Both the position numbers and the translations under genes were made by a program. This document shows positions 1 through 22,826 of a stretch of 22,826 nucleotides of DNA, in pieces. The stretch is from the IMG/VR virus record IMGVR_UViG_3300025669_000203, positions 1 through 22,826 of that record, one strand, 5' to 3'. The first letter of the stretch is position 1; every line of letters starts with the position of its first letter. This DNA is from a virus. The notes under the pieces are model-generated. The model did no database searches. It saw nothing but the letters and a program-made list of their open reading frames with translations, and was not told the DNA's origin.

Positions 1-2
1 AT

Positions 3-326
3 GGAAAAACATATGCGAGATTCATGGCAGAAGATGATTTGGATATTTATTGTTCAGGTGGAAATGTAGATGTAATAGGTAACACAGCAACGGTACATTC
101 AAATACTGGTGACACCACCATATCTTCTAATGTTGGCAGTATTAATATAACCGCTGGTGACGATATAGAACTAACACCGGGGGCAACAACAGCAGACCAA
201 ATAATAGTTCATATACCAGAAGGTAATGTTGCCGATTCTGGAGCAGATGGGGCTACAAAGGTGGCATATAGACTGTATGCGGCTGGGTCTGGAGATACTA
301 GGTTTTTAAAAGTTACAAAGGCATAA
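3..326 (+). CDS. Virion-associated repetitive protein, C-terminal part (5' end outside window)
   Basis: The frame is open from the first bases (G-K-T-Y-A-R-F-M...), so the gene starts upstream of the window. An ATG at 24 lies in frame but has no convincing Shine-Dalgarno sequence. The visible ~107 residues are rich in Gly, Thr, Asn and Asp and run as short alternating strands (SGGNVDVIGN, HSNTGDTTISSN, GSINITAGDD), which suggests a beta-helix or beta-sandwich like those of phage fibre, decoration or baseplate proteins. It ends in RFLKVTKA just before a 70-aa gene and the long tail-fibre gene, so a structural role is the simplest reading. No catalytic motif is visible. Function is inferred from composition and position only. 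Confidence 0.6.
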   Translation, partial: GKTYARFMAEDDLDIYCSGGNVDVIGNTATVHSNTGDTTISSNVGSINITAGDDIELTPGATTADQIIVHIPEGNVADSGADGATKVAYRLYAAGSGDTRFLKVTKA

Positions 327-362
327 TTAGTTATATATAAACAATCTTAAAGGGAGAAAGTA

Positions 363-575
363 ATGGAAAAGAATGAAATGTTATCAAAACAAAAGATGGA
401 AGAAGCATTACAGGCAGGTATGACTAAATATCTACAGACTTTTTACGATAGTAATTTTCAGAACAAATTATCAGAAGAACTTGTTACGGGTATAGGTATA
501 AAAATTATACCAGAGATTATGAAAGTACTAGACCCTTGGATACCAAAAGAAGAAAATGAAACTAAGGAGGTTTAA
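363..575 (+). CDS. Small hypothetical protein (70 aa) in the structural operon
   Basis: A 70-residue, mostly helical, soluble protein. The start follows a good ribosome-binding site (AGGGAGAAAGTA-ATG) and the stop lies 3 nt before the tail-fibre start, whose own RBS (AAGGAGGTTT) is embedded in the last codons, so the two genes are probably translationally coupled. The N-terminal half is charged and amphipathic (KQKMEEALQAGMTKYLQTFY); the C-terminal half contains a Gly/Ile-rich stretch and ends in acidic residues. There is no signal peptide, transmembrane segment or Cys motif. I do not recognise the family. A minor virion or tail-assembly role is suggested by position alone. Confidence 0.7.
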   Translation: MEKNEMLSKQKMEEALQAGMTKYLQTFYDSNFQNKLSEELVTGIGIKIIPEIMKVLDPWIPKEENETKEV

Positions 576-578
576 AAA

Positions 579-3488
579 ATGATTTATAAAGCTGGAACGG
601 TACAGGTAACTCGTGGTTCCACAACTGTTACGGGTAACAGCACAGAGTTTTTAAAGTACGTCAGTAGCTTTAGCATGTTCAGAAGAACAGGAGACACCTC
701 AACGTATATTGTAGACAGGGTTATTAGCCAAACAGAATTGCTACTGTCTACACCATATCAGGGTGTTTCTTATACTGATACTAGGTATTCTATTAACCCA
801 GACAGAACCACAAACCTTGGGTTGCCACTGTTGAGTCCCAGCTTGCCAGACCCATCTTTTGTAGTGAATCAAGCGCTGGAAAAGATCGACAAGAACGCTG
901 GTACATTCCTAGACTTCAACTCTTTATCTGGGGTAGACTACTCAGGTGAGACTGGATTCTACATCAGGAATGACTACCATTCAGACGAACTTAAGCTTGG
1001 TAGGGTTATAAAACTAACAGACAGTTCCGGTGAAGTAACATCATACGACTACGTTTCCAACAACTCTTTCTTTGATGCAGACGTATCAATCACACCCGTT
1101 GCGCAGGACGTTTATTACTCTGGAGAAACTGGTGCAGAAGAACAGTTGGTTAAGTGGGATGTCCTGTCAAACGAGAACACAGCAGGGTATGTTTTTATTA
1201 ATACCGTTGACACTGCCACTAATCATATTGTTGTATCAGGTGAAAAGATCGGTTCTGATTGGAGTGCCGACGATGTACTGCATTGCTACGGACACACCAT
1301 GGGTTTAGGTGAGATAGATACTGGACTTACATCAACAGTGGTGCCTTTAACTCAAGTAAGTGGCGAAGCATTAACTTTGTCAGAATTTAAAACAAACGAC
1401 CTGCTTTATAATTATCAAAAGAACAGCTCTAGGGCTATTATCGCTGGCGGTGTATCAAGTTTAACAACCACAACATCAACAGATAGTTGGTCTGTTGGCG
1501 ACAAGGTGTACACAATTAAAGCTGATATTAAAGTTGCAACACCAAACGTCGGTTCAGACGTTGAAAGCGTTGAATACGGGGCACAAAGCCAAATAGGAAC
1601 TGACTCTGTTAAGAAAGATAACGTAGACTTTGGTATGGGTTCTCAACAGGTGTGGGCAGAAGATATACCAGTCTCTGCAAGTCCATTAGATGCCACCAAT
1701 GTTAATGATGCTTTCACTGAACTCAACTCAGACTTCATCAACCACACAACAACAGGTGAAGCACACATTGGAAACGATGTCCACTTTGCTGACGATGGTC
1801 AGGGTGCTCATACCTTAACCTCAATTCACATGCAAGACGCCGTTAATGAGATAAAGAACAGGATAAATACGAGCGACTTTATTACGGGTTCTGTGGATTC
1901 ATCTGAAGATGTTGAACAGTTTTACTCTGATGGGTTTATTAACTATCCCAACGCATTCATGAACAGTGGTGAACGTTGGTGTAGGATGGAGACAGGTACC
2001 AACGCTGGGTACGTTAGACAGATTGATAGTTTTGACAACACTGACGGTGAGTTTAACTTTGCAAGCGGCGAAGGGTTTACCTATGTACCATCTGAAGGCG
2101 ATGTGTTTTCTGTAATTTTAACCTCTGAGTTAACTGGCTTAACTGGTGATACAGGTGCAACAGGTGCTCAAGGAATACAAGGAGACCCAAGCCAACCGAC
2201 CAACCTCCTCCCCAATTCAGGCTTTGGTTCCTGTTCTAATTCTACCCTTGAGAATGTACCGGATACGTCTGACATGATTACAAACGGTAGTTTTGACTCA
2301 ACCACTACTGGCTGGTCGCAAGTATCAGCAATACTTTCTAGTGTTTCTGGTGGAGCAGTTGGAAATTGCCTAGAGATTGCAAATGACGGAACTAATTATG
2401 GTCGTACCGAACAATCAATAACTACTGTAGATGGCAAATTATATAGGATTATTTTTTATTTTAAAAAAGGGACTGCTACGTCTGGACGCATTAAAATTGG
2501 TTCAACTTATGAGGCTGAGGATATATATCTTAATACCTTTACAGATGCAACATGGACTTCGCACACTGTTACATTTAGGGCGAATTCTACAACAACATAT
2601 ATAGCTATGTTAAACACATCTAATACAGATACGCAAACAAGTTATTGGGACAGCATTTCCCTCTACGAAGTAACCCCCGGCTTTATTGCAGCCAATAATT
2701 ATGGGCCTGATGGATGGATAAAACCTTCAACGGGAATATTACACCGAGTTTTTACGGGTTGCGGAATACATGAACTCAGGCATGAACTCGGAGCGGCCGC
2801 GGAGAATGTTTTTTGGCCAAACTCTAGCACAATATATGAAAGCCCAAGTCACTATCTTAAATTTTCAGGTCGTCAGGTTGCGATGGGTATTAAAATTAAA
2901 ACAGATGTTGCCGGTGTGTTCAGACTTCGGATTAACGATGGTGTTGGCATAACTTACTCTGATTATCATACCGGCGGTGGAGATTGGGAATGGCTGGAAT
3001 GCACGAGGCTTGTTAGTGAATCAACAGATCTTTTCGTTACGGGTGTCGGGGTAAGTGGCGGTACAGTGTCAGATGTCGCATATTACAAAGAGCCTATGCT
3101 CATATACGGCTCTGTAATCGGTGAAGGGAATTATAGTCAGCCGGTGGGCGAGGTGGTGTGGTGTGATGCTACAAATATAGACTTAAATGATTATGTTTCA
3201 GCCTCAGTATCGGCAGATGTTGATATTGATATTGAGGCCCAGACGAATGGGATGATACCAAAAGGATTTAAAGCAATAAACATGAACATGAGGGGATTGT
3301 GCGGAACTGCTAATAAATATATTTCTTTAGGTGCTTATGATTTAAGGGTTTATAGCCAAGTAGTAAGCGGTGTAAATGCCGGTAGTAATTGGGTAAAGGA
3401 CCATGACAATGATGGCAAAATCGCCCTACAAAGGAATGATACTTTTTCCGGTATAACAATCGGCATAACAGGGGTGCAGGTATCATGA
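579..3488 (+). CDS. Tail fibre / receptor-binding protein with collagen-like and carbohydrate-binding-like modules
   Basis: A 969-residue protein starting after a strong RBS (AAGGAGGTTTAAAAA-ATG). The N-terminal ~500 residues are Ser/Thr/Asp-rich and beta-type, consistent with a fibre shaft. A short Gly-X-Y collagen-like stretch lies at about residues 520-537 (GLTGDTGATGAQGIQGD). From ~542 (NLLPNSGF) a C-terminal head begins. Within it, residues ~565-700 look like a CBM_4_9/galactose-binding type jelly roll (ITNGSFD...TTGWS, GNCLEI, GKLYRI, ISLYEVTPG). The following GPDGWIKPS part seems to continue the NLLPN module, so the jelly roll may be nested in it. Modular heads of this kind are typical of phage receptor-binding tips. 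It overlaps the next gene by 4 nt (ATGA). The general role is fairly sure; the sugar ligand is unknown. Confidence 0.85.
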   Translation: MIYKAGTVQVTRGSTTVTGNSTEFLKYVSSFSMFRRTGDTSTYIVDRVISQTELLLSTPYQGVSYTDTRYSINPDRTTNLGLPLLSPSLPDPSFVVNQALEKIDKNAGTFLDFNSLSGVDYSGETGFYIRNDYHSDELKLGRVIKLTDSSGEVTSYDYVSNNSFFDADVSITPVAQDVYYSGETGAEEQLVKWDVLSNENTAGYVFINTVDTATNHIVVSGEKIGSDWSADDVLHCYGHTMGLGEIDTGLTSTVVPLTQVSGEALTLSEFKTNDLLYNYQKNSSRAIIAGGVSSLTTTTSTDSWSVGDKVYTIKADIKVATPNVGSDVESVEYGAQSQIGTDSVKKDNVDFGMGSQQVWAEDIPVSASPLDATNVNDAFTELNSDFINHTTTGEAHIGNDVHFADDGQGAHTLTSIHMQDAVNEIKNRINTSDFITGSVDSSEDVEQFYSDGFINYPNAFMNSGERWCRMETGTNAGYVRQIDSFDNTDGEFNFASGEGFTYVPSEGDVFSVILTSELTGLTGDTGATGAQGIQGDPSQPTNLLPNSGFGSCSNSTLENVPDTSDMITNGSFDSTTTGWSQVSAILSSVSGGAVGNCLEIANDGTNYGRTEQSITTVDGKLYRIIFYFKKGTATSGRIKIGSTYEAEDIYLNTFTDATWTSHTVTFRANSTTTYIAMLNTSNTDTQTSYWDSISLYEVTPGFIAANNYGPDGWIKPSTGILHRVFTGCGIHELRHELGAAAENVFWPNSSTIYESPSHYLKFSGRQVAMGIKIKTDVAGVFRLRINDGVGITYSDYHTGGGDWEWLECTRLVSESTDLFVTGVGVSGGTVSDVAYYKEPMLIYGSVIGEGNYSQPVGEVVWCDATNIDLNDYVSASVSADVDIDIEAQTNGMIPKGFKAINMNMRGLCGTANKYISLGAYDLRVYSQVVSGVNAGSNWVKDHDNDGKIALQRNDTFSGITIGITGVQVS

Positions 3489-3898
3489 TTAATATTATAA
3501 CAACAGAACAAATCGACACAGAAAAACAATACGTATTTATCACTCTTGACGTAGACGGTGAAACAATAGAACAGACAACCGTTCAACCGTGGAACACAAA
3601 AGAGCCTTTGTTGTCCGGCCAGGCATTAGTTGATTGGATTAAAACTCAAGAGGATAGATATAAACTTGAGATATTAAAAGACATGTATCCGGGCGCTGAA
3701 CCTGACTTAAAAACGGTTGAAAGTTTTGAAACCTGGGTCAAGGGCGGCGCTGAAAAGACAGACAAGGGCGGTAAAAAAGAACAGGTTATAAAAAAAGCGT
3801 GGACAAATAAACACCCCAAAAGAATAGGGTTGAAGGCACGTATCAACGAAGCGAAAAGCATTAGCGATTTAAAAACTATTTTACTTGACATTGTTTAA
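3485..3898 (+). CDS. Hypothetical protein downstream of the tail fibre (possible fibre accessory or chaperone)
   Basis: A 137-residue protein whose start overlaps the fibre stop by 4 nt (ATGA), so translation is coupled to the fibre gene. The N-terminal ~45 residues form a beta-type stretch (ITTEQIDTEKQYVFITLDVDG and beyond) similar in style to short phage proteins that follow fibre genes. The middle is charged and Gly/Lys-rich (KGGAEKTDKGGKKEQ) and the C-terminus is a short helical tail (IGLKARINEAKSISDLKTIL). No signal peptide or membrane segment is seen. Proteins encoded directly after tail fibres are often assembly chaperones or tip components, and that is the best guess here, but no diagnostic motif supports it. 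Confidence 0.7.
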   Translation: MINIITTEQIDTEKQYVFITLDVDGETIEQTTVQPWNTKEPLLSGQALVDWIKTQEDRYKLEILKDMYPGAEPDLKTVESFETWVKGGAEKTDKGGKKEQVIKKAWTNKHPKRIGLKARINEAKSISDLKTILLDIV

Positions 3899-3915
3899 AT
3901 GTGCGTGGTGGCGTT

Positions 3916-4374
3916 ATGTCTTTTAATAAAACTCAGTTTAGGACGGTTATAGAAGAAACTCTTAAAAAAATAGATAAGTATTCTGGTAATGCTGTTTGTC
4001 TTTTACTGGGTACCTGTGCTCAGGAGTCAGACTTTGGAACGTATCTGTACCAAATAAACGGCCCCGCCCTTGGGGTTTTTCAAATGGAACCCGCAACCAT
4101 GCGCAGCCTTTGGTGTAACTACTTAAATTACAGAGACAACCTTGTTAGAATAATATACGGGGCCTGTGGTGTTGTTGATGCAGATGAGTACGCACTAAAA
4201 ACAAACTTATCGTTTCAAATAATAATGGCTAGGTTTAAATATTACAAGGTAAAAGAAGCACTGCCAACAACCATAGAAGGCTATGCAAAATACTGGAAGA
4301 CACATTATAATACTCATAAAGGTAGGGGAACAGAAGAACAGTTCATAAAAAACTATAACAGATACGTTTTATAA
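3916..4374 (+). CDS. Lysozyme/transglycosylase-like peptidoglycan hydrolase (putative endolysin)
   Basis: A 152-residue protein read from ATG 3916, which has a weak GGTGG-type RBS. A GTG at 3901 in the same frame would add five residues but has no RBS. The motif CAQESDFG (candidate catalytic Glu in an 'ES-FG' context) followed by GPALGVFQMEPATM resembles the E-S...G-LxQ...P pattern of lysozyme-like/SLT-type muramidases. The C-terminal half is helical, with YAKYWKTHYNT and TEEQFIKNYNRY. No signal peptide is present, so export would need a holin; the next gene encodes a one-helix membrane protein. Position after the tail fibre and before a membrane protein and a lipoprotein fits a lysis cassette. 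A virion-associated hydrolase is the alternative. Confidence 0.7.
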   Translation: MSFNKTQFRTVIEETLKKIDKYSGNAVCLLLGTCAQESDFGTYLYQINGPALGVFQMEPATMRSLWCNYLNYRDNLVRIIYGACGVVDADEYALKTNLSFQIIMARFKYYKVKEALPTTIEGYAKYWKTHYNTHKGRGTEEQFIKNYNRYVL

Positions 4375-4385
4375 GGGGGGTTACA

Positions 4386-4673
4386 TTGGAGTATTTTTCA
4401 GCTTTACTAGAGCACAAGAATATTGTTACCGACAACAAGGACTTATTGTGGTGTATAGTTGTGGCTTTGGTTGTTTTTTACTATGCCAATAAAAACAGTA
4501 CCTGCCATCACCACGAAGATGTTTGTGGTAAGATTGTTGACATAGAAGACAACTACCTGTTTGTTGAGGAGTGTTTAAGATATTTAATGAGGCACATGTA
4601 TTCAGTTTGTGCTGAACTTAAGTTAAAACCAGACAAAGAACCTACACATCAACGTAATAGAAGGGATAAATAG
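4386..4673 (+). CDS. Single-pass membrane protein (possible holin or spanin-like lysis protein)
   Basis: A 95-residue protein starting at TTG 4386. This rare start is supported by an excellent RBS (AGGGGGG, 5 nt spacing) and by the absence of any better ATG. Residues ~20-34 (LLWCIVVALVVFYYA) form one short transmembrane helix after an N-terminal stretch containing NIVTDNKD. The rest is polar with a CHHHEDVC cluster (residues ~40-47), then a helical and strongly basic tail (NRRDK). The place directly after the lysozyme-like gene and before a lipoprotein fits a lysis cassette. It could be a pinholin-like protein, or the inner-membrane partner of the lipoprotein, but the family is not recognised. 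Confidence 0.7.
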   Translation: MEYFSALLEHKNIVTDNKDLLWCIVVALVVFYYANKNSTCHHHEDVCGKIVDIEDNYLFVEECLRYLMRHMYSVCAELKLKPDKEPTHQRNRRDK

Positions 4674-4726
4674 TGGTGTGTTTAAAACAACCAAACAACA
4701 AGAAGGTTTTTAGAAAGGGATTTGAG

Positions 4727-5191
4727 ATGTTTAAAAAACTAGTGATACCCATGCTACTCATCGCATATGGGTTAATACTTACATTTACACAAGGTTGTGC
4801 GAGTAAAGAGGCTATCGTTAAGACTGGTTCTTTTAAGACTACGTTTATTGCGGAAAAAGGTAAGACACTTACCGGTTCTGTTGACTTGGATTTAATTAAA
4901 GAGGCCGGTAGTGGTAGTACCGACATTGGTATTCAAGGTGCTGAAACTGCTAACGTTGAAGGAACGTACTATGAGAAGAGAGTTGATCGAAAAGTATCCA
5001 CAAGTTGTACTTGGCAGTCATGGTACTTTGTAGATGCCAACGGTAAACAACAGCACCGGACGTACTTGTCATTCTATGACGGTAGTTCTGCTATTGGTGA
5101 TCTATTTGATACGGAAAATGAGGTTCCTATTATTCAGGACATGATGGACGAAGAAACTTATTACGGGCCTACAGTTGAATCTTCACCGTAG
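4727..5191 (+). CDS. Phage-encoded lipoprotein
   Basis: A 154-residue protein from ATG 4727, chosen over the upstream GTG 4673 because of its RBS (AAAGGGATTTGAG) and because the protein then begins with a proper signal sequence: KK, a hydrophobic core (VIPMLLIAYGLILTF), and a lipobox-like TQGC|AS with the lipidated Cys at residue 24. The -3 position is Thr rather than the usual Leu, so the lipobox is imperfect. The mature part is beta-rich, with a segment around DLDLIKEAGSGSTDIGIQG, and ends acidic. As the last gene of the late operon after the lysis genes, it could be an outer-membrane spanin subunit or a receptor-blocking (superinfection-exclusion) lipoprotein. The signal peptide is visible; the role is inference. 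Confidence 0.75.
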   Translation: MFKKLVIPMLLIAYGLILTFTQGCASKEAIVKTGSFKTTFIAEKGKTLTGSVDLDLIKEAGSGSTDIGIQGAETANVEGTYYEKRVDRKVSTSCTWQSWYFVDANGKQQHRTYLSFYDGSSAIGDLFDTENEVPIIQDMMDEETYYGPTVESSP

Positions 5192-5200
5192 ACTTTCATG

Positions 5201-5231
5201 CTGTGGGGTTGCGTAAAATACAACCCCACAG
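5201..5231. terminator. Perfect 11-bp hairpin between convergent operons (candidate bidirectional terminator)
   Basis: CTGTGGGGTTG (5201-5211) and CAACCCCACAG (5221-5231) form a perfect GC-rich 11-bp stem with a 9-nt loop, 9 nt after the stop of the last plus-strand gene and facing the end of the minus-strand block. Neither strand has the U-run of a classical intrinsic terminator. The function is inferred from position and stem stability. Confidence 0.55.
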
Positions 5232-5237
5232 ATGATT

Positions 5238-5327
5238 CTAAGTGTGCATATTGGCAAGAACAAACAATGTTAAAATTCCAAATAATATAAACACCGTGTT
5301 CATCCATCTCTCAGTAAACTTTTTCAT
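5238..5327 (-). CDS. Possible 29-aa single-pass membrane micro-protein
   Basis: The ORF encodes MKKFTERWMNTVFILFGILT and on to residue 29: a basic N-terminus followed by one clear hydrophobic helix (VFILFGILTLFVLA), a plausible tiny membrane protein. Its ATG overlaps the stop of a 22-codon ORF (5324-5392) by 4 nt (ATGA), as is usual in this block. The nearest Shine-Dalgarno-like AAAGGTG sits rather far upstream. It would be the last gene of the minus-strand block before the convergent hairpin. It is too short for a family match; coding is suggested by the charge/hydrophobicity pattern and the overlap only. Confidence 0.35.
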   Translation of the reverse strand: MKKFTERWMNTVFILFGILTLFVLANMHT

Positions 5328-5398
5328 ACAACAACTGTCACCTTTCTTTTGTATTGTTTATACGACAAGTATTCCCACCCACCAACAGACATCGTATA

Positions 5399-5524
5399 TC
5401 AGCAGTGACCGCACGAAACAGGCCCGTGTTCTGTTACCCACACCCACACTGTTGCTTGGTTGTGTCTTGGCTGGCAGTTTGAGCACGGACAGTACTGTTC
5501 TTTACCACAGTTAGGGCAGGTCAT
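5399..5524 (-). CDS. Very small zinc-ribbon-like protein (41 aa)
   Basis: The encoded protein begins MTCPNCGKEQYCPCSNCQ and ends VSCGHC, giving four Cys pairs or triplets (CPNC, CPCSNC, CGHC) typical of a zinc-ribbon or knuckle. The start at 5524 is preferred because it has a Shine-Dalgarno sequence (GCGAGG, 5 nt spacing). An in-frame ATG at 5557 would add 11 residues but lacks an RBS and is preceded by an in-frame stop. It lies just after ssb on the same strand and fits the many small Cys-rich proteins of this block. The exact role (protein or nucleic-acid binding) is unknown. Confidence 0.6.
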   Translation of the reverse strand: MTCPNCGKEQYCPCSNCQPRHNQATVWVWVTEHGPVSCGHC

Positions 5525-5597
5525 ACCGTCCTCGCTATTTCTATTATCACCATCCATACTAGCAAGTCAATCTGTAGGAATATTCTTGTGTAAACCA

Positions 5598-5966
5598 TCA
5601 GAATGGAACATCTGAATCATCAGCCACAGCATCACCACCACTGTAATCTGCTTCTTTATCTGTGTAACTGTTAGTTGAATCTTTTTTACCACAGAATTCA
5701 AAGGAGAACATTGAAACGCTTGAATAATATTTTTCCTCATATTTACGGTGCTCCTGCTTGCCAGTCACAATAATCTCACTCCCCTTCTTGAAGTACTTTT
5801 CAATTAGCTTCGCCTTATCGCCGAAACTCACAATTTGGTGCCACGTAGGGTCTTTATCTTTACCGTTATCTGTAGCCATTGTAAACTTGGTTACTTGCTT
5901 ACCACCCTGTGTAAAACTGGTCTCAGGGTCTTTGCCAAGTAGTCCGTGTAATATAATTTGATTCAT
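5598..5966 (-). CDS. ssb: Single-stranded DNA-binding protein (SSB)
   Basis: A 122-residue SSB that coats single-stranded DNA during phage replication and recombination. The N-terminus MNQIILHGLLGKDPETSFTQ, the WHQIVSFGDKA segment and the strand GSEIIVTGKQEHRKYEEK make up the single OB fold of the family. The linker is short and Asp/Ser-rich, and the C-terminus DDSDVPF (116-122) is the acidic tip that recruits partner proteins. Length is shorter than host SSB (~165-180) but normal for phage versions. The start follows TAGGAGAAAAGTA and overlaps the upstream stop by one base (TAATG). It lies at the distal end of the early block that also encodes replisome-organiser and helicase-loader-like proteins. 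Confidence 0.93.
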   Translation of the reverse strand: MNQIILHGLLGKDPETSFTQGGKQVTKFTMATDNGKDKDPTWHQIVSFGDKAKLIEKYFKKGSEIIVTGKQEHRKYEEKYYSSVSMFSFEFCGKKDSTNSYTDKEADYSGGDAVADDSDVPF

Positions 5967-6154
5967 TACTTTTCTCCTATTTCTTTTATTCCTGTTATTT
6001 CATTTTCAGTATCATCACGCACAACGTTGTTTTTCGTCTTCTCACCCTCATACCATATCTCTCTCGCCTCGTCTTCGTCTTTAGCTTCTACAACATACGT
6101 AGATGTTCCACGGCTATAACCTGACCATTCAGTTTCTATTTCATATTTTGCCAT
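5966..6154 (-). CDS. Small hypothetical protein (62 aa)
   Basis: A 62-residue acidic protein (MAKYEIETEWSGYSRG...) with an alternating beta-type first half and a central DEDEAREIWYEGE helix, a pattern common in tiny phage proteins that fold as a beta-beta-alpha unit. The start has a strong RBS (GAGGAGAAAAGTA) placed inside the previous gene, whose end it overlaps by 14 nt; its stop shares a base with the ssb start. Conserved spacing suggests co-translation with ssb. No metal-binding or membrane motif is seen and the function is unknown. Confidence 0.75.
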   Translation of the reverse strand: MAKYEIETEWSGYSRGTSTYVVEAKDEDEAREIWYEGEKTKNNVVRDDTENEITGIKEIGEK

Positions 6155-6515
6155 TACTTTTCTCCTCTTCTTCTGTTCTCCATTTTATTAGGTCACCCTC
6201 ACATTTAAATACTGGTATCCCAATCTCTTCAGCTCTAGCTATTTCTTTTAGTGTACCTTTAGAGTTTTCCCAACACCCGATAAGCAAAACAGCATCAGAA
6301 ACCTCAAGCCATGCCATAGAATAGTCATAGAACTGCTGTACCGTAAAGTCAGAATCAAAATTATCAATAACATAACTCTTGTCGTGCCAAGGGCAAAACG
6401 GTGCGAAACCATTACCAAAAAGGCAAGCGCATGTTTTTTCACCAAGACCTATATTTTTAAGAACATCCAATACGTTGTCGGCACTGTATGGCCCTGCAAC
6501 ATAAACTCTTTTCAT
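6141..6515 (-). CDS. Nucleoside 2-deoxyribosyltransferase-like protein (DUF4406 type)
   Basis: A 124-residue protein with the hallmarks of the nucleoside 2-deoxyribosyltransferase-like fold: the N-terminal strand and loop MKRVYVAGPYSADNVLDV, a central CPWHDKSY segment, and the C-terminal DAVLLIGCWENSKGTLKEIA followed by EEIGIPVF. Relatives transfer or hydrolyse 2-deoxyribosyl groups on nucleosides or nucleotides, which would suit phage nucleotide metabolism or DNA modification. Many DUF4406-type members are uncharacterised, so the reaction here is inferred. The RBS is GAGGAGTGTGAA-ATG. It sits in the early block upstream of ssb and overlaps the following small gene by 14 nt. Confidence 0.75.
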   Translation of the reverse strand: MKRVYVAGPYSADNVLDVLKNIGLGEKTCACLFGNGFAPFCPWHDKSYVIDNFDSDFTVQQFYDYSMAWLEVSDAVLLIGCWENSKGTLKEIARAEEIGIPVFKCEGDLIKWRTEEEEKSNGKI

Positions 6516-6539
6516 TTCACACTCCTCTTTTTTAAATTG

Positions 6540-6743
6540 TTAAGACGGTGTTTGTGTATTAATCACGTCAGACAACATATCTTCCAACCACCTAACATTT
6601 TTACTCCACCCCTCTTCAAATGTCAAAACCCCGCTCATCATGTCCTCCTGATATAAAGGCTCTACACCAGATATAGCCTCATATCTTTCAAATGCAATTT
6701 TCCACCCAATTGGCATGTCAACATAAATAGCCACGTTTGCCAT
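6540..6743 (-). CDS. Small hypothetical protein (67 aa)
   Basis: A 67-residue acidic, mainly helical protein (MANVAIYVDMPIGWKIAFER...). It has an N-terminal hydrophobic strand, a WKIAFERYEAI helix, and a C-terminal VRWLEDMLSDVIN helix. The RBS is weak (TTGGG immediately before the ATG) compared with its neighbours, so the start is less certain; M10 is an alternative but has no RBS either. There is no membrane segment or Cys motif. It lies between the DUF3310-like gene and the deoxyribosyltransferase-like gene on the same strand. Function unknown. Confidence 0.6.
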   Translation of the reverse strand: MANVAIYVDMPIGWKIAFERYEAISGVEPLYQEDMMSGVLTFEEGWSKNVRWLEDMLSDVINTQTPS

Positions 6744-6788
6744 CCCAATACATACTTAGTATTTCCGAAGTTGATTATTTTATTAAAC

Positions 6789-7139
6789 CTATTGTTTCTT
6801 TTGCCAACTAGCTTCACCCATTATTCTTTTCTTTTCCCTGTCTGCAAACCAAAGAATCTTATTCAGCTCATATTCTATGTCATTTTTTGTACCAATCCTA
6901 TAACACGCTTTGAATATATTCATGATCTGCCCGTTCATTTCCCTATACTCAATCAAGTCTTGAAGTTGTGTTGCTCCTTCTGGCAGGGCATATTGAGATG
7001 GGGTTGAGCCACCATTGCAACTACTTACGAGTGGTGGTTTATAACTTGGGCAAAGCATGCATTCTTTTTCAGCTGTATACATATGGCTAAACTTGTAACA
7101 TTCTAGTGCTTTACACCATTCTGGTATATTTCTTTGCAT
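6789..7139 (-). CDS. DUF3310-like phage protein
   Basis: A 116-residue protein. The C-terminal half (LQDLIEYREMNGQIMNIFKA, then CYRIG and YELNKILWFADREKKRI) matches the pattern of the DUF3310 domain, in which a 'D-I-E...GN..KY..R.G...DL.KA.WYL.RE' helix pair is conserved. T7 gp1.7, a nucleotide kinase, belongs to this group, so a nucleotide-metabolism role is possible but not shown. The N-terminal half carries a Cys-containing stretch (WCKALECYKF, ECMLCPSY) that could bind a metal. The RBS is TAAGGTAAAAAT-ATG. About 210 nt of AT-rich leader with a G-rich element lies upstream. Confidence 0.65.
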   Translation of the reverse strand: MQRNIPEWCKALECYKFSHMYTAEKECMLCPSYKPPLVSSCNGGSTPSQYALPEGATQLQDLIEYREMNGQIMNIFKACYRIGTKNDIEYELNKILWFADREKKRIMGEASWQKKQ

Positions 7140-7174
7140 ATTTTTACCTTACCATGGCTAATTTGTTTAATATA

Positions 7175-7210
7175 GGTGGGCTTCAGCCCTTAATCATCCA
7201 CCCACCCACC
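7175..7210 (-). promoter_or_regulatory. G-rich leader element: four G-tracts plus a competing hairpin
   Basis: On the minus strand (RNA sense) the leader of the DUF3310-like gene carries GGTGGGTGGGTGG (four G-tracts, one-base loops), followed by GGGCTGAAGCCC (a small hairpin) and CCCACC, which can pair with GGTGGG. Either a two-layer quadruplex or a long stem could form about 36 nt upstream of the start codon. The sequence is seen directly; any regulatory role is inference. Confidence 0.35.
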
Positions 7211-7349
7211 GCAAAACCTAAAATAAAATGTTAATTAATAACAGACTCTCCCTTTCTATTTTACGTTAATATTTAGTTTTTGTTTATTTACCGTCAAATC
7301 TCAAAAAAACCTGCCACGGAAAATTGAGACTTTTAGGTCAATATTAATA

Positions 7350-7661
7350 TTACTGGAGCTGTTTCATTAGTTCATCAACCGTTGAAGATGTACTAATCTC
7401 CTGTTTAGTTTTAAGTATAATCACGACCCCGTTCCCGCAAGAGCTACAATGGCCAACGCCACCAATAAGTGACTTAAGAACATAATTATATATATCTATA
7501 GGATAGCAAGATTTATACTCTAAAAACTCTTTTTTTTCTTCAATATCACATTTTCTTAAAGCTTCAAATGCCTTGAATAAATCTGGGATGTTCTGGTGCC
7601 ACGCATCACTCATTTCTCGGTTCCAACGCCTTGGGTTTAATAGTACGTTGTTATTCTCCAT
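7350..7661 (-). CDS. Hypothetical protein with a CxxC motif (103 aa)
   Basis: A 103-residue protein starting after a very strong RBS (GGAGGTAAAAT-ATG). The N-terminal ~45 residues are helical (RRWNREMSDAWHQNIPDLFK). Residues ~62-90 hold a HCSSCG knuckle followed by a hydrophobic strand (VVIIL), and the protein ends in a predicted helix (DELMKQLQ). One CxxC pair alone could be half of a zinc site or a redox pair. It sits between a zinc-ribbon gene upstream and a ~210-nt leader downstream. I do not recognise the family. Confidence 0.7.
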   Translation of the reverse strand: MENNNVLLNPRRWNREMSDAWHQNIPDLFKAFEALRKCDIEEKKEFLEYKSCYPIDIYNYVLKSLIGGVGHCSSCGNGVVIILKTKQEISTSSTVDELMKQLQ

Positions 7662-7677
7662 ATTTTACCTCCAAATA

Positions 7678-7887
7678 TTAATAAATTTGCGGTCTTCCCC
7701 TACCACCTTCAACTTTAGCCTTAAAATTATTTCTTTTACGAACCGCATCTCTACTTTTTACACTACAAGAAGGACAATGTGCTTTTCCACCACTTGGTTC
7801 TCCGCATTGTTGGCACCTTTTTTCGGCTTTCATCTTTAACTGCCAACGCCTTTGTTTGCTTATCGAGTCGGTGTTTTCTGTTTTCAT
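7678..7887 (-). CDS. Zinc-ribbon small basic protein (69 aa), first gene after promoter element 1
   Basis: A 69-residue strongly basic protein. Residues ~11-50 read KQRRWQLKMKAEKRCQQCGE, then KAHCPSC and VKSRDAVRKR. This basic helix plus CxxC...CxxC ribbon and second basic helix resembles short phage proteins with HNH-like or zinc-ribbon folds, but the HNH histidines are missing, so nucleic-acid binding rather than cleavage is the likely role. The RBS is ATGAGGTTAAG-ATG. The predicted transcription start of the promoter element at 7905-7946 would lie only about 10 nt upstream of the start codon, giving an unusually short leader. Confidence 0.75.
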   Translation of the reverse strand: MKTENTDSISKQRRWQLKMKAEKRCQQCGEPSGGKAHCPSCSVKSRDAVRKRNNFKAKVEGGRGRPQIY

Positions 7888-7904
7888 CTTAACCTCATGT
7901 TTCC

Positions 7905-7946
7905 ATTATACCACATTTAGACAGAAACTATCCATTTTATTTTTCA
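7905..7946 (-). promoter_or_regulatory. Promoter element 1: extended -10 promoter, near-identical to 21009-21050
   Basis: Read on the minus strand it has a perfect extended -10 (TGG-TATAAT, TATAAT at 7910-7905) and a -35-like TGGATA 18 nt upstream. Forty-two bases match 21009-21050 with three mismatches, which makes a functional element very likely. A second promoter-like pair lies just upstream (TTGACA at 7964-7959, TAAAAT at 7939-7934, 19-nt spacer). It would drive the zinc-ribbon gene at 7887 and the genes after it. Confidence 0.65.
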
Positions 7947-8170
7947 TATCGGTACTTTTGTCAAAAATCAATTCTGAGCCACTTAAATTTTGCATTATTG
8001 GTGATATCAAGCTTAGCGACACTTGCTGTATAATAATAGCTCTATAGTGCCTTCTCGTTCGTCTGACGGCAATTTACAGGTGGTGCCGTGGTGTCTTTTA
8101 CGATAATATCACAAATTACCCCTAAAATGACAAGTCTTCCGTTAATTCATGTTGTCTCACCTTAACATCC
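7947..8170. other. Non-coding stretch upstream of promoter element 1
   Basis: I see no credible gene here. On the minus strand there is a weak promoter-like pair (TTGTCA at 8133-8128 and ATATTA at 8109-8104) and a 6-bp inverted repeat (ACGGCA 8066-8071, TGCCGT 8084-8089) that could be a small stem-loop. The remainder is AT-rich and without repeats. Confidence 0.4.
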
Positions 8171-8362
8171 TTAATCCTTCATAAAAACATCTTGTTTAAT
8201 CTTAGTTACCTTCAGTAGACATTTCTTACAATGCACCGCACCGCTGTCATCTGAATGTCTGTCCTGTACCCCTGCTAATACCTTGTCACATAATGTACAC
8301 CTATAATACGGTGTGTCCGCAACCACCTTAAGTCTTGCCATTGCTTCTGCTTCATTATCCAT
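8171..8362 (-). CDS. Zinc-finger-like small protein (63 aa)
   Basis: A 63-residue protein with a clear treble-clef/zinc-ribbon style motif: YRCTLCDKVLAG (Cys22, Cys25) and GAVHCKKCLLK (His44, Cys45, Cys48). The arrangement CxxC-x19-CxxC resembles LIM- or DksA-like knuckles found in small phage proteins. The ends are charged. It begins with TAATG overlap on the preceding gene, so translation is coupled; the stop is followed by the ~280-nt non-coding stretch, making it the last gene of its cluster. Probable zinc binding; partner unknown. Confidence 0.7.
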   Translation of the reverse strand: MDNEAEAMARLKVVADTPYYRCTLCDKVLAGVQDRHSDDSGAVHCKKCLLKVTKIKQDVFMKD

Positions 8363-8688
8363 TAGTTATCCTCAACTTCGGACTTACGATGTTTACTGCT
8401 GATTGATTCTTTGTGTTGTTTTATTGCAACCCTTACATCTTTTACTGCCATAGGATGACTTGTCTCATGTAACCTCCAACCCCTGCCAGTATACGAGTCC
8501 CTACAGATACATAGGCCAGTGTAGTAAGCTTTGTCGTTTAGGCTCTGTAGGTGGTCTAGTAGTTCTGTGTCACTGTCACATTTAGCAATTGCTACTTCAA
8601 GAATTTTAAGATCGTCAAAAAATCCTTCAATCAAAACATCGTCCTTAATAAACCTTGCATATTTTATCATATTTCTAAGCTCTTTCAT
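8362..8688 (-). CDS. Hypothetical protein (108 aa)
   Basis: A 108-residue mixed helical protein (MKELRNMIKYARFIKDDVLI...). The N-terminal ~50 residues are alpha-helical with hydrophobic spacing typical of a helical bundle; the C-terminal 40 residues are basic and polar (VRVAIKQHKESISSKHRKSE). It has a good RBS (GGAGGCGAA-ATG), a 4-nt ATGA overlap with the gene upstream and a 1-nt overlap with the zinc-finger gene downstream. No known motif is seen; function unknown. Confidence 0.7.
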   Translation of the reverse strand: MKELRNMIKYARFIKDDVLIEGFFDDLKILEVAIAKCDSDTELLDHLQSLNDKAYYTGLCICRDSYTGRGWRLHETSHPMAVKDVRVAIKQHKESISSKHRKSEVEDN

Positions 8689-8984
8689 TTCGCCTCCATT
8701 GCTTTTTTGATTAAATCACGAATTTTACCTTGATTATCGTTTTTTATGTTATGTTTTTCACCATCAATATAATATTCCAGCTCTCTTCCCCTGTGGGTTG
8801 TTGAAATATCAAACCAAGCGTTTTGCAACCAATCAAGCACATTACTATCCTCCTTTAGCTTCTCAACTTCACCATCAAGCTCATAAAGCAGGTCACCCAA
8901 ATCTCCTATATGACCGTCACTCTCGCAGTACTGGCTTAAACGTTCTTGTATACTGTCAATTGGTTTCATTTTTATGTTATCCAT
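8685..8984 (-). CDS. Hypothetical protein (99 aa)
   Basis: Read from ATG 8984, whose RBS (AGGAGGGTGTA) is embedded in the last codons of the Lar-like gene and whose ATG overlaps that gene's stop (TAATG); a longer frame beginning at 9002 has no RBS. The 99-residue protein is acidic and helical in the first half (IDSIQERLSQYCESDGHIGD and GEVEKLKEDSNVLDWLQNAW), then has a segment YYIDGEKHNIKN and a basic C-terminal helix. Regular heptad-like spacing around residues 25-50 could be a short coiled coil. Family not recognised. Confidence 0.7.
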   Translation of the reverse strand: MDNIKMKPIDSIQERLSQYCESDGHIGDLGDLLYELDGEVEKLKEDSNVLDWLQNAWFDISTTHRGRELEYYIDGEKHNIKNDNQGKIRDLIKKAMEAK

Positions 8985-9163
8985 TACACCCTCCTGTTCC
9001 ATGCTTCAACTGCCTCTTCTGGAGTATCATACCAACAAAATGAACTTCCACAGCCTGTATTTGAGCAGTAAATAGTATAGTCTGTCTTACTTGAATCACC
9101 AAAATTATGAGGTCTAATATCTGCCTCGCTACCGCAGAATGGGCACAATTTTATATCTTTCAT
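8984..9163 (-). CDS. Lar-like zinc-ribbon protein (restriction-alleviation family)
   Basis: A 59-residue protein read from ATG 9163 with the RBS AAGGAGAAATAAA (the frame extends further upstream, without an RBS). MKDIKLCPFCGSEADIR, then YCSNTGCG and the C-terminal EEAVEAWNRRV match the Lar/zinc-ribbon pattern 'CPFCG...C..CG...EAI-AWNRR'. Lar of the Rac prophage alleviates type I restriction by modulating the modification enzyme, but most phage homologues are untested. It overlaps the next gene at TAATG. The family call is fairly firm; the anti-restriction role is inference. Confidence 0.75.
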   Translation of the reverse strand: MKDIKLCPFCGSEADIRPHNFGDSSKTDYTIYCSNTGCGSSFCWYDTPEEAVEAWNRRV

Positions 9164-9164
9164 T

Positions 9165-9410
9165 TTATTTCTCCTTGCCATACATACAGTTTTCGGTTTT
9201 AATATCAAAAAACTCACAAATAGAACCTTGTGGGCAGTCACAGACACCACGTTCGCTGTCTTTCTTTTTAAGGGCTGATTCTAGCAAAGAAACGTTGTGA
9301 CACAGTAAATCCCAAGAACCTAAACTATCAACCTGCTTATTAAATTCAGAATATATTGCATTGTCTACTTCTATTAAACCTTGACGAATGTTTTCAACTA
9401 TACTTTTCAT
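9165..9410 (-). CDS. Hypothetical protein with C-terminal Cys cluster (81 aa)
   Basis: An 81-residue protein. The N-terminal ~50 residues form a predicted helical hairpin (MKSIVENIRQGLIEVDNAIY ... LLCHNVSLLESALKKKD), and the C-terminal 30 residues contain CDCPQGSIC and ENCMYG, four cysteines that could hold a metal. The start overlaps the previous stop by 4 nt (ATGA), and its last codons carry the RBS (AAGGAG) of the Lar-like gene, so these genes are translated as a chain. Family not recognised. Confidence 0.65.
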   Translation of the reverse strand: MKSIVENIRQGLIEVDNAIYSEFNKQVDSLGSWDLLCHNVSLLESALKKKDSERGVCDCPQGSICEFFDIKTENCMYGKEK

Positions 9411-9622
9411 TTTATTTCTCCCTTAAATTCATCTGGCATTTTTATTCTTTCTTCTATACACTCAAATTCATCTCTCTGACCGACCTCTTCAGAACCCGGA
9501 TATGACCACCCACCACCATTCTCCCAAATATCTTCCCATTTTAACACAGCCCAATCCTCACTCTCATCCAATTTTACAAAATAGAACCCACCTATAACAC
9601 GATTGTTTTTTTGAATTATCAT
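9407..9622 (-). CDS. Hypothetical protein (71 aa)
   Basis: A 71-residue acidic protein with a beta-type N-terminal region (RVIGGFYFVKLDESEDWAVL) and a GGGWSYPGSEE loop, then a polar C-terminus. The RBS (AGGGGTGATAAA) overlaps the end of the helicase-loader-like gene, whose stop it overlaps by 4 nt (ATGA). The pattern looks like a small beta-sheet phage protein of the 'DUF-type' accessory class. No catalytic residue stands out; function unknown. Confidence 0.65.
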   Translation of the reverse strand: MIIQKNNRVIGGFYFVKLDESEDWAVLKWEDIWENGGGWSYPGSEEVGQRDEFECIEERIKMPDEFKGEIK

Positions 9623-10095
9623 TTTATCACCCCTATACCCTCTGTTAATTTGTTTAACTTCTTGTTGTCTATCGCCTCATGTTCGACCCTTTTGACAGTG
9701 ACTTTGAAGTTGTTGACAAAATCTTTGCACATAAAAGTTAATTTATCTGTAGGAGCATGACCTATAGCCAGAATACCACCACAGTCAATGATTGCTTTTG
9801 TTGTAGCTTCATCGAACTTAGCCTTTTCAACACCAACTCTGTTAAGCTCTTCAATAACATGCTGCCATGCCTTGAGTGCATTGGTATCAGAAGAACCTTC
9901 AATTATCTGCTGAAACGCATGTAATCTGGGAAAGTACTGTAAAAACATTGATTCTTCTATTGCTTTGAATATCTGCTCGTCAGAATAGCGGTCTAAAGCA
10001 CGGATATACAGCTCCTGAGATGTTGACGATAACGTTTCTTTGAAATAATCTGCTAATATTAGTAATCTTTTTAATACTTCAATTTTGTTCTTCAT
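9619..10095 (-). CDS. Replication-associated protein resembling DUF6475 / helicase-loader-type proteins
   Basis: A 158-residue, mostly helical protein. The N-terminal half (LLILADYFKETLSSTSQELY, then YSDEQIFKAIEES and QYFPRLHAFQQIIEG) follows the pattern of small phage replication proteins of the G39P/helicase-loader or DUF6475 type, with a FPxxxxxxQxIEG signature at ~55-68. The second half (AWQHVIEELNRVG, IIDCGG, FVNNFK) fits the AW...V...G...GG extension of the same group. It directly follows the replisome-organiser-like gene and overlaps it by 17 nt, as expected for a loader acting with a phage initiator. The functional assignment is by pattern and context, not by catalytic residues. Confidence 0.6.
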   Translation of the reverse strand: MKNKIEVLKRLLILADYFKETLSSTSQELYIRALDRYSDEQIFKAIEESMFLQYFPRLHAFQQIIEGSSDTNALKAWQHVIEELNRVGVEKAKFDEATTKAIIDCGGILAIGHAPTDKLTFMCKDFVNNFKVTVKRVEHEAIDNKKLNKLTEGIGVIK

Positions 10096-10924
10096 TTTGT
10101 TCCCTTTCTTCTTCTATTCTTTTTTCTTCTAGTAGTTTTGCAAATACTGGTTCTGCACTGTCAAAATTACCGGGTGTTACGCTTGAAACAGTGTTGTTGG
10201 TTTCTGGCTGATTTAAATAACCATTAAACTTATTACCATAAAGTGTTAATGGTTTTAAATGTTTTTCATAGTCTGTTCCTCTCCACTCTTTAATCTTTAT
10301 GTCATGTACTTTTTTAAAATCATCTAATGTGTGACCCTCACCAAACCTAGCCCTTATTTTTTCTTTATGTTTGTCAGTGTCTTTAAAATTTTTACCAAGT
10401 TTTTTGTTTAAATCATCTATTACTTCTTTGTATGGAATTTTAGGTACAACATCTTTTACATCTTCAGGTACATTTACATCTTCATTTGCACTTCCATTTA
10501 CAATTACAGAGTTTGCTGTTGTCTTTGCCGTCTTGTTTGCCGTAGCAAATCCACCCTTAGAACCAGAAATTGAACGCTTTAGTGACAATATATTATCGTC
10601 TATCATCCTTTTTTGTGATAGTATGTTGTTTTTTATATCCAACTGTAAAACATCTTCTTCAATAAGGTCTGTTAGCGCATCGTAAATAACTTCCAAAGAA
10701 AAGTGCATATGTTTTTGGAGTTTTATAGCAAAATTTTCAATTTGGTCATTAGTTTGGTGGTTCTTTTGCCGTAGCAAGATAGTCCCATATTCTTTTGACT
10801 TATGCATAGCACACATAACAAAAAGATAAACGCCAACAGATTGTGCAGAACATTCTTTAAGTTTTTCATCTGTCAATATATCCTTAACATATAATGGGAT
10901 ATATGGTTGGTCTCTAAGAGCCAT
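10079..10924 (-). CDS. Replisome-organiser-like protein with conserved phage C-terminal domain (Phg_2220_C)
   Basis: A 281-residue protein. The N-terminal ~110 residues (PYIPLYVKDILTDEKLKECS ... GVYLFVMCAMHKS) look like the winged-helix (DUF1376-like) domain of phage replication initiators. A Lys/Ser/Asn-rich linker follows. Residues ~165-235 (IPYKEVIDDLNKKLGKNFKD, then KIRARFGEGHTLDDFKKVHD and LTLYGNKFNGYLNQ) match the conserved phage C-terminal domain TIGR02220/PF09524. Such proteins bind the origin and recruit helicase and loader. The start (GGGGGTATTTTA-ATG) shares a base with the GIY-YIG gene stop, and the helicase-loader-like gene follows. A TTGATA-N18-TATAAT promoter-like match lies just upstream. 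A repeat-type origin is not visible in the gene. Confidence 0.82.
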   Translation of the reverse strand: MALRDQPYIPLYVKDILTDEKLKECSAQSVGVYLFVMCAMHKSKEYGTILLRQKNHQTNDQIENFAIKLQKHMHFSLEVIYDALTDLIEEDVLQLDIKNNILSQKRMIDDNILSLKRSISGSKGGFATANKTAKTTANSVIVNGSANEDVNVPEDVKDVVPKIPYKEVIDDLNKKLGKNFKDTDKHKEKIRARFGEGHTLDDFKKVHDIKIKEWRGTDYEKHLKPLTLYGNKFNGYLNQPETNNTVSSVTPGNFDSAEPVFAKLLEEKRIEEEREQNEEQN

Positions 10925-11505
10925 TAAAATACCCCCTTGTGTAACTTATTATACTTTGGTTTAAGCTTTTTTATCAACTTTAACTCATAATCAAAAAAAC
11001 CCTTTTCCATTGGTAGATAATACAATTTACACATTTTGCCATTTGAACGTATTTTTGATGGTATTTTATGGCACTTATATCTTTGGGCTAAATTAGTTGT
11101 ACATCCAACATAAACAATATCGCAATCATCCATTTCATACTCGGTTAAATTGCCATATGTTTTTTTATGTTCAACTAGAACATAAACAGCTGATTCTTTT
11201 TTTAATGCACCCCAATCAAAATCACACCAATATATTTGTACCATCCTTTTTAAGAAAACAAGCCTTAATCGTTCTGACCTTAAATATTCATTATGTTCTA
11301 AATAATTTACAAATGCCAAATAAAAAACATCTTTCAATCTTTTCATTGATAGCATGTTAGATTGTAATAAAATTAACATAAGTTCTAATAATGTTTCAAA
11401 TTCTGCATTACCCCCGTATTCTTTAATAAGTTTTTTCCTATCATAATCCCCAAATTTACCAATAAAGTCTTCAAAAGCCGTAAAATCATAAGATAATTCT
11501 TCCAT
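10924..11505 (-). CDS. GIY-YIG domain nuclease
   Basis: A 193-residue protein from ATG 11505, with the RBS GGAGGTAGAT; a longer frame from 11529 lacks one. Residues ~105-186 form a GIY-YIG nuclease: AVYVLVE (GIY strand, ~106-112), DIVYVGCTTNLAQRYKCHK (YIG strand, catalytic Arg142), then YLPMEKGFFDYELKLIKKLK with metal-binding Glu174 and a terminal Asn-containing turn. The N-terminal ~100 residues are helical and unrecognised; they may supply DNA specificity. GIY-YIG proteins include homing endonucleases, UvrC-like repair enzymes and restriction nucleases; in a phage early operon next to a leader with a terminator-like hairpin, a free-standing homing endonuclease is the leading option. Confidence 0.8.
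   Translation of the reverse strand: MEELSYDFTAFEDFIGKFGDYDRKKLIKEYGGNAEFETLLELMLILLQSNMLSMKRLKDVFYLAFVNYLEHNEYLRSERLRLVFLKRMVQIYWCDFDWGALKKESAVYVLVEHKKTYGNLTEYEMDDCDIVYVGCTTNLAQRYKCHKIPSKIRSNGKMCKLYYLPMEKGFFDYELKLIKKLKPKYNKLHKGVF
10948..10977 (-). promoter_or_regulatory. Promoter-like match inside the 3' end of the GIY-YIG gene
   Basis: On the minus strand TTGATA (10977-10972), an 18-nt spacer and TATAAT (10953-10948) form a near-consensus sigma70-type promoter about 24 nt upstream of the replisome-organiser-like start codon. It lies over Lys/Tyr/Asn codons, so a chance match from AT-rich coding sequence is possible. Confidence 0.35.
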
Positions 11506-11534
11506 ATCTACCTCCAAAAAAATTGCCATAAAAA

Positions 11535-11584
11535 AAACCCAAGATGGCGCAGTTTAGGGATTGTGTCCCTAACACCTTGGGTTT
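11535..11584 (-). terminator. Bulged intrinsic terminator/attenuator upstream of the GIY-YIG gene
   Basis: On the minus strand AAACCCAAG (11584-11576) pairs with CTTGGGTTT (11543-11535) and encloses a second perfect 7-bp stem TTAGGGA/TCCCTAA (11572-11566 with 11560-11554, loop CACAA). It ends in a run of eight T (11538-11531 region), so it has the form of an intrinsic terminator with an internal asymmetric loop. It lies about 30 nt upstream of the GIY-YIG start, so it would reduce expression of that gene unless read-through occurs. Confidence 0.65.
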
Positions 11585-11589
11585 CTAAT

Positions 11590-11702
11590 ATGGCATTTTG
11601 ATACTTCATATTACATACCCCTGCGCAAGGAATGGTGTACATCTATAGTACACAAAATCAACGTACACCCATTCCATTGTTATGTCAAGTCAAACATCCT
11701 AA
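11590..11702 (-). promoter_or_regulatory. Structured leader with alternative hairpins and a promoter-like sequence
   Basis: Reading the minus strand, GGAATGG-GTGTAC (11677-11664) can pair with GTACA-CCATTCC (11640-11628 region), or GTGTAC (11654-11649 region) can pair with GTACAC (11641-11636); the pairings are mutually exclusive. A 6-bp AATATG/CATATT hairpin follows. GCGCAG (11626-11621) is complementary to CTGCGC (11552-11547) in the bulge of the downstream terminator. A TTGACA-N17-TACGTT pair (11688-11660) overlaps the first stem. Structure is seen in the sequence; regulation is inference. Confidence 0.4.
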
Positions 11703-11936
11703 TTATTTAATTGCTTTCAAAAGTGCAATTCTCCAACCACACAGTAGTGGTATACTTAACGGGCGTATCCCGTTTAAGCTATAAACCATTGGCTTTTTTT
11801 GTATACACAGACCATAGCTACCAAAAAACAATCTTATCCATAAAACATCTTCAAATATGAATCCATAAACAATCTTATAGTTAAAGTTTTTTACTTTACT
11901 TGGTATGTAATTAGCGTGTCCAACATAATATTCCAC
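11703..11936 (-). CDS. Hypothetical protein (77 aa)
   Basis: A 77-residue protein starting at GTG 11936, supported by an AAGGAGATATC RBS. It is aromatic- and basic-rich, with hydrophobic strands (KIVYGFIFEDVLWIRLFFGS, GLCIQKKPMVYSL) and a terminal GWRIALLKAIK; it looks like a compact beta protein and shows no clean transmembrane helix. It lies directly upstream of the structured leader and terminator-like element, so it may be the last gene of its transcription unit. Family not recognised. Confidence 0.6.
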   Translation of the reverse strand: MEYYVGHANYIPSKVKNFNYKIVYGFIFEDVLWIRLFFGSYGLCIQKKPMVYSLNGIRPLSIPLLCGWRIALLKAIK

Positions 11937-11961
11937 GATATCTCCTTATTAAACAGCCTGT

Positions 11962-12120
11962 TTATTTATTTTCATCTTCTGTTGAATCACCCATAACTTG
12001 CCAATCACAAGCATCATAAATATCAATAGGGCAAGTATTAGGTTTGTCATCATAAAGTATAAGCTCACAACACTTATCACATCCAACGCAAAAGAACTTT
12101 CTGTTGGTTTTTGTTTTCAT
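11962..12120 (-). CDS. Very small Cys-rich protein (52 aa)
   Basis: Coding evidence is good: a strong RBS (AAAAGGAGATGCT-ATG), a 52-codon frame beginning MKTKTNRKFFCVGCDKCCEL and ending GDSTEDENK, and placement with normal spacing between two genes on the same strand. The CVGCDKCC cluster plus TCPIDIYDAC gives six cysteines in ~28 residues, which could hold zinc or an iron-sulphur cluster. The C-terminus is acidic. It follows the 37-aa membrane protein gene and precedes the 77-aa gene. Family not recognised. Confidence 0.7.
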   Translation of the reverse strand: MKTKTNRKFFCVGCDKCCELILYDDKPNTCPIDIYDACDWQVMGDSTEDENK

Positions 12121-12134
12121 AGCATCTCCTTTTG

Positions 12135-12248
12135 TTAGTCAAACACATCAAATAAACAAAAAATAATTAGTGATATCAAAAACACTCCATAAACCACACA
12201 AAGTCCAAACCACCACTGCTCTGTTATTTTTTTTGCTATATATTTCAT
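12135..12248 (-). CDS. Small single-pass membrane protein (37 aa)
   Basis: A 37-residue protein from ATG 12248 with a consensus RBS (TTAGGAGGTGCT) that overlaps the stop of the HNH gene; the longer frame from 12320 is inside HNH and lacks an RBS. After a basic N-terminus (MKYIAKKITEQWW) a single hydrophobic helix (FGLCVVYGVFLISLIIFCLF) fills the rest. Orientation by charge suggests N-in. Tiny membrane proteins of this type are common in phage early operons and often target host envelope processes, but the role here is unknown. Confidence 0.65.
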   Translation of the reverse strand: MKYIAKKITEQWWFGLCVVYGVFLISLIIFCLFDVFD

Positions 12249-12256
12249 AGCACCTC

Positions 12257-12547
12257 CTAATACGTTATCATTTTTATACCGTGTGCCTTTGAGTGACAAA
12301 CTTGACAAAGCAAAACGCAATTTTCTACAGTATTCCGTCCACCTTGCGATCTAAATACTTTGTGATGCACTTGTAGGTTCTGGTTTGAACCACACTCAGC
12401 ACAAATACCGTCGTTAAGATTATAAATATACTCACAGAAATAACGATATATAATATTATAATGCTTAGGACACAGATGATATTTAAAATACCCATTATAC
12501 TTCTTTTTAGCTTTGGCATTACAGCCTCCAAATTCACAAATTTTCAC
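12257..12547 (-). CDS. HNH endonuclease
   Basis: A 96-residue nuclease read from GTG 12547, which overlaps the upstream stop by GTGA and is preceded by a GGGGTGATG-type RBS; the long N-terminal extension of the open frame from 12646 overlaps the membrane gene and is not needed. Residues 4-29 hold a small zinc site (C4, C9, C26, H29), and residues 49-89 a HNH core: CAEC, LQVHHKVFRSQGG (H61, H62), N76, CQVC and H89. The extra cysteines form the usual structural zinc of this class. Likely a homing-type or DNA-nicking phage endonuclease; target unknown. Confidence 0.82.
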   Translation of the reverse strand: MKICEFGGCNAKAKKKYNGYFKYHLCPKHYNIIYRYFCEYIYNLNDGICAECGSNQNLQVHHKVFRSQGGRNTVENCVLLCQVCHSKAHGIKMITY

Positions 12548-12738
12548 TTGCTTAACATCACCCCTATAACGCCTATTAACGTGAAAAACAGTAATGCGAT
12601 AGCAAACCCTCCCCAGAAAGGGAACAGTACCCACCACCACGACCACGCTATCACGCTTGTAAGTTTTAAAATTATAAAAACTATACCAATTACACCGAAA
12701 AGACCTATACTGTCGGCTGAACCTTTTTGATTTAACAT
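12544..12738 (-). CDS. Transmembrane Fragile-X-F-type phage protein
   Basis: A 64-residue membrane protein: a short polar N-terminus (MLNQKGSADSIG), a first helix (LFGVIGIVFIILKLTSVI), the short AWSWWWVLFPFWGG motif, and a second helix (FAIALLFFTLIGVIGVML). The 'K-L-T-x-V-I-x-W-S-W-W-W-V...P-x-W-G' signature is that of phage proteins annotated as transmembrane Fragile-X-F protein. Despite the name, the role is not known; small size and two helices suggest a membrane-active accessory protein. RBS: AAAAGGAGAATAAG. It overlaps the HNH start by GTGA. Confidence 0.75.
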   Translation of the reverse strand: MLNQKGSADSIGLFGVIGIVFIILKLTSVIAWSWWWVLFPFWGGFAIALLFFTLIGVIGVMLSK

Positions 12739-12765
12739 CTTATTCTCCTTTTAAATTTCATTTAA

Positions 12766-12945
12766 TTACCCCCAAACTAACGAATATGTCCAAATAGCAA
12801 GACACACGCCAACAATAACACTAATAACGTCTGTTGCTGAGTGTGTTTTCACTACCCTTGGGTATTCGTTTACAGACAAAAATATTGCCCTTAACACCAC
12901 GTTTATAACATACAGCCAAAACATTACCTTAATATAAAGCTCCAT
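12766..12945 (-). CDS. Small two-helix membrane protein (59 aa)
   Basis: Read from ATG 12945, with the strong RBS AAAGGAGAATAGA; the frame from 12963 has no RBS. Two hydrophobic helices (LYIKVMFWLYVINVVLRAIF and TDVISVIVGVCLAIWTYSLV) flank a polar loop (SVNEYPRVVKTHSA). No lipobox or holin signature is seen; similar small double-pass proteins are frequent in phage early blocks. It lies just downstream of the ParB-like gene. Function unknown. Confidence 0.65.
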   Translation of the reverse strand: MELYIKVMFWLYVINVVLRAIFLSVNEYPRVVKTHSATDVISVIVGVCLAIWTYSLVWG

Positions 12946-12985
12946 TCTATTCTCCTTTACCAATCAATTTCTTCTACCCTTGGTT

Positions 12986-13729
12986 TTACATCTCATCATG
13001 ATTTGTCATTTTTATTGTACCCTGTTCGGCACCCCCGGTATCCGAAAATGTTCTTGGGTGTGATGATAGGTACTCAGCTGCCATCAATTCGAGAGCACGA
13101 TTTGCCTTTTTGGTTTCACCGTCAATACCAGCTTGGACCAAACCATCGCTAACTATTTTCAGCTGTTCTTCACTTCCCATATTGAAAGATAAATGTAAAT
13201 TCAACTCCCCAGACGTATTACTTGAGTCTCTAGCTTTTCTTTCCTTATCATCTTTACCAATAAACGAGTCAACGTGGGGTATAGTTTGGTCACTCTCAAG
13301 CTGTGTACGTAAAACCTTAACCGTCTTATCGCTGAGTCCAACGCAGGATGCAATATAATTGTTGGCTCTCTCTGGGAACTGTTTCAACAGTAACTTGCCC
13401 GCTGCCCTTCTCTCTGTAATGGTAAGTGGAAGACATAAATGTTTTGTGTTTGATGTTATTGCTTCCTCAAGGGCTTGGCAAAAAAGACCCTCCTTGCGTT
13501 CAGCCCATATGTGATCTTGACCAAGGTTAAGCCTTGCAATCCTACGGTGTGATCCAGCCACAAGGCATGGTTGAGTGAAATCTCGGTCTGTTATATCATA
13601 AACTACTATTGGGTCTGTGTCGTCAATATTTTCCATCAACGTCTTAACGTGATCTTGGTTTATCTCCCGAATTTTAAGCGAAAGTAGCAACTTAATATCG
13701 GAAATCCGAAGTTGTACAGTTTTAGCCAT
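12986..13729 (-). CDS. ParB-like DNA-binding protein
   Basis: A 247-residue protein with a ParB/Sulfiredoxin-like N-terminal domain: MAKTVQLRISDIKLLLSLKI, then an IREINQDHVKTLMENI helix and the VAGSHRRIARLNLG motif (57-70), the counterpart of the CTP-binding GERRxxA box of ParB. Residues ~95-143 (NTKHLCLPLTITERRAAGKL, LLKQFPERANNYIASCVGLS) are a typical C-terminal helix-turn-helix. The last ~100 residues are low-complexity and charged. No ParA gene or parS-like repeats are seen nearby, so partitioning is unlikely; a transcription or recombination role as in some ParB-like phage regulators is more plausible. RBS: GAGGGGAATTAA. Confidence 0.75.
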   Translation of the reverse strand: MAKTVQLRISDIKLLLSLKIREINQDHVKTLMENIDDTDPIVVYDITDRDFTQPCLVAGSHRRIARLNLGQDHIWAERKEGLFCQALEEAITSNTKHLCLPLTITERRAAGKLLLKQFPERANNYIASCVGLSDKTVKVLRTQLESDQTIPHVDSFIGKDDKERKARDSSNTSGELNLHLSFNMGSEEQLKIVSDGLVQAGIDGETKKANRALELMAAEYLSSHPRTFSDTGGAEQGTIKMTNHDEM

Positions 13730-13918
13730 TTAATTCCCCTCTCTGTTTATCTCAATCCAAGTAGCTACCTGCTCGAAGTCTTCTTGAATTGATTCTGTTA
13801 TTAAGTTTTCTTTTTCTTCTTCTGTTTCACAACTAGACAACTCATCGTCATCTATGTATAAATATTGTGGTCTTGAACCACCGCAATATCCATCGTCTAC
13901 TTGCCATGTTATTTTCAC
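13730..13918 (-). CDS. Small conserved phage protein (62 aa)
   Basis: A 62-residue acidic protein, read from GTG 13918 (RBS GGGAGGTAAA, GTGA overlap with the upstream stop); the frame extends 4 codons further, to TTG 13930, without an RBS. MKITWQVDDGYCGGSRPQYL, then IDDDELSSCETEEEKENLIT and VQ-type acidic end (ESIQEDFEQVATWIE) resemble a small conserved phage family with the same GGSRPQ...DDDELxxC arrangement. No enzymatic motif is seen. It lies between the membrane-anchored protein and the ParB-like gene and is translationally coupled to both. Confidence 0.65.
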   Translation of the reverse strand: MKITWQVDDGYCGGSRPQYLYIDDDELSSCETEEEKENLITESIQEDFEQVATWIEINREGN

Positions 13919-14235
13919 TTTACCTCCCAAAATCGTACCCTCTGGTTAACTAAAAATTGTTTTAGTGCTCCGTTTACCAACTGTTCCTTGTCGAATGATT
14001 TAAATTTTATAACTACAAGTTCACCTATTGTTTTCTTAATGGCAGGTGTTGCTGTTTTGTGTTGCTCATAGTACATTGCAAGGTCTTCGGCTCTGTTGTT
14101 TGGTACTATTATTTGGCTTTGCTTAGACTCTACCTCTAAGTCTTTTACTTGTTTATCCATACTTATTATTTGATATCTTAAAGCACAACAAATAATAATT
14201 ACCATACCAGCTAAAACAATAGAGATATCTTTCAT
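13915..14235 (-). CDS. N-terminally membrane-anchored hypothetical protein (106 aa)
   Basis: A 106-residue protein with one N-terminal hydrophobic helix (SIVLAGMVIIICCALRY, ~5-21) and a polar, partly coiled-coil domain beyond it (ISMDKQVKDLEVESKQSQII). This is the layout of Rz-like (i-spanin) or anchored regulatory proteins, but the position in the early block argues against a spanin. RBS: GAGGGTGGCTAA; start overlaps the previous stop by 4 nt (ATGA). No lipobox is seen. Function unknown. Confidence 0.65.
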   Translation of the reverse strand: MKDISIVLAGMVIIICCALRYQIISMDKQVKDLEVESKQSQIIVPNNRAEDLAMYYEQHKTATPAIKKTIGELVVIKFKSFDKEQLVNGALKQFLVNQRVRFWEVK

Positions 14236-14492
14236 TTAGCCACCCTCTTTTTCGACTTCTTTTTCGTTAATATCGTTTTACTTGGCACCTCATCGACCTG
14301 CTTAATCTCAAGACCGAGATGGTCAAGTATAAGCTGAACCGAATCTTTGAGTGATATCTCTTCTCGTTGGAAGTAGCTGTAAAATCCAACCGTGGCCTTA
14401 GTTTCACCGTATGGTATTTTTAGCTTGTCCTGTATTGAAGCAATATCTACCCTAACCCTGTCTGTTATCCTCTTCTCAATCTTTTTAAACAT
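14232..14492 (-). CDS. Hypothetical protein with basic C-terminus (86 aa)
   Basis: Read from ATG 14492, chosen because of an AAAGGAGATGAT RBS; the frame from 14513 begins within the previous gene and has no RBS. The 86-residue protein has a helical core (FKKIEKRITDRVRVDIASIQ; DSVQLILDHLGLEIKQVDEV) and a Lys-rich tail (TKKKSKKRVAK) that could bind nucleic acid. It follows the RDF-like gene. Family not recognised. Confidence 0.65.
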   Translation of the reverse strand: MFKKIEKRITDRVRVDIASIQDKLKIPYGETKATVGFYSYFQREEISLKDSVQLILDHLGLEIKQVDEVPSKTILTKKKSKKRVAK

Positions 14493-14502
14493 ATCATCTC
14501 CT

Positions 14503-15855
14503 TTATAAGCCATCTTTCATTGTTGAAAGCATACTCTTTAATACTTCTGGTTCACTTTTACTGTCGTTAAGAAAGTCAATAGAACCCAGCCACTTGTCTT
14601 CGTCAAAACCGTGCATTGATTCTACCTGATACAATTTATAGAAATACTTCTTCAGCAGTTCACACTCTGGCTTATCAAGTCCAATCTCACCAACTATGGC
14701 CCAGAACTGTCTGTTGAATTTCGCCTGTTCATCCGTGAATGTCTCTTTCTCCGGTACTGCATTAAAGGGGTCTTCAATAAAAGCCATGGCCTCATCAAAT
14801 GTAAGTTCAGACATTTTTTCAACACCAAGTCCAGACATGTAGGTTTTGAGGTAATCTTTATGTTCTTCATCTCTTGCCTGAATCGCATTGATAGACTTAA
14901 CCTGTAATGATTTGATTCCTGCGGTCATTACATCTTTACCATTTAGCTTGATCTTCTGTGTCAGCTTGCGCGGTACTTGCGCGGTACTTGCGCGGTGCTT
15001 GCTTGGTTCTTGCTTGACGACTGGTTCCTCTGTGGATTCTTCACTCGCACTGAAGGTTGTTGCTTTGTCATCTTCAGCTTCAACACTCATATCAATAACT
15101 GGTATTACTGGCTGTGAATCATCCATCTCTGGGTTGATGTCTTCCGGTTCTGGAAGTATAATGTTTTTTGAATGGTGTAACCCTAGGTTTCCATCCCTAA
15201 GTTTCTGATACTGGTCTTCGTTAATATTGGGATATAACCTAACAATATAGTGTGTTTGGGGTGCCGAATTGGCACTACCACCACCAGTCTTCTGTGGTGT
15301 CCTCTCTAGAAGTAGTGGTATTAATGCAAACCTGTTCTCACCAGTTATGCTTTGGATGTAATCACCAACATGTTTTATACCAGAATTTATTGAAACGGTT
15401 GAGTGAAAAGAGCCTGTGTCTAAAGAATAGCACCACCCCATGGATACCTTGGGCAACATGAAGAATAAAGACCCTCTTAAGCTACACTGACCAGAATCAA
15501 GTTTCTCACAAGGGCAGTTAATCTGTTCAATCAATCCATTATCCTGTTTCCTCCACGCTATCTCTCCGTCACCCTTACACTTGACACCAACCGAACCACC
15601 ATACCACTTGTATGACTGGGGGAAGACAGATTCTATCCGATTCACGGGGAACATTATTTGTAGCTGTTTTGGTTTATCCCCGAACACCTCTTGAACATCT
15701 TCAGGACAGACGAAATAGTCAGTCTCTTTTGGGTACTCTTTACCATTTTGATTTTTTACCTTAATACCCAACCTTATCTTACCCCGCCTCGGCATATATC
15801 TTATGTCGGATAATCCCCGTATTTTGGTGATTGATGGAAAACCTTGTCTATTCAT
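14503..15855 (-). CDS. phiC31-gp3-like recombination directionality factor (RDF) family protein with long C-terminal extension
   Basis: A 450-residue protein. Residues ~1-235 follow the pattern of the gp3-like family: PRRGKIRLGIKVKN, YPKETDYFVCPEDV, LQIMFPVNRIESVFPQSYKW, then a zinc-type Cys set (C93, C114, C116, C124) and MGWCYSLDTGSFHSTVSINS. In phiC31 the gp3 protein switches a serine integrase from integration to excision; members elsewhere may have other recombination roles. The length is nearly twice the phiC31 protein (~244 residues): residues ~240-300 are a low-complexity linker and ~300-450 a helical domain of unknown role. No integrase lies in the window. The start overlaps the upstream stop by 4 nt; RBS GGGAGATGAA. 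Confidence 0.7.
   Translation of the reverse strand: MNRQGFPSITKIRGLSDIRYMPRRGKIRLGIKVKNQNGKEYPKETDYFVCPEDVQEVFGDKPKQLQIMFPVNRIESVFPQSYKWYGGSVGVKCKGDGEIAWRKQDNGLIEQINCPCEKLDSGQCSLRGSLFFMLPKVSMGWCYSLDTGSFHSTVSINSGIKHVGDYIQSITGENRFALIPLLLERTPQKTGGGSANSAPQTHYIVRLYPNINEDQYQKLRDGNLGLHHSKNIILPEPEDINPEMDDSQPVIPVIDMSVEAEDDKATTFSASEESTEEPVVKQEPSKHRASTAQVPRKLTQKIKLNGKDVMTAGIKSLQVKSINAIQARDEEHKDYLKTYMSGLGVEKMSELTFDEAMAFIEDPFNAVPEKETFTDEQAKFNRQFWAIVGEIGLDKPECELLKKYFYKLYQVESMHGFDEDKWLGSIDFLNDSKSEPEVLKSMLSTMKDGL
14965..15002. repeat. 11-bp tandem repeat (three copies plus a partial copy)
   Basis: Unit CTTGCGCGGTA at 14965-14975 and 14976-14986, CTTGCGCGGTG at 14987-14997, then a partial CTTGC. It lies inside the low-complexity linker of the RDF-like protein. 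Because 11 is not a multiple of 3, each copy is read in a different frame, yet three copies add exactly 11 codons, so the reading frame is kept. Confidence 0.8.
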
Positions 15856-16886
15856 TTCATCTCCCTTAATTGTTGTTTTTTAAGTTTTTGGTGATATCTA
15901 ACATGGTCTCCGGTACATGAAAATAGCATAAGATTGGAAGTTTCATTATTGGTCTTATTTTCGTCAATATGATGAACAACTTCTTTTTTAGTTAATTCAC
16001 GCCCTATATGGTTAGCCATTATAACCCTGTGAAGAAACGTATCGTTGTCCGCACCCCTTTCTTTAAACACAACATATCCCATTGCCCTTACACTTAAACC
16101 CTTATATTTATGTCGTAGTTTATAGTAGTTTAAGCGACTTTCAGCACGTGTTCTAGTTTTTATTCCTGAATTTACAAAATAATTTGTAATAGAACGTTGT
16201 GAACACTTAAATAATTTTGCTATTTCTATTTTACTCCATCCATTTTCGTATAAACTTTTCCACTGTTCTTTAACTGATTGTTTAATACACTTACGACTCT
16301 TAATCTCTACACCAACAGATTTAAGGTGTTGCAAAACCGTAGTGTTTGAACACCCATATTTTGTACCTATTTCCATTGATGTTATTCCTTTTTCGTACAA
16401 CTTTTTCCATTTTTCTTTAATTGATGGTTTAACATACCTTTTGTTTTTGACATCAACCCCAACAGATTTAAGGTGTTGATTTACAGCATATTTTGAACAA
16501 CCGTATTGTACACCAATTTCTCTTGTTGTTAACCCTCCTTCATATAAACTTTTCCATTTTTCTTTAGTAGATGGTTTGATGTATATTCTGTTTTTAACCT
16601 CTGCGCCAACAGAATTAAGATAGCTACAAACAGTAGTAGGTGAACAACCATATTTTAAACCTATTTCTGTTGTGGTTAACCCTTTTTCATATAAACTTTT
16701 CCATGGTTCCTTAATCGATGGTTCAATATATGTTCTGTTTTTTAACTCTATGCCAATGGATTTGAGATACCTAGAAACAGAAGCATATGAGCATCCAGAA
16801 ATTTCACCAATCTCCCTTAACGTCAAACCTGATTCGTACATTTTCTTCCAATTTTTCTTGATTTTCAACGAGACTACTTTAACCAT
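15852..16886 (-). CDS. Protein with five tandem helix-turn-helix repeats and a C-terminal HNH domain
   Basis: A 344-residue protein from ATG 16886 (RBS GGGGGTTGGT; the frame extends to 16910 without an RBS). Residues ~8-252 are five copies of a ~49-residue unit, starting near 8, 58, 107, 156 and 205, with the consensus 'KEKWKSLYEKGLTTREIG-KYGCS--TV--HLKSVGVEVKNR-YIKPS'. Each unit is a complete helix-turn-helix; the most variable residues lie in the predicted recognition helix (YASVSR, PTTVCS, KYAVNQ, NTTVLQ, QRSITN). Residues ~284-335 are an HNH module (HRVIMANHIGRELTKK, VVHHIDENKTNN, GDHVRYH). A homing-type endonuclease with an extended modular DNA-binding array is likely. The gene overlaps the RDF-like gene by 4 nt. 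Confidence 0.85.
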   Translation of the reverse strand: MVKVVSLKIKKNWKKMYESGLTLREIGEISGCSYASVSRYLKSIGIELKNRTYIEPSIKEPWKSLYEKGLTTTEIGLKYGCSPTTVCSYLNSVGAEVKNRIYIKPSTKEKWKSLYEGGLTTREIGVQYGCSKYAVNQHLKSVGVDVKNKRYVKPSIKEKWKKLYEKGITSMEIGTKYGCSNTTVLQHLKSVGVEIKSRKCIKQSVKEQWKSLYENGWSKIEIAKLFKCSQRSITNYFVNSGIKTRTRAESRLNYYKLRHKYKGLSVRAMGYVVFKERGADNDTFLHRVIMANHIGRELTKKEVVHHIDENKTNNETSNLMLFSCTGDHVRYHQKLKKQQLREMK

Positions 16887-16998
16887 ACCAACCCCCAATA
16901 AAAAAGCCAAAAAAATCCACAGGAGGCTCGGATACCAGCTTTAACACTGATAACTCCCATAGATTTAATTGACTATTTTTATTACTAATTATTTTCAC
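16879..16998 (-). CDS. Possible 39-aa leader peptide overlapping the HTH-HNH gene start
   Basis: A GTG start at 16998 follows a consensus GGAGGACGTA RBS and opens a 39-residue frame (MKIISNKNSQLNLWELSVLK, then EPPVDFFGFFIGGWYG) that ends at 16879, overlapping the start of the HTH-HNH gene by 8 nt. The overlap and the strong RBS suggest translational coupling. GCTCGGA upstream of the RBS is complementary to TCCGAGC inside the ORF, so the RBS may be occluded by a stem. It is too short for family assignment; coding status is uncertain. Confidence 0.4.
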   Translation of the reverse strand: MKIISNKNSQLNLWELSVLKLVSEPPVDFFGFFIGGWYG

Positions 16999-17026
16999 TA
17001 CGTCCTCCGAGCATAAACTTGAGGGA

Positions 17027-17055
17027 AGCTTACACCGTTATTATTGTTTTGTCAA
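17027..17055 (-). promoter_or_regulatory. Promoter-like sequence upstream of the leader ORF and HTH-HNH gene
   Basis: On the minus strand TTGACA (17055-17050) is a perfect -35, followed by a 17-nt spacer and TAAGCT (17032-17027) as a weak -10. It matches the sequence at 11688-11660 at 21 of 29 positions, including AACAAT in the spacer and GGTGTA before the -10. The match and the intergenic location support a real promoter for the HTH-HNH gene. Confidence 0.5.
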
Positions 17056-17071
17056 GAAAAACTGTTTATCT

Positions 17072-17731
17072 TTATAATTTAACCTTGTTGATTGACTCTT
17101 TAAATGACTTGGCAGACTCTTTGCTTATTTCAAATGATTCACCACCGATTGTAATTGGGACTTTTCTTGATTCGACATACCACTCATCAACATTAAACAA
17201 CTCGTCAAATGTTATGTAGCCACTATTATCCCACACTACTCTTTGGAATTTGTCGTCTGTTTTGATTACATAAGAACTACAAATACCATATTTAATCTTT
17301 TCACCAAATTCTGCATGTTCCCATGCTTCTTTAAATTTCATTGTTTTCTCCTTGTTTTGCGGATATACGCAGGTTACTGTTTTGTTTGATCTGTTGTTAA
17401 CAATAAAATGTGTACAAAGTCTACACCCGTCACTACCCACACCATTTTGTGTACCGAAAGGGCACGATGTTGGGCAAAATAAACCATCATATTTGTACTC
17501 AATCTCATTACCCTCCACAATCTCCCAGTCACCATCGTTGAGACAAAAACTGTTAAATTCATCCCTAGCGTTCTTGATGCCATAATCGTTAATAAAGCTG
17601 AAGCCTCTTCCGTTGATTCTACCCACACCGCTTAGGTTAAACCCTAAAACACCATACCATTTACCCGCTGTCAGATAATCCACCAGCTTACCTTTAAAAC
17701 TTTTTATTCTTGCATAATATTGTGTCATCAT
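17072..17731 (-). CDS. Fusion protein: Cys-rich N-terminal part plus 88/89-aa module with an internal start
   Basis: A 219-residue frame, starting ATG 17731 (ATGA overlap with the nuclease gene; RBS AAGGAAGGTGGT). Residues 1-130 hold a beta-type start (MMTQYYARIKSFKGKLVDYL) and a metal-binding cluster (FCPTSCPFG, GCRLCTHF, VTCVYP). Residues 131-219 (MKFKEAWEHAEFGEKIKYG ... GESFEISKESAKSFKESINK) are paralogous to the first 88 residues of the gene at 20276-20965. The junction contains an intact RBS (AAGGAGAAAACA) and ATG at 17341, so a separate 89-aa protein is probably also made. The codon before it is CAA (17359-17357), one transition from TAA. Either a stop-loss fusion or a designed nested gene; function unknown. 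Confidence 0.75.
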   Translation of the reverse strand: MMTQYYARIKSFKGKLVDYLTAGKWYGVLGFNLSGVGRINGRGFSFINDYGIKNARDEFNSFCLNDGDWEIVEGNEIEYKYDGLFCPTSCPFGTQNGVGSDGCRLCTHFIVNNRSNKTVTCVYPQNKEKTMKFKEAWEHAEFGEKIKYGICSSYVIKTDDKFQRVVWDNSGYITFDELFNVDEWYVESRKVPITIGGESFEISKESAKSFKESINKVKL

Positions 17732-18840
17732 ACCACCTTCCTTGCTGTTAAGTGTAATGTTTCAGACAAACCTTCTTTTTTCTTTTTAATATTAACAGAA
17801 ACAGTGAAGTCCCGTGTAAACCCCTTCTTTGTGTTGAGTTTTTCAAGTCCCCTGACTATTGGTATCTTTATTTCTTCTTTTAACAGTTTGAATTTCTTTT
17901 CCTGCGCACGATATGTGTCGTACAGTATCAAGTCCTGATTGAAGTCATCGTCAATAATTTCTGAGGTCTGCAATCTTTTCTCAAAGTCTTTTTCAATTTC
18001 CGTCCAACATATCTGGTTCCACTGGCAGTAATCACACCGCCATGATTCACCAATCACATAGTCTCTTTCGTGAAGTTTACCTTCAACTGCAAATTTCTCA
18101 ATTTCTAAGAACCTATTGGTACACAGTTCAGTTATACGTGGTAGCACTACGTTAAGAATTTCCACCTCTTTATTACTGTTGGCTTTTTCATACACAACCA
18201 TAGTGTCAAGGTCTAGGTCATAGTACACGAGGTACTCCACAAATGCTGATGTGTTCTTGTTCTTTATTAGTATAGTAGCCCTGTTTATTCCGTACCCTTC
18301 AAGTAACAGCCCCCTTAAACCCCAAGCGGTCTGTGTAAAGAATGATAGCGGTAAGCCACTGTCCCACCATTTTTGAAATGCGAAACAGCTTATTGCCTTG
18401 TGCTCAAAGAGATACTCGGTACCCATTAAATCGGTTATTATGCCATCAATGTGGGTATGCATGTGCTCAGGTGGTACCCACCTACTACTGTCTTTACCCT
18501 CTGCAACCGACCCGTCTGATTTATAACTTTCTTCACATTGTGGGCACATATAACCTTCTAGGTTTATCCCCTTAACTGGGATGTTCATAGTAAACTGGTT
18601 GCTGTGGTGCCGATAGCTTGTCTTGTTAATCCTTTTGATGCTGTTGGCTTCTTGGTCGTTACCATCCTCAAACACACCATACGCCCTTGATGACATCCCG
18701 TGCTTTGTATAATTTTGCCTGTGATAATCCATTTGTCTTAAACATCTTTCAGGGTCAGAACTTGACGGTCTTGCCCGATAAGCCTGTTCTTTTTCTTCAC
18801 CTTCAATCTTTAGGCTGTCATTTACGACTTCAGCTAGCAT
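17728..18840 (-). CDS. Cas4/AddB-type PD-(D/E)XK exonuclease with Fe-S cysteines
   Basis: A 370-residue nuclease of the RecB/Cas4 superfamily. Motifs: RPSSSDPERCLRQMDYH (C33 and a basic helix), MHTHIDGIITDL (H130, D132), EYLFEHKAIS (E146-x-K148) and QTAWGLRGLLL (~170-180), the QxxxY-type helix. Three further cysteines at C269, C272 and C278 (WRCDYCQWNQICW) complete, with C33, a likely 4Fe-4S site of the kind that fastens the nuclease fold. An extra CPQC pair (C99, C102) is an insert. Enzymes of this type resect DNA ends for recombination. The gene overlaps its neighbours at both ends (11 nt and ATGA). RBS: GAGGAGAAAGAGA. Confidence 0.82.
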   Translation of the reverse strand: MLAEVVNDSLKIEGEEKEQAYRARPSSSDPERCLRQMDYHRQNYTKHGMSSRAYGVFEDGNDQEANSIKRINKTSYRHHSNQFTMNIPVKGINLEGYMCPQCEESYKSDGSVAEGKDSSRWVPPEHMHTHIDGIITDLMGTEYLFEHKAISCFAFQKWWDSGLPLSFFTQTAWGLRGLLLEGYGINRATILIKNKNTSAFVEYLVYYDLDLDTMVVYEKANSNKEVEILNVVLPRITELCTNRFLEIEKFAVEGKLHERDYVIGESWRCDYCQWNQICWTEIEKDFEKRLQTSEIIDDDFNQDLILYDTYRAQEKKFKLLKEEIKIPIVRGLEKLNTKKGFTRDFTVSVNIKKKKEGLSETLHLTARKVV

Positions 18841-19075
18841 TCTCTTTCTCCTCTTCTGCTTTTGATAGTATATATTCTTCTATCTGAAGGAATGCGTTTT
18901 CATATGTTGGGCCAGTAAAGTGCACCTCAAATACACTATTCCAGATACCACACTTATCTTCTATTTCACCATCACACCATCTGTGTCGTCTAAAATAAAC
19001 ATCAATATACCCTTCTGGGAACATTTCAAAAGCCTTCTTACTTGCTTGGTCGTGTGTCATTGGTTTCTTTTTCAT
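18830..19075 (-). CDS. Hypothetical protein (81 aa)
   Basis: An 81-residue protein with a basic N-terminus (MKKKPMTHDQASKKAFEMFP), a mixed beta/helix middle (YIDVYFRRHRWCDGEIEDKC and SVFEVHFTGP) and a helical acidic tail (FLQIEEYILSKAEEEKENAS) that overlaps the nuclease start by 11 nt. The beta-strand pattern around residues 22-55 and the final helix suggest a small alpha/beta fold. It lacks known motifs. TAATG overlap with the upstream gene implies coupling. Function unknown. Confidence 0.7.
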   Translation of the reverse strand: MKKKPMTHDQASKKAFEMFPEGYIDVYFRRHRWCDGEIEDKCGIWNSVFEVHFTGPTYENAFLQIEEYILSKAEEEKENAS

Positions 19076-19566
19076 TACATAACGTCCTTTCCGTCTGTTC
19101 CAACTGTTGTGTAACTATTTTTTTTAATACAATGTCTAACGTGGTCATCACCAAACATGCGTAGCACCCTGTAAACCAATCTTGCTAAGAATTTACACAT
19201 GCCATCTGCCACACACACAGAGAAGAACCTACCGTTGACGGTTTTTCTGTGCTTCTGGTCAAGAAGTTCAAGGACAAACAGTGTGTACAGAGCATCATGT
19301 TCAAGAGATGACCGTATGACAGACCGAATGTCGGGGAAGTAAGTTGCACCATCCCAGACAAAACCAGTCTTTACATGTACCCTTCCGGTTGTCATTAGTT
19401 TAATAAAACCGTCTTCAACTGATTTTCTGAGCTTTATACCTGTGTCGAAGAAATAATCCTCAAGAAGCCGGTACTTGAATAGACTTCCTTTTGGCAGAAC
19501 TTCATATAATATGCCGTTGTGCCCTTTGATTAGATTTTCTGTGTGCTCAAACTTATGTTTTCTCAT
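19075..19566 (-). CDS. DUF1353-like phage protein
   Basis: A 163-residue protein resembling the DUF1353 family: a beta-type first part (LYEVLPKGSLFKYRLLEDYF), then VKTGFVWDGATYFPD, matching the family's 'G-F-x-x-D-G-A-S-x-P' core, and SLEHDALYTLFVLELLD with the conserved H-D-x-L-Y. Family members lie in phage and prophage genomes, usually among structural or lysis genes; their function is not established. The C-terminal 50 residues are basic. RBS: CGGAGGGTAA. Here it sits in the early block between small proteins. Confidence 0.65.
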   Translation of the reverse strand: MRKHKFEHTENLIKGHNGILYEVLPKGSLFKYRLLEDYFFDTGIKLRKSVEDGFIKLMTTGRVHVKTGFVWDGATYFPDIRSVIRSSLEHDALYTLFVLELLDQKHRKTVNGRFFSVCVADGMCKFLARLVYRVLRMFGDDHVRHCIKKNSYTTVGTDGKDVM

Positions 19567-19590
19567 TTACCCTCCGTTGTTGTTTGATGC

Positions 19591-19785
19591 CTAAATTATT
19601 GGTGCCTCTAAAAAACTTTCCTCTTGGTCTAGGTCGGTAGGGGACTCACACATGCAACTGTAGCAAACAAATCCACAGTGAACCGGATGACCACATTTCT
19701 TACGTGGCTTTATGGTTATGTTTGACAGCGCAAGGTTTATTGCTTCCATTATATACGCTTTACTGTATTCCTTCATTTTGGACAT
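19591..19785 (-). CDS. Small Cys-rich protein (64 aa)
   Basis: A 64-residue protein with an amphipathic N-terminal helix (SKMKEYSKAYIMEAINLAL) and a dense Cys/His cluster (CGHPVHCGFVCYSCMC) that probably binds one or two zinc ions. The tail is acidic (DLDQEESFLEAP). RBS: GGGGGTTTAGC, overlapping the end of the upstream gene. Zinc binding is inferred from spacing; no family recognised. Confidence 0.65.
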   Translation of the reverse strand: MSKMKEYSKAYIMEAINLALSNITIKPRKKCGHPVHCGFVCYSCMCESPTDLDQEESFLEAPII

Positions 19786-19786
19786 G

Positions 19787-20245
19787 CTAAACCCCCATTA
19801 CACCGTTGGTTATAATAAGCTCATTAGAGCAAGTAAACGTAATTTTCAAACTCTTTTTGTACTGTTCCGTAAGCTTACCAATAAACTCGTAAAACTTATC
19901 CTTACCGTCACCCCTGAACACAAATGCACTCACCATACTTTTAACATGAATACCTTTCTTCTCAAGTCCTGCAAGCCCTTGTGCCGATACATTTGATTTA
20001 GCAAGGCTACGACCCAGGTGAGCATGAAAAGCCCTGTGAGATGACCAGTACCGCCCCGCTGACTTGGTAAACAGGTCATCTGTCCCACAGATAGCAACAC
20101 CCATTGATATTTTATCGTCTGATTCTATTTTGCAGACAGTAATAGGCCCGATGCGGGTAAACTCTGTTACGGCTTTTAGTCTTGACAGCCCTTCAGCCTT
20201 ATCTGTGATAAACTTTAGTTTTTTCGAATATACGTTATTACACAT
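19787..20245 (-). CDS. Hypothetical protein (152 aa)
   Basis: A 152-residue protein starting after a strong RBS (TTAAGGAGTAAAACA). It contains a central KISMGVAICGTDDLFTKSAG beta/turn segment followed by a helical RAFHAHLGRSLAKS region. The arrangement recalls small phage proteins of the type 'KGVAICGPKDxFNKxIGR...RA', which are conserved but uncharacterised. A short hydrophobic segment (MVSAFVFRG) is not a membrane helix. Start and spacing are clear; function unknown. Confidence 0.65.
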   Translation of the reverse strand: MCNNVYSKKLKFITDKAEGLSRLKAVTEFTRIGPITVCKIESDDKISMGVAICGTDDLFTKSAGRYWSSHRAFHAHLGRSLAKSNVSAQGLAGLEKKGIHVKSMVSAFVFRGDGKDKFYEFIGKLTEQYKKSLKITFTCSNELIITNGVMGV

Positions 20246-20275
20246 TGTTTTACTCCTTAATATTAAAAGTGTCCC

Positions 20276-20965
20276 TCAACCAACCCTACCCTTGTTTAGC
20301 ACCATGTTCTCAGGATTGAAAGTAGCCTCGTAACTCGGATAATAGTCGTCGATATTTCTTGTCCCTACACGAACAACTACCAAGCCTGTTTGTGTATCAA
20401 TAATCTCCACAACATCGTCGGTTTCACCATATTCACCGTCTGTTTTATACACACAAACAACTTCAATTGGACTGAATGAGTTTTTAACGTCACGTTCAGA
20501 TACAACAAGCCCTTTCATACAAGACCTGTAGCCGCCTTCAGGGTCTTCTAGTGCCGTATAAACAATACCGTCTAGCCTAAAGTGTATTGCGTTACAGTCA
20601 ATAATGTCATTACAAAAATTTTTAGACTTTTCAACTCCAAAATCAACACCATCTAATACATGTTTTCCAACTAATTCTTTTAATTCCATAATTTTCTCCT
20701 GTAATTTCATCTTATTAAGCGATTCCTTGAATGATTTGGCTGATTCTTTGCTTATCTTGAAGGATTCACCGTTAAAGGTTACGTCGACCTTATCCTGTAA
20801 TACTTCCCAGTCGTTGCTCTCTAAACACCCCGCCTTATCTCCATTGTTGTATTTTAGGGGTTTTTTTGTTATTGAGTAGTGCTCCACGATTTCTCCGTTA
20901 ATATCTGCACGTCTACCTATTGTTTCACCAACTTTTGCTTTTGATAATGCTTCGTATGCTTTCAT
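20276..20965 (-). CDS. Fusion protein: 88-aa module plus 137-aa C-terminal part with an internal start
   Basis: A 229-residue frame from ATG 20965 (RBS TTAAGGAGAAAATT; the frame runs on to 21028 without an RBS). Residues 1-88 (MKAYEALSKAKVGETIGRRA ... GESFKISKESAKSFKESLNK MKL) are the paralogue of residues 131-219 of the 17072-17731 gene. Residues 93-229 (MELKELVGKHVLDGVDFG, RLDGIVYTALEDPEGGYRSC, NIDDYYPSYEATFNPENM) form a separate domain like other conserved phage proteins with a DDYYP-type C-terminus. The junction has RBS CAGGAGAAAATT and ATG at 20689; the codon there is CAG (20701-20699), one transition from TAG. Two products, a fusion and a free C-part, are probable. Confidence 0.75.
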   Translation of the reverse strand: MKAYEALSKAKVGETIGRRADINGEIVEHYSITKKPLKYNNGDKAGCLESNDWEVLQDKVDVTFNGESFKISKESAKSFKESLNKMKLQEKIMELKELVGKHVLDGVDFGVEKSKNFCNDIIDCNAIHFRLDGIVYTALEDPEGGYRSCMKGLVVSERDVKNSFSPIEVVCVYKTDGEYGETDDVVEIIDTQTGLVVVRVGTRNIDDYYPSYEATFNPENMVLNKGRVG

Positions 20966-21008
20966 AATTTTCTCCTTAAGATTTATAATACAGTTTGTTT
21001 GTATCTCT

Positions 21009-21050
21009 ATTATACCACATATTGACAAAAACTATCCATTTTATTTTTCT
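21009..21050 (-). promoter_or_regulatory. Promoter element 2: extended -10 promoter, near-identical to 7905-7946
   Basis: On the minus strand TGG-TATAAT (TATAAT at 21014-21009) is a perfect extended -10; a -35-like TGGATA lies 18 nt upstream. It matches 7905-7946 at 39 of 42 bases. The predicted start of transcription is ~21002, about 37 nt before the ATG at 20965, whose RBS it includes. The element overlaps the last two bases of the upstream gene, so it is probably an internal promoter of the block. Confidence 0.65.
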
Positions 21051-21411
21051 ATAACAGTTGATACATGGCAGAAAGTTCTACAAAGAACCGCCTTACTTTT
21101 ATGCGGGGTATCCCAAGCATGATACAAGCTTTGGTGATTGAAGCTTGCGTGGGTTTTCCTGACTCAGTACAGAACAACCTAAATATTGGTTCTGGACAAT
21201 AAGCAAGCATGTCTAGGAAGATAACCGTGTCTTCACTTAATTCTGATTTGATTGCATCCATAAGGCTGATACGCTCATGATAAAGAATTTCTGGCGGTGT
21301 GTGTGTCTTCGGAACGTACCGTTCTTTCGTGCTACCGTTAAACATGCTACTTCCAAAGAAATCGTCAATGTTTTCGTCTGAGTTCACAAGACTTGTGTTG
21401 ATTGTTGTCAT
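21049..21411 (-). CDS. Hypothetical protein with a C-terminal helix-turn-helix-like segment (120 aa)
   Basis: A 120-residue protein starting at ATG 21411 (RBS CTTAAGGAGAAAATC). The first ~45 residues are polar and probably disordered; the rest is helical, and PTQASITKACIMLGIPRIKV followed by RRFFVELS could be a small HTH. The gene's position next to a promoter, and the spacing of the helices, would suit a small DNA-binding regulator, but no named family matches. The protein is acidic in the N-terminal half and more basic at the end. Confidence 0.6.
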   Translation of the reverse strand: MTTINTSLVNSDENIDDFFGSSMFNGSTKERYVPKTHTPPEILYHERISLMDAIKSELSEDTVIFLDMLAYCPEPIFRLFCTESGKPTQASITKACIMLGIPRIKVRRFFVELSAMYQLL

Positions 21412-21434
21412 GATTTTCTCCTTAAGGGTTGATT

Positions 21435-21581
21435 TTAAGTTGTTAGTTGGGAAGTCGGTTTATCTTCCCTTGCAACAGCCAGACCAAAACAAAACCCAAA
21501 ACAGGCAGCGTTAAATAATGATCCGTTAATCATAAATGGTACGTTCACTAATGCACATATTAAAATAATTACTAAGTCCAC
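21435..21581 (-). CDS. Small membrane protein (48 aa)
   Basis: Read from GTG 21581 because of an AATTAAGGAGAAAATC RBS; the longer ORF upstream overlaps the previous gene and has no RBS. The 48-residue protein starts MDLVIILICALVNVPFMING and continues with a second hydrophobic stretch (FNAACFGFCFGLAVA), then a polar tail. It has two helices with a short loop. Function unknown; typical of tiny membrane proteins in phage early regions. Confidence 0.55.
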   Translation of the reverse strand: MDLVIILICALVNVPFMINGSLFNAACFGFCFGLAVAREDKPTSQLTT

Positions 21582-21600
21582 GATTTTCTCCTTAATTGGT

Positions 21601-21762
21601 TTATTTAAAGTAAACAAGTAAATCTTTGATAGTCTTTTTTTCTGAGCTTGACAGTCCGATTGGTTTGACACCACCATCTGTTTCACTGGTAACCCCCACC
21701 CACTCTCTAACAGAGTTTTTGTATAGAAAGTACAGCCTATCCTTATACTTATAGAGTATCAT
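21601..21762 (-). CDS. Small hypothetical protein (53 aa)
   Basis: The open frame is 81 codons, but the start most likely lies at ATG 21762, where a GGTGAT RBS precedes it, giving 53 residues (MILYKYKDRLYFLYKNSVRE, then WVGVTSETDGGVKPIGLS). This start overlaps the upstream gene by 14 nt. The protein is basic and beta-type in the first half, polar in the second, and ends in a short helix (KKTIKDLLVYFK). Family not recognised; the start is uncertain. Confidence 0.5.
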   Translation of the reverse strand: MILYKYKDRLYFLYKNSVREWVGVTSETDGGVKPIGLSSSEKKTIKDLLVYFK

Positions 21763-22141
21763 TGTTATCACCAACATATATTTTATTACTGTCTTTGTCG
21801 TGTGGTCCTGTAAAGCCTTGATCTGTTTCTGATATAATTTTCTCAATAAGTTTTATGAAGCTTGAAATTTCTGAGATAGCTTTTGATTTCTTCTTAGTAC
21901 CGCTGTCAATATTGTGCAAAACAATACCAATAGCACCACATCTATTCCTATATATGCCAACATTGAGGGGGCACCTTCCTCTTAACCCCATACAGTCATG
22001 CGCAAGACAGAACCCACAAGCTTTCCAGTATTCTTGTTCATAACCACCATCCGGTGCATTGTCGTTTTTGACACGGCTTAGAATCTCCTCCCATTTGTGC
22101 AGAGATGAGTAATAGTGTTCTAAAATTTCTGGCTTATTCAT
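21749..22141 (-). CDS. Hypothetical protein with Cys motif (130 aa)
   Basis: Read from ATG 22141 with RBS TTAAGGAGAGAACAA; the frame from 22159 has none. After a helical N-terminus (NKPEILEHYYSSLHKWEEIL) there is a Cys cluster (KACGFCLAHDCMGLRGRCPL and NRC), a spacing seen in small phage zinc proteins. The C-terminal half is mostly helical (KAISEISSFIKLIEKII), followed by a polar tail. Zinc binding is inferred; function unknown. Confidence 0.6.
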   Translation of the reverse strand: MNKPEILEHYYSSLHKWEEILSRVKNDNAPDGGYEQEYWKACGFCLAHDCMGLRGRCPLNVGIYRNRCGAIGIVLHNIDSGTKKKSKAISEISSFIKLIEKIISETDQGFTGPHDKDSNKIYVGDNNDTL

Positions 22142-22185
22142 TTGTTCTCTCCTTAACATCGTATTTACGAAGTTGATTAATGTGT

Positions 22186-22826
22186 TTATTTTATTACTAT
22201 ACCAGTTATTTCTTTAAAGATTTTAGCATCAAAGTTTGGCAATTTCTTAAAGCTGTTTTTTTCTTTTTCTGTAAGTTTCATATTTTTGCAGGCATCAATA
22301 AAGCTATATTCTTTGAGGTATCCTTCTTGACAATAAAATTCTGGGTGCTCGGTTTTTTCTTCATCGGTCATATCTGATTCATTAACCCACACTGTGAGAA
22401 TAAACTTTTTTTCTAAAACATTAAAAGCATCTGAGTTATACCAATTACTATAACTCCAATCTGAGTCTTTGTTGAAAAGTCTTAATTTTGGCTTGTTTGT
22501 GTTAAAAATTCCGCTGTTCCTGTCTCCGCTGTTCATGTCTCCGCTGTTCCTGTCTCCGCTGTTCATGTATCCGCTGTTCATGTATCCGCTGTTCATGTCT
22601 CCGCTGTTCCTGTATCCGCTGTTCCTGTCTCCGCTGTTCCTGTCTCCGCTGTTCATGTCTCCGCTGTTCCTGTCTCCGCTGTTCATGTCTCCGCTGTTCC
22701 TGTCTCCGCTGTTCCTGTCTCCACTGTTCCTGTGGCCAGTATTATTGGTGCCAGAATTACAAACAACTAAAACCTCTTGCCACGATAATTCTCTTAGTAT
22801 TTTTATTTTATCCGTACAGATTTTGC
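22186..22826 (-). CDS. NSGxx pentapeptide-repeat phage protein, 5' end outside window
   Basis: The frame is open to the right edge of the window, so the N-terminus is missing; an ATG at 22686 is only an internal Met inside the repeats. Visible parts: a leading stretch with LRELSWQEVLVVCNSG, then about fifteen 5-residue NSG-[DYI]-[RMF] repeats, then a C-terminal domain (KLRLFNKDSDWSYSNWYNSD; ESDMTDEEKTEHPEF; LPNFDAKIFKEITGI). The same combination, an N-x-G-x-x (Pentapeptide_2-like) array followed by a SDW...NSDA...MTDEEK...HPE domain, is common in phages and prophages. The pentapeptide array should form a beta-helix; the role is not established. Confidence 0.8.
   Translation of the reverse strand, partial: KICTDKIKILRELSWQEVLVVCNSGTNNTGHRNSGDRNSGDRNSGDMNSGDRNSGDMNSGDRNSGDRNSGYRNSGDMNSGYMNSGYMNSGDRNSGDMNSGDRNSGIFNTNKPKLRLFNKDSDWSYSNWYNSDAFNVLEKKFILTVWVNESDMTDEEKTEHPEFYCQEGYLKEYSFIDACKNMKLTEKEKNSFKKLPNFDAKIFKEITGIVIK
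22511..22735. repeat. 15-bp tandem repeat array (15 units) encoding the NSGxx repeats
   Basis: Fifteen consecutive 15-bp units (ccgctgttcctgtct type) fill the whole interval without a gap. They are almost identical. Differences in coding strand are nearly all G/T: GAC or TAC at one codon and AGG or ATG at the next, giving D/Y and R/M. The terminal unit at 22721-22735 is the most degenerate (AGT, CAC). Confidence 0.9.

Follow-up and report, generated by a model that had tools for sequence, protein, structure and literature searches.

Two candidate RNA leaders of similar shape precede unrelated endonuclease genes in one virus record

The closest precedent for the leaders described here is the control of homing-endonuclease genes by terminators and hairpins in T4-like phages (PMC2988022). 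For mobE and segF, intrinsic terminators are described that lie within the 5' end of the gene, the one of mobE giving about 30% termination, and RBS hairpins are described for I-TevI, I-TevII, I-TevIII, segB and mobE of Aeh1, while in Aeromonas phage 25 a hairpin is located directly 5' of the seg43 ribosome site (PMC2988022). The locus analyzed here resembles these systems in that candidate terminators or stable RNA structures occur at the 5' end of endonuclease genes within long transcripts, in the proposed combination of local promoters with read-through, in start codons that overlap or abut the upstream ORF and, as for seg43, in a stable hairpin whose foot abuts the endonuclease ribosome site (PMC2988022). 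Whereas mobE and segF carry their terminators within the gene's own 5' end, and other hairpins described there hide a ribosome site, the hairpin is positioned here before the gene; it further differs by a 7-nt bulge with complementarity to a strand farther upstream, and by the occurrence of one device before two nuclease families (PMC2988022). The seg43 hairpin is simple, a 9-bp stem closed by a loop of 6 nt, with no bulge and no T tail, unlike the two leaders, and a search of its sequence with our model R3 gave no real match (best score 8.9 bits, elsewhere in the 2401 bases). A literature search on how the leaders of phage endonuclease genes are regulated or structured showed no title or abstract describing such a device, which is not proof of absence.

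The window analyzed is the entire IMG/VR virus record of 22,826 bases, which is linear, perhaps a fragment, and has a GC content of 38%. Larger ORFs up to about 5.2 kb are oriented rightward (tail, lysis), and those from 22.8 to 5.6 kb leftward. At the convergence of the two gene blocks a very stable structure is present on both strands (5157-5256), possibly a two-way terminator. No tRNA was detected in the window by ARAGORN, and at the end of the record (22465-22778, minus strand) 15-base repeats form a coding run of NSGDM/R-like pentapeptides. The first leader, hereafter the GIY leader, belongs to the leftward block and extends from the end of a 77-aa ORF (11703) to a GIY-YIG-like endonuclease ORF. 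The candidate GIY-YIG domain of this ORF scored 19.6 bits against PF01541, below the cut-off of 22.6, and 20.1 bits, also below, in another run, while the gene product matches phrog_16880 (endonuclease) with an E-value of 3.3e-7. Judged from these sequence matches, the downstream gene probably encodes a DNA-cutting endonuclease. The features of the GIY leader are:

10924-11505, minus strand: GIY-YIG-like endonuclease gene, likely start ATG 11505 after GGAGG 11515-11511
11508-11609, minus strand: 33-codon ORF, spanning the hairpin and ending 2 nt ahead of the start codon of the GIY gene; its status as a gene is doubtful
11514-11601, minus strand: P2, terminator-like extended hairpin with lower, middle and upper stems
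11530-11537, minus strand: T8 tail of the terminator-like hairpin
11547-11552, minus strand: pkB (CTGCGC), inside the 7-nt 3' bulge and complementary to pkA
11621-11626, minus strand: pkA (GCGCAG), overlapping AGGGG, the ribosome-site-like sequence of the 33-codon ORF
11626-11679, minus strand: P1 hairpin; either copy of GTGTAC can serve as the partner of its 3' arm
11660-11688, minus strand: promoter-like block, TTGACA 11688-11683, 17 nt, TACGTT 11665-11660, with a weak -10

The original prediction had described a two-storey terminator with an eight-T tail, which was recovered as a 14-bp middle stem (11586-11573/11546-11533), a 7-bp upper stem (11572-11566/11560-11554) followed by the 7-nt 3' bulge, and T8 at 11537-11530. 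A third storey (TGCCATA/TATGGCA and TCAAAA/TTTTGG), missed in that prediction, reaches into the ribosome site. The 6-nt complementarity claimed between the leader and the terminator is exact (GCGCAG 11626-11621 and CTGCGC 11552-11547), and the 6-bp hairpin reported in addition is present (AATATG 11612-11607 and CATATT 11592-11587, within the inverted repeat I2); it is AT-only save one pair and competes with larger stems. The fold of 11531-11702 had a z-score of -4.26, and none of 200 shuffles was equally stable. Among 4546 overlapping 100-nt windows on both strands, 11606-11507 had the lowest energy, while with 180-nt windows only the convergent region near 5.2 kb ranked ahead of the region of the GIY leader. 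With -23.2 kcal/mol the T-tailed hairpin is the best of the record, and in 15 shuffles none of 2268 candidates reached -20 kcal/mol or lower. By chance, a 6-nt complement to the GIY bulge was present in 295 of 20000 segments of 110 nt drawn at random from the minus strand; when the upstream stretch itself was shuffled, 4 of 2000 versions contained one.

Two mutually exclusive pairings of GTGTAC and GTACAC had also been predicted, in a wording that corresponds to the plus-strand mirror of the transcribed minus strand. On the minus strand, two GTGTAC copies (11668-11663 and 11653-11648) were found together with one GTACAC (11640-11635), and the alternatives are present. The pairing with the distal copy sits in an 18-pair imperfect hairpin of -19.1 kcal/mol, while the proximal alternative reaches -12.3 kcal/mol. 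Because the long form is favored by 6.8 kcal/mol and the second leader, described below, has no GTGTAC/GTACAC pair, this alternative is unlikely to be a switch; it is real, and secondary. Transcription starting about 7 nt past the promoter-like block, near 11653, would exclude the 5' arm of P1, and in RNA without this arm only the short GTGTAC/GTACAC hairpin forms. Such a start would give the alternative pairings a possible meaning, but one without counterpart in the second copy.

The second leader (17055-16886, minus strand), hereafter the HTH-HNH leader, shows the architecture of the GIY leader in other letters and precedes an unrelated endonuclease gene. Its features are:

15852-16886, minus strand: HTH-HNH endonuclease gene, PF13392 (HNH_3) 38.8 bits (cut-off 24.8) together with HTH families
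16879-16998, minus strand: 39-codon ORF with a GTG start, spanning the second hairpin and overlapping the start of the HTH-HNH gene
16896-16984, minus strand: P2 of the second copy, with T7 at 16915-16909
16926-16932, minus strand: pkB of this leader (TCCGAGC), which makes up the 7-nt 3' bulge
17006-17012, minus strand: pkA of the second copy (GCTCGGA), overlapping GGAGG of the 39-codon ORF
17027-17055, minus strand: promoter-like block, TTGACA, 17 nt, TAAGCT, with a weak -10

Within the HTH-HNH gene, four 147-nt repeats (16200-16787, minus strand) encode repeated helix-turn-helix units ahead of the HNH domain. Both P2 hairpins have lower stems, a UU/UU loop, a 7-bp upper stem, a loop of 5 or 6 nt and a 7-nt 3' bulge, and in both a ribosome site lies at the foot of the hairpin. 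The middle stem comprises 14 bp in the GIY and 13 bp in the HTH-HNH leader, the tail T8 and T7, the bulge ACTGCGC and TCCGAGC, and the spacing from pkA to pkB 68 and 73 nt, respectively. The two T-tailed hairpins (GIY -23.2 and HNH -19.5 kcal/mol) are the two lowest of 85 candidates on the minus strand. A complement such as the pkA of the HTH-HNH leader was found by chance in 100 of 20000 random minus-strand segments of equal length and in 19 of 2000 shuffles of the upstream stretch.

Since MAFFT gave no structural alignment of the two hairpins, single-copy models and a model-fitted alignment (A6) were used. A model built from the HNH hairpin only retrieved the GIY hairpin with an E-value of 6.6e-7 in the window, where the next unrelated match had an E-value of 1.2, and with 34.5 bits when 650 kb were searched, the highest unrelated score there being 14.1 bits. 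The reverse search was weaker (26.1 bits, E-value 7.7e-5 in the window; E-value 0.0022 in 650 kb, with an unrelated match at 24.3 bits). With hand-set stems, 14 of the 26 nested P2 pairs differ on both sides between the two copies, 6 on one side and 6 are the same, and in the model-fitted alignment both sides differ for 14 of 35 pairs, while 95.7% of the cells pair, compared with at most 55.1% in slid versions and 0 of 500 shuffles that did as well. Changes on both sides are, however, largely expected for any two hairpins fitted to one structure, and because fitting alone yields much apparent covariation, the case rests on the identical geometry, the position and the pkA:pkB pairing. In the latter (GCGCAG:CTGCGC and GCTCGG:CCGAGC), 2 of the 6 pairs are changed on both sides and the other 4 are identical, so that a crossing complementarity with compensatory change, of the kind expected for a pseudoknot, is seen in the two copies. 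The structure shared by the GIY and HTH-HNH leaders is well supported, by two copies in one record, and as the complementarity of bulge and upstream strand recurs with compensatory changes, it probably represents a pseudoknot or an antiterminator.

A descriptor of this architecture that makes no demand on pkA was written after the pair had been seen; with both strands of the window searched, it matched exactly the two leaders, each of which carries pkA. It had no match in 40 one-strand shuffles, in 920,918 strand-bases of 46 viral loci or in 24 genome loci. Folding of the 100 nt before 40 hand-listed minus-strand starts gave the lowest energies for three endonuclease genes (GIY-YIG -39.4, HTH-HNH -33.4 and HNH -29.9), followed by -23.2 for the next gene, with a mean of -15.4. 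By z-score these three ranked 1, 2 and 5 with 100 nt. Over five window definitions they were the best three by energy in four and by z-score in three, and with 60-nt windows the GIY gene fell outside the first eight. The region before the HNH gene near 12547 was considered as a third copy and rejected, as its fold is stable but neither descriptor nor model matched. A very stable structure at 12567-12666 (minus strand), inside the membrane-protein ORF that precedes this HNH gene, has an architecture unlike that of the two leaders.

Relatives were sought in several collections. Scans of viral contigs guided by the GIY-YIG, replication, Cas4-like, Gp3-like and 77-aa proteins yielded no usable kin and one distant locus (L002), and the GIY-YIG protein had no match in genome contigs. 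In phage records, tblastn retrieved nothing with the GIY-YIG, Cas4-like, 77-aa and tail proteins, and distant matches with those for replication, Gp3-like, HTH-HNH and lysis. Among 369 genomes of one bacterial class the GIY-YIG protein was matched in none and the HTH-HNH protein, distantly, in one. Searching with blastn, no match was obtained for the GIY region, and for both leaders, at E-values up to 10, short matches only (best E-value 0.2 among the matches listed). Model R3 retrieved nothing in 274 genomes of the same bacterial class, searched with stricter filters, or in 6 others; its best unrelated match in 650 kb of sequence scored 23.9 bits. A DNA pattern for the terminator had one match, in another context, and a pattern for P1 matched 34 loci, 26 of which are one recurrent 50-nt stretch that by eye resembles protein code, and none of which corresponds to the GIY leader. 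No Rfam 15 family matched the window at the gathering score, and the two leaders gave weak matches at chance level only, so that these families were dismissed as candidates.

As judged from its letters, the upstream block in both leaders is promoter-like with a weak -10. The pattern TTGACA-N17-TA[AC]G[CT]T has exactly two matches in the window, each just past the preceding gene, and a match of 13 of 14 letters like that between the two blocks arose in 3 of 100 shuffles. When the letters common to both were searched in genome contigs, 24 loci were found, which resemble ordinary promoters without the element; 21 of them continue as TANNNT and 8 as TATAAT, counted by the author. In a rival account, the hairpins are plain intrinsic terminators that end the preceding gene block, and the complementarity and the common layout have arisen by chance or remain from a duplication. 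In its favor, strong T-tailed hairpins are located directly past gene ends, and in the complete GIY read-through RNA P2 dominates almost the whole ensemble, with a pkA:pkB probability of 0.0 in a calculation limited to nested folds. However, in both copies the promoter-like block is placed after the gene end and ahead of the hairpin, and a plain terminator there would therefore stop this promoter's own transcript; moreover, just a short ribosome-site stretch separates the hairpin from the next start, and the compensatory changes in pkA:pkB are not accounted for. We regard plain terminators as rather unlikely. The original prediction had wavered between a regulated leader and a plain terminator. 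Of its two readings the regulated leader is preferred, because the complementarity of bulge and upstream strand recurs before a second endonuclease gene, which a bare end-of-gene terminator would not need; the GTGTAC alternative is improbable as the switch.

Further promoter-like sequences were noticed elsewhere in the window. A sigma-70-like match of 11 of 12 positions (10977-10948, minus strand), among the two best in the scanned stretch, lies in the end of the GIY gene directly before the replication gene, which it could free from the terminator. A 44-nt repeat with 91% identity (21006-21049 and 7902-7945, minus strand) ends in TGTGGTATAAT and probably represents two copies of an early promoter. 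Its core pattern has these two matches in the window and no others, and a phage-promoter pattern matched 10 viral loci, none of which continued as a promoter. A gap of more than 230 nt without clear gene (7935-8170, minus strand) contains a promoter-like TTGTCA, 17, GATATT near 8133-8105 and might hold a small RNA.

Next, the two short ORFs that run across the hairpins were considered. If they were genuine protein genes of 33 and 39 codons ahead of the endonuclease genes, the structures could be mere by-products of coding. Each of the two comes with a ribosome-site-like sequence and remains open throughout the hairpin, and codon usage mildly favors the 39-codon frame (0.084 versus -0.037 and -0.090). 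The 33-codon frame, in contrast, is not favored (0.082 versus 0.07 and 0.07), Pfam gave no match for either ORF and, read by hand, the shared hairpin would be translated in different frames by the two. Coding as the origin of the structures is thus highly improbable, and what the two leaders have in common is RNA rather than peptides. A frameshift joining the short ORF to the nuclease gene was rejected as well, since by hand one leader would need a shift of -1 and the other of +1.

Transcription attenuators consist of a leader RNA in which a terminator competes with an upstream pairing, and of a short leader ORF. Both leaders share with them the terminator-like hairpin, an upstream pairing that may compete with it and the short ORF. 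Unlike in attenuators, the competing strand pairs here with a bulge and not with a stem arm, and the leaders are candidates only, without identified ligand, protein or stalling signal. To follow the competition during synthesis, folds were compared for RNAs of increasing length. With the GIY RNA ending at 11537 the pkA:pkB fold was better by 4.4 kcal/mol and at 11531 by 1.2 kcal/mol, whereas at 11523, with the lower stem out, the terminator was better by 8.5 kcal/mol. For the HTH-HNH leader pkA:pkB leads by 3.7 kcal/mol at 16922 and the terminator by 4.1 kcal/mol at 16916, that is, before the T tract. RNA polymerase covers roughly the last ten nucleotides of its transcript, and because of this pkA:pkB could form first in both copies, more firmly in the GIY leader.

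The order of the strands also recalls the HDV-like nested pseudoknot, in which a 5' strand is followed by an outer stem, an inner hairpin, the partner of the 5' strand and the 3' arm of the outer stem. The same order is found in both leaders, but the inner stem has 7 bp, there is no linker, no further hairpin past the partner strand and no Rfam match. An HDV-like ribozyme was rejected, as the strand order alone agrees.

A further possibility is that no termination is involved and that the long helix adjoining the ribosome site, perhaps together with the pseudoknot, limits translation or is cut by a double-strand-specific RNase. P2 reaches into GGAGG, whose five bases have predicted unpaired probabilities of 0.53, 0.37, 0.80, 0.81 and 0.10 in the fold of 11702-11450, and a hairpin directly before the ribosome site is described for seg43 of Aeromonas phage 25 (PMC2988022). 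However, only the first bases of GGAGG fall within P2, and the ribosome site is mostly not tightly sequestered; in addition, T7 or T8 follows right after a GC-rich stem in both hairpins, which control of translation does not need. Translational control or RNA processing without termination appears quite unlikely to us.

The reading we prefer is that of two paralogous cis-regulatory RNA leaders, each before an endonuclease gene, which would limit the nuclease by switching between terminator and pseudoknot; we consider it about evenly balanced between right and wrong. Polymerase coming from the local promoter or from upstream genes would make P2 and often stop in the T tract. Otherwise, the mRNA would carry the ribosome site of the nuclease at the foot of a long helix, and little nuclease would be made. 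Emerging pkB may bind pkA while the 3' arm of the middle stem has yet to appear, and this pairing would delay or block the terminator and let the polymerase through. In doing so, pkA:pkB would either exclude the middle stem of P2, as a switch, or coexist with it, as a pseudoknot. A ribosome at the start of the short ORF would cover pkA and tip the balance to termination. The net effect would be a nuclease supply that is low and conditional.

Leaders of the same shape before two nuclease genes suggest one shared built-in control on both. More tentatively, and with considerable doubt on our side, they may represent a new class of phage cis-regulatory RNA, in which an upstream strand doubling as ribosome site is combined with a terminator hairpin whose 7-nt 3' bulge pairs to this strand. 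Such a class would have been duplicated or would travel with endonuclease genes of different families, and would couple translation of a short ORF to termination before the nuclease gene. Phages must keep their own nucleases in check, and if the proposal is true, a single RNA device serves two unrelated nuclease genes in one phage. The pair of leaders would then offer a direct test bed for the tuning of intrinsic termination by a bulge-directed pseudoknot, as well as a model with which similar leaders could be searched.

Follow-up and report, generated by a model that had tools for sequence, protein, structure and literature searches.

We analysed a 22,826-bp IMG/VR virus record, a single metagenomic assembly that is called the window here. 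We observed that a 229-aa ORF on its minus strand joins an N-terminal module of 88 aa to a C-terminal part (C-part) of 137 aa, and that an intact AGGAG lies at the joint, 6 nt before an in-frame ATG at 20689, so that the ORF contains a second, internal start that is in frame and preceded by an RBS. The junction reads AAATTA-CAG-GAG-AAA-ATT-ATG on the minus strand. This confirms an earlier reading of the letters alone (the sequence-only reading), which had described a fusion of a repeated module across an RBS without giving the strand. The sequence AGGAGAAAATTATG is present at both 20965 and 20689. The promoter-like site upstream of the ORF is a pattern match, and the number of sites in the promoter scan as a whole did not exceed what chance would give. 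The coordinates are collected in Table 1.

Table 1 Features of the two module-bearing ORFs in the window
Feature	Coordinates	Strand	Details
Fused ORF, 229 aa	20276..20965	-	ATG 20965, TGA 20276
SD AAGGAG of fused ORF	20972..20977	-	6 nt before ATG 20965
Promoter-like site TGGATA-18-TATAAT	21009..21038	-	upstream of fused ORF; TG before -10 (extended -10-like); pattern match only
N-terminal module, 88 aa	20702..20965	-	variable body (~aa 1-57) and conserved tail (~aa 58-88, DKVDVTFNGESFKISKESAKSFKESLNKMKL)
Junction codon CAG	20699..20701	-	C at 20701; equivalent codon TAG in L016, TAA in the 17072 copy
Internal SD AGGAG	20696..20700	-	overlaps the probable former stop codon; 6-nt spacer to ATG
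Internal in-frame ATG	20687..20689	-	start codon of the ancestral downstream gene
C-part, 137 aa	20276..20689	-	autonomous, mainly beta domain by prediction, phrog_27926-like; without module in other phages
Second module-bearing ORF, 219 aa	17072..17731	-	module at C-terminus; stop TAA
Module copy in second ORF	17072..17341	-	internal ATG 17341 to stop; SD AAGGAG 17353-17348
18-nt joint ATCCGCAAAACAAGGAGA	17347..17364	-	identical to 5' joint of the L016 module

We compared the module with its copy in the second ORF. Residues 51-88 of the module are 66% identical (25/38) to residues 182-219 of the 17731→17072 ORF, and the module bodies before the last ~38 residues are ~24% identical between the two window ORFs. 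The sequence-only reading had called all 88 residues a paralogue of the C-terminal part of the second ORF; the alignment supports this term strongly over the last ~38 residues and weakly upstream of these. This tail is the most conserved stretch of the module and forms a hairpin and a helix in a low-confidence model. Since its codon identity resembles that of ordinary orthologues, we rejected a recent exchange of the tail, and its conservation is consistent with selection on the peptide rather than with recent DNA exchange. The module model was too poor for a structure search (pLDDT 50.6), the two-row module alignment gave poor search patterns, and neither the module nor the C-part obtained a name from Pfam, NCBIfam or PDB sequence searches. 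No free-standing module gene was found; the module was seen only in fusions, in the window and in a related phage (L016). It was also not found in genome_contigs or in 398 genomes of the phylum of L028 (a bacterial MAG), a search that had no positive control and shows little.

The C-part occurs more widely. An alignment of it with Sinorhizobium and Erythrobacter phage proteins was used as query and yielded ten IMG/VR loci, several of which represent a single virus, and one further homologue came from the bacterial MAG L028. Single-sequence scans with P0001, P0002, the C-part and the Cas4-like neighbour gave no matches. Homologues without this module were found in L005/L006, L007, L008-L010, L011, L012, L014/phiM phages, and L028. 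A start codon stands at the equivalent of ATG 20689 (MELKDLVG...) in L005, L007, L008 and L012, and the genes of L011, L014 and L028 start a few codons from it; L013 matches the C-terminal portion of the C-part only, and its start position is ambiguous. In L008 and L028 the stop of the upstream gene overlaps or abuts the SD of the C-part gene (GGGAGGTGA; GAATAAGGAGG), so that a stop placed on an SD is ordinary geometry. AlphaFold predicted a self-contained domain for 20689-20276, starting from the internal Met (pLDDT 88.8). Taken with the module-free homologues, this prediction indicates that the internal product would be an autonomous domain.

The C-part matched whole phage proteins in BFVD (phiM12 S5M7A7, E 2e-8; A0A2Z4QA72, E 3e-9) and belongs to phrog_27926 by profile (E 2e-5 to 3e-5, positions 5-137 of 188). 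It shares this family, which includes Sinorhizobium phage phiM12 S5M7A7, by both sequence and fold; in contrast to the C-part, the phage proteins of the family are not joined to the module and have a longer C-terminus. Foldseek/VIA searches against PDB gave no convincing match for the C-part. We conclude that the C-part is an ancestral separate gene. The origin of the fused ORF from separate genes was thus borne out for the C-part, which stands without the module in unrelated phages, while the module itself was never found alone. In an Erythrobacter phage, the C-part homologue (L003:1743-2333, +) carries a different N-terminal extension of ~64 aa, and to judge from this sequence the C-part domain may have undergone N-terminal fusion elsewhere too.

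An exact degenerate pattern of the module tail identified L016, a related phage that has several genes in common with the window at 53-75%. A second match of the pattern, L015, was discarded as a chance match. The L016 module is the closest relative of the N-terminal module body, and it ends in AAATTA-TAG-GAGATGTT-ATG, with the stop overlapping the SD of the next gene, which differs from the C-part. Comparison of GTTAAATTATAGGAGATGTTATG in L016 with ATGAAATTACAGGAGAAAATTATG in the window shows one T/C difference across AAATTAYAGGAGA. Two further records, L017 and L018, are ~99.99% identical to L016 and represent the same virus; the TAG is seen in L016 alone, as the L018 record is cut short of the stop codon and the L017 record does not reach the tail. 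Both other module copies therefore have a stop at the junction codon (TAG in L016, TAA in the 17072 copy). These data suggest that the stop is probably ancestral and the CAG derived, and they support the stop-loss origin that the sequence-only reading had proposed for the fused ORF. No relative with the C-part and module as an unfused pair in the same order was found in the viral and genome collections.

L016 also carries a third module fusion (L016:11746-12441, +), in which a DNA methyltransferase precedes the module. The methyltransferase matches phrog_757 (E 3e-32, profile positions 15-161 of 247) and is cut mid-domain after FGHP, where intact relatives go on with CLWLKGLP.... Three assemblies cover this joint: L016, L017 (to L016 position 12253) and L018 (to 12381). 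At the 5' joint of the module, the 18 nt of ATCCGCAAAACAAGGAGA are identical in L016 and in the 17072 ORF and occur nowhere else in either sequence, and the upstream partners, the methyltransferase and the 17072 N-part, are unrelated. In sequence terms, the 17072/L016 joint looks like recombination that moved the module with its RBS, or that swapped the front partner, and not like stop loss in a partner. The sequence-only reading had traced both window joints to a lost stop, each through a CAR codon. For the 17072 ORF this did not hold, because its CAA sits in the 18-nt stretch shared with the truncated methyltransferase of L016 and does not stand in place of a lost partner stop; with the shared joint read as recombination, the presence of a CAR codon at both joints has no significance as a coincidence. 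A candidate homologue of the 17072 N-part, MT835630, was not convincing, and the original end of that partner was not located. On the opposite strand, a near-consensus promoter-like site (11/12) at 17049-17078 (+) points antisense into the 17072-17731 ORF.

Next, we assessed the strength of the internal start. Among 211 internal in-frame start-like codons, ATG 20689 ranks in the top 4% by anti-SD energy, and its value falls inside the range of the real gene starts of this phage. The mRNA around it is almost unstructured (-0.5 kcal/mol), weaker than at ~95% of the gene starts in the window. The internal site of the 17072 ORF, ATG 17341, is buried in structure (-10.9 kcal/mol). About 1.1 in-frame SD-ATG pairs would be expected anywhere in the window. 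A start and SD this strong exactly on the domain boundary appeared in 34 of 20,000 codon shuffles of the fused ORF, and the same coincidence arose in 12 of 20,000 for the 17072 ORF. The unlikely part is the coincidence of the SD-ATG with the domain boundary, not the presence of an SD-ATG per se.

We consider it likely that the fused ORF is a stop-loss fusion of two adjacent genes that retained an accessible internal start and so possibly yields two products. In the ancestral state, a small module gene would have stood next to a second gene, which encoded the autonomous beta domain of 137 aa. The TAG of the module would have overlapped the SD of the next gene (TTA-TAG-GAG...ATG), with the ATG in frame 12 nt downstream. 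A T→C transition at 20701 would then have changed TAG to CAG and so made the two frames continuous, keeping both SD and ATG; this single change suffices because the next ATG lies in frame at that distance. The sequences show directly that the ORF is uninterrupted, that its internal SD and ATG are intact, that module-free C-part homologues have their starts at or close to that ATG and that the other module copies carry stops; from this we infer the direction and the single-step nature of the mutation. Ribosomes starting at 20965 would make the 229-aa protein. Whether they also initiate at 20689, to give the 137-aa C-part alone, is an evenly balanced prospect on this analysis. Somewhat below that we place the reading in which only the full-length protein is made and the internal SD and ATG are a relic without translational use, which is compatible with the fusion itself. 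A recent fusion would retain these signals without selection, and the structured internal site of the 17072 ORF fits such a relic; however, at 20689 neither the SD nor the spacer nor the ATG has been disrupted, and the site is unusually open.

Other origins of the joint appear less probable. Recombination at the shared RBS sequence AGGAGAAAATTATG could have placed the module before an existing C-part gene. The occurrence of this sequence at both starts is in keeping with such an event, as are the apparent mobility of the module's 5' joint, whose 18 nt lie behind two unrelated partners, and the other window fusion and the L016 fusion, which both point to recombination. However, the last module codons AAATTA and the AGGAGA that follows are colinear with L016 except for one base, which would not necessarily result from a crossover in the RBS, and we regard this origin as improbable. 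Less probable again, and by a clear distance, is an assembly or sequencing error at 20701 that hides a TAG between two genes that are still separate. One base of a metagenomic contig decides the matter, and both other module copies have a stop at this codon, but errors at a single unremarkable base are rare in the consensus of a deep assembly. The sequence-only reading had also raised readthrough of an ancestral stop or stop-codon reassignment. CAG is a Gln codon that differs from TAG by one transition, as a programmed readthrough or an ancestral TAG recoded as Gln would have it; against this, TAG terminates six ORFs in the window as well as the L016 module, and ARAGORN found no tRNA in the window. 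We give this explanation almost no credence.

Stop-loss fusion with a retained start resembles known arrangements; the type of event is basically known, and the novelty is modest. Among endolysins, phage genes that contain an in-frame internal start are a well-documented class: a screen predicted such a start in about half of the endolysins, and synthesis of both products was demonstrated for selected cases (PMC9430671). The two-polypeptide endolysins phi2638A (PMC12203907) and CTP1L (PMC4777826) are further cases. The two-product endolysins (PMC9430671; PMC12203907; PMC4777826) are like the fused ORF in having two in-frame overlapping ORFs with a common stop, the inner one with its own RBS and encoding a C-terminal autonomous domain. 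In contrast, the fused ORF is not an endolysin, its inner product is a predicted one, and its likely two-gene origin is still visible. In the domain mosaicism and composite genes described for phages (Smug et al. 2023, PMC10684548), one module is likewise common to otherwise unrelated proteins of related phages, whereas here the proteins are small and the joints cross a preserved RBS. The inferred ancestor is similar to unidirectional gene pairs with termination-reinitiation, in which the boundaries are short or overlap (PMC10666635), with serial genes, a 9-nt gap and the upstream stop on the downstream SD, but the fused ORF lacks the stop and its frames are continuous.

The locus preserves a probable phage gene fusion with the evidence in place: a relative has the stop, the window lacks it, and the earlier start signal is preserved. 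This arrangement suggests a possible origin of internal-start genes, in which a stop overlaps the SD of the next gene and one substitution produces the fusion and keeps the old product. In addition, the window and L016, which are related phages, together carry three fusions of a single small module, to three partners that are unrelated to one another. As a broader and rather doubtful proposal, the module might be a portable cassette, with its own RBS and stop and a conserved tail, that fuses repeatedly to unrelated phage proteins at gene ends and uses the RBS region as a recombination joint. The tail (ISKESAKSFKES) would then be a common element for docking or assembly, and two products would still be made from the fused genes.

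Several other features of the window were observed. The ORF at 15852-16910 (-) contains several tandem helix-turn-helix units (147-bp DNA repeat, 16243-16780), followed by an HNH_3 nuclease domain, and is possibly a homing endonuclease with repeated DNA-reading units. At 22186-22824 (-), a pentapeptide-like protein with ~15 near-perfect 15-bp repeats (NSGDR/NSGYR) is cut by the contig end. For the ORF at 21435-21686 (-), the listed GTG start is probably wrong; a small membrane protein seems instead to begin at TTAAGGAGAAAATC-GTG 21581, upstream of which the frame stays open for a stretch. Finally, a gene for a Gp3-like (recombination directionality factor-like) protein contains an 11-bp tandem repeat of 4.5 copies at 14965-15013, with a unit length that is not a multiple of three.
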